64,000 nucleotides of DNA from a bacterium (GTDB lineage: Bacteria; Armatimonadota; Fimbriimonadia; Fimbriimonadales; Fimbriimonadaceae), in NCBI GenBank assembly GCA_027485645.1, contig JAIXQR010000007.1, forward strand, positions 434,001 through 498,000, in the 5' to 3' direction. The position numbers were made by a program, and so were the translations under genes. The notes beneath the pieces are model-generated. The model did no database searches. It saw only the letters and a list, made by a program, of their open reading frames with translations, and had not been told where the DNA came from. This document shows positions 1 through 64,000 of this stretch, piece by piece (position 1 is the stretch's first letter; each line of letters begins with the position of its first letter).

Positions 1-1
1 C

Positions 2-115
2 TACGTGCTTGGCGCCAATGGTTATAAGAAGAATGGAATCTGGCAGGAGCTAAACGACGCACCGATCGTAAAGAACGATGAGCTATTCGTGCCATCAGAT
101 TCCCTGAGAAATTGA
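2..115 (+). CDS. 3' end of secreted stalk-domain-like paralog (partial)
   Basis: Only the last 37 codons are present; the gene starts before the window. The visible tail (YVLGANGYKKNGIW, then DAPIVKNDELFVPS) is almost the same as the C-termini of the next two genes, so this is the first of three tandem paralogs. The tail resembles the copper amine oxidase N-terminal stalk repeat (a short beta domain common in secreted proteins), but that is a resemblance by eye. Function unknown. Confidence 0.75.
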   Translation, partial: YVLGANGYKKNGIWQELNDAPIVKNDELFVPSDSLRN

Positions 116-156
116 ACGGATCGTATGAGTAAAGCAATCGCCTTTGGAGAAGAGTT

Positions 157-873
157 ATGAACTTGACCCTGTTACTGTGCCTATCGGTAGCAACTCAAAA
201 TCAGGAGATTTTGGTCCCGCGAATAGGTGCTGATCCTGCCTACAAGCAAATCCGACTGAGACACGTTCCGGAACAAGACATCGAGCTCTCGTTCAGGTCA
301 ACCGTTGAAAATGCTCGCTTGGACTTTTTTTGGATAGATTCTTCGCAAGTAACACAAAACTCATTTATGGATCCTGCCGCTGAAAACCTTGGGATTTCGG
401 TTGGAACGCAAGATGGATATCCTCTTGGGCTAAGAGCTAGAACGATAACAGATGATCGTTACTACATCATTGAGGCTTACCTTCCAAATGGCTATGCCTC
501 GTTCAGGTACACGCGTGCATTGGAAGCCACAACAAACCTGGACCCAGCAAGTCCAAACTTCATTGCTGCCCGATCGGATTGGTCAATCGCATTCCGGCAG
601 TTTTGTGCCAGACTCGCAGGCTTTCGCGCTGGATCTGGAGATTCCTTCCGGTCCAAACTGACAGAAGTCGAGTTTCAGAAAGTGACCCAGTTCGAAAGTC
701 TCGATGGCGTCTGGCCGAACGCGTCACAAGTGCGGATTGTGAAGGGCGGGAACGAACTCATTTTCGTACTGGGCGCTAACGGCTATAAAAAGAATGGAGT
801 CTGGCAGGACCTGCAAGATGCACCAATCGTCAGGAACGATGAGCTTTTCGTGCCGTCTAGCGCCATAAAATAA
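157..873 (+). CDS. Secreted hypothetical protein, tandem paralog 2, stalk-like C-terminal domain
   Basis: 238 residues. A short hydrophobic N-terminus (MNLTLLLCLSVATQ) suggests export. Residues 15-165 are an unrecognised, probably beta-rich region with DGYPLGLRAR and a conserved AFRQFCARLAGFRAG segment. The last 60 residues (SLDGVWPNAS, NELIFVLGANGYKKNG, DAPIV.NDELFVPSS) resemble a copper amine oxidase N-terminal stalk repeat. The ATG is preceded by GGAGAAGAG at good spacing, which fixes the start. It lies 41 nt after paralog 1 and 32 nt before paralog 3, consistent with recent tandem duplication. The region looks more AT-rich than the sugar operon downstream. Function not recognised. Confidence 0.85.
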   Translation: MNLTLLLCLSVATQNQEILVPRIGADPAYKQIRLRHVPEQDIELSFRSTVENARLDFFWIDSSQVTQNSFMDPAAENLGISVGTQDGYPLGLRARTITDDRYYIIEAYLPNGYASFRYTRALEATTNLDPASPNFIAARSDWSIAFRQFCARLAGFRAGSGDSFRSKLTEVEFQKVTQFESLDGVWPNASQVRIVKGGNELIFVLGANGYKKNGVWQDLQDAPIVRNDELFVPSSAIK

Positions 874-905
874 TGTAACCCCAGCCCTCAACTACGATAC
901 TTGCC

Positions 906-1616
906 ATGAACTTAACTCTCATACTATGCCTTACCACTGCGCCTGACGTGCCGGACTTCATAATCCCAAGGCTTGGTGAAGATTCCGCATATCGGAGCCT
1001 GTACACACGAAACCAACCCGGGAAAGAAGTTGATCTTGGATTCCGGTCTACCACTGATAAATCTTCGTTGTATTTCAGCTGGGCGTCGAACATTGTGAGC
1101 CCTGCAAAAGACTTTGTTCAAACCGCCAGCACGACCGGTGTTGTCGGTGAACTTCCTGATGGCTATCCGCTCGGATTCCGAGCCCGGATGATCACTACTC
1201 CATATGATTACCGGATTGATACCTTCCTTCCGGACGGGATTGCTACGCTGAGATTTAGTCTTGGAACCATAGATCCAAAACTTGATCGCGGCTCTCGTAT
1301 CTTCAATGAAACTCATTCAAACGGGCTTATCGCGTTCCGTCAGTTTTGCGCAAAACTTTCGGCCTATCGTGCTGGAAATGGTGATTCGTTCCAGGCGAAA
1401 GTGACAAAGGTCGAGTTTCAGAAGGTGACGAAATTCGAAACGCTCGATGGTGTCTGGCCGAATGCGTCACGAGTGCGGATCAAGAAGAACGGTAACGAAT
1501 TGATCTTCGTCTTAGGCGCACTCGGATACATGAAAAATGGCTTTTGGCAAGACCTCAAGGACGCGCCAATCGTAAAAGACGATGAGTTGTTCGTACCGTC
1601 CAGTTCCCTAAATTAG
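906..1616 (+). CDS. Secreted hypothetical protein, tandem paralog 3
   Basis: 236 residues, collinear with the gene before it: hydrophobic start MNLTLILCLTTA, the DGYPLGFRAR motif, AFRQFCAKLSAYRAGNGDSF, and the same stalk-like C-terminus ending DAPIVKDDELFVPSSSLN. The C-terminal half is much better conserved between copies than the N-terminal 150 residues, so the two parts evolve at different rates. No purine-rich ribosome site precedes the ATG. Instead TACGAT ends 7 nt upstream, a possible leaderless promoter. Function unknown. Confidence 0.85.
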   Translation: MNLTLILCLTTAPDVPDFIIPRLGEDSAYRSLYTRNQPGKEVDLGFRSTTDKSSLYFSWASNIVSPAKDFVQTASTTGVVGELPDGYPLGFRARMITTPYDYRIDTFLPDGIATLRFSLGTIDPKLDRGSRIFNETHSNGLIAFRQFCAKLSAYRAGNGDSFQAKVTKVEFQKVTKFETLDGVWPNASRVRIKKNGNELIFVLGALGYMKNGFWQDLKDAPIVKDDELFVPSSSLN

Positions 1617-1639
1617 CAAACTGGACGGCACGTTAGTCC

Positions 1640-2614
1640 TCAGTCCTTCGCCCAGAACATCGCGCCGGCGTCTTCGTGGATTACCGACTGATCGAGGATC
1701 GTTACGGCCTTTCGCAGACCCTCAAGCGAGTTCATCAGGCCATCTTCGTGCTCGATGCTGAGAACGTAGTCGTAGCCGACGGTTCGGAGGACGCTGCAGA
1801 AGTCCTTCCACCACTCCAGCCCGTGACCGTAGCCGACGGAGCGGAACACCCAAGATCGCTTGGCGATGTCGCCGTAGCTCTTGGTATCGAGGTTTCCGTT
1901 GAGCGCCGAGTTCTGCGGATCGACTCGCGTGTCCTTCGCATGAACGTGGAACAGCGCGCCCTCTTCGGCAAGCTGCTTCACTGCCGCAATCGGATCGATT
2001 CCCTGCCACCAAAGGTGCGATGGGTCGAAGTTCGCGCCGATCTGCTCGCCCGCTGCGTGGCGAAGCTTGAGCAAGGTGTCGTTGCTGTAGCAAACAAACC
2101 CAGGGTGCATTTCGATGCCGAACTTAACGTTGTGCTCCTTCAAGAAGGCGTTCTGCTCGGTCCAGTAAGGAATCACGACTTCCTTCCACTGGTATTCGAG
2201 GATGTCGCGAAACTCGTCGGGCCAGGCGCAAGTGACCCAGTTCGGGTTGATCGCCGTCGGGCTGTCGCCAGGGCATCCCGAGAAGCCATTGACGCAAGGC
2301 ACGCCGAGCAAGCTGGCGAGTTTGACGCTGTTCACAAACGCCTGGTGGTGATCCTGCGCGATCGCCTTGACCGGGTGCAGGGCGTTGCCGTGGCACGAGA
2401 TCGCGGAGATCATGAGCCCGCGGCTTTCCACGTCGTGCATCAGCTCCTTCCGCGCGGCGTCGCTCTCCAGCAGCTTCTCGACGTCGAGGTGAGAAGCCCC
2501 TGGATACGCTCCGGCTCCAAACTCAACGGCCTTGATGCCTTCGGCCGCGATAATATCGAGCGCCTCTTGGCGAGTCTTGTCTCCGAATAGGGCGGTGAAA
2601 ATTCCGATCTTCAT
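1640..2614 (-). CDS. Sugar phosphate isomerase/epimerase, TIM-barrel (AP endonuclease 2 superfamily)
   Basis: 324 residues, a full-length single TIM barrel. Metal- and substrate-site motifs of the family can be read in order: AVEFGAGAYPG near the start, ISCHGNALHP, a central GIEMHPGF that supplies a metal-binding Glu and His, NFDPSHLWWQGID, FHVHAKDT, and a late LSIEHEDGL Glu. These match xylose-isomerase-like hydrolases/epimerases. Family members isomerise sugars, inosose or hydroxypyruvate; the substrate cannot be told here. It is transcribed alone, convergent with the secreted paralogs. Confidence 0.88.
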   Translation of the reverse strand: MKIGIFTALFGDKTRQEALDIIAAEGIKAVEFGAGAYPGASHLDVEKLLESDAARKELMHDVESRGLMISAISCHGNALHPVKAIAQDHHQAFVNSVKLASLLGVPCVNGFSGCPGDSPTAINPNWVTCAWPDEFRDILEYQWKEVVIPYWTEQNAFLKEHNVKFGIEMHPGFVCYSNDTLLKLRHAAGEQIGANFDPSHLWWQGIDPIAAVKQLAEEGALFHVHAKDTRVDPQNSALNGNLDTKSYGDIAKRSWVFRSVGYGHGLEWWKDFCSVLRTVGYDYVLSIEHEDGLMNSLEGLRKAVTILDQSVIHEDAGAMFWAKD

Positions 2615-2764
2615 AGTTCTCTGCGCCGCGACTCTGCGTCGGACACTTGATTATGGGCGGTTTGCCGGGCCGGGGTGGCCGAAAAGGATCGAACATTCCG
2701 GCTGAACGGTCTGATCAGACCATCGTCAAAAAGAGGAATATTTGATATGTGCAGGATACGCAGC

Positions 2765-3016
2765 ATGAACATTCCCGAACAACTGAGTGACGTACTTATT
2801 TCAGATCCGGAATTTATCAGCGTTGCCATCCGGTTCAAAGGAACTCGCGTTCCGCTACAAGCGCTGTTAGAAACGCTTGAGGAAGGCGGTACGGTTCAAG
2901 ATTTCCTTTCGGACTATCCTGGAGTCTTGCCACCGCAAGTGAGAGCCGTAATTACCTTTCTCGAGAGCGATCGACGCGCTGTCCTTTACCAAGAACTTCC
3001 GAAAAGAGCGCAGTAA
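2765..3016 (+). CDS. DUF433 family protein (antitoxin-like)
   Basis: 83 residues starting MNIPEQLSDVLISDPEF. The pattern of a short beta lead, FKGTRVPLQALLETLEEG, then a helix region VQDFLSDYPGVLPPQVRAVITFLE is the DUF433 winged-helix fold, found in VapB-type antitoxins. The ATG at 2765 is chosen over longer in-frame options because AGGA lies 9 nt upstream and the family begins here. The usual partner, a PIN-domain toxin gene directly downstream, is absent; the next gene is on the other strand and unrelated. It may be an orphan antitoxin or a stand-alone regulator. Confidence 0.75.
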   Translation: MNIPEQLSDVLISDPEFISVAIRFKGTRVPLQALLETLEEGGTVQDFLSDYPGVLPPQVRAVITFLESDRRAVLYQELPKRAQ

Positions 3017-3028
3017 AAGTAGCAGGAT

Positions 3029-3568
3029 TCACCGCGCCACGTAACGACGAGGCAGTTCCAGAAACACTTGGGTGTCCTTACGATCCGGGTCATCAGTCCA
3101 GATTTCCCCGGCTAGGGTTATGCCACTCTTCGACACCCTTCCCGATGTAAAGCCCTGCACCAAGAAGAATCGTTTACTCCAAAAGTACTTATGTTTAAGG
3201 AGGTTATCCGATCTTTCGTAGATGCTGATCAGTGGGTGATAAACGCCGGATGCCGTATCATGCTGGACAATCACCACATCGAATGTCTTCAGCCGTGTGG
3301 TGCACAAGATTGTTCCAATCCGCTTGTCGGGAAAGTATCGAACCAGCTTCTGCTTCGACACACCGTACCGCATGGGTATCTGCCCTATGATCCCGAGAAT
3401 CTCCTTTGGACAGCTCGAAAGTTCCTTTCCTGTGAATTGAATCCAGGAACCACCTGAAGAACGCTGCCGGGCCTGAGACGTCTCCGTTGGCGCCTTTTGT
3501 GTCGTCAACGTTGGCCAGGAGCTAGAGCCGGCTACAGGCCAAATTGCCAATACCAAGTACCACCTCAT
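3029..3568 (-). CDS. Hypothetical exported protein
   Basis: 179 residues beginning MRWYLVLAIWPVAGSSSWP, a plausible signal peptide. The start is set by GGAGGG upstream of the ATG at 3568; a longer reading to 3616 lacks such a site. The mature part contains TGKELSSCPKEILGIIGQIP, then TRLKTFDVVIVQHDTASGVYH, and ends in beta-like segments. I recognise no family. It converges with the DUF433 gene and lies downstream of two other small genes on the same strand. Confidence 0.55.
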   Translation of the reverse strand: MRWYLVLAIWPVAGSSSWPTLTTQKAPTETSQARQRSSGGSWIQFTGKELSSCPKEILGIIGQIPMRYGVSKQKLVRYFPDKRIGTILCTTRLKTFDVVIVQHDTASGVYHPLISIYERSDNLLKHKYFWSKRFFLVQGFTSGRVSKSGITLAGEIWTDDPDRKDTQVFLELPRRYVAR

Positions 3569-3703
3569 GACTTTGCCCTCCAGCCTAGCGATCCGATCCG
3601 CCGAGAAAAAGTGCAACCACAGATACCGGCAACATTAGAACTTTCGATTATTGCCCCATCATCAAGAATCTTCATCCAATGTCCGCTATTAGTGATCACG
3701 TTG

Positions 3704-3898
3704 TTACCAACTCGACTGGGTCGATATCGATCCGCCTACTAGAATAGGCAACAGAAGCATCACAAGAAATGCGATAAACATCACCCAAAGTGTCCATCGA
3801 ACGAACTTGGCCGAGCCCTTGCTCAGTGTCACATTCTTGGTCATCTTTTCTTTTAGGCTAGCCAGCCGTTCTTTTCGGAGTTCTTTTGGGTCACGCAC
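3704..3898 (-). CDS. Small single-pass membrane protein
   Basis: 64 residues. A charged N-terminus (RDPKELRKERLASLKEKM) is followed by one strong hydrophobic segment (WTLWVMFIAFLVMLLLPILV). The GTG start has AAGGAA about 6 nt upstream, which supports translation. Topology is probably N-in with a short outer tail. No family recognised. It starts 9 nt after the stop of the less certain gene upstream. Confidence 0.5.
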   Translation of the reverse strand: MRDPKELRKERLASLKEKMTKNVTLSKGSAKFVRWTLWVMFIAFLVMLLLPILVGGSISTQSSW

Positions 3899-3907
3899 GA
3901 GATTCCT

Positions 3908-4213
3908 TTATGTTGTGCTTCCTACAACACAATTCGGGGCCCCAGTTACCTGCCCAGATCGCATGAACGCGAACTTGATCCTGTTGGCATCAAAGGTTGG
4001 CATAGAAATGCTTGCCACCTCAACCGAAGTCAGCAGCCGCCAACTCTCATGTAACGCCTTGTCACCGGACCGCAACCAGACCACGGTAGGGGTCAAAGAA
4101 GGAAGCAAGGCGTTGAAAATGCCTGGAAAAACAACCCGCCCCGCAAAAGTCCAAGGCGCGCAGCGCTCCCCGCTCGAACCGAAACCACCGACCACGCTCA
4201 CATTGTAAGGCAA
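3908..4213 (-). CDS. Doubtful hypothetical protein
   Basis: 101 codons from a TTG. The product has no recognised motif. Part of it (VVWLRSGDKALHESWRLLTSVEVASISMP) reads like real protein, and the frame ends just before the small membrane protein gene. No clear ribosome site precedes the TTG. It could be a degraded fragment or chance open frame. Confidence 0.3.
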   Translation of the reverse strand: MPYNVSVVGGFGSSGERCAPWTFAGRVVFPGIFNALLPSLTPTVVWLRSGDKALHESWRLLTSVEVASISMPTFDANRIKFAFMRSGQVTGAPNCVVGSTT

Positions 4214-4645
4214 CTCCGCTCATGGCGAGGAGTCAACTTCCAACGAATCCGAACGCCCGAACTAATCAATGGTTGACTTTCCGCCGCATCGGCACCTATA
4301 AGCTAGATGCAATCCATACGCCACGCAAGGCCACCAAAGCGCTTCCAACCAGATCGAAAGCGGCTCCCGAGAATTAAATTTACACTCCGTCCTAAGGCGG
4401 GAACATTAAATAATAAATTTTTCGGTCCGAGAAACCGGCCGCCGACCGCGGCGCTGTCATCCCACATTCGGACCGCGACAAACCCGCACTCCCGAACCAA
4501 CCCGAACAAATCCGAACCTAGACAGAGGTGTAATTAATTAAATCGCCTGGGGGGGAACGTTAATTAATTCCGCCGCTGAAGCCATCCGAAGCCACGCAAG
4601 GCCACGCGGAGCGCCCCGAAACTCGCGACCCAGAGAACATACTAT
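4214..4645. repeat. Gene-free stretch with modular intergenic repeat, copy A
   Basis: No gene is seen here. Modules in order: 10-bp units at 4320-4340 (GCCACGCAAG then GCCAC); an AT-rich inverted repeat AAATTTA/TAAATTT whose right part, 4391-4420, is a 30-bp sequence present exactly, in reverse complement, at 26117-26146; a CCGAAC-rich block at about 4490-4518; a TTAATTAA-flanked core at 4531-4569 with a G7 run; and three in-register 10-bp units at 4581-4610 (GCCATCCGAA, GCCACGCAAG, GCCACGCGGA). Copy B lies at about 25725-26146. Nature unknown: a small non-autonomous mobile element or a protein-binding array. Confidence 0.75.
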
Positions 4646-4651
4646 TTGCCG

Positions 4652-5371
4652 ATGACGGCAATAATCCCCGCCGCCGGAAAAGGCGTTCGCATGCAGGCCC
4701 TCACGGGCGGGCTCCCCAAGGAGCTTCTTCCTCTTGGCGGAAAAACGGTCCTCGGCCGAATTGTTGAAGAAGCCCAAACCGTCGCCGACCGAGTCATTGT
4801 CGTCAGCGCGCCAGACAAGCCGGAGATCGAAACCTGGGCCGATGAGAACGACGTCGAACTCGTCTACCAGTACGAACGGCGCGGATTCGCCGATGCCGTC
4901 GCCTGCGCCGATGTGGAAGATGACGTCGTCGTCCTACTCGGAGATTGCCCTTACCACGGCGGCTCCCCGCTAGAACGGATGGCCAGCATCGTCCTCCGCG
5001 GCATCGACGGCTGCATCGCGGTTGAAACTGTTTCGGAAGAAGCCATGTCCCGCTACGGAATCACCGAGGTCAACGACTGGGGCGGGATCACCAACATTTT
5101 GGAAAAGCCGAAACCTGATCAAACCGAAAGCCGCTGGGCCATCGCCGCCCGCTACGCCTTCTCGATTCGGACCATGGCCCAAATCCAGCGCATCGTCGTC
5201 GAACAAAAAGCCGCCCGCCCCGGCCAAGAAGTAGGCCTCACCGAGGTCATTGTCGCGCTCATCAAAGAAGGTGGCGACTTCAAAGCCGCCGCCCTGCAAG
5301 ACGGGCAGCGCCGCGCGGATTGCGGAACGCCGAGCGAATACGAAGCCGCCCAGAGGTTGAGATGGAACTAA
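4652..5371 (+). CDS. Sugar-1-phosphate nucleotidyltransferase
   Basis: 239 residues from the ATG at 4652. The N-terminus MTAIIPAAGKGVRM, then PKELLPLGGKTVLG, is the nucleotide-binding signature (GxGxRM...PK) of NTP transferases that join an NTP to a sugar-1-phosphate. VVLLGDCPYH supplies the metal-binding Asp, and GGITNILEKPKP matches the later EKP motif of RmlA/GalU-like enzymes. The last 10 nt overlap the kinase gene, so the two are translationally coupled. The pair implies a salvage route: sugar to sugar-1-phosphate (kinase) to NDP-sugar (this enzyme). The sugar and nucleotide are not identifiable. TACTAT ends 6 nt before the ATG and no ribosome site is seen, so it may be leaderless. Confidence 0.88.
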   Translation: MTAIIPAAGKGVRMQALTGGLPKELLPLGGKTVLGRIVEEAQTVADRVIVVSAPDKPEIETWADENDVELVYQYERRGFADAVACADVEDDVVVLLGDCPYHGGSPLERMASIVLRGIDGCIAVETVSEEAMSRYGITEVNDWGGITNILEKPKPDQTESRWAIAARYAFSIRTMAQIQRIVVEQKAARPGQEVGLTEVIVALIKEGGDFKAAALQDGQRRADCGTPSEYEAAQRLRWN

Positions 5372-6291
5372 CCGTCAGGTTCAGCGCCCCCGGCCGCTGC
5401 GGAATCATCGGCAACCCGAGCGACATCTACGGCGGAAAGGTGCTCTCCTGCTCCCTCCCGCTGCGTAATTCGGTCACGATCCAAACCGGTGAAACCGCCG
5501 AACCGAATCTGCCCGAAGACCTGCGACTCTGGAACGCCGCACTAATGGAACTTCCGCTCACGGTTCCGGTGAAATCGGTCGAGTACGAAAGCGAAGTACC
5601 AAAATCCAGCGGCCTCGCCGGATCAACCGCGCTCCTCTCGGCGCTCGTAGCGGCAATCCGTTGCCTTCGGGGTGAAACGTTCCTCCCCAGTCCCGCGCTG
5701 GCCGAACAAGTTCGCTTCATCGAGCGCCATCATGCCGACGTGATGTGCGGCTACCAAGATGCCTACATGACCGTCCACGGGGGACTGCAGCTGATGAACT
5801 TTGCCGGCAAGCACCCGGTCGAGCCCGGCCCCGCCGCTTCGCTGGAACCGATCACTGCCGAACTGCCGTTCCTCATCATCACCACCGGCGTCGAGCGCCT
5901 CAGTGGCAGCGTCCACGGCCCCATGTCAGAGCGCTGGCTCGCGGGTGAACCGGAGGTAGTAGGTGGAATTGCCACCATTTCGAGTCTCGCCGAACTCGGA
6001 TTGCCATCGCTCAAGGCTGGAAACTGGACCGACTTTGCCAAGGTGATGACCGAAAACCAGCGCATCATCCGCAATCTCGGCGGATCGGGCGAACAGATCG
6101 ACGAGCTCATCGCTCGCTGCCTAGAACACGGAGCCCTCGCTGCAAAACTGGCCGGAGCCGGAATGGGCGGAACCGTCATCGCGCTCACGCAGGATGCCGC
6201 AAATTTGGAAGAGAATCTCCGAGCCCACGGCTACACCCGCTTCACGCGACCCGTGATATCCGAAGGCGTTCGACAAGAAACTTCGGGGTAA
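5362..6291 (+). CDS. GHMP-family sugar kinase (glucuronokinase-like)
   Basis: 309 residues starting MELTVRFSAPGRCGIIGNPS, the first GHMP motif. Motif 2, the ATP phosphate loop, is PKSSGLAGSTALL at about residues 80-92. Motif 3 is KLAGAGMGGTVIAL near the C-terminus. The Asp in MCGYQDAYM is the likely catalytic base region. The family phosphorylates sugars (galactose, arabinose, glucuronate) or mevalonate; pairing with a nucleotidyltransferase argues for a C1-phosphorylating sugar kinase. The ATG at 5362 has GAGGTTGAG just upstream and overlaps the previous gene by 10 nt. Second gene of a four-gene operon. Confidence 0.87.
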   Translation: MELTVRFSAPGRCGIIGNPSDIYGGKVLSCSLPLRNSVTIQTGETAEPNLPEDLRLWNAALMELPLTVPVKSVEYESEVPKSSGLAGSTALLSALVAAIRCLRGETFLPSPALAEQVRFIERHHADVMCGYQDAYMTVHGGLQLMNFAGKHPVEPGPAASLEPITAELPFLIITTGVERLSGSVHGPMSERWLAGEPEVVGGIATISSLAELGLPSLKAGNWTDFAKVMTENQRIIRNLGGSGEQIDELIARCLEHGALAAKLAGAGMGGTVIALTQDAANLEENLRAHGYTRFTRPVISEGVRQETSG

Positions 6292-6301
6292 CGTTTCGGT
6301 G

Positions 6302-7135
6302 ATGACCGACTTTGTTCTCACCGGTTTTGCCGACGAAATCAGCCCCGATCTTGGCGTTCAGCTCGATACCATCTCCGGTCTTGGAATCAAAGGCCTCGAC
6401 CTCCGCGGCGTCAACGGCCTCAATGTGCTGGCCCTGTCCGATGATGACCTGAAGACGGTCAAGGACAAGTGCGACCAATTCGGCCTCCACGTCAGCTGCA
6501 TTGGTTCCCCGGTCAACAAGGTCGCCTGCACGCCAGAAAACCGAAAAGGCGAATTCGAGAAACTCCAAAAGGCCATCCACGCCGCAAAGCTCACCGGCAC
6601 AGACCGCATCCGCTTCTTCACCCCCGAAGTCGGTCCGGACGAAAATGAGTCGAAGCGAGAAGACGTCCTCGACTGGGTCCGCGAACAAGTCGCCCTCGCC
6701 ACCGATCACGGCATGATCCTTCTCCACGAAAACGACGCCCGATTCTGGGGTGCCTATCCGGAGAACTCCAAGATCCTCTTCCAAGAGGTCCAGTCAAGCC
6801 ACCTCCGCGCCGCCTTCGACTTCGCCAACACCGTCCTCATCGGCTTCCGCCCGATGACCGACTGGTTCCCCTGGCTCCTTCCCCACCTCCACACCCTCCA
6901 CATGAAGGACGCTCTCGAATCCGAGCACAAGGTTGTCCCCGTGGGCGAAGGTGAGGGCCAGGTCGAGGAAACCCTCCGCTGGCTCATCGGCCAAGGTTGG
7001 AGCGGCCCGCTAACCCTCGAACCCCATCTCCAAGCGGCCGGCGCTTTTGGCGGCTTCAGTGGTCCACAGCTTTTCGAAGTCGCCACGAACGCCGTCAAGA
7101 CCACCCTCCAAAAGGCTCAGGAACCCGCAGCGTGA
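6302..7135 (+). CDS. Sugar phosphate isomerase/epimerase (TIM-barrel)
   Basis: 277 residues. MTDFVLTGFADEISPDL, then LGIKGLDLRGVNGLNVL, HVSCIGSPVNKV, ILLHENDARFWG (metal-site Glu), AAFDFANTVLIGFRP and LHTLHMKDA are the ordered motifs of AP endonuclease 2-like epimerases. It follows the kinase by about 10 nt and overlaps the next gene by 4 nt, so it belongs to the sugar-activation operon. GTG at 6299 directly before the ATG is an alternative start. Substrate unknown; it may interconvert the sugar that the kinase accepts. Confidence 0.87.
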   Translation: MTDFVLTGFADEISPDLGVQLDTISGLGIKGLDLRGVNGLNVLALSDDDLKTVKDKCDQFGLHVSCIGSPVNKVACTPENRKGEFEKLQKAIHAAKLTGTDRIRFFTPEVGPDENESKREDVLDWVREQVALATDHGMILLHENDARFWGAYPENSKILFQEVQSSHLRAAFDFANTVLIGFRPMTDWFPWLLPHLHTLHMKDALESEHKVVPVGEGEGQVEETLRWLIGQGWSGPLTLEPHLQAAGAFGGFSGPQLFEVATNAVKTTLQKAQEPAA

Positions 7136-7878
7136 AGTTTGGACTCTGCGGCTCGCTCGACGAAGCCCCGCTGATCCTGGATGCCGGTTTCGACTACGTG
7201 GAAGGTTGGGCGGCGAACCTATTCTCGCCAACCGTCGAGCGAGACGCTAGAGTCGCGGACAGCCGAATTCTGCATACCAACGGATTCTTCGGCGGCGACG
7301 TGAAGATCTACGACGCCACCCAATCGGCAATCGAGCGAGGTGTCGCCACCGCCCTTAACGCGGCGGAAGCCGGCGTTGAGCTGATGGTCGTCGGCAGCGG
7401 CGGCGCCCGACGCGCGCCTGAAGGCGCTCCAGCCTCGGCATACACGGCGATCTTCATGTCAGTCGTTGGCGCAATTCAAGCCTCGGTTGGCGATCGGATC
7501 ATCCTAGCGCCCGAGCCGCTCAACCGGTTTGAGTGCAACGTCGGAACCGACCTATCCGAAATGGCCGCCCTCAGCGAGGTCGTCGGCTGCAAATACTGCG
7601 CCGACTCGTACCACGTGCTGAAGGAATGGGCGGAAGATGAGATTCCGGCGACGATTCAAAACTGGCGCATCGCAATGCCCTTCGCCCCCGCGCACGTTCA
7701 CATCTCCTGCGGAGATCGAAAGCCGCCACGGGCGGATGATCCCGACCTGCAAACCTTCGTCGCCCGCCTCCGCGAGCTTGGCTACGCTGGCAATGTGAGC
7801 GTAGAAGCGAGCCGCGAAGCGACGCTCGAGTCCTTCCAAGCAATCCTGTCTGAACTCAGAACCTTGTTCAGCAACTAA
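7132..7878 (+). CDS. Sugar phosphate isomerase/epimerase (second TIM-barrel)
   Basis: 248 residues from a GTG whose GTGA overlaps the previous stop. The product starts VKFGLCGSLDEAPLILDAGFDYVE. Metal and substrate motifs visible: ELMVVGSGGARRAPEG, ILAPEPLNRFEC (Glu), CKYCADSYHVLKEW, PAHVHISCGDRKPP, and NVSVEAS (late Glu). A longer in-frame reading back to 6997 is rejected because it would overlap the upstream gene by 139 nt and extends past the normal barrel N-terminus. Last gene of the operon; its stop overlaps that of the convergent hydroxylase. Confidence 0.85.
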   Translation: MKFGLCGSLDEAPLILDAGFDYVEGWAANLFSPTVERDARVADSRILHTNGFFGGDVKIYDATQSAIERGVATALNAAEAGVELMVVGSGGARRAPEGAPASAYTAIFMSVVGAIQASVGDRIILAPEPLNRFECNVGTDLSEMAALSEVVGCKYCADSYHVLKEWAEDEIPATIQNWRIAMPFAPAHVHISCGDRKPPRADDPDLQTFVARLRELGYAGNVSVEASREATLESFQAILSELRTLFSN

Positions 7879-8783
7879 GCGGAAACGCGGAGGAAGCTGA
7901 GCAGATCGGCTTCCTCCAGCTTCGGCTCACCGGGCGCCACGTTATCCAGCTTGCCGGCCCGCATCCAAGCCTCAAGGCGATCCACCAAGTCAAAAAGGTG
8001 ATCAAACGACTCGACCCAAAACAGGATCGGCTGGTAATGGTCGATCTCGAACGACTGATTGATCACCCACTCGAGCTGAAGCGGATAGCGCTGAACCTTT
8101 GGTGAAACGATAGAGTGCTCGATTTCGCCGTAGCTGCTGAGCAAACCGCTGCCGTAAACCTTCAGCCCCTTCGGACTGTTCATGAGCCCAAACTCAATCG
8201 TGAACCAGAAAAACCGAGCCATGGCCTGAATGATGCTGGTGAGGCGATGCAGGCGCTCCGTTTCGTCGGAGATGCTGTTCACGATCTCAGCCGCCGTATG
8301 CGCGCAGTCGCCAAACCGCACCAAGGCATCCGCAAATGCCCGGTCGGTATGCATCGGAACGTGGCCAGCGATGTCATGGAAGATGTCCGGTTCCGGTAGG
8401 TAATCCAGCCGATCACTTCGCCGAATGGTAATCGTAGTCGGAAATTCGCGATTCCGGAGGCAATCGAAGAACAGAAACGCCGGAACGTACCCACTGACAG
8501 CTTTTGCCCGGAATCCGGTCAGCGGATCTAGGAACTGGTTCACATCCTCCAGCCGCGGCACCTGGTTCGGATCGAGACAAAGCGACTCGATCCCTTTCAG
8601 AAACCACTCGTTTGCATACAGCTCCCATCGCGGCCGCATTCGCGCGAAGAGCCGTGTCCATGCAAGGTGGTTTTCGGCTGAGTAAAGGTCGTAGGGCTGC
8701 TGGATGTAAAGCTGTCCGCTTGCCTGAGCTTCCTCGATGAAGGGCGACTCCGTTGTCGTTAGCCCGCTTAATCTCGTTGCCAC
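7875..8783 (-). CDS. phhA: Phenylalanine 4-monooxygenase (aromatic amino acid hydroxylase)
   Basis: 302 residues, the size of bacterial pterin-dependent phenylalanine hydroxylases. It would convert phenylalanine to tyrosine with O2, tetrahydropterin and non-haem iron. The iron triad is visible: His136 and His141 in FHDIAGHVPMH, and Glu197 in FTIEFGLM. LTGFRAKAVSGYVP and LPEPDIFHD are family signatures. No regulatory ACT domain precedes the catalytic core. The GTG start lacks a ribosome site, but TATCCT ends 6 nt upstream, a candidate leaderless start. It is convergent with the sugar operon. A tryptophan or tyrosine hydroxylase activity cannot be ruled out. Confidence 0.9.
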   Translation of the reverse strand: MATRLSGLTTTESPFIEEAQASGQLYIQQPYDLYSAENHLAWTRLFARMRPRWELYANEWFLKGIESLCLDPNQVPRLEDVNQFLDPLTGFRAKAVSGYVPAFLFFDCLRNREFPTTITIRRSDRLDYLPEPDIFHDIAGHVPMHTDRAFADALVRFGDCAHTAAEIVNSISDETERLHRLTSIIQAMARFFWFTIEFGLMNSPKGLKVYGSGLLSSYGEIEHSIVSPKVQRYPLQLEWVINQSFEIDHYQPILFWVESFDHLFDLVDRLEAWMRAGKLDNVAPGEPKLEEADLLSFLRVSA

Positions 8784-8808
8784 TTCGTTAGGATATCACC
8801 AGGATCAG

Positions 8809-9678
8809 CTATTGCACGGCCTCGCTGGCCCATACAAATCCCGATGCCTTGAAATCGGTCCTCAAACCGTTCGCATCCACGCAAACTTCCTTCCCGCACG
8901 GGTGAAGCTCGTTCACGGAAACGGAATCGGCATGACCATCGAGGTAGCTGACATTGGAGCGCGATCCAAAGAATCCCTTGAAGTTCCTGCCCCAATAATT
9001 CGCCATCACGGGCTCGACTTCCGAACCGTGTTCACAATTGCCGTCCACACATCCGCCGGGCCATTGCGTGCCGATGGAGGGGAAATCGCTCCAGATCGCA
9101 ACCTTAGAAATGCTCGAGATTCGTCCAGAACTGTCGCTAATGCCAAGATCAACGGCAGCAACGGTCAGAGGATCGCCCCAATGCGGCCCCAGGCAAGTGG
9201 CTCCACCAGCTCGTTCGGTGAGGGAGTCATTCCATTGGTAATCCAAAGGCGGATACACGTCATCAAAATAGTCTTTCCGACCCCTTACCGAACGAGCAAT
9301 ATTGCCAACGCAGTTCGAGCTCGGGTCTTCCATGAAGTTGCCAAACGGATTGTTCCCTTGTCGTTGTTGCCAGGTCCCAATGGCGAAATGTGAAGTTGGA
9401 TTTTTGAATATCTGTCGACTCTTCGTGTAAGGAAGGAACCGTGCCGCGTTGGCATAGAAATCTGGCCATGAGCAGAACGGTGTGGTCCCGTCGTGATCCG
9501 TGCTGTAGAGCAGCGCTCCAAGGGTCGACTGCTTGAGGTTTGAAAGGTCGACTTCCCTTTTGGCAGCGAACTTTGCTTGAGCCAAAACAGGGAGCAACGT
9601 TCCAGCAAGAATCACCGTGATCGCGATCACCACAAGCAGTTCGGTGAGTGTGAATCCTCGCTTCAAGTTTCTTTGCAT
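8809..9678 (-). CDS. Pseudopilin-like protein with type II/IV prepilin leader
   Basis: 289 residues. The prepilin peptidase site is K-R-G followed by [18 protein letters not shown], with the conserved Glu at position 5 of the mature helix. Next comes PVLAQAKFAAKREVDLSNLKQ, as in the four sibling proteins in this window, then a long beta-rich globular domain ending with SYLDGHADSVSVNEL, the H-x9-DG type C-terminus. The mature protein is probably anchored in the inner membrane or displayed in a pseudopilus. It lies downstream of the GH13/LacI operon after a 165-nt gap with a weak hairpin, so it may have its own promoter. Confidence 0.88.
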   Translation of the reverse strand: MQRNLKRGFTLTELLVVIAITVILAGTLLPVLAQAKFAAKREVDLSNLKQSTLGALLYSTDHDGTTPFCSWPDFYANAARFLPYTKSRQIFKNPTSHFAIGTWQQRQGNNPFGNFMEDPSSNCVGNIARSVRGRKDYFDDVYPPLDYQWNDSLTERAGGATCLGPHWGDPLTVAAVDLGISDSSGRISSISKVAIWSDFPSIGTQWPGGCVDGNCEHGSEVEPVMANYWGRNFKGFFGSRSNVSYLDGHADSVSVNELHPCGKEVCVDANGLRTDFKASGFVWASEAVQ

Positions 9679-9816
9679 GCTTCCGCGCCCAAAATCCCAG
9701 TGATTTGTATATCACAAAGTTGGAGGTAAATAGGGTCGCACAAAAGCTAAAATCGATCAGCTCTGATTTCCGTAAAAACTATAGCTTGGTTACAGAGACG
9801 TTTGAGACAGATTTGA

Positions 9817-9838
9817 CTGCCCGCATTTCAACGGGCAG
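9817..9838 (-). terminator. Weak hairpin after the lipoprotein gene
   Basis: Just beyond the lipoprotein stop, read on the minus strand, CTGCCCG and CGGGCAG form a 7-bp stem with an 8-nt loop. It is followed by TCAAATCTG rather than a clean T run, so termination is probably partial. The remaining sequence up to the pseudopilin start at 9678 holds no gene. Confidence 0.45.
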
Positions 9839-9843
9839 AACGG

Positions 9844-10128
9844 CTAGCCACCGCCAGGAACGGGAGCACCGGCTTTCGAGCTCAGCACGTCTTTGGCTTT
9901 CACGCCAGTTTCGGCTTCGATCTTTGCGTACTCTTTTTCCTTTTCGGGCTGCGGCATTGGACTGCTCGCAATGGCTCGAATCTTGTCTTCTGGAGACATT
10001 CGCGCGATCGCATTTTTCGCATCATCGCCCGACATGCCCGCAGGAGCGTTACCGGCATCGCATCCGGTGACTGCGCTGATTGCGGCAACCGCCAACAGCG
10101 TTAGTGCAAAGGTGTTTAGCTTAATCAT
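9844..10128 (-). CDS. Small lipoprotein of the GH13/pilin operon
   Basis: 94 residues starting MIKLNTFALTLLAVAAISAVTGC, a lipoprotein signal with lipobox VTGC. The mature part has ARMSPEDKIRAIASSPMPQPEKEKEYAKIEAETG and a Gly/Pro-rich tail. It recalls the lipoprotein at 62961-63263, which also has a SPEDK turn and sits in a LacI/pilin operon. Start chosen at the signal peptide Met; a longer reading would run through the hairpin at 10145-10170. Function unknown; the repeated pairing with pilin-like genes suggests an envelope partner. Confidence 0.7.
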   Translation of the reverse strand: MIKLNTFALTLLAVAAISAVTGCDAGNAPAGMSGDDAKNAIARMSPEDKIRAIASSPMPQPEKEKEYAKIEAETGVKAKDVLSSKAGAPVPGGG

Positions 10129-10144
10129 TTCGCTTAGAGATGGT

Positions 10145-10170
10145 TTGGAACCGCCATTCGGCGGTTCCAA
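10145..10170 (-). promoter_or_regulatory. Intra-operon RNA hairpin directly after the pseudopilin gene
   Basis: A perfect 11-bp stem (TTGGAACCGCC with GGCGGTTCCAA) and a 4-nt loop, starting 9 nt past the pseudopilin stop and ending 16 nt before the lipoprotein ATG. No T run follows on the minus strand, so it is unlikely to be a full terminator. It probably protects the upstream mRNA 3' end from exonucleases and raises pilin over lipoprotein expression. A hairpin sits in the same place at 61021-61047. Confidence 0.7.
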
Positions 10171-10179
10171 GAGGTTGAC

Positions 10180-11130
10180 TTACTGGTTATCCGGCGAGGC
10201 CCAGTTGGTTCCCCACCAGTTGAACGCCTTACCGTTCTGCTCTGGGTGTGGAGCGCCAGCTGCCCATCCGATGTTCGCCGGGTTAGATCCGCCTTCTCCA
10301 CCGTTCCAGGTGTCGTTGTAGATCAGGTCGCCATTGGCGTTGATGTTAGGCAGAAGCTTCGTTGCTTGGTAGAACTGAGCGTGTCCGTCCATGTGAGCAA
10401 CGTTCGATCCGCCGTTCCAGTAGCCGGTCTTGACGCCCCAGAAGCCGCTGAGACCGTTCTGGTTGCCTGGCCAGGTCTTTCCGCTTGGCGGGAAGTCAGA
10501 CCAGAGGACGACCTTAGCGATGTTGACGAACTGAGTGGTGCCAGGGCCAACGCCTTCAACTCCACCGTTGCTGCCGCCACCCGAACCGCCATTTGACGAC
10601 GTGTTTGGAGCTGGAGCAAAGTAGCCGTAAGCGCCGGTGCAAGGACCCTGCTGGTATCCGAAGATGTTCGGGTTCAAGCGGTAATCCATCGCTGGGTAAA
10701 TGTCGCTGTAGTAGCGAGCGCCGCCGACGGTGGAAGTGCCGAGGCCAACGCAACCGTCGTTTGGAGGAAGCATGTAACCTGGTGCGCCACCAGCGAAGCC
10801 GTTATCTGCCTTTTGTCGCTGAACCGCACCCTGCTTTGCAGAGCTGGCTGGGTTCTGGAAGATGTTTCGGTTCTTGGTGTATGGAAGTACTCGTGCAGCA
10901 AACACGTAGTCCTCTTGCCAGTTCGTGTGAGGCAGATAGTCATCGGCATCGTTGCTGTAAATCAACGAAGCGGTCATGTTCTGCTTCAGGTTCGAAAGGT
11001 CGGAGGTCTTCTTTGCAGCAAGCTTAGCTTGAGCGAAAACTGGGAACAGGATAGCGGCAAGAATCGCAATGATTGCGATAACGACGAGAAGTTCAATGAG
11101 CGTAAAGCCCTGTCTGCGTTGACTCTTCAT
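10180..11130 (-). CDS. Pseudopilin-like protein with prepilin leader, H-x9-DG type
   Basis: 316 residues. Leader MKSQRRQG is cleaved before [41 protein letters not shown] follows. The globular part is rich in Gly, Asn and Trp, with [12 protein letters not shown], a [10 protein letters not shown] linker, and the C-terminal [20 protein letters not shown] that gives this group its H-x9-DG name. The ATG follows the amylase stop by one nucleotide (TAACATG), so translation is coupled to the amylase. Family members are numerous in Armatimonadota and Planctomycetota genomes, with no settled function. Position between a glycosidase and a lipoprotein suggests a glycan-binding or surface-scaffold role. 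Confidence 0.9.
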
Positions 11131-11131
11131 G

Positions 11132-13243
11132 TTAGTTTGAGACTCCGGTTCTTTCTAGTGAATCGGTTGATAAGGACGTGGCCTTCTGGGTTTTCACCTT
11201 TCGGGCAGATATGGATGTTTGAGATGGTATCGGTCGCAGAATTGCGGCCGACATTGGCTCAAGAGTTAAAGCGAGGGTTCGGCTATCGCCGAGGGATGAA
11301 AACTGTTTGCCAGACAAGGCGTCTTGCCAGCTCCTTTGTGCCAGCAACTTCGTGCTGACCGTGAAGCTTCGGCGATCGGTCGAACGATTTACGGCGATGA
11401 TCGAAGCGTCATTCTCGGCTTTTCTGGCGAAGGCAAGGACGCCAGCTTGATCATCTGCATGGAGCCGGATCGGAGATCCCACTTTGAGCGACTCGCTGCT
11501 TTGCCGAATTCGACCGAGTTGCTTGTAGTAGTTAAGAAGATCGTTCTCTGAAGTCGCTTTTGACCACTCCATTCCCCGCCGATTCTGCGGATCGACGCCA
11601 CCTTGCATCCCGATTTCCTCGCCGTAGTAAACGGACGGCGTACCGGGCCAAGTGAACTGAACAGTTGCGGCAAGCTTCTGCTTCTTGACATCTCCGCCAC
11701 AGAGGGTCAGGAATCGAGGCGTATCGTGACTCGAAAGCAACAACATCAAGTTGCGGCTTACTTGCGGAACGTAACTGTCATAAACGCGGAACAAGGTGTC
11801 GAGGTACTGACTCGGCGTCGTGCGCTGCTCGGCAATAAATCGAAGGTTTGCGTCGCGGAACTGGTAGCCCATCATGGAATCCCATTGATCACCGCTCAGC
11901 CAGGGACGTCCGTCTCCCCAGTGCTCGCCGACAATCCAAAGGTCCTTATTCAGGCCCTTAACTTCTTTCCGGAAAGCCCGCCAGAAGTCCATCTCAACTT
12001 CATTAGCGACGTCCAGTCGGACACCCTGCAATCCAGGTGCAGTCTTGTACCAGAACGGTGCCACCGAGAGAAGATGCTTCCGAGCACTGACGTTTTTCGT
12101 ATTGAGTTTTGGCATGCTCGGGAAGCCAAACCAAGCTTCGTAGTCAGGCCGATCCTTAACGACCACCGGGAAGTTCTTGATGAAATACCAGTCGAGATAT
12201 TCCGACTTCTCTCCGTTCTTTACAATGTCGTCGAATGCGAAGAATCGTGGTGAAGTGTGGTTAAGACAAAGGTCTAGCACGTACCCAAGCCCCTGAGCCT
12301 TCATCGCTTTACCGAGATCGACAAACTCGGCGTTTGTTCCGAACTGGGGATCGATTTCGAAGTAAGTGTCCGCCTCGTACCGATGGTTCGATGGGGACTT
12401 AAAGATTGGATTGAAGTAGACGGTCGAAACGCCAAGCGACTTCAGATATGACAGCTTGCTCTTGACGCCGGTAATGTCTCCACCAAAACGGTTTCCGTAG
12501 GTTGGAGTGCCATCCCACGGCATTACGCCCTCGGGATCGTTTGCGGTGCTACCGTTAGCAAATCGATCTGGGAAGATTTGATAAACGATTCCGCGGCTCA
12601 CCCAGTTCGGAGTTTCAAACACCGGAACGGACTTAGGATCCACCGTGTACGGCCCAAGCTTCTTACTTCCAGCACCATCTAACAAGACAATGGTGTATTC
12701 AAACCGTTCTGCACTCACCGGAATCGAGACCTTGAAGAACTCGTAAAGGTCATCCCCAGCCACTCGATTCATGGCGATGTTTACGCGACCAATAGTCACG
12801 CTGGCAAACTCAACATCTCCCTTGCGTACTCGGACTGAAACTTGTGCCTTGCCTTGATCAACGTTGAAGTACGGGATAGAGGTCGAGTGCTGGAGCGCGC
12901 TCAACGTGAAGCGCCCGTCGCCAATGTTCGCTGGAAGCTTGAAATCCGCTGGTTCAACGAAGAGGAGAGAGTTGATATTCCCGCCGCCATCATCTTGTGA
13001 TTTGGCTTTCGGGTCAGTCACCCAAGTTGATGAATTGAGGACGAACTTGTACTGGTGTTGACCGAGAGACAGCGGCAAGGTGACGGTCCAGGTTCGACCA
13101 TCGGCTTCGACCTTCATCGGGTTCTTGGAGTTGCTCCAGCCATTGAAGGTGCCAGCAACGTGAACCGAAGTCAAACTGCTCTCGGAAACGTATCGGAACG
13201 TGTGCTGCGCCGTCTCAGACTGCGCGATTGCGAGCAAAATCAT
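11132..13243 (-). CDS. GH13 alpha-amylase / cyclomaltodextrinase-type glycoside hydrolase
   Basis: 703 residues. A short signal-like start (MILLAIAQS) leads to a CBM48/AMPK-type glycogen-binding domain at about 12-95 ([27 protein letters not shown]), a second beta domain to about 205, and a GH13 barrel from about 210. Catalytic residues can be placed: nucleophile Asp411 in [11 protein letters not shown], acid/base Glu440 in WIVGEHWGD, and Asp507 in [19 protein letters not shown] is conserved region I. A C-terminal beta domain ends near 675, followed by a Ser/Lys-rich tail. Likely cleaves maltodextrins or cyclodextrins. It overlaps lacI by 4 nt and is coupled to the pilin gene. Confidence 0.92.
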
Positions 13244-14262
13244 TCGAGCACCGCCTCGCGCTGACTACTGCCACGCACGGAAAGTGAGGTTGGAACGATG
13301 ACTCGGCGATTCTCCCAGGTGTCTTCGCCGTCCAAAATCTGGAGCAATCGAGCACAAGCAACCCGAACAATTTCTCCCATGTTCAGACTTACTGAAGAGA
13401 GCCCTCCATCGATCATCTCGCAGAGGTGAGTGTCATTGAAACTTACGAGACCCAGATTCTGAGGAACCTTCAGGCCGAACTCTCTGGCTGCGCCGACGAC
13501 GCCGAGCGCCATGTAGTCATCCAGGACCACTAGCGCATCGGGACAGTCACCCGAATTAAAGATGCTCCGGGCTACTTCTCGCGCTGAGAGTGCGCCGAAG
13601 TCGGCATGCCAGATTCGGTCGGACATGTTTCCACCGCGTAGCGCTCTCTGGTAACCGGCAACGCGGTCATCGCTCACCGTAACGCCCGTTCGTCCGGCCA
13701 GCATGCCAATCCGTCGGTAGCCCATCTCCATCAGATGGCGGGTCGCCAATTCTGCGGCCGCCACGTTATCGTTATCGACCGAGTGAATCTGATTGTTGTT
13801 CAGCGGGTTGCCAATCAGCACGAACGGAAAATTATCTTGCTGAAGTCGCCCGATGCGATAGTCGGTGGCTTCACTCTCAACGAGAATAAGCCCATCAACA
13901 CGGCGCGTGCGCAGCATCTCGTCATAGATGAATGACTGTCCGGCCACCGAAGTGACCATGTCGAGGCAAAGGTGATAAGGCGACCCGTTGAGGACGTCAA
14001 GGATTTCGGCGACCAAGCCTGCAAAGAACGGGTCATCACTCAGGCCACCCATTGGCCGGTTGAGCACGAGCCCGATCAAATTTGTTCGTTTGCTTCTCAG
14101 AGACCGAGCGCGCACATCCGGCTGGTAGTTATGTGCTCGCATCGCCTCAACGACGCGGTCTCGAATGGCGGCCTCAACTTTCTCGTCACCGGCAAGGACA
14201 CGTGACACAGTTGCCTGTGAAACGCTGGCTATTTTTGCGATGTCCTGCTGCGTGACCCTCAT
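13240..14262 (-). CDS. LacI-family transcriptional regulator of the GH13 operon
   Basis: 340 residues. The N-terminal helix-turn-helix reads DIAKIASVSQATVSRVLAG, with the hinge helix around ARSLRSKRTNLIG. The effector-binding core has FFAGLVAEILDVL, RRVDGLILVESEATD, GYRRIGMLAGRTGVTVSDDR and PQNLGLVSFND. The ATG at 14262 is chosen because GGAAG lies upstream; an upstream TTG would add six odd residues. It is the first gene of its operon and its stop overlaps the amylase start (ATGA). The perfect double operator directly upstream indicates autorepression together with the amylase and pilin. Inducer is probably a malto-oligosaccharide (inference from the neighbour). Confidence 0.92.
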   Translation of the reverse strand: MRVTQQDIAKIASVSQATVSRVLAGDEKVEAAIRDRVVEAMRAHNYQPDVRARSLRSKRTNLIGLVLNRPMGGLSDDPFFAGLVAEILDVLNGSPYHLCLDMVTSVAGQSFIYDEMLRTRRVDGLILVESEATDYRIGRLQQDNFPFVLIGNPLNNNQIHSVDNDNVAAAELATRHLMEMGYRRIGMLAGRTGVTVSDDRVAGYQRALRGGNMSDRIWHADFGALSAREVARSIFNSGDCPDALVVLDDYMALGVVGAAREFGLKVPQNLGLVSFNDTHLCEMIDGGLSSVSLNMGEIVRVACARLLQILDGEDTWENRRVIVPTSLSVRGSSQREAVLE

Positions 14263-14281
14263 TGGTTCTTCCGCTCTCAAC

Positions 14282-14334
14282 TGTGAGAATACGAATTCTT
14301 GTCCACACTATACACAAGAATTCGTATTCTCACA
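14282..14334 (-). promoter_or_regulatory. Paired LacI operators overlapping the operon promoter
   Basis: Two identical 21-bp sequences in inverted orientation (14282-14302 and 14314-14334) with an 11-bp gap. Each holds GAATACGAATTC or its complement, an imperfect palindrome with the central CG typical of LacI operators; centres are 31 bp apart, about three helical turns. On the minus strand TTGTGA (14330-14335), 17 bp, then TATAGT (14307-14312) form the promoter. One operator fills the -35/-10 spacer and the other lies just downstream of the -10. Binding would block the polymerase. Confidence 0.85.
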
Positions 14335-14397
14335 AGTGATTCCGAAAATATTCTCAGAAATTTTTCGGAAAACTCGAAATCGCCAAGGCGCAAAAAC

Positions 14398-14433
14398 AAA
14401 GAGACCGGATGGTTTTCACCATCCGGTCTCTTT
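14398..14433 (-). terminator. Intrinsic terminator after the response regulator gene
   Basis: A perfect 13-bp stem (AGAGACCGGATGG with CCATCCGGTCTCT) around a 6-nt loop, flanked by AAA and TTT. On the minus strand it is followed by TTTGTTTTTG, giving a normal rho-independent terminator 21 nt past the response regulator stop. Confidence 0.85.
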
Positions 14434-14454
14434 CAGAAATCCTTTTGTCTGAGC

Positions 14455-14856
14455 TTAGATTTCGTAGCGCTTCGAGCCAGAATCGTCCGTGCCCTGAGCA
14501 ATTCTCTTAACGAAGGTCACGAGTTCCATCGGGTTAAACGGCTTCGTGAGATACATATCCGCGCCGTAGTGATAACCTTCGAAAACGTCCTTATCCTGTG
14601 CCTTCGCCGTCAACATGATGACCGGGAGATTTTCCGTCTCCGGTTCTCGACGAATCGACTTCAAAACTTCGAAGCCATCCATGTACGGCATCATGACGTC
14701 AAGAACCACGAGGTTCGGCTTTTCTGCTCGGATCTTCTCCAAACCTTCTTTGCCATCGAACGCCGTTACCACTTGGTAACCCTGACGCTCCAAATTGACC
14801 TGAATAAGCCGCACAATGTGGCGCTCGTCATCGCAAACCAAAACTTTCAACGCCAT
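14455..14856 (-). CDS. Single-domain response regulator (CheY/REC type)
   Basis: 133 residues, a stand-alone receiver domain. MALKVLVCDDERHIVRLIQ carries the acidic pair, LVVLDVMMPYMDGFEVL the phosphoacceptor Asp, VIMLTAKAQDKD the conserved Thr, and YLTKPFNPMELV the Lys. There is no output domain, only a short charged tail. The start at 14856 has AGAGGAAC upstream. No kinase gene is near, so the partner is unknown. It has its own terminator and is transcribed alone, divergent from the PLP enzyme gene. Confidence 0.9.
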   Translation of the reverse strand: MALKVLVCDDERHIVRLIQVNLERQGYQVVTAFDGKEGLEKIRAEKPNLVVLDVMMPYMDGFEVLKSIRREPETENLPVIMLTAKAQDKDVFEGYHYGADMYLTKPFNPMELVTFVKRIAQGTDDSGSKRYEI

Positions 14857-15004
14857 GAGTTGTCTTGTTCCTCTCATTCAGCGGAGCTAAGCCCAGCGCC
14901 GAACGCGGTCTATTCTACTCATATCTCCGAACTTTGCGGAACGGTCCGCGAAATATTCTTCTTGGGTCAAACGAGGTCCCGCGATATCTGCGACAATCTC
15001 AGGC

Positions 15005-16195
15005 ATGTTTCCGGATCACGATATGGATGTCGCGACCATTCTCGCCCACCTTGGAGAGCAACCAAAGAATCAGGGGGCGGTCGTTCCTCCAATTTTTCAG
15101 AACTCACTCTTCACCTTTGAGACCACCGAAGCGCTGCTGCACGCTTTGGAGCAGAAGCCGCTTGGGCCGCCTCACCACTACAGCCGGCTGAGCAACCCAA
15201 CCCTGAGCGTCATCGAACAGAAGATTGCCGCTCTCGAAGGCGCTGAAGCATGTAAGGTTACGGGCTGCGGCATGGCTGCCATCACGGCGGCCGTCACGCA
15301 TTTCCTTAAGGCCGGAGCGCACGTTGTATGTCCCGACACAGCCTACGGCCCAGTGCGCCGACTGCTGTCGGATTATATGGCCCGGTTCAACGTTTCCGTC
15401 ACCTACGTATCTGGAACCTCAACGGACGAGATCGTTGCGGCATGTCGCCCGGAAACCACCCTCATTTATCTAGAGAGCCCATCTTCAGCTCTGTTCCGCA
15501 TGCAGGACCTCCCGGCAATCACTGCATATGCTCGAGCAAACGGCATCAACACCGTCATCGATAACACCTACGCGACGCCTCTACTGTTGAATCCGATCAG
15601 CCTTGGCGTTGACGTGGTATGCCACAGCGCAACGAAGTACATGTCGGGACACAGCGACATCACCGCCGGGGCAATTGTCGGCAGCCAGAAGATGATCTAT
15701 GACATCACGATGGCTGAGGTGAACATGATGGGCAACATCCTGCACCCGTTCTCCGCTTGGCTGCTCCTTAGGGGCATCCGAACCCTTGCCGCGAGACTTC
15801 CCCTCCATGGCAAAACCGCGGACGATGTTGCCAACTGGTTGGAAGGGCACCCTTCAGTCGCACAGGTTCACCATATCTCGCTGGATTCGTACCCACAACG
15901 GGACCTCTACCAAAAGATGTTCAAAGGGTCTGGCGGACTCTTCTCCTTCGAACCGAAGGACCAATCCCGAGAGTCAGTTTTGGCATTCTGCGATGCGCTC
16001 AAGATCTTCCAACGAGGGATCAGTTGGGGTGGCTTCGAGAGCCTTGTGGTGCCGCTGTTGACCTCTCCTGCAGATTACGAAAAGCCACGCTGGGTAATCC
16101 GCCTCTTCTGCGGACTAGAAGGAGTCAACGATCTCAAGGCCGACATCAGTCAGGCCTTCGATCGCGTAGAGGCTCTCTCTGCCACTCGAGTCTAA
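15005..16195 (+). CDS. Cys/Met metabolism PLP enzyme (trans-sulfuration family)
   Basis: 396 residues, full family length. The PLP lysine is in VCHSATKYMSGHSD. YSRLSNPTLSVIEQKIAALEG near residue 60 contributes the phosphate-binding Tyr/Arg of the neighbouring subunit. TLIYLESPSS and VIDNTYATPLLLNP (cofactor Asp) are standard motifs. The family includes cystathionine gamma-synthase, cystathionine beta- and gamma-lyase, and methionine gamma-lyase; sequence alone does not decide among them, and SWGGFESLV leans toward beta-lyase or synthase types. Its stop overlaps that of the convergent amidase gene. An ATG 18 nt downstream is an alternative start. Confidence 0.88.
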   Translation: MFPDHDMDVATILAHLGEQPKNQGAVVPPIFQNSLFTFETTEALLHALEQKPLGPPHHYSRLSNPTLSVIEQKIAALEGAEACKVTGCGMAAITAAVTHFLKAGAHVVCPDTAYGPVRRLLSDYMARFNVSVTYVSGTSTDEIVAACRPETTLIYLESPSSALFRMQDLPAITAYARANGINTVIDNTYATPLLLNPISLGVDVVCHSATKYMSGHSDITAGAIVGSQKMIYDITMAEVNMMGNILHPFSAWLLLRGIRTLAARLPLHGKTADDVANWLEGHPSVAQVHHISLDSYPQRDLYQKMFKGSGGLFSFEPKDQSRESVLAFCDALKIFQRGISWGGFESLVVPLLTSPADYEKPRWVIRLFCGLEGVNDLKADISQAFDRVEALSATRV

Positions 16196-16806
16196 AACTT
16201 ATCGGTAGCAGGGTTCTTTCCGAAATACATCGGTAAGTTCAGGTCTTTCAGAGACTCCCACGGAAAGCCGGCCGGATCGCTTTTGCGACCGGCTGGCACG
16301 GCGATGAACTCGTGACTCACGATCTGCTTTAGCGGGAACCGCCGCTTCAAACCCGCAATGATCCACTTGAGCACTTGAACTTGCTCCTTTGGGTACGGCT
16401 GCTTGCCATCGTTGAGATTCACCAGTTCAATGCCGATTGAGTAGTGGTTCAGGTTTGGGCGACCATTAGGATCGACGCTTACGCCTGCGTGCCAAGCACG
16501 GTCAAAGGTGCTGACGTGCATCACATAAGAGCCATCTCGTCCGATCGTGTAGTGGGCGCTCACCTGGCTGGATTCACGAAGAAATGCGTTCGTTGTCTGT
16601 TCTAGAGTCGGAATGACCGTGCTGTGAACCACAACCGTGTCTACAACGGCTCCCTCAGGACGGGGTCCAAAATTGGGGGACTGGATCCAAAGGAATTTTG
16701 CGAAGCCAGGTTCTTTCCAAGGGCTCGGCATGGCGTCTCTCGGGTCGGGTGGTAATCCGCCTTGCAGTGAAGCTGAGACACACGCAACGATGCCAAGAGT
16801 GAACAT
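16192..16806 (-). CDS. N-acetylmuramoyl-L-alanine amidase (Amidase_2, zinc)
   Basis: 204 residues with an N-terminal signal (MFTLGIVACVSASLQGG). Zinc-site motifs of the AmpD/AmiD group are present: VDTVVVHSTV (first His), a second His in the FDRAWHAGVS region, and VSHEFIAVPAGRKSDPAGFP with the final His and Asp. YTIGRDGSYVMHV and IGIELVN are also family hallmarks. It should cut the bond between MurNAc and the peptide stem, in the envelope. It lies 35 nt after a membrane protein gene and downstream of two glycosyltransferases. Confidence 0.88.
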   Translation of the reverse strand: MFTLGIVACVSASLQGGLPPDPRDAMPSPWKEPGFAKFLWIQSPNFGPRPEGAVVDTVVVHSTVIPTLEQTTNAFLRESSQVSAHYTIGRDGSYVMHVSTFDRAWHAGVSVDPNGRPNLNHYSIGIELVNLNDGKQPYPKEQVQVLKWIIAGLKRRFPLKQIVSHEFIAVPAGRKSDPAGFPWESLKDLNLPMYFGKNPATDKF

Positions 16807-16841
16807 TCCGGCGGTTTACCCGATGCCCCTTCCCTATGAAC

Positions 16842-18566
16842 TCACGCCGACTCGGGGAGAAGCAAAGCCTCTCGGTGTAGTACGACCAGCCAAAGCAGGA
16901 ACCCTGCGATTACGGCGTCGTACAACTTGGGCTCGCTTGCGGGCAAAAGGAGACCAGCTGCGATGATGAAACTGGTTGATTTCACTTGAGCCGAGTTTTG
17001 AGTGGCTCGTTTAAGTTGGCGGAAATAGAATCGGTCCCCAAGAATTCCCACCAGAACACCTAGGCCAACAACAAACCATAAAGCCGGATCGCGCAGTCCA
17101 AACGCATACCACCATACGTTCAAAGCTTCGATGTCCCAGTACGTAACGAACCGATCTAGGGGCGCAAAAACGACGGCTCCACGCAGAACGGAAAATGCCC
17201 CGCAGCCAAAAATCGCGCCGGCGATGATCCAATTCGATATCCATCGCTCGCTCACCATCACTGCCCAAAGCGGTGCAGAGAGAATCACTAAGCCAGCTGC
17301 ACTCCACCAGAATTGACCTGTCAGTCCAGCCAGAAACAGCCCAAACAGAATGAACCGCACGGCCCAAGTCCATTTCGTCGGCTTCTCGGACGAAACGCCG
17401 GCAAAACCCATCAAGCTGAGCAACCAGCATCCGACCCAAAGACCAGACATGGGTCGATCGGTCTCGACAAACACGCTGGACAGCGGGCTCCAAGACGGCT
17501 CACCAAAAGCCAGTGCGCACACGTTGATGCCTGCGAGAACGGCCACTTGCGACACTGCACCATCTTCCCTGCCCAAAAGTCGACCAATTCCATCTGCTGA
17601 CAGCAAGAGCAAGATCAGTACAGGCGGAATACTCAGCCACATGAGCTCGGGCCCGAGGTACCGAGCCGCAACGCCCGATAAAGCAAAACACGCTGGCAAA
17701 AGGAGTAGCGAATCCAGACCGGTTCGGATCCATGGCGGATTTCTCTCTTGCGCGATGTTCCAGGTCGCAATAGCGAGCACCCCGGCGAACAGGACGGCGA
17801 GCGCCACCAGGCCAAAAGCATTTTCCTGAGACTCGCCACCCCAGCGTCGTCCGACTTCCCCGCGATTGATGCTGGAAAACTTGAACTCTTCCGGAGTCGC
17901 AAGCAACCGTCCGATCTCCGTCAGAGCTAGCGTGCCATTCGTCCGAAATTCGTTTGACTTAGGCACTCCCGACTTCCACCCCTCACCCATGAGCCAAAAG
18001 TGGGTCAGCTGCTTCGTGGTTTCCTCGGGCCACTCCAAAACGAGAATGCGACCCTTTGTCCTTCGACGAATTGCCGCCACTTCATCCCAACTTCTGACCT
18101 CGGTAACGTACAGGTTGTTGTCTTGGAGTGATTGAGCACCGGAGATCACTGAGACGTTGCTCGACTTCGGCGAAATGCCTGCAATCAGGGCTATCCGAGA
18201 AGCACCCTCTTGGGGATTTCCTAGGACCGTGAATTCGCGTCGATCTAGATTGCTTTGTAGTCGAATCGCTATGCCCCGATTCACAAAGTTGATGTGCGAG
18301 TCATAAGCCCACTTGCCATCGACGCTCGAGATCGTGAGTTCAGATTCGGTGATTCGCCAATGCTGCCCCGTGGTGACCGAAAGAACGGGCCATAGCACTT
18401 CTCGTGCCTCCCTCTGCGGCCACTTCACCCAAAGGGGATGATCGTCGATCTGGTCCGGTATGGCCGGCCCTGCATATTGCGTTTTGATAAAGACCAGCAC
18501 CGACGCTGGCTCGGCTCCGCACACCTGGCTGAGAACGAAAACAATCGCCAGCCACAGGTACCGCAT
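16842..18566 (-). CDS. Polytopic membrane protein with exported N-terminal domain
   Basis: 574 residues, family not recognised. A signal peptide (MRYLWLAIVFVLSQVCG) is followed by an extracytoplasmic region of about 230 residues with a possible Rossmann-like unit (RIALIAGISPKSSNV, RILVLEWPEETTK). From about residue 250 there are roughly ten to twelve hydrophobic helices (for example GLVALAVLFAGVLAIATW and LWFVVGLGVLVGILGDRFYF). The ATG overlaps the GT9 stop (TAATG), so it is translationally coupled to the glycosyltransferases. A role in envelope glycan assembly or export is a guess from context. Confidence 0.75.
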   Translation of the reverse strand: MRYLWLAIVFVLSQVCGAEPASVLVFIKTQYAGPAIPDQIDDHPLWVKWPQREAREVLWPVLSVTTGQHWRITESELTISSVDGKWAYDSHINFVNRGIAIRLQSNLDRREFTVLGNPQEGASRIALIAGISPKSSNVSVISGAQSLQDNNLYVTEVRSWDEVAAIRRRTKGRILVLEWPEETTKQLTHFWLMGEGWKSGVPKSNEFRTNGTLALTEIGRLLATPEEFKFSSINRGEVGRRWGGESQENAFGLVALAVLFAGVLAIATWNIAQERNPPWIRTGLDSLLLLPACFALSGVAARYLGPELMWLSIPPVLILLLLSADGIGRLLGREDGAVSQVAVLAGINVCALAFGEPSWSPLSSVFVETDRPMSGLWVGCWLLSLMGFAGVSSEKPTKWTWAVRFILFGLFLAGLTGQFWWSAAGLVILSAPLWAVMVSERWISNWIIAGAIFGCGAFSVLRGAVVFAPLDRFVTYWDIEALNVWWYAFGLRDPALWFVVGLGVLVGILGDRFYFRQLKRATQNSAQVKSTSFIIAAGLLLPASEPKLYDAVIAGFLLWLVVLHREALLLPESA

Positions 18567-19501
18567 TACATCTCCAAGTGAGGAATTGCCGCCTCAAGAA
18601 TCTTTTTCGCCGGAACACTCGCGATCAGGCCGTCTGGCGATGCAAGAACGGTGTGAGGGTGGTACCGATGCCCCCACTTAAGATGCGGCGTTGGACCAAA
18701 AACTGTTACGGTCGGACAATTTACGCCAGCTGCCATATGCATAAGTCCGGTGTCGCTGCCAATCATCACCTTAAGGTGCTTTAAGGCGGCCAGAGTTTCT
18801 CGGATCGAAGTCTTTCCGACAAGATTGATCGGCTCGAATTCGAGCTTGTCTAAGAAATCGGCAAGAAACTTCTGTTCATCCGGGCCACCTAAGAGGGCAA
18901 CGCGCTGGCCTTGCCGGTGGAGCTGATTTGCGATTGACGCGGAAGTCTCGATTGGGATTTGCTTCTGACCAAAGCGAGCTCCCGGCTGCACGCCGACGGT
19001 AGCGCCGTTAACCAAATCTCGTACACCCGCAAATTCTTGTTCGGAAACCGAAAGAAGAGGATGAGCAAACTCGTACGGAATCCGAACTTTGTCTAAAAGA
19101 TCGAAGCAAGACTGCGTCTCGTAGTCGTTTTGACCATACGGAACCGGATGACTCAACAGTGCGCCTCGATACTCCTGTGAATGTCCAACTCGAACTTTGA
19201 TCCCTGCAAGCAAGGCCGTCAAGGCAGACCGAAAGCTGTGATTCACGAGTACCGCAACTTGAAACTGCTCTTGCCGAAGTCTTTGTGCCTGCGCGAAAAC
19301 CTCATTAGGTTTCCGAACTTTCTTTGCTCGGATGAAAGTTCGCTTTGCCGTGGAGTTCTGAAGAATTTGATCGACAACACCCATCGTGAGGCACGTAACC
19401 GAGCTAAATTGGGACTCTAGTGCAGGCAAGATCGGCGATGCCATGACGGCGTCCCCTAGGTACGACTTGAAACTGACTAATACGCGCTCATAGGACGCCA
19501 A
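18566..19501 (-). CDS. Glycosyltransferase family 9 (heptosyltransferase-like), copy 1
   Basis: 311 residues from a TTG at 19501. That start has a perfect AAAGGAGG ribosome site 6 nt upstream; an in-frame TTG 18 nt earlier has none. VLVSFKSYLGDAVMASPILPAL is the GT9 N-terminal motif (usually RLGD). GVQPGARFGQKQIP and MIGSDTGLMHMAAGVNCPTVTVFGPT are the ADP-sugar-binding C-terminal motifs. Such enzymes add heptose or a related sugar to lipopolysaccharide core. It overlaps the upstream GT9 gene by 14 nt. Confidence 0.87.
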   Translation of the reverse strand: MASYERVLVSFKSYLGDAVMASPILPALESQFSSVTCLTMGVVDQILQNSTAKRTFIRAKKVRKPNEVFAQAQRLRQEQFQVAVLVNHSFRSALTALLAGIKVRVGHSQEYRGALLSHPVPYGQNDYETQSCFDLLDKVRIPYEFAHPLLSVSEQEFAGVRDLVNGATVGVQPGARFGQKQIPIETSASIANQLHRQGQRVALLGGPDEQKFLADFLDKLEFEPINLVGKTSIRETLAALKHLKVMIGSDTGLMHMAAGVNCPTVTVFGPTPHLKWGHRYHPHTVLASPDGLIASVPAKKILEAAIPHLEM

Positions 19502-20501
19502 GGAGGGCCTCCTTTGCAAGGGTCACTGGTATGTCAGCCACCGGACCATCAGGCTCTGAGACCAATGGAATTACATTTCCGTACGGCGGCGTCCAGAGTC
19601 GATGAATCCCATACCGAAACAGCGCTACGACGGGCTGGTCAAACGCCGACGCAAGATGCATGATGCCGTTATCAAGCGTAAAAACGGCCTTCGCGCACGA
19701 CAAAGCGCCCGCAACCTGAGGCAAGGTCAGCGTGCCTCTTAGATCAACCGCAAGTCCTGCGTCTACGACCGCATCCTCATCCGACAGACCTTTCCAGTAC
19801 TGCCCTTGTGACTTTGGTTTGGCACCGAGCAATCCAACCGTGACTCTCTGCGCTTTGAGATCCTGGAGCAAGGCAATCCAAGACGAGACGGGCCAGAGCT
19901 TTTCGGGCAGACTAGCGCTCATCGCGATCAAGACGTCTGGAATTTCTTGCGTCGGCAGCTCATGATGAACTCGGTATCGAGGAACGTCACCTTCGCAATA
20001 TGCAAGTCGGCAGAACAGTTCTCCGATGAATCCAGACTTCAAGAAAGGATAGTCAACGGAAAGGGATTCTCGAATCCACTCGCGGTCTTCCCAGAGCGCC
20101 CCTCGGGAATTGTCCTCGAACGGCAGCCGCCCACGAGATTCCCGGTCGAGACATGGCCCGGTTACTCGACCATCCTTCCCCGCCAGCACCGGCACGAGCA
20201 TTCTTGCCCAATCGTTGCTCTCCACGTTGATCACCCAGTCAAAAGTAGGCATATTGAGCACGTGCTCCATTGCCGACCGCAGATCGGTTCCGAGGAAGCT
20301 GTAGCCTGAAGAGATGGAGGCATCCTTCTGCCAAAGTTCTTCCGAACGAGTCCCAGAAAAGTAGACCAACTCCGAGCCCGGATACTTTGCCCGAAGCATT
20401 TGTAGCAACGGCGTGATCACCACTGAATTTCCGAGGGCATCGTTCGAGATCACCGCAATCCTAGGTGTCTCACCAAGCGCTTCTCCCTCAAAACGTATCA
20501 C
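19488..20501 (-). CDS. Glycosyltransferase family 9, copy 2
   Basis: 337 residues from GTG. The N-terminal fold reads RIAVISNDALGNSVVITPLLQML, then YPGSELVYFSGTRSEELW. The C-terminal donor site is LSCAKAVFTLDNGIMHLASAFDQPVVALFRYG, where GT9 enzymes usually show a GPT. A middle segment (GLLGAKPKSQGQYWKGL) fits the alpha/beta/alpha linker. It is first in a run of four same-strand genes (two GT9s, membrane protein, amidase). The substrate is unknown. No clear ribosome site precedes the GTG. Confidence 0.82.
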   Translation of the reverse strand: MIRFEGEALGETPRIAVISNDALGNSVVITPLLQMLRAKYPGSELVYFSGTRSEELWQKDASISSGYSFLGTDLRSAMEHVLNMPTFDWVINVESNDWARMLVPVLAGKDGRVTGPCLDRESRGRLPFEDNSRGALWEDREWIRESLSVDYPFLKSGFIGELFCRLAYCEGDVPRYRVHHELPTQEIPDVLIAMSASLPEKLWPVSSWIALLQDLKAQRVTVGLLGAKPKSQGQYWKGLSDEDAVVDAGLAVDLRGTLTLPQVAGALSCAKAVFTLDNGIMHLASAFDQPVVALFRYGIHRLWTPPYGNVIPLVSEPDGPVADIPVTLAKEALLGVL

Positions 20502-20590
20502 TGGGTTCGTTTTACCCGGACGGCAAGTTCACTTCCCACGATTAGAATTGGCGGTAAATTGTGCTGGGACGGACGCGAGATCAGATAGCG

Positions 20591-21487
20591 ATGGGCGTTT
20601 TTGTTGGTTTAGATTGCGGTGGTTCTTCTAGCCGCGTCGTGGCGGTTGACGTTCACGGCCAAGTGATTTTCCAAGGACAATCTGGCGCCGCTAACCTGAC
20701 GACCACCCCAGAGAAGCGCTTGGCGCGAAACCTAGCCCAAGCTTCCAAGGGTTGCCCACCCGCAAATTACGTTTGCGGATGCTTTGCCGGAATGATCGGG
20801 CCAGACTCGAAGGAACGCGGTGAGGCTTTACTGCGGGAGCTGTTCCCCGGGGCCCAGATTAGGACAGAAGCCGATTACGCTGCCGCACTCTACGCGGCGC
20901 CGAAGACCACCGACATCCTGATCATCTCCGGCACCGGGTCATTGATTTGCAGTCGAACTCCTGAAGGAATCGTGAAATCCGGCGGTCGCGGTTATGTTCT
21001 GGGAGATCAAGGAAGCGGCTATCAGTTCGGCCGAGATGTTCTCATGAACTACCTCGATCATCCGGAAACAGCAAGCGAGCCGTTGAAAGCTGAGCTGGTC
21101 CAACAGTTTGGGGATCTCACCGAGCAAGGAATCGTCGCAAGGGTTTACGGTGCTGGCTCGCCGGCCACGGTTCTCGCCAGGCTCGCGAAGTTTGCCGGAT
21201 TCGACGCAATGGCCGGGCAGCCGTACGCACTTCAAAGCCTCGATCGAAATCTAGGAGCCCTAATTGATGTTTTGGAGCAACACATAGAGAGGCACCATTA
21301 CGTAAACTCAAACCTCGAAATCGTGCTGAGCGGTGGCGTCTGGAAAAGCGCGCCGATTTTTCGTGAGCGACTAGTTCAGTTGCTCGAGGCCCGCTTCCCT
21401 ACGCGCGCCTTCGTCGTGAACCGCATTGCTCAGCCGCCCGTTTACGGCTCGGTCGAGCTTGCAAAGGAAATGCATGCGGCAGCATAG
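20591..21487 (+). CDS. BadF/BadG/BcrA/BcrD-type ATPase, probable MurNAc/GlcNAc kinase
   Basis: 298 residues starting MGVFVGLDCGGSSSRVVAVD, the first phosphate loop of the ASKHA fold. DILIISGTGSLICSRTP is the second, RGYVLGDQGSGYQFGRD the substrate loop, and NLEIVLSGGVWKSAPIF the adenosine motif. Family members phosphorylate N-acetylglucosamine, N-acetylmuramic acid or glucosamine. It is followed after 32 nt by murQ, the enzyme that uses MurNAc 6-phosphate, which favours a MurK-like role in cell-wall recycling. A GTG at 20561 would add ten residues; the family N-terminus supports 20591. Confidence 0.88.
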   Translation: MGVFVGLDCGGSSSRVVAVDVHGQVIFQGQSGAANLTTTPEKRLARNLAQASKGCPPANYVCGCFAGMIGPDSKERGEALLRELFPGAQIRTEADYAAALYAAPKTTDILIISGTGSLICSRTPEGIVKSGGRGYVLGDQGSGYQFGRDVLMNYLDHPETASEPLKAELVQQFGDLTEQGIVARVYGAGSPATVLARLAKFAGFDAMAGQPYALQSLDRNLGALIDVLEQHIERHHYVNSNLEIVLSGGVWKSAPIFRERLVQLLEARFPTRAFVVNRIAQPPVYGSVELAKEMHAAA

Positions 21488-21519
21488 CAATCTGCTTTCA
21501 CAGGCAGAAAGGAAATCAA

Positions 21520-22338
21520 TTGGGTACTGAAAACCGGAATCCTCGTTCTTACGGCCTCGACACCATGACGGCCAACCAAATTGTTCGCTTGATGAACGAG
21601 GAAGAAATGGCCGTGATGAGATGCTTGCAAGCATCAGAAGATGCCATTGCCTTTGCTGCTACCAAGGCGGCGGAGGCGTTTCAGAACGGCGGACGCGTGT
21701 TCTACGTAGGTGCGGGAACTTCTGGCCGGATGGCAACGATGGATGCGGCAGAAATGCCTCCGACCTTCGGAATAGAGCCGGGACACTTCATTGCCATCAT
21801 CGCGGGCGGATCTAGCGCGGGCCAAACCGCGATCGAGGACGCCGAAGATGACATTCACGCGAGCACGGTGGCCCTGAACGAGTACGGAATCACGAAATCT
21901 GACATCGTGATTGGTATTGCGGCCAGTGGATCAACTCCGTTTGTTGTCTCTGCGGTACGTCATGCTCGGCAAAAGGGAGTCTGGACGTGTGGAATTGCCA
22001 ACAACCAAAAGACTCCCCTGCTGGAAGCTGCGGATCATTCGATTTTGTTAGACACCGGACCGGAAGTTCTGACCGGATCGACGCGCTTGAAGGCCGGGAC
22101 AAGCCAAAAGCTGGTTCTCAACCGCATCTCAACCGCCGCCATGGTACTGAGCGGGAAGGTCATTGAAAACCTGATGGTTGACGTGAAGGCCAAGAACTCG
22201 AAGCTCAAGGAGCGATGTATTCGCATCGTTCGCGAGTTGGCTCCGGTCACAAAGGACGAAGCCCTCGAAGCGCTTGAGCAGAACAGATGGAACGTGCGGC
22301 AGGCGCTGAATGCACTGAACGCGATTCGGGCTCGCTAA
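21520..22338 (+). CDS. murQ: N-acetylmuramic acid 6-phosphate etherase
   Basis: 272 residues, SIS-domain enzyme that splits the lactyl ether of MurNAc 6-phosphate to give GlcNAc 6-phosphate and lactate in cell-wall recycling. MTANQIVRLMNEEE, GGRVFYVGAGTSGRMATMDAAEMPPTFG, AIIAGGSSAG, EDAEDD and IGIAASGSTPFV are the etherase signatures, including the Glu of the EDAED stretch. The TTG start has AGAAAGGAAA at correct spacing. The C-terminus ends with a small UBA-like helix set (EALEQNRWNVRQALNAL). No MurNAc phosphotransferase gene is near; the upstream kinase would supply the phosphate. Confidence 0.95.
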   Translation: MGTENRNPRSYGLDTMTANQIVRLMNEEEMAVMRCLQASEDAIAFAATKAAEAFQNGGRVFYVGAGTSGRMATMDAAEMPPTFGIEPGHFIAIIAGGSSAGQTAIEDAEDDIHASTVALNEYGITKSDIVIGIAASGSTPFVVSAVRHARQKGVWTCGIANNQKTPLLEAADHSILLDTGPEVLTGSTRLKAGTSQKLVLNRISTAAMVLSGKVIENLMVDVKAKNSKLKERCIRIVRELAPVTKDEALEALEQNRWNVRQALNALNAIRAR

Positions 22339-22348
22339 GGAAACTGTC

Positions 22349-22385
22349 CCTGGATAGGCAGCAGTATCGACGCTGCCTATCCAGG
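22349..22385. terminator. Hairpin between convergent murQ and membrane protein genes
   Basis: A perfect 14-bp stem (CCTGGATAGGCAGC with GCTGCCTATCCAGG) around a 9-nt loop, just past murQ and just before the end of the convergent gene. There is no long T run on either side, so it may act as a weak bidirectional terminator or mRNA 3'-end stabiliser. Confidence 0.6.
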
Positions 22386-22395
22386 TTGTAGGAAC

Positions 22396-23127
22396 TTAGC
22401 GACCTTCGACTTGCCCGAACGAGTCGGTCATTGGCTGGCTGAGGAAGAAGTCCTTGTAAACGATTGCCAGGCAGATGCAGAGCACGGGGAGCCCGATAAC
22501 GACGCCGATGCAGAACGACTGGCTGACCGAGAAGATCAGCGAAACGAGGAAGAAGTAGCCCGCCGCTTTCCACATGTGTGGCTTCAGGGTTTCCCAGCTC
22601 TTACCCATGGCTTCGAAGACGCCTAGGCGCTGCTCGACGATGAGCGGGTAGGTGAGCATGAACGCGCCGGAGGCGAGGAAACCTGGAATGCAGCAGGCGA
22701 CGTAGCCGAGGGTGGTGAGGATTCCGATGGAGATGGCGGCACCAATGACCGCGCCAACTTTCCCATCCAGCTTGTAAGCGTCCGAAACTTGGATTGGCAA
22801 GCCGTTGACGTCTCGAATAGCCATTCGCATGATGCCGGCAATTTGCCAGGCCACCACGAAGTACATGACGAACATGGAGCCATACTGGAGTGCCAGCGAG
22901 GGCCCTAGGCTTGCGATGTCATTGCTCCGGGAGAAGCCAGTCATGAAGCCAGCGCCGATAGAGATGACGAAGTAGAGCGTAATGGCCACCAACGACGGGA
23001 CGGACGCCGGGATGTAGACCTTCCAATTGCGGGCGAATATTTGGAATGCTTCGCCGATGGCATCAAACCGAATTTCAGGGTTATTGAAACGCGGATACTG
23101 GGTGTAGGTTGGTGGCGGGGTCAGCAT
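22396..23127 (-). CDS. Polytopic membrane protein, unknown function
   Basis: 243 residues. A Pro/Tyr-rich cytoplasmic start (MLTPPPTYTQYPRFNNPEIR) leads into a soluble helix (IGEAFQIFARNWKVYIP) and then about five or six hydrophobic helices. The order resembles the GlpM/DUF975-like or YciC-like families (a conserved FARNWK segment before the first helix), but I cannot assign it firmly. Single gene between convergent murQ and a small cyclotransferase. Confidence 0.75.
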   Translation of the reverse strand: MLTPPPTYTQYPRFNNPEIRFDAIGEAFQIFARNWKVYIPASVPSLVAITLYFVISIGAGFMTGFSRSNDIASLGPSLALQYGSMFVMYFVVAWQIAGIMRMAIRDVNGLPIQVSDAYKLDGKVGAVIGAAISIGILTTLGYVACCIPGFLASGAFMLTYPLIVEQRLGVFEAMGKSWETLKPHMWKAAGYFFLVSLIFSVSQSFCIGVVIGLPVLCICLAIVYKDFFLSQPMTDSFGQVEGR

Positions 23128-23178
23128 TGCTATTCGTTGTACTTTAATCTGGCCTAGATTAAAGCTGGAGTCAAAAGA

Positions 23179-23511
23179 TCAGACGGCCACGTAGGCCCAA
23201 ACGGATTCGCCGTCAGAAGTTTTTGCTTCGGTGCGACGATAATCGGGCACTTCGTAATCGTCGGCGGCTTTGAGTTCTGCTTCGGTGAGATCGAGCAGGT
23301 GACCTTCGATCGGGCATGCCGCGGAATCGGGCACGAGGATGCGGTGGGTGCTTTTGCCGCTGAGGGAGACGACGAGCTCGTTCTCAATTTCGATCGTCGT
23401 CAGGGCGTAGCCGACTAGCTGGGCTGGTCGCATCGGAACCTTGCGGCCGAAGAGTGCTTGTTGCACATGTTCGAGCCCCAAGGTTCCATAGATGAACAGT
23501 GGTCGTTCCAA
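23179..23511 (-). CDS. Gamma-glutamylcyclotransferase-like (AIG2/GGCT fold) protein
   Basis: 110 residues. LFIYGTLGLEHVQ is the YGTL substrate-binding loop of the cyclotransferase fold. IEGHLLDLTEAELKAADDYEVPDYRR contains the Glu-rich region and the DxYE..YRR pattern that supply the catalytic acid and a conserved Arg. Such enzymes release 5-oxoproline from gamma-glutamyl peptides or amines. It starts 22 nt after the Hcp-like gene and may share its transcript. The start is a TTG without a clear ribosome site. Confidence 0.8.
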   Translation of the reverse strand: MERPLFIYGTLGLEHVQQALFGRKVPMRPAQLVGYALTTIEIENELVVSLSGKSTHRILVPDSAACPIEGHLLDLTEAELKAADDYEVPDYRRTEAKTSDGESVWAYVAV

Positions 23512-23533
23512 CGGTACGGCGAGGTTACCGAAC

Positions 23534-23989
23534 TTAGACGGAAACGACAGTGGTAACTTGCGAGGTTAGGAGCGAACCGACTTCGCTGAAGACATTGTGT
23601 CGGAGCGTCATCTTTGCGAAGTCAAGCGACATTGTCTGCCCGATGTTGCCTTCCCCAGCTTGGCCAGATTCGCTATAGCTGCTGATGATCACGTTTTCTA
23701 GGGTCATTTCGAAAATCTTCAGCGGGCCCTTGCCGAAACCAACGGTGGATCCTACGATGATCACCTTGTTCAGAGGTGAACCGAGGAAGTGCTTCTCCAA
23801 GAGTGGCATGCTGCCGAGCTGGAGCTCGTGGGTGATCTCGACGGAACCAACGCGGACCGGCTTTGAACCTTGCGAACCCCAGCCCTGCGATAGAAGAACG
23901 AACCAGTCCTTGAATCCTTCGGCCCGGCTTGAACCTTTGATTTGGCTGGCAGTAGACGCTTCTGCTTGAACGTACATGTAGTAATTCAT
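23534..23989 (-). CDS. Hcp-like type VI secretion tube-family protein (orphan)
   Basis: 151 residues. MNYYMYVQAE, SQIKGSSRAEGFKDWFVLLSQGWG, SVEITHELQLGSMPLLEKHFLGS, KIFEMTLENVIISSYSESGQ and MSLDFAKMTLRH follow the Hcp1 fold strand by strand. Hcp forms hexameric rings in type VI secretion tubes. No other secretion component is in the window, and the gene directly upstream (8 nt away) encodes a Tat-exported kelch protein. This suggests an exported Hcp-fold protein with another role. The ATG at 23989 is chosen because the fold begins there. Confidence 0.82.
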   Translation of the reverse strand: MNYYMYVQAEASTASQIKGSSRAEGFKDWFVLLSQGWGSQGSKPVRVGSVEITHELQLGSMPLLEKHFLGSPLNKVIIVGSTVGFGKGPLKIFEMTLENVIISSYSESGQAGEGNIGQTMSLDFAKMTLRHNVFSEVGSLLTSQVTTVVSV

Positions 23990-23997
23990 TTTTATTC

Positions 23998-24546
23998 TTA
24001 AGGTTGAATTGCGATTTCTCTTAGATTCAAGTTGTAGGTGGTTCCGCCGCCGGCTTGGCTGGTGACGAAGACGGTGCCGCGGGTTAGGGCGGCTTCTAGT
24101 TCGCCGCTGAGGGATTCTAGAGGGGTTCGGTAGGACCACACGTTGGTGTGGGGGTCGTAGATTTCGACGCTGGAGAGGTTGGCCGGGCTTTTGCCGCCTA
24201 GGACTAGGATCTGGTCACCAGGGAGGGCTACCGTGGCGTGGTAGGCGCGGCCGGTGTTCATTGGGGCGGCGAAGTAGGAGTTACCGGTGGTTGGGTCTAG
24301 GATGAGCGCGGTGGTCACGGCTCGGGCTCGGGGGCCTTTGCCTAGGATTCCGCCGGTGACTAGCAGCAGGCCGTTTGAGAAGGCGGTGATGCGGTGGCCA
24401 GGGTTTAGGCGGGGCATCGGGACGGCTTCGGCTTGTTCTGGAATCGCGGCCCAACCTAGTTTGGGAAGGAGCACGGTGCCGACGGTGGCGGCGGAGGCGG
24501 CTAGGAACAATTTTCGCCGGGAGACCGTATTGTCGTGCGGTTGCAT
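23998..24546 (-). CDS. Tat-exported kelch-repeat protein
   Basis: 182 residues. The N-terminus has a twin-arginine signal, SRRKLFLAASAATVGTVLLP. Two to three kelch-type blades follow: ITAFSNGLLLVTGGILG, HATVALPGDQILVLGGKSP, SVEIYDPHTNVWSYRTP. A complete propeller needs more blades, so it may be truncated or oligomeric. Promoter: TTGACA at 24576-24581, 17 bp, TAAGCT at 24553-24558, then 6 nt to the ATG, so the mRNA is probably leaderless. It is followed by the Hcp-like gene in the same transcript. Function unknown. Confidence 0.75.
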   Translation of the reverse strand: MQPHDNTVSRRKLFLAASAATVGTVLLPKLGWAAIPEQAEAVPMPRLNPGHRITAFSNGLLLVTGGILGKGPRARAVTTALILDPTTGNSYFAAPMNTGRAYHATVALPGDQILVLGGKSPANLSSVEIYDPHTNVWSYRTPLESLSGELEAALTRGTVFVTSQAGGGTTYNLNLREIAIQP

Positions 24547-24552
24547 GGGGCC

Positions 24553-24581
24553 AGCTTAGCTTGGGATGGGGCTGATGTCAA
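24553..24581 (-). promoter_or_regulatory. Leaderless promoter of the Tat-kelch/Hcp operon
   Basis: On the minus strand TTGACA (24576-24581), a 17-bp spacer and TAAGCT (24553-24558). The ATG follows after 6 nt, so transcription would begin at or near the start codon. No ribosome site is present. Confidence 0.65.
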
Positions 24582-24613
24582 CTGTTAATTGGATCAGGTT
24601 GCTAAAATGGGGC

Positions 24614-24952
24614 ATGAGATTTGCAGGTTTGACGCTTTTGGTCTTGGTAGCCGTTGCGGGTTGTAATCCTACGGATTCTAAGGAATTAGCGGAGGATGCC
24701 AAGAAGCTGGGGCAAACGGCGGGGCGGGCGGCTAATAATGCCCAGTTGGCCGGTCGGGTTCGGCTGGCTTTGTCTCAGACCAAGGATGTGGATATTTCTC
24801 GGGTCGAGATTTTTGCCGAATCTGGAGTCGTGACTTTGAAGGGTGAAGTCAAGACGCGTTCGGAGCGGCCTTTGATGGTTCGGCTGGTTCGGGAGATTAA
24901 GGGGGTGAACCAGGTGATCAATAAGTTGGTGGTTTCGCCTTCTAAGAAATAG
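24614..24952 (+). CDS. BON-domain lipoprotein
   Basis: 112 residues beginning MRFAGLTLLVLVAVAGC, a lipoprotein signal with lipobox VAGC. After a helical stretch (SKELAEDAKKLGQTAGRAANNAQ) comes one BON domain: GRVRLALSQTKDVDISRVEIFAESGVVTLKGEVKT, then VREIKGVNQVINKLVV. BON domains bind phospholipid and occur in OsmY/DolP-type envelope stability proteins. TAAAAT lies 5 nt before the ATG, with GGGG between. A strong terminator follows. Confidence 0.85.
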   Translation: MRFAGLTLLVLVAVAGCNPTDSKELAEDAKKLGQTAGRAANNAQLAGRVRLALSQTKDVDISRVEIFAESGVVTLKGEVKTRSERPLMVRLVREIKGVNQVINKLVVSPSKK

Positions 24953-24956
24953 AAAA

Positions 24957-24992
24957 GGTCCCGACTGGAGATTCCAGTCGGGACCCCTTTTT
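24957..24992. terminator. Bidirectional intrinsic terminator
   Basis: A perfect 12-bp stem (GGTCCCGACTGG with CCAGTCGGGACC) and 5-nt loop, followed by CCTTTTTG on the plus strand and by TTTTCTATTT on the minus strand. It serves both the BON lipoprotein gene and the convergent PEP-CTERM gene. Confidence 0.9.
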
Positions 24993-25004
24993 GTTTGTCT
25001 TTAC

Positions 25005-25601
25005 TTACTTCTGCTTTCGCTTTCGGAGGAAGCCGAGGGCGCCGAGGCCGAGGATGGCCATGGAGGCTGGCTCTGGCACTGGAGCAGCGGTCTTGAGCTG
25101 GACGTTGTCGATGGTGGCACCGAGGGAGTCGCTCTTACCGGTTCCGAGGAAGGAGAGCTTGTCCATTCCGCCGGTTCCCTGCAGGGTTAGGCTGAAGGAC
25201 TTCATGCTGGTCATGGTTGGCGAGATGCTGGCGACGATGACGTTGTTCCAGAGGATGTCGAAGGTTCCGCTGCTGGCGGCGACGTTCTTTCGGAGAGCGG
25301 CGTCGAGGGTCAGCGTGTAGAGGCCAGCGGTGGTGTTGACGTTCTGGCTGATCTTCGAGTTTCCGGCGGAGTCGAGTTCGAGAACCTGGTGTCCGGTTGC
25401 TCCGGTGACGCCGTAGACCGATGCGGCTCCGACTTCCATCGTGTTCTGCTCAGCGAACCAGCCACCGACCTTATCGTTCGGGTAGGCGCCCCAGCCACCG
25501 TTGGTGTCTGGCGATTCGAAGCTGCCATTGATGAGCAGGTCGGCGGAAGCGATTCCGCTTACGAGGGCGATTGAAGCAACGGCGGCAAATTTCAGGTTCA
25601 T
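25005..25601 (-). CDS. PEP-CTERM-sorted secreted protein
   Basis: 198 residues. Signal peptide MNLKFAAVASIALVSGIASA is cut before DLLINGSFESPD. The middle is a beta-sandwich of the DUF642 or carbohydrate-binding type (NGSFESP, GHQVLELDSAGNSKISQ, LSFLGTG). The C-terminus has the tripartite sorting signal: VPEPAS, a hydrophobic helix (MAILGLGALGFL), and RKRKQK. Such proteins are processed by an exosortase, not seen here. GGAGAC precedes the ATG at 25601, and the longer reading through the upstream repeat is rejected. Confidence 0.9.
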   Translation of the reverse strand: MNLKFAAVASIALVSGIASADLLINGSFESPDTNGGWGAYPNDKVGGWFAEQNTMEVGAASVYGVTGATGHQVLELDSAGNSKISQNVNTTAGLYTLTLDAALRKNVAASSGTFDILWNNVIVASISPTMTSMKSFSLTLQGTGGMDKLSFLGTGKSDSLGATIDNVQLKTAAPVPEPASMAILGLGALGFLRKRKQK

Positions 25602-25724
25602 GTTTTTGTCTCCGCCGAAGTTGTTCCTCGGCCTTACGAAAAGATGATGCCGGATTTGCGAGGGTGGTCGGGGTCCCGATTTAGCGGTCACGGGATAGCG
25701 GGACACGGTCCTCGAGGAGAGCGC

Positions 25725-26146
25725 CTTGCCTGGCTCTGCATGGCCTTGAGTGGCCTTGGATGGCGTCCGGAGCGGAATTAACAAATGTTCTCCCACGAGG
25801 GCGTTCGGGTTTGTTCGGATTGGTACGGAGGTCCGGTTTGTTTTTCGGGGCGCGGGGTGGAATTAATTAATGGTTCCCCCCAGGGAGATTAATTAATTAC
25901 AGCCGTTTTGGGGGGCGCTTTGTGTGGCTTTGCATGGCCTTGTGTGGCCTTGCGTGGCTTTGCATTGCTATTGGGACACCGCTGCGGGGTGGGAGGGGCG
26001 AGGAGGAAGAGGGGGCGGGGTTTGCGGGGGAGGGTGGGCTTTCTTGGGGGGTTTAGTTTTCTGGGGGAGCGGGGGGATCGGAAGGGCCGGGGGGCGCGGG
26101 GTGGTTTTGGGCGCGAAAATTTATTATTTAATGTTCCCGCCTTAGG
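25725..26146. repeat. Modular intergenic repeat, copy B (inverted relative to copy A)
   Basis: No gene is seen from 25602 to 26361. Modules: 10-bp TGGCCTTGNG-type units at about 25725-25764; a TTCGGGTTTGTTCGG block at 25803-25817; a TTAATTAA-flanked core at 25861-25900; five consecutive 10-bp units in exact register at 25921-25970 (TGTGTGGCTT, TGCATGGCCT, TGTGTGGCCT, TGCGTGGCTT, TGCATTGCTA); and at 26117-26146 the exact reverse complement of 4391-4420. It ends 215 nt before the BREX island. Confidence 0.75.
25985..26110 (+). other. G-rich strand-asymmetric tract with G-quadruplex potential
   Basis: About 125 nt with many G runs on the plus strand. Positions 26011-26038 alone hold five runs of three or more Gs separated by loops of one to four bases, the canonical pattern for a four-stranded structure. 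It lies inside repeat copy B, near the 3' end of the BREX operon. Confidence 0.55.
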
Positions 26147-26361
26147 CGCGAAACATAAATTTTCGTTTTCGGGGCGTTGCAGCGGGCCGCGCGCGGCGGG
26201 AGGAAAGATGGGGGACACACCTTAAAGGAGCGCGCGGCGGCGTTTGTCAACCATGGATTTTCACACGCTACAAACACTGCGGTCGATCCAAAAACGAGTG
26301 GCCAAATGACTGAGTCCAACAAAGCGAGACCAACAGAGCCAGCACACTCCAATGCCGTGGG

Positions 26362-26880
26362 CTACCCAAGACATTCTTCAATTTTCCAACGGCGGCCCGC
26401 GTTCGTAACGCAACCAAAATTGGCAAGAGTTTGCATAACGTATCGAACCCGGCGGTGGACCATGCCACGGTCCCCATAGATCTGCACCAGACGTTCGTAC
26501 AGGTGCTTCAACTCGACGTAGACAGTCCCTGCACTCTTAAGCTTTCTAAGAGTGCGAACGCAGTCATTAAAAAAAGAGTTTGATTGGCACAGGATGTCGA
26601 GACGGATGCCGTTCCTTTGCTCGGGCTCCAGATTCGAGAGATCCTTGTAAAACTGTTGGAGTGCTGCAGTACCAAGAGTCGATTTGTAACCAACCGTCCG
26701 TTGTAGTTGCAGCGCCGTCTTCTGCTGCGTGTATACGCCGCAAAAATGGGCAGACATGAATTCACGTAGCGTCCTTCTCAGTTCAGCTTCGCTGCGAGAA
26801 ATCAGGAACTGCTCCAAAGCAAAGTCGATCCATTCAGGGCGCAGTGCTCTGTCGAACAGAATCGGTATGCGCTCGCTCAA
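26362..26880 (-). CDS. brxA: BREX protein BrxA (DUF1819-like)
   Basis: 172 residues, small mostly helical protein: LALEQ-type start (ALRPEWIDFALEQFLISRSEAELRR is split by turns), REFMSAHFCGVYTQQKTALQLQRTVG, then QFYKDLSNLEPEQRNGIRL. Length, last position after pglZ and company fit BrxA, a DNA-binding component of BREX systems; assignment leans on context more than on a motif. The TTG start overlaps the pglZ stop (TTGA) and has GAGGTGAC upstream. It is the last gene of the operon. Confidence 0.72.
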   Translation of the reverse strand: MSERIPILFDRALRPEWIDFALEQFLISRSEAELRRTLREFMSAHFCGVYTQQKTALQLQRTVGYKSTLGTAALQQFYKDLSNLEPEQRNGIRLDILCQSNSFFNDCVRTLRKLKSAGTVYVELKHLYERLVQIYGDRGMVHRRVRYVMQTLANFGCVTNAGRRWKIEECLG

Positions 26881-28598
26881 CGTGTCACCTCAACGACAGG
26901 GACTATAGCCTCTTCGATGGTCAGACCGCCATGACTCACGCCTTGGACTCCAGGCAGATCGAAACTTTCAAGTTCGCGAGCAAACATTACGTACTCGTTT
27001 TGGCCAAGTCCGTATGGTCGAAAATCCGTTATCCCATGCGATGCATAAGATTGAAGGAGTGCATCATTTTGAAAGACGATTGCTCGCTTATGCCTGTGCT
27101 CAGGCAAGGAACCAAAATTTGGTCGGCCGGACCCCGTGCAGGCAATTTGTCCGTGGTCGGCCGTGATGACAACCTTGTACCCGTTGTCGAGTGCAGACTT
27201 AAGAATGCCAGTTAGAGGTGTTGAGACGCACCACCGCCTGGCGGCAGCAGAAATTGAATCAGCCTGGGGCAGAATCGCGTGGCCCATTGAATCCCAGAAT
27301 GTATCGACAATTACTATTCGCTTCGTCTTGCGAGCGAAGGCATGATCGAGTTTCACCGAATCGGATGGGGTGAAATAGCCTCCATCTTCGCCAAAGCGCG
27401 CTTTCCAAGCTCGGCGTTCGAACTCTTGACTATGTTCACCGGGGCCGAACTGGCTTGGCATCTTTCCTTCAAAGAATGCTCTTCGGCTTAATGTCGTAAT
27501 GGTCGGAAGAATTGCGAAAGCACCCCGAACATGCGCGGCTTTGTAGCCAATGAGATCTCGCCATATGGCTGAAATTGCGTACCAGCTCTCAACTCCCAAA
27601 GCATCGACAACAACGATCAAGAGCGGTTGATCTGCGGACTCCTGGTCTAGTTGCCTCACCAAGGTGTGGAGTTTCAGAATTTCCGGGCTGGAAGAAGTCA
27701 TCGCATAGGAATAGTTCTGACGCAGCCACTCTAGGAATACCTGGCTCATCTGGTGGCGGTCGTCTTCCCCAACATCGCCGGTACTCGCATAAGCACCATA
27801 TTCCAGCGCAAACTTTAAAACCTGGGTAGGGGACTTACTAACTGCTTCCCACTGGCCAAGCCAGTTAATGGATGGCTTTGAAGAATAATCCTTTCCTCCA
27901 TCAGAAACTTTTCCTGGACCAGTCCCGAGCGATATCTTCGCAGCGGTGGCAAATTCTTTGTTTGAGTGCAACAAAGCCGTAACTCTAGAGCGCGCCACAG
28001 CGTGCTCAGTCAAAACCTCTACAGCGTCTTCTTTTGGGAGATATGGTGGCGATTCAACTCGTTCCAAAAGAGTGCGAGCGACCGTTATCGGAAAAACTCG
28101 GCCCGATGCTGCAACCCGATGAAGCAACTCTGGCCAACCGTTCCCGAAAGTTAAGAATAATGGGTCAGCGCCGTAGAATGCCCTGCTGATCAGTACGGCT
28201 GTCTCCTCCGGAGTGCGGTGCGCTCGCTCCTCTTGATGCAGATTGAACAGTTCATCCCAATTTTCTTTTGGGAGTTCTTTCACTACATTGGCATGAAACT
28301 TACTGAAAATTTGTTGAATACTGATAGATTCCAACAGATGGTTCTTAAGACGGGACTCTATTAGGTGCTTGGGGTAGTCGGGTTCAACGATGACGAGCGG
28401 CCTGTCATCAGGAGCCAAATCGAGCCAGAGACTTAAGGAGTCCGGTGTGCCGTCCCAATAGTGAAGAGTCATCCCTCGCGCTTCAAGCGCGCTTCGGACT
28501 TCGGGAAGCTGCAAAAGTTCGTCACGGTCTTCGCAAAAGGTTGGGAATCCTCCAATAGAAGGACACAGATTAGCAACGATGTATTCAATCCAGCTCAA
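26877..28598 (-). CDS. pglZ: BREX phosphatase-fold protein PglZ
   Basis: 573 residues from TTG at 28598, giving the typical opening LSWIEYIV. A longer reading to 28628 would overlap the helicase more. AAGGGT lies upstream and the start forms a TTGA overlap with the helicase stop. The C-terminal half is an alkaline-phosphatase-fold domain: LLIVVVDALGVESWY (metal Asp), LPTITTLSRRAFFEGKMPSQ (nucleophile region), KVVITADHGQIACTG (Asp-His metal site), and GVSHGGLTIEEAIVPVV at the end. PglZ is the hallmark gene of phage-blocking BREX/Pgl systems. Confidence 0.92.
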   Translation of the reverse strand: MSWIEYIVANLCPSIGGFPTFCEDRDELLQLPEVRSALEARGMTLHYWDGTPDSLSLWLDLAPDDRPLVIVEPDYPKHLIESRLKNHLLESISIQQIFSKFHANVVKELPKENWDELFNLHQEERAHRTPEETAVLISRAFYGADPLFLTFGNGWPELLHRVAASGRVFPITVARTLLERVESPPYLPKEDAVEVLTEHAVARSRVTALLHSNKEFATAAKISLGTGPGKVSDGGKDYSSKPSINWLGQWEAVSKSPTQVLKFALEYGAYASTGDVGEDDRHQMSQVFLEWLRQNYSYAMTSSSPEILKLHTLVRQLDQESADQPLLIVVVDALGVESWYAISAIWRDLIGYKAAHVRGAFAILPTITTLSRRAFFEGKMPSQFGPGEHSQEFERRAWKARFGEDGGYFTPSDSVKLDHAFARKTKRIVIVDTFWDSMGHAILPQADSISAAARRWCVSTPLTGILKSALDNGYKVVITADHGQIACTGSGRPNFGSLPEHRHKRAIVFQNDALLQSYASHGITDFRPYGLGQNEYVMFARELESFDLPGVQGVSHGGLTIEEAIVPVVEVTR

Positions 28599-31285
28599 GA
28601 TGTTTCGACCCTTGCGAGGAACAAACAATCTAGGACTGGTAGCGCTTCAGCAGCACCAGCAATCTGTGCCCGGCGCTCTTCGTACTCCGTTTCCAACTCT
28701 TTGCGCCGAGCCTCGCGAACATTGTCCAAGCCGATCTGACCGAGAGATGTACGACGCGCAAGGTAACTCATATCCAGAGCGTTAAGCCTTCGCTTTGCAC
28801 GTTCTCGGGATTTAGAGACAACACTCTCGTACATTTCGTTCGCAGCGTTTTCGGCTAGCGACTCCATCATCGCAAATTCATAGGAATCCAACTCTTCAGT
28901 CAGGCGTATCCGTGCCTCGCGCGTAGCCAGTGCATTCCAAATTCGTTGGGCCGACTTTGCCAAGGATTTTCCATCGGGCTTACAAAACTGAGCGAACACG
29001 TGCTGCTGCCGCCAAGGACCGTCGGCAATTCCGACTCGCCAAATTGAAAACCAACCTTGCACCTCGAATCCTAAATTATCTAGGCGCAAGCTAGGCACTG
29101 ATTTGCCTGGGCAAAAATAGGGACGAAGTGAATTAATTTGCTCAACCACCGACTGAGACAGTTCTTGAGCAGAAACATCATCCATGAGCGTTTTCTGCTG
29201 AGAGCCTCTCAACGTATCCAGCCACGCCCGAAGCGGAACAGTCGGTATTTGGTCCCCCTCGGAGACGTGACCGGTGTAAAGAATGCGGGTTTCCCGCCCC
29301 TCTGCGGCAATACGCCGAATATCGGCGACAACTTGGTCGATTTCACTGTCTAGCGCCTTCGGGTTCAAAAGAGCGGTTCGAGCTAGTCGTTCAAAGTCCG
29401 ATGCAGCCTCAGTGGAATCGAGCACGTCACCCGTTTTGTCAACACCAAACTCGGCAAGTATCGTAGCAAGTTTCTGTTGCCACACTTCGTACACCCGCGC
29501 TTCGACAGAGTTCTCAAGGACCAGATTCAGTGCTCGCACTTCCTTGGTCTGACCAATTCGGTCAACCCGCCCGATGCGCTGCTCTACTCGCATCGGGTTC
29601 CATGGCAAGTCGTAATTAAAAATGACGTTAGCGAACTGCATGTTCAAGCCTTCGCCACCCGCGTCAGTGCAAATCAAAACCTGAGTCTCATCTCTGAAGT
29701 GTGTAACTGCTTCCCTTCGTTCAGTCAAATCCATCGAGCCATTCAAAGTGGCAACGGAATATCCACGAAGCTCCAAGAATTCCCGCAGCATTTCTTGGGT
29801 CGCGGTGAACTCCGTGAAGATCAGGAACTTCTTGCTTGGCTCGGAATCTTCTTGAGCTATACGAAGCATGTGCTCATACAGAGCTTCGGTTCTCGCATCG
29901 GAACCAGCGTTCTCAACCTGAATCGCTAAGTCAAGCAAGCGCTGCACATCCTGAACTTCGGTTGATGTAGATTCAACAAAAAAGAGCGCCGCTTGGGTCA
30001 CCTCGTCAAGGTCAGCATCTTCGGCCAAATTTTCTCCTACCACGGCTCGTTCCTTCGCCTCATCGTTTTGCAACACATCAAGGCGTCGCTCCAAGAATCG
30101 CCGAATCGCTCGGGTCGAACTGCTCACCAGGCGCTGAATAAGGATGAGCAACAGTCGTGAGCCTTTATCTCCAGTTCTGATAACCTTGTTGTAGCCTTCA
30201 ATCACGTAGTCGGATACTTCTTCGTAAAGCTGCTCTTGAAGGACGTGGCGAGATTCGAACGGGACGGAAATGAGCTTCGTTGAGCGAGCGGCAAAGAGTG
30301 GTTTGCCATCAGCGTCGGTGGCCGTTCGCTTTTCCGTACGAATGACATAGGGCTCAACAATCTCCCGATTAAGCGGTGTTCCCGGTTGAAGAGCAATTGG
30401 ATCAAGCAGGGATAGCAAGCGCCCAAATGCATCCGTCTTTCCTGAGTGTGGAGTCGCCGTGAGTAGCAGTAAATGCGGCGAAGCTTTGGAAATTTCCTTT
30501 GCCAGCGCATGCCTGGCGACTACGTCAGAAGCGCCGGCAATCTTGTGCGACTCATCGATGATGACTAAGTCCCAACCAGCGCCGACAAGGTCGTGGAAAC
30601 GCTCCAAATTGAACCGGTCGATGCGCTCTTGTGCCCAACCACGCTGGCCATCCTTGGGCTTTACAGAATCGACTGAACTGACAACCTGTGAGTAGCGCTT
30701 CCATTCGTTCTCGCCGCGGGCCGCAACATCCGCTCCCCAAGTTCCCGGCAGCACCAGATCAAATCGCTCACCAAACAGGGTGTCCATTTCCGCAATCCAC
30801 TGGAGCAACAAGCTTTTCGGAGCCAGAACTAGCACTCGCTCAACCAGCCCTCGGAGCTTCAACTCCTTGATCACGAGGCCGGCTTCGATGGTCTTTCCCA
30901 TACCAACTTCATCTGCAAGCATCATGCGAACAGGGAAAGAACTCATTGCCTTTCTTAGCACCCTGAACTGGTGAGGCAGCGGCAGAACCTTGCTGACCAA
31001 CGGAGCAAGGAACAGGTCAGAACCTAGAGCACTCCAGATCCGAGCGCCAGCAGTCACGGAAAGGGCGTCATCGAGGTCGAAGGCTCGAGCCTGTTCTAGT
31101 GAGTTCGCGGCAACGGTCTGAATCTGATTCGAGCCATCCACCAAGACTTTGACCACATCTCGACCGAAGAGCCTTTTTGCTTCCAGCACTTGAACCCATG
31201 CCCGAAGATTTGCGCTCCAAAGTCGAGAGCCAACCTCTGGCCAAGGGGGGATGGTCCCTGAAGAGTCGGTCCTTATCTGTGGCAA
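28595..31285 (-). CDS. brxHII: BREX SNF2/RapA-type helicase BrxHII
   Basis: 896 residues. Helicase motifs in order: MMLADEVGMGKTIEAG (Walker A, near residue 125), RVLVLAPKSLLLQW, LVIIDESHKI (DESH box), LLLLTATPHSGK, then KFLIFTEFTATQEML, VLICTDAGGEGLNMQ and PWNPMRVEQRIGRVDRIGQ in the second lobe. This is the SF2 helicase of type 3 BREX, related to HepA/RapA. The TTG start has GGGGAGG 5 nt upstream. It begins 58 nt after pglX and its stop overlaps the pglZ start. It may remodel or translocate on invading DNA; its exact job in BREX is unsettled. Confidence 0.9.
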   Translation of the reverse strand: MPQIRTDSSGTIPPWPEVGSRLWSANLRAWVQVLEAKRLFGRDVVKVLVDGSNQIQTVAANSLEQARAFDLDDALSVTAGARIWSALGSDLFLAPLVSKVLPLPHQFRVLRKAMSSFPVRMMLADEVGMGKTIEAGLVIKELKLRGLVERVLVLAPKSLLLQWIAEMDTLFGERFDLVLPGTWGADVAARGENEWKRYSQVVSSVDSVKPKDGQRGWAQERIDRFNLERFHDLVGAGWDLVIIDESHKIAGASDVVARHALAKEISKASPHLLLLTATPHSGKTDAFGRLLSLLDPIALQPGTPLNREIVEPYVIRTEKRTATDADGKPLFAARSTKLISVPFESRHVLQEQLYEEVSDYVIEGYNKVIRTGDKGSRLLLILIQRLVSSSTRAIRRFLERRLDVLQNDEAKERAVVGENLAEDADLDEVTQAALFFVESTSTEVQDVQRLLDLAIQVENAGSDARTEALYEHMLRIAQEDSEPSKKFLIFTEFTATQEMLREFLELRGYSVATLNGSMDLTERREAVTHFRDETQVLICTDAGGEGLNMQFANVIFNYDLPWNPMRVEQRIGRVDRIGQTKEVRALNLVLENSVEARVYEVWQQKLATILAEFGVDKTGDVLDSTEAASDFERLARTALLNPKALDSEIDQVVADIRRIAAEGRETRILYTGHVSEGDQIPTVPLRAWLDTLRGSQQKTLMDDVSAQELSQSVVEQINSLRPYFCPGKSVPSLRLDNLGFEVQGWFSIWRVGIADGPWRQQHVFAQFCKPDGKSLAKSAQRIWNALATREARIRLTEELDSYEFAMMESLAENAANEMYESVVSKSRERAKRRLNALDMSYLARRTSLGQIGLDNVREARRKELETEYEERRAQIAGAAEALPVLDCLFLARVETS

Positions 31286-31343
31286 TCAGCCTCCCCGATC
31301 GCACCAATCAGAGCGCTAGAGTCAATCTGCGAATTTAACTGCT

Positions 31344-34214
31344 CTATTCCCATTTGAACTCAAACTGTGTGATTTTCTGTGGCACCCGCTCCTTGGCGAT
31401 GTCGCAGTACATCACCAGGTCTTGGATTTCCTGCAGAACTTTGGGTGGGATCTTTTCGCAGACGCCGACGATGACGTCGTATTGCTTGCTATCCCAACAG
31501 TGGGCGAAACCAGCGAGCACCGCTTCGGTTCTGAAGAGCTTGAGCTGCCCCGTTCGTCGAACGTATTCTTGGAACTCTCGTAGCATTGCCTTTCGTCGCA
31601 CTTCTTCCAAGTGCTTCTCGTTATCGGGGTCGGGTACTACCCAGTTCTCATCATCTTCCCGGATGAAATATTGGTGGAGTAAGTCTTTAAGCTCCGGCAT
31701 CACCTCGTGGGTTCCCCAATCCTGAGAAGCCTGCATGAACTTGGGCGTCAGTTCGCCAAGGGTTTGTGGGCTCCGGTCGAGTTCATTACGAACCCACTGC
31801 ACCGCCGATTTTTCATCTCGAACGAAGATGGAAAGCTGCTCGACTTCAATGCCACGGGACTTGAGCGCATCGTAGCGAACAACCTGGCTGGGCAAGAAAT
31901 ACATGCCATCACGCTCGTAGCAAAGCTCTTCCAGCATGACTCGAAACTCGGATGCCGAAAGCGGAATCCGGGCGCCTCTCACCAAGTGGTAAGCAATCAT
32001 TCGGTCAAACAGCACTCCTAACGTTCGCTCAGCCAGTGATTCAAGGCTGCCTGTGCTGGTGGTTGGAGCGACCGGTAGCATTTCGAGATGCTGCTCGATG
32101 AACTCCCGCACGCCCTCTGGAGTCCCTTTATCTCGCTCGAATTGCTCGATGAAACGGGCAGTTGGCTTGTAACAACTGATAACCAAATCCTTCTTGGTAG
32201 CGCCGCTTGAGTTGACTTGCTTGAACGAATACTGACCTTTGTCGAGTACTCGAACGTCCGCAACTATGAAACCAACTCGCTCAAGCGCTTCCTGAATCGA
32301 GTTCCACACCGCATTCGCGCTATTGTGAAACTCGACGGTCATCCAGCGACCGGGCTTGAGCGACTTGTGAAATTGCGCGAAACACCTCTGCATGAGCGAC
32401 TGGTATTCTGGAAGTCCTTTTCTTTGAACAGAGCTTGTAATTGCTTCCGGCTTGTTGTCTGTAACCACTTCAAGCCATGCTTCCCAAAGGTAACTCAACT
32501 CGCTGTAATTTAGGTTTCCGCCAAACGGGGGGTCAACAAACATGTAGTCAAGAGACTCTGGCTTGAGGGCGACTGTGGCACTGCAAGTCTGAACAATCGC
32601 AGAGCCACACCTTTTGGGGAACTCAAGAGCCTTAGTCTTTTGTACACGGTTCTCCCAAGTTTCAAACGGTTGCACCTCAATAGAGAACGATGGAATGTAC
32701 AGCGTGCCCGACAGCGGCCCCCCAATCCAGCCACCGCCGCCATGAAAGAAATAGCTGACAAGCAGGCGGCTCAATTTACTCTGCCGAATCACCAGGCTAT
32801 CAAACTGCCAACGGCCGAGACGATTGAGCTGACACGTGCCTTGCAGTTTCGCATTAAAGGCTGCCAGGGTTTGAAGGTTGCGTCGAGTGTAGAAGTGGTG
32901 CACGTGCGAGATACCCGCCGGGTCATTTCGACGCGTTTCCTGACCAAATGGCATCCTCTCTCTGGGAAAACGACCGAGCACTGGCAGTCTTGCGATTAGG
33001 CTGACCACCGCTTCATCGAACGAATCAACCGGTCGTGAAAATCTTTTTTTGCCCACCACATAGGTCGCTAAGACCGGCACTTGTATAGCTTGCTTTATTG
33101 TTTCGCCAATGGCGTCATCAAAGAAAACAGCGTAACGGCGCTCGCACTTGGATTTAGCAAGGACAGCATTACAGCTAGGGCAAGGAAATTCTTCAAGAAC
33201 TTTTCCTTCAGCAGAGTCTACCGCTGCAATCCAAAACACTACGTCGGAGCTGCAGTTAGGACACACAAAGACATCCGACCATACAACGCTGTTTAGGCTC
33301 CCAAGAGTGAAACCGGAGGCGGAAAGCCCAGCCACGTATTCTCGTGCCCCGGATGCCGAGTTTGCCTGTGAGATGCCAGCCGCACACTGTTTTAGTGCTG
33401 TGGCCCATTCTTCGTCAGTCCACTTGTCCATCTCTCTATGAAGCGTCGCGTACATCCAACCGCAGTCTGCCTGCACATCTGCAAGAATTTGAGAAGCCTC
33501 AACTGCGAAAGCAGCTGCGTCGATTGGGTTGTTGTAGTTGGTCGCTATAAAAGTCGCAACTGGCGCGAGGTCATTTAAAACGGCGCTTCGTGCTCCAAGC
33601 TTGCTGAACGGCTTCGGTTCGACAAGATGCGGGTGTGGGTTTGTGCGCTTGGCTTCAATAGCTTGGTTCGCTTCCCAGGACTCCAGCTCCCAAATGTTGC
33701 CATCTCCACCGACCTTGTAACCGAGCGCTTCGACTTCTGTACGGTCACCGCAAAGCTGAGCAGCAACTCCGGTCATACCCGTTCCGCAGAAGCCGTCGTA
33801 CACCACGTCTCCAGGCTCCGTGTAGTGGAGGATGTAGCGCATGATGGCTCGATGCGGCACTTTGGTGTGATAGCTATGGGCATTGTAAATCGGGTGGTTC
33901 TTGCCCTCGCTCACGTCCGCCGCAAATGGCTTTCGATGGTAGTCGTCCGTCTCCGGGTCGAACGACTTGCCATGCTCCTTTAGCCACTCCTCAATGAACG
34001 GATTCGGGCATGCGGTGTAATACGGCGGGTCGCTAAGCGCCAGAATCGCTTCATCTGTGCCGATAGGAAAACCTTCAATCTTACGAAACTCAGGGTCTTT
34101 AAGCTTCTCGGCAAGCTTGGCACGATACTCCGCCCTAATCTTCTCCTTCTCCGGGTCTGGCGCATAGACTGCAGCAGTCTCATTGATTAACTGCGGTTGG
34201 TCTTCCTTTCTCAT
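31344..34214 (-). CDS. pglXI: BREX adenine-specific DNA methyltransferase PglXI
   Basis: 956 residues from ATG at 34214, with GGAGG upstream and one base after the brxC stop. The methyltransferase core has VVYDGFCGTGMTGVAAQLCG (AdoMet motif I) and FVDPPFGGNLNYSELSYLW (DPPF catalytic motif). An additional ILALSDPPYYTACPN near the start is typical of this large group. A zinc ribbon is visible: VCPNCSSDV followed after about 20 residues by PCPSCNAVL. This Zn-ribbon methylase is the type 3 BREX form. It would mark host DNA at a non-palindromic site. Confidence 0.92.
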   Translation of the reverse strand: MRKEDQPQLINETAAVYAPDPEKEKIRAEYRAKLAEKLKDPEFRKIEGFPIGTDEAILALSDPPYYTACPNPFIEEWLKEHGKSFDPETDDYHRKPFAADVSEGKNHPIYNAHSYHTKVPHRAIMRYILHYTEPGDVVYDGFCGTGMTGVAAQLCGDRTEVEALGYKVGGDGNIWELESWEANQAIEAKRTNPHPHLVEPKPFSKLGARSAVLNDLAPVATFIATNYNNPIDAAAFAVEASQILADVQADCGWMYATLHREMDKWTDEEWATALKQCAAGISQANSASGAREYVAGLSASGFTLGSLNSVVWSDVFVCPNCSSDVVFWIAAVDSAEGKVLEEFPCPSCNAVLAKSKCERRYAVFFDDAIGETIKQAIQVPVLATYVVGKKRFSRPVDSFDEAVVSLIARLPVLGRFPRERMPFGQETRRNDPAGISHVHHFYTRRNLQTLAAFNAKLQGTCQLNRLGRWQFDSLVIRQSKLSRLLVSYFFHGGGGWIGGPLSGTLYIPSFSIEVQPFETWENRVQKTKALEFPKRCGSAIVQTCSATVALKPESLDYMFVDPPFGGNLNYSELSYLWEAWLEVVTDNKPEAITSSVQRKGLPEYQSLMQRCFAQFHKSLKPGRWMTVEFHNSANAVWNSIQEALERVGFIVADVRVLDKGQYSFKQVNSSGATKKDLVISCYKPTARFIEQFERDKGTPEGVREFIEQHLEMLPVAPTTSTGSLESLAERTLGVLFDRMIAYHLVRGARIPLSASEFRVMLEELCYERDGMYFLPSQVVRYDALKSRGIEVEQLSIFVRDEKSAVQWVRNELDRSPQTLGELTPKFMQASQDWGTHEVMPELKDLLHQYFIREDDENWVVPDPDNEKHLEEVRRKAMLREFQEYVRRTGQLKLFRTEAVLAGFAHCWDSKQYDVIVGVCEKIPPKVLQEIQDLVMYCDIAKERVPQKITQFEFKWE

Positions 34215-34215
34215 A

Positions 34216-37200
34216 TCAGTCCTCCAAGACAAATCGAACTGAGTTAGAATCGTCGCTTCCCACTTGCTCCTTAAGCCATGCCTCAAACCGGGCACGAATC
34301 TCCTCGACTTTGAGCGGTACGCCGTCTCCTGCAATCGTTTTTGCAAAGTCAGACGACTTGACAGACTTCTTCTTCACGCCCTTAAAGCAGTCGTTCATCG
34401 TGGTGATGAAGGCGTCAGAAATTTCTGCGGGCAGAACCCTGGCGGAAAGAAAGTCCGTGATGAGTTTCTGGGCTTCCGCATTCAAGAGATTCCGAGACGA
34501 CTTGACCGTTGGGTCTTCAAGCTCGTCCAAAAGCTCGTTTGTCCAGCTTTTATGAAGGTCTGCGATCTCATCCTCACGTTGTTGAACCAAATCAACGGCT
34601 ACCGATTCCATTGGATGCGTCTGCGGGTCGAAGCGACAGTTCGGACAAAGCGACGTTGGGCTCTTGAGAACATCTGCATCGGTCGCACCAGGACAGGACA
34701 CCACGGCATCGATTCGCGCCAAAAGTTCTTCGAGCTTCGCACGATTTAGGGCGGTAACTAACTTTAGCCTGCTTAACTGCTTGAGTTGTGGGCTATCAAC
34801 GATAGCCTTTTTGCGGGCGTAACCCGCTTTGTCGAGCCGATGCTTTTTGTGAAGGTCTTGATATGCATTGACGCCCGAGCTGACCGCATTGTGAACTGCC
34901 GCTTCAATATTTGCTCGCTGCGCTTCGAATGTGCGGGGATCGAGATAGACAGCTTGAAGGCCGATGCGGACGGCGTCAAGGTGACTCGCAAACGTGTTAC
35001 TCACGCCAGCCAAGATGGTCTCAAATCGCTCGATCGCGCCCAACTCATTTGCCCTGACCTTGCAGAACTCTCGAACCGAAAGTAGCGCACTCACTGATTT
35101 GGATTCTTCTGCCAACTTCTCGATCGTCGCGGCATCAAGACTGAGATTGCGCATCTTTGCCTTGGTGTTGAGCGGTGACAGATTGCCTTCAAGGACACCC
35201 TTGACCACGCCGACGAGTTGAGCATGACCTGTTAGCGCAGTTTCCGAATCTTCATTCGAGAATGGGAGCCTTGTCTTGTCTCCTTCGGCTTCGGCAAGCC
35301 GCTGAATCTGCTTCTGAACGCCAGTCTGGAACTTGTGAATTCCATCTTCCTTGGTCTTGTCTGACGCAATCAGAGCGACGTTTACATCGAACATCTCCAT
35401 CAGCTTTCGCCACAGGTCGAGGTTCGGCTCGGCTGGACGACTCAAGCGCTTGATGTTCTCAAACTTGCGGATGTCTTCGTACTTGGCTTGAAGATTCGCC
35501 GCATCAATCTGCTCGTTTCTGCTGGTTGTGATGATGAAGTCACCAGCGTAAACTCCGGCAGCGATCACAACATTGAGGAACTCGGCTTCAATGCATTCCC
35601 CCTTGAACCACCACTTGTCGTCCTTTCGCTTTTCGAACAAGTCACTCTGGTTAAGAACTTGACCATCGCCTTTACCCTTTAGAAGATTGCGAGATTTCTT
35701 GAGCCAGTCACTCTTGTCGAGCGTGAGCACTTTCGACTTTGCAAGCCCAAGACCTTCGAGGACTGCCCAGCCTTCGTTCGAACCTTGGAATCGCTGACAG
35801 ATGATCTCAATAGCGGATTGGCATGCACCCGGACGGGAGTTTTCTGACACGTTTACTTCAAAGCTCGGATAGTCAGGGTATTCCGTCTCGAACCAACCTT
35901 TGAACATGCCCTGAGCGACCGAGCTAAATTGCGATTTGAATGGGAAGTTTGCCTTGGTCGGGTCGAAGGTCTGCACCCATTCCCTGAAGCGCTTCTTGTT
36001 CCCTTTGTGGGTGATTGATAGCCATTCTCCGGCGTTCTCCCTGAAATCTTCGGCGAGCTTTGCCTTAAGCTTTTTGGCGATGCCCTGGAACGCTGCACGA
36101 TCGTTCGAACCTACCGGGCACACGTCCGCCCGAAGGCTTGCAGATGTGTACTTACGAAGGGTGTCGAGGAAAGTCTCGGGGTCCTCGTCCTTTGCCTCCG
36201 CTCCCTTTTCATGGCGGGATAGTGGGAAGTCCTCGATCGTCACGTAGCTTTCGTCAGGCACGTTCGGCATTGCATCTTCTTTGCCTGTGATGCGTTTGGA
36301 TGCCATCAGGAAGATGTAGAAGTCAAGTGGTGGCTTAGCAGTGGAGCGCTCACTTGGGAACCCAAAGAACAGCCATCCTGGTCGCTCAACTTTCTTGTCT
36401 TCCCAGTTGATTGCGTAGTTCCAGATCGTTCCTTGCGGTGCCTTTTGCGCGTTATCTAGTTCCAGGGCGATGCCGATGATTTCGTTTAGGCAACTCTGAA
36501 CGCTGTTTTTGTCCGGGTTGTACGCATTGACCTCTTGGTCGTAGTCACGGTCACGAGTTGGGTCGATATACCACTGCCCGGAAGATTCTGAAACGGCGAT
36601 GTATTGCCCATTGGCTGCTTCTCGGGTCTTCGACAGCAATCTCTTTGCGGCATCTGCCAGGAAGGATGAGTCTCCGACTCCTGGTGGCAACTTTGTCCAC
36701 CATAGCAAGCTGTCCTTAAGCGCCGTTGGTGTCACACCAACCGGAGTTGAAACGTCCGGGGTCGTGAGTCGATTTACACCGAGGGCCTCGACCAACCGTT
36801 CCGCAGAATGCTTGTCTTCGTTAGGCCCGAAGTGAGCCTGAATTTTCGCCTTGATGGTTGAGACATTTTCTATCACCCGGGAAACGTTCGGATTCGCTTT
36901 CAACCCTTGGTCCGCTTCGATATGCTTCCAATACCTGTCGCTAGTGATGAGTTCAGGAGCCTCCTCGCTAACGGCAAGGTCCTTGATTCGCTTGGCTTCC
37001 TTGGAAAGAATCGTGAGAATCTCTCTTCGTTCAACGATCATCACCCGCTGAAACTCGTCGATGAACAATGGGTGCGCCGGGAACAGGGATACGAAGTTCT
37101 CCAGCTCGGCGCCGATGACCTCGTAGAATTTCGAGCGAGCGGAAATGAGCTTCCGTATCGAGCCCTTTTGCGCTTCAGATTTTTTGAAAAGGTACTGCTC

Positions 37201-37968
37201 AATAAGTTCGTTGACGCCCTTCTTGTCGATATTGAAGTCGTTGAATCGCTTCCGAATCCGAGTGAGTTGTTCGGCAAATCCTGCGAACTCCGGATTGTCG
37301 AACAGAGACTGCTGCACGCCAGCCATGATTCGAAGTCTCGACTCATCGCAAAATTCGCCAATACCCCGGAGGGTGGATAGGTCGCCAACCCGGTCGGAGC
37401 TATCCCGGAATCGCAAATAGTCCAACACTTCATCAATGACCAGGAGGGCTCCCTTGTTAGGCTGGACGCGCTCAAATTCGGTCATGAATCGCGCGAACTC
37501 CTTTTTGATGTTGTTAACGCCTTCCCTCTGAAACTTGAACTCGAACCCAGTCGTGGACGCAAGTTCTTCAAGGCTATCGCAGATAATTTGGAAGAGGGTC
37601 ACGCTCTTGTCGCTGACCGCAATTTCCTGTCGGATTACGACGTATTTGCCGGCGAAGGTGGAGAGTTTGCTCCGCCATGCATCGTCCTGAACGTACTTGA
37701 GCATGTCGGCGTTCTCTGCCAGGATTGACAGAAACGACATGACGTGGCTCTTACCGGTTCCATAGTTGCCGACGACGAAAATGCCTTTGCCTTCGGCACC
37801 GCTTTCAAAGTTCAGCTGCGGAATTGCGATCCCATCTATCGCCTCCGAAAGGCTCTTGGTAAGGACAAATCGACTGACCAACTCCTCCGCACCAGACAGC
37901 GTGTCGGCCTTGGCAATCTTTATCACCTCAGTGATTTCGTTGAGCTCAAACAAGTCCCCGTATTTCAT
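34216..37968 (-). CDS. brxC: BREX ATPase BrxC/PglY (DUF6079)
   Basis: 1250 residues. Walker A is FVVGNYGTGKSHVMSFL at about residues 65-81; Walker B is GALLVIDEVLDYLRF near 170. The rest is largely helical, with a CxxC pair late in the protein (SLCPNCRFDP). BrxC-type ATPases are core BREX components of the STAND/AAA-related class. Start: ATG at 37968 with GGCGAG upstream; a GTG at 37992 would add eight residues. First gene of the operon here; the brxF gene expected upstream in type 3 systems is missing. Confidence 0.92.
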   Translation of the reverse strand: MKYGDLFELNEITEVIKIAKADTLSGAEELVSRFVLTKSLSEAIDGIAIPQLNFESGAEGKGIFVVGNYGTGKSHVMSFLSILAENADMLKYVQDDAWRSKLSTFAGKYVVIRQEIAVSDKSVTLFQIICDSLEELASTTGFEFKFQREGVNNIKKEFARFMTEFERVQPNKGALLVIDEVLDYLRFRDSSDRVGDLSTLRGIGEFCDESRLRIMAGVQQSLFDNPEFAGFAEQLTRIRKRFNDFNIDKKGVNELIEQYLFKKSEAQKGSIRKLISARSKFYEVIGAELENFVSLFPAHPLFIDEFQRVMIVERREILTILSKEAKRIKDLAVSEEAPELITSDRYWKHIEADQGLKANPNVSRVIENVSTIKAKIQAHFGPNEDKHSAERLVEALGVNRLTTPDVSTPVGVTPTALKDSLLWWTKLPPGVGDSSFLADAAKRLLSKTREAANGQYIAVSESSGQWYIDPTRDRDYDQEVNAYNPDKNSVQSCLNEIIGIALELDNAQKAPQGTIWNYAINWEDKKVERPGWLFFGFPSERSTAKPPLDFYIFLMASKRITGKEDAMPNVPDESYVTIEDFPLSRHEKGAEAKDEDPETFLDTLRKYTSASLRADVCPVGSNDRAAFQGIAKKLKAKLAEDFRENAGEWLSITHKGNKKRFREWVQTFDPTKANFPFKSQFSSVAQGMFKGWFETEYPDYPSFEVNVSENSRPGACQSAIEIICQRFQGSNEGWAVLEGLGLAKSKVLTLDKSDWLKKSRNLLKGKGDGQVLNQSDLFEKRKDDKWWFKGECIEAEFLNVVIAAGVYAGDFIITTSRNEQIDAANLQAKYEDIRKFENIKRLSRPAEPNLDLWRKLMEMFDVNVALIASDKTKEDGIHKFQTGVQKQIQRLAEAEGDKTRLPFSNEDSETALTGHAQLVGVVKGVLEGNLSPLNTKAKMRNLSLDAATIEKLAEESKSVSALLSVREFCKVRANELGAIERFETILAGVSNTFASHLDAVRIGLQAVYLDPRTFEAQRANIEAAVHNAVSSGVNAYQDLHKKHRLDKAGYARKKAIVDSPQLKQLSRLKLVTALNRAKLEELLARIDAVVSCPGATDADVLKSPTSLCPNCRFDPQTHPMESVAVDLVQQREDEIADLHKSWTNELLDELEDPTVKSSRNLLNAEAQKLITDFLSARVLPAEISDAFITTMNDCFKGVKKKSVKSSDFAKTIAGDGVPLKVEEIRARFEAWLKEQVGSDDSNSVRFVLED

Positions 37969-37992
37969 GTTCTCGCCTATCGTTACAGTCAC

Positions 37993-38116
37993 AGGCTACC
38001 TCAGCGACAAAACCACACCAGATCAAAGCTAATGTAGTACGGAAAGTTATGGTCAAATCAAAGAAAAAATCCCCCAACCGCTTCGCGGTCGGGGGACTCC
38101 AATCCTTCCCTGCGCC
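37993..38116 (-). promoter_or_regulatory. BREX operon upstream region with terminator of the previous gene
   Basis: On the minus strand this holds first the hairpin terminator of the lipoprotein gene (38064-38095: CCCCC.ACCGC with GCGGT.GGGGG, 3-nt loop, then T6), then TTGACC and TACATT/ATTAGC as weak promoter-like boxes. No brxF-sized frame fits in the 124 nt. Confidence 0.6.
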
Positions 38117-38959
38117 TTACTTTTCCAAAGTCGCGTTGAGGGTGAAGGTGCCGGTGGCGGGGTTTCCGGCGTCGGCGGAGGGGGCGAAGGTGGCGTTGAT
38201 GAGCTGGAACTTGATTTTTCCGGCCGATTTTGAGATGAGCTTGAAGGTTCCGCCGTTCGCGACCCAGGTTTTTGCGTTTGCGCCGATGCCATCGGTGTAG
38301 GTGAAGATGGTGACGCTGTTTAGGTTGCTGCTATCGATGGGGTAGTCGTTTCCGGAGGTGGCGCGGGATTCTAGCAGCATGTTTAGGTTCCGCGAGTTAT
38401 CGGTTTGGGCGGGGATGGCGAGGACGGCGGAGAGGCCACCGGCTTCGCTGATGAGGAGGAAGGGGGTGCTTGGCCAGGCGGTGGTGTTTACGTTTGATCC
38501 GCTGGCGTTTGAGATGGTGAGGTTGCCCGATCCTCCGCCGGCGCTGACGCTGATGGTTCCGTTGTAGGAGTCTCCGCCGGCGGTGATGGTGTAGGTTCCG
38601 TTTCCGGTTCGGCTGAGGGTTCCGGTGATGGTGAAGGCTCCGCCGATGGGGTCGGTTCCGGTGGCGTTTAGGGTTCCGCTGGCATCGACGGTGCCGGTGA
38701 GGTTGAAGGTTCCGACGCTGAAGCTAAAGTTTTTGCCGGGGGCGGTTGGGGCGGCGGTGACGGCGAAGGTTCCGGTGAGGGCTCCGGTGCTGCTGACGGA
38801 GGCGGTGAGGGTTCCGGTTCTTCCGGCGTCTAGGGTTGCGGTTCCGTTATAGGCGCCGGCGAAGGGGTTTGCGGCGGTTGATGAAGAGGAGTCTGATCCG
38901 CCGCAGCCGGTGAGGAGGCTGGTAAGGAGGATGGCGCCGAGGAGGGTTTGGGTTTTCAT
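38117..38959 (-). CDS. Low-complexity secreted lipoprotein
   Basis: 280 residues. MKTQTLLGAILLTSLLTGCGGSDSS is a lipoprotein signal with lipobox LTGC. The mature part is a Gly/Thr/Ser-rich repeat of short beta strands with alternating TGTL..TG and GTFT.TGT units, likely a beta-sandwich or beta-solenoid, followed by a less repetitive region (FLLISEAGGLSAVLAIPAQ). No enzyme motif. Strong terminator downstream. Codon choice is markedly G-poor in the wobble positions on this strand, unlike the neighbouring BREX genes. Confidence 0.8.
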   Translation of the reverse strand: MKTQTLLGAILLTSLLTGCGGSDSSSSTAANPFAGAYNGTATLDAGRTGTLTASVSSTGALTGTFAVTAAPTAPGKNFSFSVGTFNLTGTVDASGTLNATGTDPIGGAFTITGTLSRTGNGTYTITAGGDSYNGTISVSAGGGSGNLTISNASGSNVNTTAWPSTPFLLISEAGGLSAVLAIPAQTDNSRNLNMLLESRATSGNDYPIDSSNLNSVTIFTYTDGIGANAKTWVANGGTFKLISKSAGKIKFQLINATFAPSADAGNPATGTFTLNATLEK

Positions 38960-39041
38960 TTCTTTTCCGAGTGGCTTTGGGGCCTGTTGGAAAGAGTAAA
39001 TGAGGGCCGTTTCATCGGCGTTTCATGGGAGTTTTGGGCGC

Positions 39042-39080
39042 AAAAAAGCCCCCTCGCTTTTCGTTGCTTGGGGGCTTTTT
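39042..39080 (-). terminator. Intrinsic terminator of the pseudopilin/lipoprotein pair
   Basis: AAAAAGCCCCC pairs with GGGGGCTTTTT around a 16-nt loop, 12 nt after the small lipoprotein stop on the minus strand, with a T run continuing. Confidence 0.85.
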
Positions 39081-39091
39081 GGGGTTTTCCC

Positions 39092-39271
39092 TTACTTTCG
39101 GTTAGGGTTGCTCGGGTCGTTTTGGGCCGGGACCGATACGAAGGTCGGCTCCTTCCCTTCTACTTCGCCTTCGGCATTCTTATTTTGCGCGTCGGCGACG
39201 GGGGCTTCGCTCTGGCAGCCGATGGCGGACAGAACGAGAGCTACGAGCAGGAATGGGAGGGCGCGCTTCAT
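39092..39271 (-). CDS. Very small lipoprotein paired with a pseudopilin
   Basis: 59 residues: [19 protein letters not shown] is a lipoprotein signal with lipobox AIGC, followed by a charged, disordered tail (QSEAPVADAQNKNAEGEVEG, ending PNRK). The ATG overlaps the stop of the pseudopilin gene (TAATG), so the two are coupled. It is the third case in the window of a pilin-like gene with a small lipoprotein gene in the same operon or locus. Function unknown. Confidence 0.75.
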   Translation of the reverse strand: MKRALPFLLVALVLSAIGCQSEAPVADAQNKNAEGEVEGKEPTFVSVPAQNDPSNPNRK

Positions 39272-40212
39272 TAGTTAGGCACTCGGTCTGGGCGGAAGAG
39301 TGGAATGTGGCACTGGGTGTCTTGGTAGATACCAGCCTGGCTTGGCACTCCGTTGGTCATGTAGGTTCCGGCTGGGGCGAACGGGTCGTTGTTCGGGTTA
39401 CCGGATCCGGCTACTCGGGACTTGGCGTGTCCGTCGGCATAGACCCAGTTCTGGGTTTTTCCGCCGAAGATCCACTGGGTTCCGTAGCTGACGTTACCGA
39501 AACTGGACTGGATTCCGTTCGGGTCGCTGATGCCTCGGTCATCTCGGCCGGCGTTGCAGGCGCCACCGAATGGGCCAGCGGCGCTGAATCGGCAAGCCTG
39601 GTCGGCCTGTGGGCAGATGAGGAACGGGTTGGTGTATCCGCCGCCGCGCTCGGCTTTCTTACCGAACATTGGCCACCAGAGTGGAACGTCTGCGGACGAA
39701 ACTGGTTCGGTTGCGGACATGGTGCTGAGCAGTCCGTTGAAGCTGTAGGAGAGGTTTGCCGGTGCGGTGGCGAGGTTGTTGGCTGCGGTGTTGAAGTCAC
39801 CACCGCCGATTTCTACGACCGGTGCGTCTGGCTGATAGAACATGTCGATGTTCTTGGTGTAGGGGATGATGGAGTTTGGCGCGGCGTCTCGTCCACCGCG
39901 GATTCGGCGGAAGCAGCCGGCGGCTTCTTCGGCGTTTCGCTGAATGTTCCAGTTGGACGGGATGAAAATTCGGGAGTTGTAGTTCCACTCGCCGTCGCAG
40001 CTGATGCTTGCTTGGAGCATGAAGACGTCATCGTAATCTGCGGTGTAGATCATCGATGCCGTTCCCATCTGCTTGAGGTTGGAGAGATCCGCGGTCTTCT
40101 TTGCGGCCTGCTTTGCTTGGGCGAATACTGGGAATAGGATGGCGGCCAGGATGGCGATGATTGCGATCACCACGAGGAGCTCGATCAGGGTAAATGCGCG
40201 TGAAGATTTCAT
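39271..40212 (-). CDS. Pseudopilin-like protein with prepilin leader, H-x9-DG type
   Basis: 313 residues. A six-residue leader (MKSSRA) is followed by [19 protein letters not shown], then [24 protein letters not shown]. The globular part has [38 protein letters not shown], Cys-containing loops ([12 protein letters not shown]), and the C-terminal [26 protein letters not shown] precedes the ATG. Unlike the two LacI-linked copies, this one has no glycosidase or regulator beside it. Confidence 0.88.
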
Positions 40213-40453
40213 GGATTTCTCGGCGCGGCATTTTTTTATAACGCCACGCTAGGCGCGACCTTACAAGCGCAATGTTAAATTTGTGTAAACAGTTCGGAAG
40301 TATTCGGGTTTTGACGCGAAAATCGCAATTTTCGATTGTTGGTACTTTTGGTGTTCTGGATTCCCTGGTTGGATTGGGAATTCTGGGCCCGGCTTCGGTT
40401 TGGCGGCTGATTGCCTTTGGCAATTTCTCGCGTCCGGGTAGGAAGGAAGGAAT
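40213..40453. other. Gene-free spacer between pseudopilin and tRNA
   Basis: About 240 nt. On the minus strand TATAAA at about 40230-40236 is a candidate -10 for the pseudopilin gene; no convincing -35 at standard distance. No gene, repeat or terminator is seen. Confidence 0.4.
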
Positions 40454-40529
<76 letters not shown>

Positions 40530-40563
40530 GTGAGGAAAAATATACCCGATTTGAATACGGGAC

Positions 40564-41013
40564 TTAACCGGATGTTGGGCTTAGTTCTGCCACGTCGACT
40601 TCTGTTACGGAGAGTGCGAACTGGACCGTATCTGCCAGCCAGAGGTTTGTCAATCCTGAGAGTGGCACCCATTGTGCGACATCGGTCGAGCCGTTGATCT
40701 CGGCTCGCAATTCCCCGCCCGCGACCTTGGCTACGAAAAAGAATCGGACGGAATTGATGCGGCTATCGGGGTTTTCCCACAGCTTCGAGATCACCCACGG
40801 CCGTGGCTCCAACTTTACTTGCAAGCCAGTTTCTTCTAGAACTTCACGGTGGCAGGTTTCCTCGGGTGACTCGCCGAAATCGCCGCCGCCACCTGGGAGA
40901 GTCCACAACCCGGGGTCTAACGAGTCTTCGGACAACCGACAAAGCAGCATCCGACCCGATTCGATGATGATCGCGTATGCGCGGATGGATGTGATTTCGG
41001 GTCGGTTCGGCAT
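40564..41013 (-). CDS. Nudix hydrolase
   Basis: 149 residues. The Nudix box reads GGGGDFGESPEETCHREV then LEETGL, with all expected Glu residues (Gx5Ex7REVxEExGL). LWTLPGGG precedes it and FFFVAKVAGG follows. The family cleaves nucleoside diphosphates linked to other groups; the substrate cannot be told. TACCGT ends 6 nt before the ATG, fitting the leaderless pattern, though no -35 is apparent. It follows the DUF389 gene by 18 nt and could be co-transcribed. Confidence 0.9.
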   Translation of the reverse strand: MPNRPEITSIRAYAIIIESGRMLLCRLSEDSLDPGLWTLPGGGGDFGESPEETCHREVLEETGLQVKLEPRPWVISKLWENPDSRINSVRFFFVAKVAGGELRAEINGSTDVAQWVPLSGLTNLWLADTVQFALSVTEVDVAELSPTSG

Positions 41014-41031
41014 CGCGACACGGTACCCGAA

Positions 41032-42033
41032 TTACTTGGGTACCGGGTCGTCTTTGAGCTCGAACACTTCGCTTTGGATCCACTTTAGGCGGAGTTGGAT
41101 TGGGTGAGCGACTCGCTCCTCGATTCCGGAGCGGAGGGCGGTCATGAGGGCGCGGGGCGGGGGTTTTGGTCCGCGGAAAGTGAGTTCCACTTCGGAGCCT
41201 TCACGCTTGATTTGCGGATCAATATCCGATCCTGCCGGAATGCTGAGACTCGAAATCGTCGCGTGGATGGCTCGGTCTTCCCCGCTTTCTCGGGACAGGC
41301 GGGTGAGGGTGTTAAGCAAGAACCAACCGATCACGAGGCTGACGGCGAGATACGGCAAGAACTGGGCGATGTAGGCGCCGATGCCGGCGCGCTCGGCCTT
41401 GCGTGGACTGCCTAGTCGGTAATACAAGAACACGCCTGCAGCGGCGAGCAAGATGCAAAGGAAGTTGGCGGCATACAGCACGATTGCTCCGCCGGCAGAG
41501 TCCCAATGGCCTAAGCTGGCGAAGATCCCGCTGGCGACTACGGGTGGCGCTAGGCTGACGGAGATGGCGACTCCCGCGAGGGCCGGGTTGACGCGAGGGT
41601 TCACGAAGCCGTATGCCCCAGCGAGCCCGCTGGCGAATGCGACTACCATGTCGAGAAAGGTTGGCGCGGCGCGGCTTGCCATTTCTGCGGTCACCCCGTA
41701 ATTGAGCGGGAGACTGCCGATGACGAACCCGAGGACGAAGGCGATTAAGTTTCCGTAGATCAGCGCGATAATTGCGACTCGCTTCATGGCGGCTCGAAAT
41801 CGGACGAGACCTAGGGACAAGCCCAAAATCGGTCCCATGGAGGGCTCAATGATCATTGCGCCAATGATGGTCGCCGGGCTATTTGTGAGCAAGCCAACCG
41901 CAGCGATCACGGATGCCAATACGGTCAGAACGTAGTACCGACGACACGAAGCGGAATTCTCTTCGATCTCGTCGATGATTGCCGCACGGTCGTCGGCAGA
42001 CAGGCGGACGGGTCGGAGGGTCGCCAAAGGCAC
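41032..42033 (-). CDS. DUF389 family membrane protein
   Basis: 333 residues from GTG. After a cytoplasmic start come about six hydrophobic helices; the family signature ATIIGAMIIEPSMGPILGLSLGL is visible near residues 50-75 (shown here in two parts: TIIGAMIIEPS and MGPILGLSLGL). FVNPRVNPALAGVAISVSL and PPVVASGIFASLG form the second conserved half. The C-terminal 85 residues are a soluble tail (SSLSIPAGSDIDPQIKREG). Function of the family is unsettled. Divergent from the GNAT gene. Confidence 0.88.
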   Translation of the reverse strand: MPLATLRPVRLSADDRAAIIDEIEENSASCRRYYVLTVLASVIAAVGLLTNSPATIIGAMIIEPSMGPILGLSLGLVRFRAAMKRVAIIALIYGNLIAFVLGFVIGSLPLNYGVTAEMASRAAPTFLDMVVAFASGLAGAYGFVNPRVNPALAGVAISVSLAPPVVASGIFASLGHWDSAGGAIVLYAANFLCILLAAAGVFLYYRLGSPRKAERAGIGAYIAQFLPYLAVSLVIGWFLLNTLTRLSRESGEDRAIHATISSLSIPAGSDIDPQIKREGSEVELTFRGPKPPPRALMTALRSGIEERVAHPIQLRLKWIQSEVFELKDDPVPK

Positions 42034-42083
42034 GAATCACTGTAGCAAATCTGGAGCGCCTTCAGGGAGTACCTTAGAGGCTC

Positions 42084-42626
42084 ATGTCCACGCCTTCGAT
42101 CTCACGGAATTCCGCGCTCTCAAATATCCGATTGGCGACGGCAGAAGATCAACCGGGCGTCATTGATGTCATCAAGACGGTGTACGAGGAATACAGCTTT
42201 ACGTGGGATCCGGATGATTACCACTACGACTTGTATCACCTGCAGGAGGTTTATCTGGATGCCGGGCTCCCTTTTTGGGTGTTCGAAACGGATGGCTTGA
42301 TCCAGGGGACACTCGCTTTGGACCTGTACCCGCTGATCACCGAGCAGCCGGAAACCGGACTCATGAGAGTGTTAGGGACGGATTGCTCGATGGAGCGGTT
42401 ATACGTGCACCCCGCAGCGCGACGTCAGGGAATTGCGCGGGAACTTTGTCTTACGGCGGTTCAATGGGCGAAAGAGAACGGTCGGACGGCAATGGAGATT
42501 TGGTCGGATAAGCGGTTTACCGCGGCGCACGGGCTTTACCTAGACCTCGGGGCCCTCATCGTGGGAGATCGCGTTTGCGATGACCCCGATGAGAGCCCCG
42601 AATTTGGGTTGTTGCTTAGCCTTTAG
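42084..42626 (+). CDS. GNAT-family N-acetyltransferase
   Basis: 180 residues. RLATAEDQPGVIDVIKTVYEE is the GNAT N-terminal helix; ERLYVHPAARRQGIARELCLTAVQWA is the acetyl-CoA pyrophosphate loop (R-x-x-G-I-A) and following helix; MEIWSDKRFTAAHGLYLDLGA is the C-terminal strand/helix. The acceptor is unknown. AGAGG lies upstream of the ATG. Its stop overlaps the end of the convergent Spy-like gene. Confidence 0.88.
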   Translation: MSTPSISRNSALSNIRLATAEDQPGVIDVIKTVYEEYSFTWDPDDYHYDLYHLQEVYLDAGLPFWVFETDGLIQGTLALDLYPLITEQPETGLMRVLGTDCSMERLYVHPAARRQGIARELCLTAVQWAKENGRTAMEIWSDKRFTAAHGLYLDLGALIVGDRVCDDPDESPEFGLLLSL

Positions 42627-43072
42627 AAGGCTGGTGGGATTGCGCCGCCGCCGCGTCGACTGCCGCCTTCCTTTCGAGCCTTATCCATGGCTTCCTTGCG
42701 GAGCTTTTCGAACTTGGCCCACTGGTCCTTGTTCAGGATCTTCTTCATGGCGTCATCGTTTTCCTTTCGCATGGCCATCATCTTTTCGCGACCCGCGCCT
42801 GGGTTGCCCTTCATTTCTTCTCGCATCTTCTTCATCTTTTCGGCATTGCCTTTCTGAAGGTCAGCGAGCTTCTTCTTCTGGTCTTCGGTGAGGTTGAGCT
42901 GCTTGAGCAGGTCCTGCATCCACTTGCCTCGTCCAGCTTGGCCTGCGCCTCGTCCGGCCTGGCCCTGCTTGGCACCGCCGCCCTGCTTCGGACCGGCGTC
43001 TTGGGCAACGGTGGTTGCGGTAACGGCGAAAACTGCGACTGCAGCGAGGGCGGAGATGAGAATCTTGTTCAT
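42623..43072 (-). CDS. Spy/CpxP-like periplasmic protein
   Basis: 149 residues. Signal peptide MNKILISALAAVAVFAVTATTVAQ; then Gly/Lys/Gln-rich QGGGAKQGQAGRGAGQAG, and a helical LTxxQ region: LLKQLNLTEDQKKKLADLQ, EKMKKMREEMKGN, ILNKDQWAKFEKLRKEAM. The LTEDQ and LNKDQW repeats match the LTXXQ motif of Spy/CpxP, ATP-independent chaperones or metal-responsive periplasmic proteins. A GTG 12 nt upstream is an alternative start. Confidence 0.8.
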   Translation of the reverse strand: MNKILISALAAVAVFAVTATTVAQDAGPKQGGGAKQGQAGRGAGQAGRGKWMQDLLKQLNLTEDQKKKLADLQKGNAEKMKKMREEMKGNPGAGREKMMAMRKENDDAMKKILNKDQWAKFEKLRKEAMDKARKEGGSRRGGGAIPPAF

Positions 43073-43127
43073 TTTAGGTTTCACCGTGGTTCGGTTAGTT
43101 AGGAAAACGTGCAGTTCCGGCTAATGT

Positions 43128-43868
43128 TCAGTGGCTGAGCACAAACTCGGTCGCGCGGGACTTTTGGATTATCTCCTGAATCTCGGGATGGGTGCTGGTC
43201 TCGAACTCGGCGGGGGTTCCGTCGAAGACAAGCTTGCCACCGGTGAGGAAGGCGATCTGGTCGCTAACGCGGAGAACGGAGCTTACGTCGTGGCTGACGA
43301 TGAGGGTGGTGATACCTTGGGTTCGGGCGAGTCGGACCATGAGTTCGTCGATGACGTAAGTGGTCACAGGATCAAGGCCGGTGGTGGGCTCGTCGTAGAG
43401 CATGACCTTCGGGCGGAGGGCAATCGCGCGAGCGATGCCGACTCGCTTGCGCATTCCGCCGCTTAGCTCGCTGGGCAGGAGCTTGCCCGCGTCAGGCGTG
43501 AGGCCGACGTCTTCCAGTACTTCCGCAACGAGGTCCTTTTCGGATTTCTCCTTTTCGGTTTTGTGGCGACGGACGCCGAAGAGGACGTTTTCGGAGACCG
43601 ACATCGAATCGAATAGGGCGGCAGATTGGAAAACCATGCCCATCTTTCGGCGAGCAACATCGGGTTCTTCGATGGCGTTTACGCCATCAACGGTGATCTC
43701 GCCCTCCGTGGGCGTGAGCAAGCGAGACACGCATTTAAGGAGGGTCGTCTTCCCTCCGCCACTGCTGCCCATGATGGTAGCGATTCTGCCGACGGGGACG
43801 TTGAGGTTGATGTTATCGAGGATCAGGCGCGGGCCAAAGCGGTGCGAGAGGTTTTTGATCTCGACCAC
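43128..43868 (-). CDS. MlaF-like ABC transporter ATP-binding protein
   Basis: 246 residues. Walker A GSSGGGKTTLLKCV, Q-loop GMVFQSAALFDSMSV, signature LSGGMRKRVGIARA, Walker B VMLYDEPTTGLDP and the switch His in LIVSHDVSSVL are all intact. The FDSMSV after the Q-loop and the whole length match MlaF/Ttg2A, the ATPase of phospholipid or organic-solvent transporters. The expected MlaE permease and MlaD genes are not next to it. It starts one base after the AraC regulator stop, so the two are coupled. Confidence 0.88.
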   Translation of the reverse strand: MVEIKNLSHRFGPRLILDNINLNVPVGRIATIMGSSGGGKTTLLKCVSRLLTPTEGEITVDGVNAIEEPDVARRKMGMVFQSAALFDSMSVSENVLFGVRRHKTEKEKSEKDLVAEVLEDVGLTPDAGKLLPSELSGGMRKRVGIARAIALRPKVMLYDEPTTGLDPVTTYVIDELMVRLARTQGITTLIVSHDVSSVLRVSDQIAFLTGGKLVFDGTPAEFETSTHPEIQEIIQKSRATEFVLSH

Positions 43869-45077
43869 TCAGCTTCGCCTCGCGGTGGATGGGCTGATTT
43901 CGAAACGTTGTTGAAACGCACGGCTGAAGTGAGCGAGTCCGCTGAAACCTACGGAGCGGGCAGCTTGGCTGACGGTGATCTTTTGCTCGACCAAGAGCCG
44001 GCGGGCTTTCTCGAGGCGTAGGCCGATGAGATATTTGTGGAATGGCTGGCCGGTGGCTTGCCGGAAGAGGAAGCGGAAATGGCTGGTGCTCAGGCCAAGT
44101 TCTTCGGCGACGATCGCGTCCGTAAGGCTGCGGGCAAAATTTCGTTCGACGTAAGCAAGGGCTCGGTCAATGAGGTACGCGCTTGGACCCGCGGCTTCGC
44201 CGAGCATTGGAGCGGCGACTTCGAAGATGTACGTCTGGGCGAGGTCGACGAGTTCGGAAGCCTTGTTCTTGCGTTCGAGTTCGCGGGCCAGGTCCAGTAG
44301 GCGCCAGTGCATTTCTCGACCGCCACCAGCTTCTAGCGAAGCGGAAGTGACGAGGGCGAAGAAGGTGAGCAATTGACCACGGGCTTCATCCAGGTTGCTC
44401 GATTTTCCGAGCGCGGCTTTCAGCTGGTCAAAAGCGCGTTGGAACTTCACTCGATCGCCCATGCGCAGGGCAACGGCGACTTCGCTAAGCGGAATACCGC
44501 CACCGGCGCGGTGGAATGGGCATCCGTGGGGCACGGGAGCATCGAAGAAGACGTCGAAAATCGTGAAAGAAGCTGGGCTACCCAGGTCACGAATACGGAC
44601 GGAATCGAACGTGAGTCCGGCGGGAACATCGATCGTCAGGGCGTCCACCTGAAGCTCCTTCCCTTCAATCTCAATCTGCCCAATGGTCTCAAGGCTAGAT
44701 CCGTCGCCGTTGATTTGGAGGATGGGTTCACCTTCCGCGTCTCGGTAATGTTGCCCAAGAACCAGGTCCTGCCGAAACACAAGGTTCTCACCCTGCATTC
44801 CATGGAGCGTGGCCCCCATCGTGCCAGGAGCCTCTTGCCCGCTACCAGCATATTGGGCAAAAACACCGATGACGTGAATTCGCCTCGAACCGGCCGGGGC
44901 GGCACATTCCATGGTGAAAGGAAAGCTTCGCGCGGGGTGGCTACGCGTTGGGCCGCCGTTGCTGCGCCAGGCGGGAAGGTTTGAGAGACTATAGGTCCGG
45001 GAGTTCGCAAACGAAGGGCCTTCCGGCGGTCGCCGGAAATCCCCTCGCAGCAGTTCTGTTTCTGTCGTCCGGTCCAT
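43869..45077 (-). CDS. AraC-family regulator with an unusual long N-terminal region
   Basis: 402 residues. The last 100 hold two helix-turn-helix motifs of the AraC type: SLTDAIVAEELGLSTSHFRFLFRQ and ITVSQAARSVGFSGLAHFSRAF. Residues 60-190 look like a beta-sandwich sensor (RIHVIGVFAQYAGSGQE, LVLGQHYRD, LTIDVPAGLTFDSVRIRDLG), followed by a helical linker. No membrane segment. An ATG at 44912 would remove 55 weakly conserved residues; TATAGT at about 44989-44994 supports a shorter transcript. It precedes the MlaF-like gene and follows the peptide-binding protein by 14 nt. Confidence 0.82.
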   Translation of the reverse strand: MDRTTETELLRGDFRRPPEGPSFANSRTYSLSNLPAWRSNGGPTRSHPARSFPFTMECAAPAGSRRIHVIGVFAQYAGSGQEAPGTMGATLHGMQGENLVFRQDLVLGQHYRDAEGEPILQINGDGSSLETIGQIEIEGKELQVDALTIDVPAGLTFDSVRIRDLGSPASFTIFDVFFDAPVPHGCPFHRAGGGIPLSEVAVALRMGDRVKFQRAFDQLKAALGKSSNLDEARGQLLTFFALVTSASLEAGGGREMHWRLLDLARELERKNKASELVDLAQTYIFEVAAPMLGEAAGPSAYLIDRALAYVERNFARSLTDAIVAEELGLSTSHFRFLFRQATGQPFHKYLIGLRLEKARRLLVEQKITVSQAARSVGFSGLAHFSRAFQQRFEISPSTARRS

Positions 45078-45091
45078 CCGTAGAAGTCGCG

Positions 45092-46696
45092 CTATTTCAG
45101 GGAGACGGTGGTGTGCGGCAAGTGACCAAACACCGACTCTCGTAGCCCTTCTACGCGCGGACGGATCAACTCTGCATCCCGCTGGAAGTAAATCGGGATG
45201 AATGGTGCATCGTCGAGGACCAAGTCCTCTGCTTCACCATAGAGTTTTTGTCGCTCAGCCTCATCCAGCGAGACGTCTGCCTTCGCGGTCAGCGCGTCGT
45301 AAGCCGGGTTCTTGTAGTTGAGCTTGTTCTCTGGTCCGTAGCTCGCAAGAAGCGTGCTTAGGAAGTTCTCAGCGTCAAGGTAGTCCGCCGCCCAGCGCAT
45401 GTGGAGGAATGGAATCGCGGACTTGTTGTGCTTCTCAAGGTAGCTGCGCCACTCCATCGTCTGGAGCTTTACGTTCATGTTGAGGTTCTTCTTAAGGTCA
45501 GAAGCAACCTGCGCGGCGACGAGCTGGATGTCCGGTCGCGCTTCGCGGAAGGTGATGGTGAACTCAGGGAGTCCCTTTCCTTCGGGATATCCGGCTTTCG
45601 CCATCAGCTCACGAGCGGCTTTCGGATCGTAGGTCAAAAGCTTCGGATTGTCGCGGTGTCCGAAAACGCCCGGTGGGACAATGCCGTTTGCCTTTTCGTT
45701 GACTCCGCCCAGAACGTTCTTAACGATGTTCTCGGTGTCGATAGCGCGGGCAATGGCCTGGCGCATTTCCTTCTTCTTCAGCGGCTCGTACATATCGACG
45801 TTAAGGCCGATGTACCAAACCGACGGACGGTTGAAGAACTTGAGCATTCCCTTCAGCTCGGCGTCTTCCTCGATCGCTTTGATGTCCTGTCGTTCCAATT
45901 GGACGAGGTCGACTTCCTTGTTCTTGAACAGCTGAAGTCGAGTGGCCGCGTCCTTTGCAACTGGTCGCTCAATGCCGTCAACCTTCGGAGCGCCGCCATG
46001 GTAGGCGGTGTTTGCCTTGAGCTTAAGAATCTGCTCCGGAACAAACTGTTCGAAGGTGTACGGGCCGGTACCGACCATCTGGTCCACGGTGGACATTTCC
46101 TTCTTGGCGTCGGGCAGCTTTTCGAGGTCGTAAACGAAAGTAACGGGGTAGGTCAACTTTCCGAGGAAGTACGGTCGCGGCTTGTCGATCTTAATCTTGA
46201 TCGTGTAGTCGTCAACAACTTCGTAGCCCTTCACTTCGTCGGCTTTGCCAGCAAGGCGCTCTTTCACGCCGACAATGTCGCTCAGGTAGGTTGCGGCAGT
46301 TGGGCTGTTAAAGGCAGGGTCGCAAGCTCGCTCGAAGCACTTCTTGAAGTCGGCAGCTTTGACTTCTCGGCCAGAGCTGAACTTGAGGGCTTTCTTGAGG
46401 GAGAAGACGTAGCTGGTGCCGTTATCTTGGACTTCCCACTTCTCGGCCAAAATTGGCACGACTTTGTTATCTGGGCTAAAGCCGACTAGTCCTTCAAAGA
46501 CCTGCTGAATGGCGTCAATCGTGTCGCCATCTTGAACCATGGCCGGGTCTAGGCTTGTGGGAGAGGTGACAATCGGATAGCGGAATACGTTCGCTTTCTT
46601 GTCATTTGTCTTCTCCGAAAATCCGCCCTGGTTGCAGCCAGTGAGCGCTAGGCCGACGGCAAACCCAGCCGCCAGAAGTGCGAAACCGCGATTCAT
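45092..46696 (-). CDS. ABC transporter substrate-binding protein, family 5 (oligopeptide type)
   Basis: 534 residues. MNRGFALLAAGFAVGLALTGC is a lipoprotein signal with lipobox LTGC. SPTSLDPAMVQDGDTIDAIQQVFEGL is the family 5 opening; KFSSGREVKAADF, VGTGPYTFEQF, and the central AIDTENIVKNVLGG are also typical. It binds peptides, nickel or sugars and passes them to a permease, but no permease or ATPase gene of this class is adjacent. TAGAAT ends 7 nt before the ATG, a candidate leaderless promoter located in the end of recO. Confidence 0.9.
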   Translation of the reverse strand: MNRGFALLAAGFAVGLALTGCNQGGFSEKTNDKKANVFRYPIVTSPTSLDPAMVQDGDTIDAIQQVFEGLVGFSPDNKVVPILAEKWEVQDNGTSYVFSLKKALKFSSGREVKAADFKKCFERACDPAFNSPTAATYLSDIVGVKERLAGKADEVKGYEVVDDYTIKIKIDKPRPYFLGKLTYPVTFVYDLEKLPDAKKEMSTVDQMVGTGPYTFEQFVPEQILKLKANTAYHGGAPKVDGIERPVAKDAATRLQLFKNKEVDLVQLERQDIKAIEEDAELKGMLKFFNRPSVWYIGLNVDMYEPLKKKEMRQAIARAIDTENIVKNVLGGVNEKANGIVPPGVFGHRDNPKLLTYDPKAARELMAKAGYPEGKGLPEFTITFREARPDIQLVAAQVASDLKKNLNMNVKLQTMEWRSYLEKHNKSAIPFLHMRWAADYLDAENFLSTLLASYGPENKLNYKNPAYDALTAKADVSLDEAERQKLYGEAEDLVLDDAPFIPIYFQRDAELIRPRVEGLRESVFGHLPHTTVSLK

Positions 46697-46706
46697 ACCT
46701 TCGATT

Positions 46707-47465
46707 CTACACTCGTTTGGGAAGAATCAAGCCTTCGGTCCCTTTTGCCTCGGCCCGGGCAAGCTCCGTGGCCGGAATCGGGGCGTCCACAATGTTCTTC
46801 CAGAACGGAAACAGAAGCTCAAGGCACTCAATTGCGGGTTTGAGATTCTTTGGCGGAGCCTCCAGTTCGAACATCCGATCCACTGCGATCACGGCTTCGT
46901 AACTCGCCTGGAACCGATCGGCGGGAACCATCGAATCTGAAGAAATAGAACCGCCTTGGCTCGGTGAGAGCCAGCACCTTCGTGATCCATCCGGCAAGCT
47001 CCAGACTTCGCAAGCGTCAAAACTCGGCTGAAATCCGGAAATCGCCAGCAACCGGCAAGCGGCCCAAACATAAACGGGTAGTGGGTTCTCTGAATCGTTC
47101 AGGAGCTGAAGGCTCTGAAAGAGCAACGTGAATTCGTCCGGCGCCGGATGCTCCCACGGTAGCAGACCGGCATACAACTCAGTCAGCGATACCGCAAAGG
47201 TGAGGCGGTGGTAATCGGTCCTTAGCTTCGGGAAAGCCGACTCAGGCTGAACCTGGGTGATGTACCGATTTCGCTTTGATACTGCGACGGTGAAGCGGCC
47301 AACCGTTAGCGGCTCAGAGACGGCCGCAAGCCGCGAGGTTGCCTTTTTCGCCCCACGGGCGACGGCGTCCACTTTGCCCAGTTCAACAGAAAGCAGGGTG
47401 AGTCGACGATCCGACTCACCCTGCTCCCTTCTGCGCAAGACCACCGCACGGATGGTTTGCTCCAT
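46707..47465 (-). CDS. recO: DNA repair protein RecO
   Basis: 252 residues. The N-terminal OB fold reads IRAVVLRRREQGESDRRLTLLSVELGKVDAVARGAKK, followed by RLAAVSEPLTVGRFTV. The middle helices contain LTELYAGLLP and the C-terminal region has a degenerate zinc site (AACRLLAISGFQPSFDAC with one Cys pair only). RecO binds single-stranded DNA and loads RecA in gap repair. It follows the unknown membrane operon with a 4-nt gap, so it is probably co-transcribed. Confidence 0.9.
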   Translation of the reverse strand: MEQTIRAVVLRRREQGESDRRLTLLSVELGKVDAVARGAKKATSRLAAVSEPLTVGRFTVAVSKRNRYITQVQPESAFPKLRTDYHRLTFAVSLTELYAGLLPWEHPAPDEFTLLFQSLQLLNDSENPLPVYVWAACRLLAISGFQPSFDACEVWSLPDGSRRCWLSPSQGGSISSDSMVPADRFQASYEAVIAVDRMFELEAPPKNLKPAIECLELLFPFWKNIVDAPIPATELARAEAKGTEGLILPKRV

Positions 47466-47469
47466 GTAC

Positions 47470-48219
47470 TTATCGTCCCGAAATCATCGGGAACACGCCA
47501 TCGCGCAACCATTCGATCCAAATGAAGTGCATTCGGTCGATGAGAAGCGTGAAGCGCATCATGACTGTACTGCCGAAGATCGCGCCGAAGCCGATCATGA
47601 GCAAGTATCGCCCCATCGTGTTGATACCCTTAACCGCTTTGCTCTTAACCTCAAAGCTGAACAAGAAGTAGCTCAACACGCTCACAACGGTGAGAGTGAA
47701 CAGGAAGTTGTTCACCGCCTGCGAGAAGTAGATCTGGCTTTGAACCTGCGACAGCTGCTCTGGGGTCAGACCGTTCGTCGAAGGAACGATCAGGGAATCC
47801 CAGGTAGTCGGCAGAATCGGCTTCAGCGTAGCATCAATCTGCGGGCCGTAGGTGTTCCACCAAACCTGAACCTGCTGTCCAGACCAGAGACCCAGAATGA
47901 TTCCGATCGGGATTCGGCTAATCCAGTTGTGCTTCTTGCTAAACACGAAGTAGCCCATCAGGCCAAACGGGATGAGCAAGGCATACGCGAACATGCCGTT
48001 CGTCGCCGCGGCACCGGTTTCGGCCGGGGTGCCAACCATCTTGTCCCACCAGTTGGCTTTCAGCGTTTCGGTCCAAAGGGCAACCATGGTCCAGCCTGCG
48101 GCAAGGCCGAGGAAGACGTGTTCGAAGAACCGATAGAACTTGTTCTCTTTCCAGAGAACGCTGTAGAGACCGATGGTCGCGATGACGCCAGCGGTGATAC
48201 GCATCAGGTCATAGTTCAC
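47470..48219 (-). CDS. Polytopic membrane protein of an unknown coupled operon (subunit 5)
   Basis: 249 residues with about six to seven hydrophobic helices: MRITAGVIATIGLYSVLW, VFLGLAAGWTMVALW, MFAYALLIPFGLMGYFVF, IPIGIILGLWSGQQVQVWW, AVNNFLFTLTVVSVLSYFLF and YLLMIGFGAIFGSTVMMRF. A soluble loop (GPQIDATLKPILPTTW) joins them. The ATG overlaps the previous stop by 4 nt. No family recognised. It ends directly before recO. Confidence 0.82.
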   Translation of the reverse strand: MNYDLMRITAGVIATIGLYSVLWKENKFYRFFEHVFLGLAAGWTMVALWTETLKANWWDKMVGTPAETGAAATNGMFAYALLIPFGLMGYFVFSKKHNWISRIPIGIILGLWSGQQVQVWWNTYGPQIDATLKPILPTTWDSLIVPSTNGLTPEQLSQVQSQIYFSQAVNNFLFTLTVVSVLSYFLFSFEVKSKAVKGINTMGRYLLMIGFGAIFGSTVMMRFTLLIDRMHFIWIEWLRDGVFPMISGR

Positions 48220-49163
48220 GACTTATCACCTCGCTTTGCTAGGAACATTCCGACGTTTCCAAGGATGATCATGATGATCATCAGAGCCAGCGCGTAATGG
48301 AGGGTTGGGTAGTACCGTGTTCCCTGCCCCTTGTTGTCGGGGTCCGGGAATCCTTCGATCGTGCCCAGCTTGTCCGACTTGATCTTCGCGGTGGCTTTGT
48401 CTGGGAAGTTGACGCCCGACTCCATGAGCTGCTCAAGGTCGTAAACGCCCTTGAGTCCGCCGCAGTAGCCGACGATCTGCTTTGATTGGTAGAAGACCTG
48501 GGTTTCTGGAACCATGACGCCGGTAACCGCGAAGGCCAGCGGAGTTCGGCCAGAAACTCGCTCAACGGCGAAGTTCGAGGTCTTGGAAGCGGTGATGACG
48601 AGCATCAGCGGGAAGTCTTCGACCTTGGTTACGCCTTGCAGGACCGGAGACTGGAAGACATCTCGTGGGGGAGAGTTGGGTGGGAAGTCTTTTCTTCCAC
48701 CAAACGCACCTTTGAGGTCGTTGGCAATTCCGTTGATGGCAGCTTCCGCGTTCGGGAAGTAGCCGATGTTGACCCAGTCGTTCCAGCGGTCAAAGGTCGG
48801 AAGGTTCTTTCGCTTCCGCTCCATGTTCAACTCGTTGATGGCGTCTTGGGCAACGCGGGGCGCCTGTGGGTCGGCCGCCGAGTAGATCGCGACCTTTGCC
48901 TTTCGCCGGATCAGGATCTTAAAGATGCTTCGGAAAGCACCTTTGCTCTCGCCACGGGTCGATCCGGTCCAGTCCGACATCAGCAGCACTTTGCTGCCTT
49001 CGGGCAGGGCCATCAGGGTGGCGTAGAAGTCCTTTGTCGATTCCACCGGCTCGTTCGGAACTTCGGTTGGGAAGAACAGAGGAATCGAGGTCGCCAAGAT
49101 CAAGATCAGATACAAGATTGGCTTCGGTAGCGACTGAAGCTTTTCTCCAAGATTTCCTTTCAT
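48216..49163 (-). CDS. Membrane-anchored Rossmann-like protein of the unknown operon (subunit 4)
   Basis: 315 residues with one helix at each end (PILYLILILATSIPLFF and YALALMIIMIILGNVGMFL) and a large extracytoplasmic domain between. That domain shows alternating strands and helices: SKVLLMSDWTGSTRGESKGA, AKVAIYSAADPQAPRVAQDA, DWVNIGYFPNAEAAINGIA, FPLMLVITASKTSNF. It looks like a nucleotide- or ligand-binding Rossmann fold but no known signature is complete. It is coupled on both sides (TAATG and ATGA overlaps). Confidence 0.82.
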   Translation of the reverse strand: MKGNLGEKLQSLPKPILYLILILATSIPLFFPTEVPNEPVESTKDFYATLMALPEGSKVLLMSDWTGSTRGESKGAFRSIFKILIRRKAKVAIYSAADPQAPRVAQDAINELNMERKRKNLPTFDRWNDWVNIGYFPNAEAAINGIANDLKGAFGGRKDFPPNSPPRDVFQSPVLQGVTKVEDFPLMLVITASKTSNFAVERVSGRTPLAFAVTGVMVPETQVFYQSKQIVGYCGGLKGVYDLEQLMESGVNFPDKATAKIKSDKLGTIEGFPDPDNKGQGTRYYPTLHYALALMIIMIILGNVGMFLAKRGDKS

Positions 49164-50077
49164 TACGAACCACTTCCCGGCTTTTCAAGGCTCAGCCAAA
49201 GTCTCAAGCCCATGGCAAGGGCGCCCAAACCAACTCCGAACTGGATGCCGCGGATGCTCGAGGTCTGGAAGGTATTCCGGATCCACTGAGCAACTTCGGT
49301 GAGCTGGAAGTTGAGAATAAACGGATTGCCGTTTGCGATCGCCTTCACGTTTTCGTCCCAAACGAATGAGACGGCCCCCATGAGGGAGAGAAGCACGAGC
49401 AGCGCGGCAGAGAGCAAGATGGTCGCTTCAACCGACCGAACCCGGAAGGCTCGGTAGGCGGCGCTAAGAATGTAGAACGCAATGACGGAGAACATCGCGG
49501 CGTCCATTTGCTGGAGCAGACCTTCGAAGAGGAAGTCTCTTCCGTACTGGGTGAAGCCCCAGTTGTCGCGGTTGTCCAGCATCGCGCCCCGCTCGCCAAG
49601 TCGGTCGAACCAGTCAGCGTAACCAAACCAAATCATCAAGCCCATGCTGGCGAGCAGCACGATGCTGAAGAAGGCATCCTTGTGCCCCTTCGAGATCTTG
49701 GTGAGGTGGATCTTCAAGAGCGAGAAGATGCCAAGGCCGAGGAGGAAACCGGTCAGGATCTGAGTGAAGCTAACAACAACGTTGTTCGAATCGGCAAGCC
49801 AGAACGAAACCGTTTCGACTGTATTGAGCGGCATTTCGCCGGGTTGTCGGTCGATGGGTTTGGGCCACAGGTACAGAAGCACCCAGTAAGCACCGGAGAT
49901 GAACGTGAAGAACGCAACGATCGGCTTTCGCGCTCGAATCGGCGCGTACAGAAGTCCGACCATCACTACGAGCCCAACGATGAGCGTGATGATCAGCTTT
50001 GTCCAAAGCTCCGAGGAGTTGAAAGCCTCTGACCAGAAACTCGTAGCGGGCGCTTGTGCCTGAAGAAGTGGAATCAC
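49163..50077 (-). CDS. Polytopic membrane protein of the unknown operon (subunit 3)
   Basis: 304 residues with about eight hydrophobic helices, including LIITLIVGLVVMVGLLYA, KPIVAFFTFISGAYWVLLYLW, FTQILTGFLLGLGIFSLLKI, AFFSIVLLASMGLMIWFGY, MFSVIAFYILSAAYRAF and EATILLSAALLVLLSLMGAV. The C-terminus has one more weak helix. Its start overlaps the stop of the DUF6754 gene by 4 nt. No family recognised. Confidence 0.82.
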   Translation of the reverse strand: MIPLLQAQAPATSFWSEAFNSSELWTKLIITLIVGLVVMVGLLYAPIRARKPIVAFFTFISGAYWVLLYLWPKPIDRQPGEMPLNTVETVSFWLADSNNVVVSFTQILTGFLLGLGIFSLLKIHLTKISKGHKDAFFSIVLLASMGLMIWFGYADWFDRLGERGAMLDNRDNWGFTQYGRDFLFEGLLQQMDAAMFSVIAFYILSAAYRAFRVRSVEATILLSAALLVLLSLMGAVSFVWDENVKAIANGNPFILNFQLTEVAQWIRNTFQTSSIRGIQFGVGLGALAMGLRLWLSLEKPGSGS

Positions 50078-51018
50078 TTTGCTGCCTCCCCTTCTGGAAC
50101 GTAGTTCGGATCAATCGGTCGCTCGACTTTCACTTTTTCAAGTTGTGGTTTGAAGAGCTGAGACATGAAAGTATCGGACTGTTTCTTGTTTCGCTCTGGA
50201 ATCTGGGACCACACGCCCTTGGTTCGCTCGGAAGTGGTTTTGCCCTGGATTTCGAACGTGTTGAGAATCGTTCCGAAAACGATCATCAGGATGATCATCA
50301 GCTTGCTCCAGTCTTGCCCGACAAGCGAGCCGACCAAAACGGGCTGGCGCGTTAGGTATGCCGAGGCGGCATAAAATTCGTCACCGATGAGAACGTAGTC
50401 GCAGGCCGCAATGAAGAATGGTGTCTGCGTCGTTTCGGTCGAGCTCGCAACCTGGATTGCGCCGATAGAGTTGGCGGTTTCCGCGAAGATCAACGACTCA
50501 GCATAGAATTCACCGAGGAAGAACGTCGCCGCAGTCTGCTCGCGGAGAATCAAACCAGAGACACCGGCGGCAAAGGCGAACTGGCGGTCCGAGACAAATC
50601 GCACGGAGTCGGGATCGTAGCGATCGGCCACGCCTTCCGACTGGTACACGTCTCGAATCGTTTCCTGAGCGTAGGTGTAAACCGCCGCGTTGTAGCAGCA
50701 CAGGAGAATGGGATTCGCGAAGCGGGCGGCGATTCGGCTGACGTACGCGAAGATGTTAACGGCCTGAACCGCAATCGCGTTGATCGTGTCGCTTAAGCCG
50801 GGAACCATGAGGACCGGCTTGCCCATTTCGGTAGCGCGTCCAATGGCTTCGTCGATGGCATTGAGGCCGGCGATTCGTCGAATGTAAAGGTCTTTCCCGC
50901 CACGGGCGCGACGAATGTTTACCAAGACGAACGCGGCCACCAGCAGCGTCATGAAGACGCCGAACCAGCCACTGTCACGGTACTGCTCGCCGATGTAGAC
51001 CTCAGAAAGCGGCATCAT
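50074..51018 (-). CDS. DUF6754-type membrane protein (subunit 2)
   Basis: 314 residues. An N-terminal helix (WFGVFMTLLVAAFVLVNI) and a C-terminal one (KLMIILMIVFGTILNTFEI) enclose a soluble region with conserved-looking motifs: GLNAIDEAIGRATEMGKPVLMVPG, ANPILLCCYNAAVYTYAQETIRDVY, VRFVSDRQFAFAAGVSG, FFLGEFYAESLIFAETANSIGA and TPFFIAACDYVLIGDEFYAASAYL. From memory this matches DUF6754, whose role is unknown. ATGA overlap with the small gene upstream. Confidence 0.82.
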   Translation of the reverse strand: MMPLSEVYIGEQYRDSGWFGVFMTLLVAAFVLVNIRRARGGKDLYIRRIAGLNAIDEAIGRATEMGKPVLMVPGLSDTINAIAVQAVNIFAYVSRIAARFANPILLCCYNAAVYTYAQETIRDVYQSEGVADRYDPDSVRFVSDRQFAFAAGVSGLILREQTAATFFLGEFYAESLIFAETANSIGAIQVASSTETTQTPFFIAACDYVLIGDEFYAASAYLTRQPVLVGSLVGQDWSKLMIILMIVFGTILNTFEIQGKTTSERTKGVWSQIPERNKKQSDTFMSQLFKPQLEKVKVERPIDPNYVPEGEAAK

Positions 51019-51311
51019 TGCGTATCACTCTCCTTAGGCAACTCTAGTTTTTTCATCAGTCGTTCAATGTTCTCCGGTTTCGAAAGAACCCTAGTGTAAT
51101 CGTTAACATTGTCAAAGCCAAGAAACGGGACGAGGAAAGGAGCAAAAACGACCCCCGCACTTCCGGCAATGCCAGCGAGAGGCTTGTGCATTTCAAGCGC
51201 CATCACCGCGGGCACCTCCATTTTCTTCGAGCGAATTTTGGTTGCGATCTTCTCCAACAGCTCCTCCGTGCCCTCCTCGGACATCTCCTCCACCCAAAAA
51301 TCCGACATCAT
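51015..51311 (-). CDS. Small protein leading the unknown membrane operon (subunit 1)
   Basis: 98 residues, ATG ATG start. An acidic helical start (FWVEEMSEEGTEELLEKIATKIRSKKMEVP) is followed by a hydrophobic segment (GIAGSAGVVFAPFLVPFLGF) and a charged tail (NIERLMKKLELPKESDTQ). Its stop overlaps the DUF6754 start. Its first 119 nt overlap, in another frame, the end of the gene at 51193-51735. No family recognised. Confidence 0.72.
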   Translation of the reverse strand: MMSDFWVEEMSEEGTEELLEKIATKIRSKKMEVPAVMALEMHKPLAGIAGSAGVVFAPFLVPFLGFDNVNDYTRVLSKPENIERLMKKLELPKESDTQ

Positions 51312-51735
51312 TTTGAACTCGATCCCTCACGTACGCGAGAACCGCGTCCCGATTATCCCCCGAGACGTTTAACCACACTCCCCGTGTCTCGTCTAGTCGG
51401 GTTTCTTGCCCAAATGGTGAAAGGTGAATTCGATTCTCGAACACCCTCACCTTCTTTACCGATTCCCAATCCATGCTGGAAACCCCGAGGAGCACGCCGG
51501 CCGAGGCCGATTTCTCATCGAGCCGGTACTTTACCGGCAAAAACATTGGAACCACGGTGGTCGCCACCAGAACGCTACCAACTAACCCGAGCACGATTTC
51601 CCGAACGGAAAGCCCCCAGACCAGCGGAAGCAAGATTCCCAGGCCGGTAACGACCTTCTTTCCGGTTCCGCTGGCGCGTGGCGCGGTCTGCCAGACCAGC
51701 GGCTCCAGACTAGCGCCAGTCTCCAAACAACTCAC
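51193..51735 (-). CDS. Membrane-associated hypothetical protein overlapping its neighbour
   Basis: 180 residues from GTG. Two hydrophobic helices near the start (VVTGLGILLPLVWGL and IVLGLVGSVLVATTVVPMFL) lead to a beta region (KYRLDEKSASAGVLLGVSSM, KVRVFENRIHLSPFGQETRL), reminiscent of bacterial PH-like domains. The last 38 residues are Gly-rich and read through the start of the next gene out of frame; they are probably not conserved. The gene overlaps the end of prs by 26 nt, so the true start may lie further in. Confidence 0.6.
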   Translation of the reverse strand: MSCLETGASLEPLVWQTAPRASGTGKKVVTGLGILLPLVWGLSVREIVLGLVGSVLVATTVVPMFLPVKYRLDEKSASAGVLLGVSSMDWESVKKVRVFENRIHLSPFGQETRLDETRGVWLNVSGDNRDAVLAYVRDRVQNDVGFLGGGDVRGGHGGAVGEDRNQNSLEENGGARGDGA

Positions 51736-52681
51736 TCACCGACTCATTGCAGTGAATGCGTCGGATCGCATCGGCCAACAACTGGGCGCTTGGCAAAACG
51801 GTCAGCTTCGGGAACATCTTTTCGGGCGTCATCGGGATCGTATCGAGACACACCACCTTAGAAAGGGGTGAATCCTGAAGTCGAAGCGATGCGGCTCGGC
51901 TGAAGACAGGGTGGGTACAGCAGGCGATAACGTCCTTGGCACCTCGGTCCAGCAACGCCTGCGCGCCGCTGACGATGCTGCCGCCGGTATCGATCATGTC
52001 GTCGATCATGATGCAGTTCTTGCCAACGAAGTCGCCGACGATTTCGACCACTTCAACCGCATTCGGTCTAGGTCGTCGCTTGTTGATAACGACGAGACTG
52101 CCGTTCAGCATTTTCGCCAGAGCGGAAGCTCGGCCGACACCGGCGACGTCTGGGCTAACTACGACCACGTCATCTCGGTCTTTGTAGCCAAGCTCGATGA
52201 AGTGCCGGCCAAGGATCGGGAAGCCGTAAAGGTGATCGACCGGAATGTTGAAGAAGCCTTGAATCTGTTCGGCGTGAAGGTCGATCGCGACGACGCGGCT
52301 GGCTCCGCAGGCTTCGATGATGTCGGCAACAAGTCGAGCCGTGATCGGCTCGCGTGGCTTGATCTTCTTATCTTGCCGAGCGTAACCGTAGTACGGCATC
52401 ACAACGGTGATGTTGCGGGCCGAAGCGCGGCGGAACGCATCGAGCATGATGAACAGTTCCATGCAGTTGTCGTTCGTCGGTGCACACGTTGGCTGCATGA
52501 TGAAAATATCATTGCCACGCGCCGACTCCTCGATCATGATGCGGATTTCGCCATCGGCAAACCGGTCGGTCATTAAGTTCCCTAACGGAATGTCGAGGTT
52601 CTCGGCTACTTTGTGAGCCAGCTCTGGGTGGGCATTCCCAGAGAACAATTTCATTTTTGATAGATCGTAATCGTTGCTCAC
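51710..52681 (-). CDS. prs: Ribose-phosphate pyrophosphokinase
   Basis: 323 residues from GTG at 52681, which overlaps the glmU stop (GTGA) and has AAGGA 8 nt upstream. KLFSGNAHPELAHKVAENL, FADGEIRIMIEESARGNDIF (ATP loop), MPYYGYARQDKKIKPREPI (catalytic loop), VVAIDLHAEQIQGFF, and CIMIDDMIDTGGSI (PRPP-binding loop) are all present. It makes PRPP from ribose 5-phosphate and ATP for nucleotide, His and Trp synthesis. The glmU-prs order is common in bacteria. Confidence 0.97.
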   Translation of the reverse strand: MSNDYDLSKMKLFSGNAHPELAHKVAENLDIPLGNLMTDRFADGEIRIMIEESARGNDIFIMQPTCAPTNDNCMELFIMLDAFRRASARNITVVMPYYGYARQDKKIKPREPITARLVADIIEACGASRVVAIDLHAEQIQGFFNIPVDHLYGFPILGRHFIELGYKDRDDVVVVSPDVAGVGRASALAKMLNGSLVVINKRRPRPNAVEVVEIVGDFVGKNCIMIDDMIDTGGSIVSGAQALLDRGAKDVIACCTHPVFSRAASLRLQDSPLSKVVCLDTIPMTPEKMFPKLTVLPSAQLLADAIRRIHCNESVSELFGDWR

Positions 52682-54066
52682 TGTTCTTTTCCTTGCCGAA
52701 TGCCGCGCCACCGAGTGGCCCAACCGTCTTTGTTTTCCTGTCGCGAACGTCCAAACGCACCGGCGTCGCTCGGAACATCCTTGTTTATCACGCTACCTGC
52801 TGCAATGATTGCTGCATCGCCGATGCTGACCGGCGCGATGAGCGTGGAATTGGTTCCGATGAAGGCTCCCTTGCCAATTTCGGTGCGGTGCTTCGCGAAG
52901 CCATCGTAATTGCAGGTGATGGTCCCGGCACCGATGTTGGTGTATTCGCCGACCGTTGCATCGCCGATGTACGAGAGATGCGCGACGCTCACCTTTTCAT
53001 CGAGCCGCGAATTCTTGATCTCGACGAAGTTTCCGAGCTTCACCTTCGGACCGATGTCCGCGCCGTTTCGCAGCGTGGCGTACGGGCCGATTTTCACCAT
53101 GTCGGCGACCTTAGAGTCAAACACGACGCTGTGATGGACGAGCGAGCCGCTTCCGACGTGGGAATCTTTGATTCGGATGTTTGGGCCGATCTCGCAGTTC
53201 GATCCGATAACGGTGTTTCCTTCCAGGTGGCTGTCGGGGAAGACGATCGTGTCATTGCCGATCTCGACATCTAGGCCGATGTACACGCTGGTTGGGTCGA
53301 TCATCGTGACCCCGTTTCGCATGTGCCGCTCATTGATGCGCTGCCGCAAGACGGCGGATGCGCCGGCGAGCTGGACCCGGTCGTTGACGCCGGTAAAGAG
53401 CGAGAAGTCGTCGTACATTTCCGTGACGACCACGTCGCCCTCGGCGGACATGATTCCTGGCACGTCGGTTAGGTAGTACTCGCCCTGGGCGTTGTTCGGC
53501 TGAAGCTTGGGCAGGGTCGCTCGGAGTCGGGCGGCATCGAAGGCGTAGACCGAAACGCAGACCTCGTCGAGCTTCTTCTGCTCGGGGGTCGCGTCCTTCT
53601 CCTCGATGATTCCGGAGAAGCGACCGTTTTCCCACAAGACGCGGCCGTAACCAAATGGATCGGGCAACCGAACGGTGGCCACAACGGCGCTGGCATTCTT
53701 CTCTGCTTGAGCCGCAGTAAGGGCGGCGAGGGCTTCGCCGGTCATGAGCGGAGTGTCTCCGGAGGAGATAATGACCGGACCTTCCCAGTCTTCGAGGCAA
53801 GTCATGCCAACTCGGGCGGCGTCTCCGGTGCCCTGCGGCGGATCTTGCACGGCGTAATCGTAGCCATCTCCCAAGCGGGCCCGAACCTGCTCTGCTCCGT
53901 GACCGATGACCACCACGATCTTTGTGACGCCGGCTTCTCGCATTGCACGGGCTACAAGCTCCACCATCGGCACGCCGCACACCTCGTGCAGAACTTTCGG
54001 AATCTCCGACTTCATGCGGGTGCCTTTTCCGGCGGCGAGGATGATGCCAGCAACTTGGTTAGCCAT
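52678..54066 (-). CDS. glmU: Bifunctional GlmU: GlcN-1-P acetyltransferase / GlcNAc-1-P uridylyltransferase
   Basis: 462 residues. The N-terminal uridylyltransferase half shows GIILAAGKGTRMKSEIPK and VQDPPQGTGDAARVG; the C-terminal left-handed beta-helix is made of hexapeptide turns (IGSNCEIGPNIRIKDS, IGPYATLRNGADIG) with the acetyltransferase His and Asn in YIGDATVGEYTNIGAGT, then CNYDG. It makes UDP-GlcNAc for peptidoglycan and lipopolysaccharide. The ATG at 54066 matches the family N-terminus (MANQVAGIIL); the longer frame is rejected. Confidence 0.96.
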   Translation of the reverse strand: MANQVAGIILAAGKGTRMKSEIPKVLHEVCGVPMVELVARAMREAGVTKIVVVIGHGAEQVRARLGDGYDYAVQDPPQGTGDAARVGMTCLEDWEGPVIISSGDTPLMTGEALAALTAAQAEKNASAVVATVRLPDPFGYGRVLWENGRFSGIIEEKDATPEQKKLDEVCVSVYAFDAARLRATLPKLQPNNAQGEYYLTDVPGIMSAEGDVVVTEMYDDFSLFTGVNDRVQLAGASAVLRQRINERHMRNGVTMIDPTSVYIGLDVEIGNDTIVFPDSHLEGNTVIGSNCEIGPNIRIKDSHVGSGSLVHHSVVFDSKVADMVKIGPYATLRNGADIGPKVKLGNFVEIKNSRLDEKVSVAHLSYIGDATVGEYTNIGAGTITCNYDGFAKHRTEIGKGAFIGTNSTLIAPVSIGDAAIIAAGSVINKDVPSDAGAFGRSRQENKDGWATRWRGIRQGKEQ

Positions 54067-54146
54067 AGGAAGGTGTCCATTTTGACCGGTTCGGCACCGA
54101 TCCGACAAGCAAAGCCGAAAATAGTCAAACATGGAAGAATAGGGAC

Positions 54147-54767
54147 ATGTCGCTGCACGTGTTGCAACACCCCCTTGCTGGCCATTTATTGGCCGAACTT
54201 CGCAACAAAAACACTCGCCCGACCGAGTTTCGCCGTGCGACAAACCAGCTGACGACGCTCCTCGCGATTGAAGCTACGCGGGATCTTCGGGTGCGGGCGG
54301 AGATGATCGAAACGCCGATGCAAGCCACCGAGGCTCACGTTTTGGATCAGGCCATCGCAGTAGTGCCGGTTCTTCGAGCTGGACTCGGAATGTTGGCTCC
54401 GTTTACTGAGCTCTTTCCGGAAGTTGCAGTGGGTTACATCGGCCTAGAGCGATGCGAGGAGACGGCGGTGGCCCGTCGGTACTACCAAAAGCTGCCGAAC
54501 CTCAGCGGAAAGTTTGCGCTGTGCATTGATCCGATGCTGGCGACGGGCGGCAGCGCGAGTCAGGCGATTAGCTTCATCAAAGAAGCTGGGGCGAGCCGGG
54601 TGATCATGGTTTGCATCGTTGCCGCGCCGGAGGGGGTGGAGACGCTGACCAAGCACCATCCGGACGTGGAGATTTATTCGGCGGCCTTGGATGAAAAGCT
54701 CGACGAGCGCAAGTACATCCTGCCGGGGCTCGGCGACTTTGGCGACCGACTGTTCGCCACGCCTTGA
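54147..54767 (+). CDS. upp: Uracil phosphoribosyltransferase
   Basis: 206 residues, normal length. HPLAGHLLAELRNKNTRPTEF is the start of the family; VPVLRAGLGMLAPF is the uracil/PRPP loop; YYQKLP matches the flexible loop; ALCIDPMLATGGSASQAI is the PRPP-binding signature; PGLGDFGDR is the C-terminal uracil-binding motif. It salvages uracil to UMP using PRPP from the adjacent prs. Divergent from glmU; first gene of a rightward run. Confidence 0.95.
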   Translation: MSLHVLQHPLAGHLLAELRNKNTRPTEFRRATNQLTTLLAIEATRDLRVRAEMIETPMQATEAHVLDQAIAVVPVLRAGLGMLAPFTELFPEVAVGYIGLERCEETAVARRYYQKLPNLSGKFALCIDPMLATGGSASQAISFIKEAGASRVIMVCIVAAPEGVETLTKHHPDVEIYSAALDEKLDERKYILPGLGDFGDRLFATP

Positions 54768-54768
54768 A

Positions 54769-55416
54769 ATGATGCAGGACCGATTGCGCGAGATTCAGGC
54801 GCGAATGTGCCAGGCGGCGGAGTCGGTTGGTCGTGACCCGGCGAGCGTCACCTTGATTGCGGTGAGCAAGACGCGTTCCATTCCCGAGCTTCAAGCGGCC
54901 TACGATCTCGGCCTACGGCACTTTGGGGAGAGCAAAGTTCAGGAAGCGATTCCAAAGGTAGAAGCCTTGCCAACCGACATTACTTGGCACTTTATCGGGC
55001 ATCTTCAATCGAACAAGGCTCGGAAGTGTGCGGAGTACTTTTCCGTGATTCATTCCCTTTCTAGCGAGGGTCAACTGAAAGAGATCGAGAAAGGATCGAA
55101 CGCGGTTGATGGGCTCATTGAGATCAACATCGCGCAAGAGCCGCAAAAATCAGGAATTTTGCCGAGCGACCTTGATCAATTCGGTACTTCAGCCCTACAA
55201 TATAAGCGGACTCAGATCCGTGGTCTCATGACCATTGGTCCCCAAGTTGACAACCCGGAAGAGATGCGTCCTTGGTTTCGCACGTTGGCGAATCTAAGTG
55301 CAAGTGTCGGAAGCGGCTGGAAAAGTATGGGAATGAGTTCAGATTTTGAGGTGGCAATCCAGGAAGGAGCCAGTCACATCAGGGTCGGCACTGCTCTCTT
55401 TGGCGAGCGGGTTTAG
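54769..55416 (+). CDS. YggS/YlmE-type PLP homeostasis protein
   Basis: 215 residues, starting at one of two ATGs just after the upp stop. SVTLIAVSKTRSIPELQAAYDLG contains the PLP lysine (VSKT), GLRHFGESKVQEAIPK and ITWHFIGHLQSNKARK are family signatures, and RGLMTIGP and MGMSSDFEVAIQEGASHIRVGTALFG close the barrel. Such proteins bind PLP without catalysis and buffer cofactor pools. It lies directly before sepF, as in the division clusters of many Gram-positive and cyanobacterial genomes. Confidence 0.94.
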   Translation: MMQDRLREIQARMCQAAESVGRDPASVTLIAVSKTRSIPELQAAYDLGLRHFGESKVQEAIPKVEALPTDITWHFIGHLQSNKARKCAEYFSVIHSLSSEGQLKEIEKGSNAVDGLIEINIAQEPQKSGILPSDLDQFGTSALQYKRTQIRGLMTIGPQVDNPEEMRPWFRTLANLSASVGSGWKSMGMSSDFEVAIQEGASHIRVGTALFGERV

Positions 55417-55426
55417 AGAGGAAATC

Positions 55427-55825
55427 ATGGAAGAAATGGAACTTCAAGATCGTCCAGGTTGGATGAGCAAATTTACTGGCCTTTTTGGCACCAAAGACGA
55501 GGAAGCGATGCCTCAGTACCAAGACACCGCGACCGAGCCACGGCGCACCTACGCTTACACCGTTACCGTTCGAAAGGACATCATGACCTTCGAAGATGCG
55601 CGAGCCGTTGCAAACGGAATTAAGCGAGGCGAACAGCAGATCATTAACTTGAACGACACCGATGCCGGAATTCGGCAAAAGGTTGTCGACTTCCTGTGCG
55701 GCGTTAACTACGCAGAAGATGGCACCTGGGAAGAGATTGGAACGAACATTTACATGATCGCCCCGATGAATGCCTTCATCGAAGTAGCACCAGCTACTCC
55801 GCATTCCAACTCCGTTCGAAACTAA
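55427..55825 (+). CDS. sepF: Cell division protein SepF
   Basis: 132 residues. An amphipathic N-terminal helix region (PGWMSKFTGLFGTKDEE) for membrane binding, a short linker, and a C-terminal globular domain (TVRKDIMTFEDARAVANGI, QQIINLNDTDAGIRQKVVDFLCGV, IGTNIYMIAP). SepF anchors FtsZ to the membrane and bundles it. AGAGAGGAAATC precedes the ATG. It is 10 nt after the YggS-like gene. Confidence 0.92.
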   Translation: MEEMELQDRPGWMSKFTGLFGTKDEEAMPQYQDTATEPRRTYAYTVTVRKDIMTFEDARAVANGIKRGEQQIINLNDTDAGIRQKVVDFLCGVNYAEDGTWEEIGTNIYMIAPMNAFIEVAPATPHSNSVRN

Positions 55826-55835
55826 CCGCCCGCCC

Positions 55836-56150
55836 ATGACCACTCGAGACCGCGTGTTCCGAGTGGTCAAACTTATTCCCAGGGGGAAGGTTCTCGGCTA
55901 CGGTGATGTTGGGCAACTACTCAGCCCGGCTCTAAGCGGATTACTTGTCGGCCGTGCCCTTGCTACGGCGCCCCCTGAAGTTCCTTGGTGGCGCGTTGTG
56001 GGCCGAACCGGTGAACTCCTCGTCGCAAAGCGCGATCCTCAACTTGCCGTCGAGCAGCGGTTGCGCCTCGAAAACGAGGGTGTGACTTTAGAAGAGGACC
56101 GGGTGGACATGAATGCCCACCGGATCGATCCTTTTACGCTAGAAGACTAG
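55836..56150 (+). CDS. Alkyltransferase-like protein (ATL; MGMT family without the active Cys)
   Basis: 104 residues, the DNA-binding domain of O6-alkylguanine methyltransferases only. VFRVVKLIPRGKVLGYGDVGQLL is the helix-turn-helix; VPWWRVVGRTGELL replaces the PCHRV active site, so the alkyl-accepting Cys is absent. ATL proteins bind O6-alkylguanine and hand it to nucleotide excision repair. It follows sepF by 10 nt; the stop overlaps that of the convergent amidohydrolase. Confidence 0.9.
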   Translation: MTTRDRVFRVVKLIPRGKVLGYGDVGQLLSPALSGLLVGRALATAPPEVPWWRVVGRTGELLVAKRDPQLAVEQRLRLENEGVTLEEDRVDMNAHRIDPFTLED

Positions 56151-57322
56151 CGCTTCCCTTCCCAAAGCACTTTGCCGTCGATGATCGTGGCGGTGCAGTG
56201 ACTCGTATACTCGAACGGGTCACCATCGAATAGCGCAAGGTCGGCGTCTTTTCCGACCGCTAGTGAGCCGGTTCGCTTTTCGATTCCGAGCAGCTTCGCT
56301 GCGCCGAGGGTGAGGCCATTGAGAGCTTCAGTGTCAGCCAAGCCATTTGCAACCGCTACGGCGGCCTCCATGAGGACCACGCGGACCTTTGGAACATAGC
56401 CCTCGAAGCCCGAAGTAAACGCGAAGGCAATCCCGAGTTCGTTCAGCTTTGCTGGAGTCTCATAGGACAGGTTCTGGGCTTCCCCGTTCGGTCGCTGCAT
56501 GAGCGGGTGGATGAAGACCGGAACCTTCGCGGCTTTGAGTTCCGCCGCCATGGTGACGGCTTCTGCGCCGCCGTCCAGGACCATGTCGAAGCCAAATTCC
56601 TTCTTGAGACGAAGCGCCGATGCGATGTCTTGAGCGGTGTAGGCGGTTACCAGAAGCGGAATTTTCTTCGTGATGACGAGTTGGAGGGCGTCGGCTTTTT
56701 GGCCTTTTACGGTCCCAGCCTTGGCTGCGCGCTGGGCACCTCGGAAGACGTCTCGGAGTTCGGAGAGTTGCTTCGCGCGGGTTCCGGGGCCCCGCCCAAG
56801 CGAGCCTGGTCCGAGGGTGGCAAGCACGAATGAAGGTGATTTGACGCTGTCGGCGTCCGGCGTTCGGCCGTGGAGCTTGACGACGAAGGTTTGGCCGGAC
56901 ATCAGGCTACCGGCGGCGTGGCCGGTGTTGACAGTGGTGATGCCGTAGGAGCGGACGTAGGAGATGAGCGTCTCGCGGGGGTTGTAGGCGTCCATTGCCC
57001 GGAGTTCGGGTTGGACGGCTCCGCCATTGTCCTGCTGGTCTTGGTCGTGCCCCTGTTGGTTGTAGATGCCGGTGAGGCCAAGGGTGCTGCGGGCGTCGAT
57101 GAGGCCGGGAGTGACGACAGCGGCGCGCAGGACGCGGGTACCGGTTGGGATCGTGACTTGATCCGCAGTACCGACGGCTTTGATCTTCCCGTTTTCGACG
57201 AGGACGACACCGTTCTTGATCGGGGCGCCTTCTTGGGTGTGCAGAAGCTCGGCACGAATGGCGAGGGTTTCCACCACCGGAGCGGGCGAGAGAATGGCGA
57301 GGGCGGCGAATAGCGTTGTCAT
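56147..57322 (-). CDS. Amidohydrolase-family protein (imidazolonepropionase-like), metal site degenerate
   Basis: 391 residues with a possible signal (MTTLFAALAILSPAPVVETLA). The N-terminal beta-sandwich reads GVVLVENGKIKAVGT, the barrel starts at TPGLIDARSTLGLTG where a metal-binding HxH would normally stand (here DARS), and the C-terminus has LAVGKDADLALFDGDPFEYTS. The loss of HxH suggests it is not a standard zinc hydrolase. The ATG follows the upstream amidohydrolase stop by one base (TAACATG). The pair may form a complex. Confidence 0.85.
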   Translation of the reverse strand: MTTLFAALAILSPAPVVETLAIRAELLHTQEGAPIKNGVVLVENGKIKAVGTADQVTIPTGTRVLRAAVVTPGLIDARSTLGLTGIYNQQGHDQDQQDNGGAVQPELRAMDAYNPRETLISYVRSYGITTVNTGHAAGSLMSGQTFVVKLHGRTPDADSVKSPSFVLATLGPGSLGRGPGTRAKQLSELRDVFRGAQRAAKAGTVKGQKADALQLVITKKIPLLVTAYTAQDIASALRLKKEFGFDMVLDGGAEAVTMAAELKAAKVPVFIHPLMQRPNGEAQNLSYETPAKLNELGIAFAFTSGFEGYVPKVRVVLMEAAVAVANGLADTEALNGLTLGAAKLLGIEKRTGSLAVGKDADLALFDGDPFEYTSHCTATIIDGKVLWEGKR

Positions 57323-57323
57323 G

Positions 57324-58610
57324 TTAGTTGCCACCTTTGCAGCAGAGGTAAGGCTCGACGGCGTGACCAGCTCCCGGTCCGCCGACAGCGTAGACCCGCA
57401 TTTTGGGGTCGTTGAAGTCGAAGCGGAGCGCACCTTCGACGAAAGTCTGAAGCACGCGGGTTCGGGTGGCGAAGGGCGAGCCGGATAGGACGACGAAATC
57501 GGCGTCTTTGCCGGGCTCTAGGGAGCCGACGCGCTTTTCGAGGCCGAGCATTTCGGCTCCGCTCAAGGTGAGAGCGCGGAGGGCGCCGGATTCGGTCATT
57601 CCAGCGCGGACGGCGTAGGCGGCGGAGCGCACGAAGAGGCGGCTTTCGGTGATGCCGTCGTCGGTGTGGATCGCGACGTTGATGCCGAGTCGCTCAAGGA
57701 CGCGGCCGGTTTCGGATGTGTAGTTGACCGCCTCCAGCTTTCCGCCCGGGGCGTCGAGGACGATGATGCTGCAGGGAGTGTTACTCTTGGCGATCTCGTC
57801 GGCGACGATCGCACCTTCGGAAACGTGTTGGAGGACGACTTTGAGTCCAAACTCTTGCTTCAACCGGAGAACAGCCAGGATGTCATCGGCGCGGTGGGTG
57901 TGGTGCTGGACAATGCGCTTCCCTTCTAGGGCTTCAACCATCGCGTCAAGGCCGGGGTCTCGGTCGGGGGCTTCGCCTTCTTTCTTGGCTTCCCAGTCCT
58001 TCCACTTCTTTTGGTACTCCTTAGCTTCTTGGAACTTCGCGCGGATGAGCGCAGCAGATTTGCTTCGGGTGCCGGGGAATGGCGGCGTGCCGATCGGGTT
58101 GGTGCCGTTGGCCATTTTGAGGCCGCCGTATATCCAGCCGTTTTCGCCGAGGATCAAGAGGTCTTCGACGGTTCGGGCCTTTCGGTTCTTCGCGTAGAGG
58201 GTTTGGCCGCTCATGAGGTGGCCAGATCCGGGCATGATGTTGATCGTCGTGAGACCACCGGATGCGGCGCGGAGGAAGTCAGGGTTTTGGACGTCGATGC
58301 CTTCCCAGACCTTGGCGTCGGGCTGAATCGGGCTGGATTCGTCGCCGCCATCTCCACCACCAACGTGGCTGTGGGTGTCGACGAGGCCGGGGATGACGAC
58401 TTTGCCCTGGAGGTCGACTCGCTTAGCGTCGGCGGGAATGGTGACCGAGCCGACCGCGCCGATGGACTCGATCTTGTCGCCGCGAACGAGCAGAACGCCG
58501 CGTTCGATTTTGGGGCCGGAGACGGGATAGATGACCGCGTTTTCGTACGCGGTCACCGTTCCGCTTTGGGGAGCGAGCAGGCAGAGTCCCGCCGCGAGGG
58601 CAAATAGCAT
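57324..58610 (-). CDS. Amidohydrolase (imidazolonepropionase-like), metal site intact
   Basis: 428 residues with signal MLFALAAGLCLLAPQSG. VVIPGLVDTHSHVGGGDGGDE carries the HxH metal pair (HSH), IVQHHTHRADDILAVLRL and VVLQHVSEGAIVADEIA supply further His ligands, and VAIHTDDGITES the final Asp. LEPGKDADFVVLSGSPFAT is the C-terminal sandwich. These secreted enzymes are often annotated as amidohydrolases or prolidases; the substrate is unknown. It is coupled to the second, HxH-lacking paralog downstream. Confidence 0.9.
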   Translation of the reverse strand: MLFALAAGLCLLAPQSGTVTAYENAVIYPVSGPKIERGVLLVRGDKIESIGAVGSVTIPADAKRVDLQGKVVIPGLVDTHSHVGGGDGGDESSPIQPDAKVWEGIDVQNPDFLRAASGGLTTINIMPGSGHLMSGQTLYAKNRKARTVEDLLILGENGWIYGGLKMANGTNPIGTPPFPGTRSKSAALIRAKFQEAKEYQKKWKDWEAKKEGEAPDRDPGLDAMVEALEGKRIVQHHTHRADDILAVLRLKQEFGLKVVLQHVSEGAIVADEIAKSNTPCSIIVLDAPGGKLEAVNYTSETGRVLERLGINVAIHTDDGITESRLFVRSAAYAVRAGMTESGALRALTLSGAEMLGLEKRVGSLEPGKDADFVVLSGSPFATRTRVLQTFVEGALRFDFNDPKMRVYAVGGPGAGHAVEPYLCCKGGN

Positions 58611-58975
58611 GGCCCTATTATCTCCAATGAATGGTCCCGACCGAAGCTTGCCAACGGAACCTGCCCAATCAAACCTTGAGACTCATAAACTTCGAGAAGC
58701 TGGCCTTCTTACATTTTACTTGGCTTAACGCACACTCGGAAAGAGTTACTTGTGCGTTCAGATTATAAACTCGGGCCAAATTTCAGGTGGTTAAATGTAT
58801 TGGACGTTTAAGACATTCCGATTCGTTCATCGAAATCTAAGATTTTTTGATCAATAAAACAAACACCGAAGCGTACGACGATTACTTGAATAGTCTCCCC
58901 CGGCAATTTTGCTAAATCATCGCATAATTCTGATTTGAGATTGAAAGTTGGATAGCCCGTCGATATACTCGCGAC
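58611..58975. other. AT-rich gene-free stretch with a strong promoter at its right end
   Basis: About 365 nt, clearly more AT-rich than its flanks. No gene, hairpin terminator or repeat is convincing. The right end holds the promoter listed separately. Confidence 0.5.
58941..58969 (+). promoter_or_regulatory. Leaderless promoter of the secreted protein gene
   Basis: TTGAAA (58941-58946), a 17-bp spacer and TATACT (58964-58969), then 6 nt (CGCGAC) to the ATG. Both boxes are near consensus and the short distance means the transcript would start at or next to the start codon. Confidence 0.8.
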
Positions 58976-59692
58976 ATGGGTCTACTCTCAATCGCCGGTC
59001 TACTCGCTGTTGCATCCACAGCAGTCCCGACAGGAAACGCAGGTTCGCTCGCGGTGCAAGCTCAAACGCACCTATCTGGGGCCTTCCAATGGACAGAAGG
59101 CGTCTTGTTAACGGACGTTGTTCCAAAGTCCACGGTCCAGGAAATTTCGGTCAAAGTTGGAACGAACACCTTTAAGTTCACGGGCATTTTCGCGAGTTCG
59201 AACTCTGCGCGTGCCGGTGCCGCCGTGCGCGTTCTCCGCTCGGGATCGATTCCGATGCGGGTACCGGTCTCTACCGGAGTATTGAGCGTGAGCGGTTACA
59301 CGTTTAGCTATCAGATTCCTGCCGACAAAGTCACGGGAGCAATATCGACGAACGTTCTGATTCCATACTCGTTCGATAGTATCCCGACTATTTCTATTCA
59401 CTATCCGGCCTTTAACCTACTCGGATACTCCGTGGTCAACGGCGGACTGGTACGGCTTTCGACAAATCCGGCACGGTACGAGTTTGAGATCCCGACCGCC
59501 ACGAAGCGGAGAACCGAAGGGGTGCTTGTCAAAAACTCAAGCCGCTACTCTCAGATCGTCCTGTCGACAAACAGCAACGATCACGAGGGCCTTTGGTTTG
59601 CCGCTTCCGGCGAAGGCAGCACGCTTCGGTTTGGACCGACCAGTTGGGGAGACGTCGGTAGAAGCCTGTACATGTTCGAGCTAAACCTCTAG
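58976..59692 (+). CDS. Secreted hypothetical protein
   Basis: 238 residues. Signal peptide MGLLSIAGLLAVASTAVPTGNA. The mature protein is beta-rich with Ser/Thr-rich strands (VQEISVKVGTNTFKFTGIFAS, GVLSVSGYTFSYQIPADKV, FDSIPTISIHYPAFNL) and no recognised domain or enzyme motif. It is transcribed from its own leaderless promoter and ends at a terminator shared with the convergent GH144-like gene. Confidence 0.75.
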   Translation: MGLLSIAGLLAVASTAVPTGNAGSLAVQAQTHLSGAFQWTEGVLLTDVVPKSTVQEISVKVGTNTFKFTGIFASSNSARAGAAVRVLRSGSIPMRVPVSTGVLSVSGYTFSYQIPADKVTGAISTNVLIPYSFDSIPTISIHYPAFNLLGYSVVNGGLVRLSTNPARYEFEIPTATKRRTEGVLVKNSSRYSQIVLSTNSNDHEGLWFAASGEGSTLRFGPTSWGDVGRSLYMFELNL

Positions 59693-59700
59693 TCGGTTCT

Positions 59701-59730
59701 TGGGTCGGTCCAACGTCTCGGACCGACCCA
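59701..59730. terminator. Convergent hairpin terminator
   Basis: A perfect 11-bp stem (TGGGTCGGTCC with GGACCGACCCA) and 8-nt loop between the convergent secreted protein and GH144-like genes. No long T run on either side. Confidence 0.65.
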
Positions 59731-59736
59731 CAGGCT

Positions 59737-61011
59737 TTACTTCTGTACGCGCAACGGACCAGAATCCGAGCCTGGAGCAGGTTTCAAACCTACTCGCTCG
59801 TAGCCGCGCTTGATGGCCGGGTGGCTCATGGTTAGCTTCTGAATCATTCCGGTGCGATGCGCTTCGATTCCGAGCATCATCATGCCGAGGTCGATGCCGA
59901 TGACGTCGGGGCCGATCCAGTTTTGGTTTGGGTTATAGCCGTTCGGGAAGCCGTACTTACCCCAGGCTTTCGGGTGGTTCTTTCGCATCGCTTCGGCAAA
60001 AGCGAGGGATTCCTTTGGCGTGAAAGGCATGCTCGCAACGGCCGAAGTCGGGGTGATGGTTCCGTTGTCGTCGATCCAGCCGGGAGCACCGAAAGCGTTG
60101 TAACCGCCGGGGTGATCGCAGGCACTGAGGCCCCAGAAGTCGGCTCCGTAGGCCTTGAAGTTCTTCGGATTGTCAATGCAGTACTGGCGATTCGCCAAAG
60201 TGGCGTTCTTTGTGTTAACGAAGTAGTTGACGCCAAGCTTGTCTCGCATGCCCTTGAAGCTGAAGAAGCCTTCAGACATTTGGTGAATGAAGAGTGGGCC
60301 GCCGGTGATGAATTCGATGCCTTTGTAGTTTTCGTACTTGCGTCCGATGGTTTCCCAGCCATCGGTGCGAATATTGCTGAGGCCGCAGCCCATGATGTAC
60401 AGCATTTTCTCTTCGCTGTACTGGGCGGACCAGCGGCCGCCGAGGAACCCTTCTTCCGGCTTCCAGCCGTGTCCGATAAGGGTTTCGTTTGGCTTTTTGC
60501 CGCCATCAGTTAGGGCCCATTGCCAGTCAATTCGGTTCCAGAACCGTTCGGAAAGTTGCGTGATTTCCTTGTCTTTCCAGTAGCGCTCGGTGGCAAAGAC
60601 TCCGGCGAGCAAAATGGCGGTATCGATGGTGCTTGCTTCACACTTCCATTCCCGCTTACCGGTTTCCCAATTGATAAAGTGATAAAGCCAACCGTGCTCC
60701 CCTTCCACGAGGTCGTTGATGGATTTCAGCGTCGTGACGGTGCGCTTCTTGGCATCGGCGCGGTCAATCCACTTTCGTTCGGTGCCAATCACGTAGGCAG
60801 TGAGAGCGAATCCGGTGGATGCGGCGCTGGCCACGGTATAGGTATCTCCCCCTGGCTTGTTGACGGCGCGATCTTTTGTCAGTCCGGTCTTCGGGTGCGA
60901 GTGCTCGATAAAGAAATCGAAGGCTCGGCGCTGGAGATCGTCTAGGAGGGCTGGGCCAGAGCTCATGGAGGCGAAGCAAAGTACGGAGACAGCTATCATA
61001 ACTTTCAACAC
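59737..61011 (-). CDS. Glucoamylase-like / GH144-type secreted glucanase
   Basis: 424 residues with signal (MLKVMIAVSVLCFASMSSG). LLDDLQRRAFDFFIEHSHPKTGLTKDR is the first helix of the glucoamylase-like (alpha/alpha)6 fold of PF10091; STGFALTAYVIG, FINWETGKREWKCEASTIDTAILLAG, SEEKMLYIMGCGL and WGLSACDHPGGY follow. This fold includes GH144 endo-beta-1,2-glucanases and exo-acting relatives; the acidic residues in CEASTID and WGLSACD are candidates for catalysis. Last gene of the second LacI operon, 46 nt after the pilin gene with a hairpin between. Confidence 0.85.
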   Translation of the reverse strand: MLKVMIAVSVLCFASMSSGPALLDDLQRRAFDFFIEHSHPKTGLTKDRAVNKPGGDTYTVASAASTGFALTAYVIGTERKWIDRADAKKRTVTTLKSINDLVEGEHGWLYHFINWETGKREWKCEASTIDTAILLAGVFATERYWKDKEITQLSERFWNRIDWQWALTDGGKKPNETLIGHGWKPEEGFLGGRWSAQYSEEKMLYIMGCGLSNIRTDGWETIGRKYENYKGIEFITGGPLFIHQMSEGFFSFKGMRDKLGVNYFVNTKNATLANRQYCIDNPKNFKAYGADFWGLSACDHPGGYNAFGAPGWIDDNGTITPTSAVASMPFTPKESLAFAEAMRKNHPKAWGKYGFPNGYNPNQNWIGPDVIGIDLGMMMLGIEAHRTGMIQKLTMSHPAIKRGYERVGLKPAPGSDSGPLRVQK

Positions 61012-61020
61012 AAAAGAAAC

Positions 61021-61047
61021 GGAGCTGCGTATAAAATACGCAGCTCC
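61021..61047 (-). promoter_or_regulatory. Intra-operon hairpin between pseudopilin and glucanase genes
   Basis: A perfect 12-bp stem (GGAGCTGCGTAT with ATACGCAGCTCC) and 3-nt loop, 10 nt past the pseudopilin stop. On the minus strand it is followed by GTTTCTTTTG, so it may be a partial terminator that lowers glucanase relative to pilin expression, and it would also protect the pilin mRNA 3' end. It matches the position of the hairpin at 10145-10170. Confidence 0.7.
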
Positions 61048-61057
61048 ATTCGTTAGA

Positions 61058-61861
61058 TTAGCGCTGGCTTGGCGGCAGCGTTTGGCAGAAGGTATCTACC
61101 CATCGAACATCACCGAGACCACCGTACGCAGGCAGCTGGTTTCGAACGTAGCCCCACATGTTTCGCGAGTCATCGCGACCACACATTGCACTGTTCGCAG
61201 CTCTCTTTGCATGGCTATCGTGGAAGATAAGGACCATTGCCTTGTCATCCCACTTGTCGCCGGCCCATGGCCAGTCGCCAATGGTGCCCGTAATTGGATC
61301 CCAGTCGTCGCGGTTCCAGTCAAGCCAAGGACCCGTGTCGACCCAAGCGCGCTTGTGCTCTGCAATTACGAGAGTTCCGGCTGGCTCTTCAACCTGCGTA
61401 GAACTCATAGATGTAGCACCCCAGTTCTGGGTGAAAAGCCAAGGCGCATCAAAGAGCGCATAGCCGCGGCCCAGAGCTGGACCAATGACGTTGCTTCCCC
61501 ACGAGGCTCGGAGCGCTGGGTCCGACGTGTCATCTGGCAACTTTGCCTTAGCGTTCACAGGATCGGTGAACAACTGGATGTTTTTGATATATGGGAACGA
61601 AACCTGCTTCCAGCTGAGTTCGCCGGGCAGTCCGGTTGGGCCGAAGCCAGCGACTCGGCGCAGAGGATACACATCGTCGTAATCCGAGATGTACATCTGA
61701 ATCGCGGTGCCGATCTGCTTCATGTTGCTGAGCGACTGGGTTGCCTTGGCCGCTGCCTTAGCCTGAGCAAAGACAGGGAAAAGGATAGCGGCGAGAATCG
61801 CAATAATTGCGATAACTACGAGAAGTTCAATGAGCGTGAACGCTCTATTCTTGGATTGCAT
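61058..61861 (-). CDS. Pseudopilin-like protein with prepilin leader, H-x9-DG type
   Basis: 267 residues. Leader MQSKNRA is followed by [19 protein letters not shown] and [24 protein letters not shown]. Globular motifs: IQMYISDYDDVYPLRRVAGFG, PWLFTQNWGATSMSS, and the C-terminal VLIFHDSHAKRAANSAMCG. An ATG at 61873, which overlaps the lacI stop (ATGA), would add four residues and is equally possible. It is between the LacI regulator and the glucanase, so it belongs to the sugar-responsive operon. Confidence 0.9.
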   Translation of the reverse strand: MQSKNRAFTLIELLVVIAIIAILAAILFPVFAQAKAAAKATQSLSNMKQIGTAIQMYISDYDDVYPLRRVAGFGPTGLPGELSWKQVSFPYIKNIQLFTDPVNAKAKLPDDTSDPALRASWGSNVIGPALGRGYALFDAPWLFTQNWGATSMSSTQVEEPAGTLVIAEHKRAWVDTGPWLDWNRDDWDPITGTIGDWPWAGDKWDDKAMVLIFHDSHAKRAANSAMCGRDDSRNMWGYVRNQLPAYGGLGDVRWVDTFCQTLPPSQR

Positions 61862-61869
61862 ATGGAATC

Positions 61870-62907
61870 TCATCTTTGAGCTGACACTTGGCATGGCGCC
61901 GTTGAGGCGCGAACGTCGATTTGAGGGGGAAAAACGATTTGATCCATTTCTGGCGTCTGACCACGCATCAGGCTCGTGAGCATGCGTGTCGCGGCACGGG
62001 CCATGACTGTGATTGGCTGTCGGATGCTTGTGAGATTGGGTGAAACTCTAAGACAAGCCGACGTGCTATCAAACCCAACAATGCTTAGATCACGAGGAAG
62101 CTCGAGCCCCATGCTCGTTGCGAGACTCATACATTGAAACGCTACGTCGTCGGACCACACGAAAAGTGCGGTGGGAGGATTCGGGCGCTGCATTAGACGA
62201 CAGAAAGCTTCTGGTTGGTCGAGAGGGCTGTACATCACGACGATGTCACGATCCTCGATTTGCGCACCAGCAGCCCTAGCGGTGGCAACAAAGCCATTCT
62301 TCCGGTCTGCCGCATCAACGGAGTTCTCGGAACCAGCAATCATAGCAAGCCTTCGATGCCCGAGTCCAAGCAAGTGCTGGGCTGCGAGCCTTCCGCCAGA
62401 GTAATTGTCCGTGTCTACAAATGGAACGTCTGCTTCGTCAGGCCGACTAAAAAAGCTAACAATCGGCAATCCGCGATCTTTGAGCGCTTTGATAAGCGGG
62501 TCGCCAGCATCCCGAAGAATTAAGGCTCCATCTACTCGACCGCTTGCCAAGTAGCTCGCATCTGAATCGGGACCATCTGCTACGTTCGTGTGAAGCATCA
62601 CGTCGACACGCTGCTCGACTCCCTCTTCGCAAACGCCTCGCAAGACCTCCGGGATGAAACTAGAAGTACTCGCAAAGTAGCTTGCCCCCTGAAACACAAC
62701 CGCAATCGCGTTGGTACGTCGCTGAGCCAACATCTGCCCGACCGCATTTGCTGTGTAGTTAAGGGAACGAGCCGTGTTAATGATGCGTTGACTCGTAGCT
62801 TCGCTTATTCCCCGCTCGCGGGCTCGACCGTTGAGCACATAGCTCACGGTGACTTTTCCCACTCCGGCTTCTCTCGCCACGTCACCAATAGTTGTTCTTC
62901 GCATCAT
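61870..62907 (-). CDS. LacI-family transcriptional regulator of the glucanase operon
   Basis: 345 residues, start ATG ATG. The helix-turn-helix reads IGDVAREAGVGKVTVSYVLNG, followed by TSQRIINTARSLNYTANAVGQ (hinge). The effector core has AVVFQGASYFASTSSFIPEVLRG, SGRVDGALILRDAGD, GHRRLAMIAGSENSVDAADR and RDLSIVGFDSTS. A LacI-type palindrome at 62910-62923 touches its own start, and another lies in the promoter upstream of the lipoprotein gene, so it probably represses itself and the whole operon. Confidence 0.92.
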   Translation of the reverse strand: MMRRTTIGDVAREAGVGKVTVSYVLNGRARERGISEATSQRIINTARSLNYTANAVGQMLAQRRTNAIAVVFQGASYFASTSSFIPEVLRGVCEEGVEQRVDVMLHTNVADGPDSDASYLASGRVDGALILRDAGDPLIKALKDRGLPIVSFFSRPDEADVPFVDTDNYSGGRLAAQHLLGLGHRRLAMIAGSENSVDAADRKNGFVATARAAGAQIEDRDIVVMYSPLDQPEAFCRLMQRPNPPTALFVWSDDVAFQCMSLATSMGLELPRDLSIVGFDSTSACLRVSPNLTSIRQPITVMARAATRMLTSLMRGQTPEMDQIVFPPQIDVRASTAPCQVSAQR

Positions 62908-62909
62908 TG

Positions 62910-62923
62910 CTGAACCGCTTCAG
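62910..62923 (-). promoter_or_regulatory. Probable LacI operator at the lacI start
   Basis: CTGAACCGCTTCAG, a palindrome over 12 of 14 bases with a central CG, ending 3 nt before the lacI ATG. It shares TGAACCG and TTCA with the operator at 63278-63289. A second internal control point for lacI, the pilin and the glucanase. Confidence 0.65.
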
Positions 62924-62960
62924 TACCCTACTCACATGCTAACAGACTGGAAAACTGAAT

Positions 62961-63263
62961 CTAACGGGGAGCGCCGGTTGCTCGACCAGCCGTAGGTGGA
63001 TTCTTGATCACATCCCAGTACTTTCTGGCACTTTCTTCTGACTTGCTTTCAAATGTATTGATGAACTTCTGCTTATCTTCCGGTGAAAGTGCATCAAAGT
63101 CACCTTTTGCTTTGTCAAAAAGTTCTTTGCGGGTCTTGCCGAGTTCTTCAGCCGTGGCCATGTAGCCCTTGTCAAGTTGTCCGGTTTCCGACTCGCTGCA
63201 GCCCGACACGCCTAGACCGGCAAGCAGCAACATTGCTAGAAAAAAGGCACCAGTGACTTTCAT
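62961..63263 (-). CDS. Small lipoprotein leading the glucanase/LacI operon
   Basis: 100 residues. MKVTGAFFLAMLLLAGLGVSGC is a lipoprotein signal with lipobox VSGC. The mature part is helical and charged: YMATAEELGKTRKELFDKAKGDFDALSPEDKQKFINTF, then EESARKYWDVIKNPP. It shares the SPEDK turn with the lipoprotein at 9844-10128. It is the first gene after a strong leaderless promoter that contains a LacI operator, and it lies 53 nt upstream of lacI. Function unknown. Confidence 0.78.
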   Translation of the reverse strand: MKVTGAFFLAMLLLAGLGVSGCSESETGQLDKGYMATAEELGKTRKELFDKAKGDFDALSPEDKQKFINTFESKSEESARKYWDVIKNPPTAGRATGAPR

Positions 63264-63269
63264 GTCACT

Positions 63270-63298
63270 AGTTTAGGTGAACCGGTTCAGTTTGTCAA
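63270..63298 (-). promoter_or_regulatory. Operator-containing leaderless promoter of the glucanase operon
   Basis: On the minus strand TTGACA (63293-63298), a 17-bp spacer and TAAACT (63270-63275), with the lipoprotein ATG 6 nt further. The spacer holds TGAACCGGTTCA (63278-63289), a perfect 12-bp palindrome with a central CG, the form of a LacI operator. A repressor bound there would exclude the polymerase. Confidence 0.85.
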
Positions 63299-63376
63299 GA
63301 CCGAGAGCGGCTCTTTCTACCAAATGCTTGGAGGTGGCGCATCGACTTCGCATTAGTCAGTTGCTGGATACCGGTT

Positions 63377-64000
63377 TTACGCAGCAGAATCATCCCCGAC
63401 TATCAACAAAATCCTAAATAAACGATCAACGTCCGAGATCAGCACCCGTTCATCAATCCCGTGCATGGCGACCGGGACGAGGCCGAACTCCAAGGTCTCG
63501 ATTCCCTCGGCAACAAAGTGCCGGGCGTCGCTGGTGCCGCCGCCGGTGCTGAGGTTGGTTTCGATTCCCGTCACCGACCGGATAGCGTTTGCCACCTTCT
63601 CGGCCAAGGCACCCGGGGGCGATAGGAACGGAACGGCGCTGGCGTTCCAAACCGCCTCGAACCGCACGCCATGCTTCGCTAAGATCGCCTCGGTTCGCTG
63701 AATCAGAACCTCGGCCGGTGAACCGGGTCCGTTACGGAAGTTGAGCCCGACAAAGGCTTCGCCGGGAATCACGTTCGAGGCACCCGCTCCGGAGCGGAGT
63801 TCCCAGACTTGCATGCTCGTCGGCGGGAAGAATTCATCCCCCTCGTCCCACTGCTCCGACACCAACTCGCTGAGCGCGGGAGCGAGCATGTGCGCGGCGT
63901 TCTCGGCCAGGTGGGCATAGGCGACGTGGCCCTGAACGCCTTGGACGGTGATTCGCCCGGTGAGCGATCCACGCCGGCCCGGTTTGCAGGTGTCACCGAG
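63377..64000 (-). CDS. dapE: Succinyl-diaminopimelate desuccinylase, 3' part
   Basis: 208 codons to the window edge; the N-terminal part lies beyond it. The visible start (GRRGSLTGRITVQGVQGHVAY, AHLAENAAH) is the DapE dimerisation domain; FFPPTSMQVWELRSGAGASNVIPGEA and LSTGGGTSDARHFV (active-site loop) follow, and the C-terminal metal His is in VAMHGIDERV. DapE removes succinate in lysine and diaminopimelate synthesis. The fit to DapE is better than to ArgE or generic M20 peptidases. Confidence 0.9.
   Translation of the reverse strand, partial: LGDTCKPGRRGSLTGRITVQGVQGHVAYAHLAENAAHMLAPALSELVSEQWDEGDEFFPPTSMQVWELRSGAGASNVIPGEAFVGLNFRNGPGSPAEVLIQRTEAILAKHGVRFEAVWNASAVPFLSPPGALAEKVANAIRSVTGIETNLSTGGGTSDARHFVAEGIETLEFGLVPVAMHGIDERVLISDVDRLFRILLIVGDDSAA

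Follow-up and report, generated by a model that had tools for sequence, protein, structure and literature searches.

A conserved gene unit comprising a DUF6754 protein and a MutL-like partner may encode an ATP-driven transmembrane machine

Main Finding

The window (the whole stretch of DNA analyzed, 64,000 nt, from a genome of the Fimbriimonadaceae, phylum Armatimonadota) contains a gene cluster, g0 to g5, in which g2 codes for a DUF6754 protein. These genes, together with two genes located elsewhere in the genome that code for a MutL-family protein and for a protein designated p380, very probably form one functional unit. We further propose, with a probability of roughly one in three, that they encode most of a single envelope complex whose mechanism would be driven by MutL and p380. 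An earlier note on this DNA had described five of the genes (g1 to g5) as a membrane complex; these five belong to a larger unit, of which they form one end and which also includes g0, MutL, and p380.

Organization of the Gene Cluster

The features of the cluster and its downstream neighbor, with their coordinates in the window, are as follows.

g0, 51193..51735, minus strand: membrane anchor plus a small soluble region (iterated HMM; exact start and C-terminal tail uncertain)
g1, 51015..51311, minus strand: 98 aa, acidic (net charge -5), one hydrophobic stretch
g2, 50074..51018, minus strand: 314 aa, DUF6754 protein; predicted TM helix, cytoplasmic Rossmann-like domain, TM helix (AlphaFold2 and K+R asymmetry)
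g2 cytoplasmic domain, 50347..50880, minus strand: residues 47-224, with conserved R47, R61, E64, Q146, E174, E180, Q189, Q198, D207, and E214
g3, 49163..50077, minus strand: 304 aa, polytopic membrane protein (alignment and hydropathy)
g4, 48216..49163, minus strand: 315 aa; predicted TM helix, extracytoplasmic Rossmann-like domain, TM helix (AlphaFold2 and K+R asymmetry)
g4 outer domain, 48417..49043, minus strand: residues 41-249 (elements of the AlphaFold2 model)
g5, 47470..48219, minus strand: 249 aa, GTG start, polytopic membrane protein (alignment and hydropathy)
recO, 46707..47465, minus strand: Pfam RecO_N/RecO_C; downstream neighbor, outside the unit

All five overlapping ORFs of the earlier note were found where it had placed them, on the minus strand and followed by recO, with successive overlaps of 4, 4, 1, and 4 nt (g1/g2, g2/g3, g3/g4, and g4/g5) and a gap of 4 nt between g5 and recO. 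The assignment of g2 to the DUF6754 type was confirmed by a full-length Pfam match to PF20539 (residues 20-259 to profile positions 13-252 of 257, E 9e-93) that scored 310.5 bits against a cut-off of 27. The genes of the five-gene set and their order are therefore real, but the set was drawn too small, since g0 adjoins it and MutL and p380 are encoded elsewhere in the genome. The note had also given firm counts of eight helices for g3 and seven for g5; both proteins are polytopic, but crude hydropathy placed about six helices in g3 and four to seven in g5.

The soluble region of g0 looks PH-like on our reading of the sequence. The 3′-terminal part of g0 and the 5′-terminal part of g1 share about 119 nt, read in different frames (window 51193-51311); similar long overlaps of both genes and non-conserved g0 tails were seen in loci L073, L075, L080, and L105, and the choice of start codon may exaggerate them. 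The iterated HMM placed members of the g0 family directly before g1 in 27 loci within the phylum set and 37 loci in total, and the g1 family was found in 44 loci across phyla. Further upstream of g0, the window locus carries prs and glmU, named from their sequence. The recO gene adjoins the cluster in 9 loci only, and within the set examined this flank and, with rare exceptions, the prs/glmU flanks were common only to members of the same order.

Conservation and Distribution of the Module

For 137 g2 genes the available downstream sequence exceeded 3.3 kb, and in 129 of these cases g3, g4, and g5 came next, in this order and on the same strand, which is far beyond chance. This order recurs in Armatimonadota, WOR-3, Zixibacteria, Latescibacterota, Poribacteria, Cloacimonadota, anammox Planctomycetota, and other groups. 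Complete g2-g3-g4-g5 modules numbered 131 in 106 loci, 17 of these loci carrying two or three modules in tandem, and the fullest arrangement was g0-g1-MutL-p380-(g2-g3-g4-g5)n. Absence was also shared: g4 was missing as well from 18 of the 20 sampled Armatimonadota genomes that have no g2, and the two that had g4 were 78 and 87% complete. The co-occurrence of the genes, the order kept across phyla, the duplication of whole modules, and the joint absence are what the phylogenetic profile returned for these genes, and they uphold the earlier proposal of one functional unit. Mirror-tree correlations were 0.84-0.89, and these values were not taken as proof because shared ancestry alone can produce them. 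Neighboring genes were at most 20 nt apart in 92% of g3-g4 pairs, 85% of g4-g5 pairs, and just 70% of g2-g3 pairs; this last value, and the insertion of MutL and p380 between g1 and g2 in the fullest arrangement, leave the claim that strict coupling implies a fixed stoichiometry unsupported.

All 41 near relatives gave a DUF6754 match, which in one of them was partial and scored under the cut-off. Of 251 genomes sampled from the phylum of the window, 220 have DUF6754 (166 of the 179 good genomes), as do 17 of 59 from Planctomycetota, the phylum of locus L152 (a Brocadiaceae genome), and it was absent from all 14 control genomes. A scan of named genomes detected at least 576 DUF6754 relatives. 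The best 80 of these showed 59-76% identity and came from Armatimonadota, WOR-3, Stahlbacteria, Zixibacteria, Latescibacterota, Poribacteria, Cloacimonadota, Brocadiaceae (anammox Planctomycetota), Eisenbacteria, Edwardsbacteria, Fermentibacteraceae, Coatesbacteria, Methylomirabilis, TA06, and others. Judged from sequence matches, the unit is present in more than a dozen bacterial phyla, many of them mostly uncultured.

More divergent second copies of g2-g5, lacking g0 and g1, were observed in loci of the genus and order of the window (L076, L077 of genome G013, L079 of G019, and L082 of G025). Conversely, g2, g4, MutL, and p380 are all missing from G208 and G212, two genomes of 1.5 Mb from the family of the window, so the unit seems to be dispensable in small genomes.

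The Partner Proteins MutL and p380

In the window genome, the genes for MutL (G000:C1:120499-121992) and p380 (C4:3596-4708) are both located apart from the cluster. This MutL matched PF13941 over the cut-off (E 1.4e-129), and p380 is a conserved soluble protein with a mean column identity of 58%. Both partners were detected in all 14 g2-positive Armatimonadota genomes tested, and in 14 module-bearing genomes of other phyla MutL was present in 14 and p380 in 12. Twelve of the 17 g2-negative Armatimonadota genomes tested had neither p380 nor an over-cut-off MutL, and the five exceptions having them were fragmented assemblies. In a Cloacimonadota and a Sabulitectum genome, MutL and a p380-like region are joined in a single ORF of 916-953 aa. 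The coordinates of these fusion ORFs are as follows.

MutL-p380 fusion ORF, L184:7158-10019
MutL-p380 fusion ORF, L185:7157-9907
MutL-p380 fusion ORF, L186:6556-9333

By its family matches, the MutL of the unit is a GlmL-like, ATPase-like protein of the ASKHA (Hsp70/actin-like) type. MutL/GlmL has been described as a chaperone for the reactivation of glutamate mutase (PMC4682846). The MutL copy of L105 scored below the NCBIfam GlmL equivalog cut-off (222.7 versus 475 bits), and glutamate mutase E (PF06368) was found in none of 14 MutL-positive genomes, which makes it unlikely that MutL serves a glutamate mutase there.

Accessory Domains and Lineage-Bound Neighbors

Extra domains are inserted in or added to the core proteins at several loci. 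A PD40 propeller is inserted in g3 of L065 (L065:8219-9850), the g5 protein of L077 contains an inserted stretch with weak PQQ-like similarity (L077:5937-7160), and some g2 proteins carry long N-terminal regions, fn3 being among the accessory domains. In WOR-3/Stahlbacteria a DUF4388 gene comes directly after the module, and genes for ExbB, ExbD, TonB, and a plug-domain receptor lie further on. At L103, L110, L127, and L157 the DUF4388 gene overlaps or touches g5 and precedes uncharacterized small genes and those for ExbB, ExbD, and TonB, and in some of these contigs a CarboxypepD_reg/plug outer-membrane protein comes next. In two lineages, genes named glycine cleavage P by sequence similarity are no more than a few nt away from g0 or overlap with g1 (upstream of g0 in L105, L113, L115, and L135; L187:3643-5076). 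Since the TonB and glycine cleavage links are lineage-bound, they were not counted as core evidence. At L052, two-component and HD-domain response-regulator genes stand beside the module.

Family and Structure Searches

Searches of Pfam and NCBIfam assigned no family above the curated cut-offs to g0, g1, g3, g4, or g5, and the PADLOC anti-phage defense profiles recognized no family among g1-g5. In PDB sequence profile searches, g2 gave fn3 matches only, g4, g3, and p380 gave chance matches, and g5 gave none; with Foldseek, neither g2 nor g4 had a PDB match that reached E 0.001. Sequence homology between g2 and g4 was not supported by hhalign (probability 3%), and a search for homology between g3 and g5 with the same program did not find any. 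The cluster had no plasmid match, and no Rfam family was located around it. In the literature searched there was no mention of DUF6754, and the cluster as a system was likewise not found in the papers searched; neither these nor Pfam, NCBIfam, PADLOC, and the PDB sequence searches yielded a function for the unit.

Predicted Structure and Sidedness of g2 and g4

AlphaFold2 models were obtained with pLDDT values of 84.6 for g2 and 88.5 for g4, and both show a TM helix, a helix, six strand-helix units, and a second TM helix. The earlier description of g4 as double-anchored with a Rossmann-like outer domain agrees with its model. Counts of K+R per 12 residues on either side of the helices were 3.3/1.4 and 1.4/3.9 in g4, as against 1.8/3.5 and 1.8/0.7 in g2, and this opposite asymmetry indicates that the g4 domain is outside and the g2 domain inside. 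Many g2 relatives carry an N-terminal fn3 region ahead of the first TM helix, which agrees with an outside N-terminus. Accordingly, g2 and g4 are predicted to share a TM-Rossmann-TM plan with opposite sidedness.

The best fold match of g4 was MT0777 (Z 9.5, rmsd 3.5, 140 residues), followed by the CODH epsilon subunit at Z 9.2; transhydrogenase domain III matched at Z 7.9 (rmsd 3.6-3.7 over 144-145 aligned residues, with Z in the generic range). Those of g2 were Sir2 (Z 11.8), phosphoglycerate kinase (11.4), MT0777 (10.3), the MthK RCK domain (10.3), and CODH epsilon (10.1), and structure 1kjn and the CODH epsilon subunit were among the best matches of both proteins. From fold classifications we take these folds to be perhaps DHS-like. 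The models say that the g2 and g4 domains are Rossmann-like, perhaps DHS-like, and nothing more specific. The fold search that the earlier note had suggested for g4 thus bore out the Rossmann-like domain, but its matches were generic (best Z 9.5) and did not favor a nucleotide sugar over other ligands. The nucleotide-sugar ligand was set aside; since the VIA matches are spread over Rossmann-type folds, no specific ligand is claimed.

About 25 residues of g2 are near-invariant. Across 154 sequences R47, G51, G60, R61, E64, G74, G169, E180, Q189, Q198, P200, D207, E214, D236, and K239 are constant, and two sequences each deviate at Q146 and at E174. Rossmann-like domains bind ligands at the edge where helices start after strands. 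Q146, E174, Q198, and E214 are placed at or near the helix starts after g2 strands 3, 4, 5, and 6, and several of the conserved g2 residues would therefore sit at the expected ligand edge of the model. Compared with the outer domain of g4, the cytoplasmic g2 domain, to which the earlier note gave no special attention, is the more conserved candidate ligand site.

Proposed Mechanism and Alternatives

We propose that MutL and p380 form a cytoplasmic ATPase whose target would be the conserved pocket within the domain of g2. The resulting change would pass through the membrane by way of g3 and g5 and reach the outer domain of g4; in complexes whose g2, g3, or g5 has fn3 or beta-propeller parts on the outer side, these could receive it too. 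The complex would thus be a transmembrane machine powered by ATP, and its most likely task would be to move or to sense an envelope ligand. Such a mechanism, be it that of a transporter or of a sensor, is a doubtful assignment when taken by itself. Slightly better placed, and still tentative, is the proposal that the unit represents an undescribed class of transmembrane machine that combines mirror-placed Rossmann-like domains, two polytopic subunits, and a MutL-type ASKHA ATPase with p380.

The alternative that came closest, although rather improbable, is signaling without transport, in which g4 and the fn3/propeller parts would sense the envelope and g2 with MutL-p380 would report to the cytoplasm. 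Variable recognition-type domains on a conserved core would fit this reading, as would the regulator genes adjoining the module in L052 and the DUF4388 gene coupled to g5 in WOR-3/Stahlbacteria. However, no conserved kinase, cyclase, or regulator accompanies the unit, and a sensor needs fewer than two polytopic membrane subunits.

A redox or hydride-transfer complex modeled on transhydrogenase or Rnf/Nqr, in which DHS-like/Rossmann domains would have NAD(P) or FAD as bound cofactor and the membrane subunits would link this to ion movement, is unlikely. Rossmann folds occur in redox enzymes too, and this reading draws on the matches of g4 to transhydrogenase domain III and CODH epsilon, on those of g2 to Sir2, RCK, and dehydrogenase domains, and on a weak RnfC_N barrel-sandwich match in p380 (19.2 bits against a cut-off of 25.6). 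The fold Z scores are, however, within the generic range, g2-g5 lack any Rnf, Nqr, or transhydrogenase family match, the alignments contain no conserved cysteine clusters or heme motifs, and an NAD(P) domain facing outward would have no cofactor pool.

The role of the MutL family in serving B12-dependent mutases, together with the TonB-type receptors found nearby in some phyla, could suggest that the complex reactivates, loads, or imports a corrinoid. We consider this very unlikely, given the absence of glutamate mutase E described above, the lack of any over-cut-off B12-binding domain in g1, MutL, p380, or the module proteins scanned, and scores under the GlmL cut-offs for the scanned MutL. 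Finally, a housekeeping superoperon holding unrelated membrane proteins together by happenstance, which the position between glmU-prs and recO in the window's order might suggest, was dismissed as a general explanation because cross-phylum gene order contradicts it: the flanks differ between phyla while the module stays intact and duplicates whole, and its absence is shared with the distant MutL and p380 genes.

Comparison With Known Systems

The ATP-driven machine proposed here was compared with the known systems that its parts recall. g2 is a full-length member of DUF6754 (PF20539), a family without an assigned function, and the descriptions of DUF6754 that were found do not include the partner genes, the sidedness, or the link of the unit to MutL and p380. 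The MutL of the unit belongs to PF13941, the family of GlmL/MutL (NF040745, TIGR01319), and differs from GlmL in its size of about 600 aa, in extending past the PF13941 domain, and in being linked or fused to p380. The predicted g4 fold resembles transhydrogenase domain III and CODH epsilon (DHS-like fold), the latter also resembling g2; this fold is a common one, no sequence relation to either was found, and the g4 domain is predicted to be extracytoplasmic, while g2-g5 gave no match to the proton-translocating transhydrogenase (PNT) families of Pfam and NCBIfam up to E 1. The weak, below-cut-off match of p380 recalls the N-terminal barrel of RnfC/NqrA, and no other Rnf/Nqr subunit was identified among the proteins of the unit. 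In WOR-3/Stahlbacteria the module heads the gene run that includes ExbB, ExbD, TonB, and the plug-domain receptor, whereas g0-g5 themselves contain no MotA_ExbB or ExbD domain and no such genes stand beside the cluster of the window. None of the eight components matched a P-loop ABC ATPase, as an ABC/ECF transporter would have. Since the known kinds did not fit the tests made, the unit is filed under no known system; discovery of its ligand could yet return it to a known kind.

DUF6754 is near-universal in the phylum of the window and, as the most conserved subunit, 59-76% identical across phyla, a conservation that usually marks an important cell function. With this unit, a likely membrane partner emerges for an orphan MutL branch, within a family known to serve B12 mutases. 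If real, the mirrored arrangement of Rossmann-like domains inside and outside would be an unusual way of building a transmembrane device.
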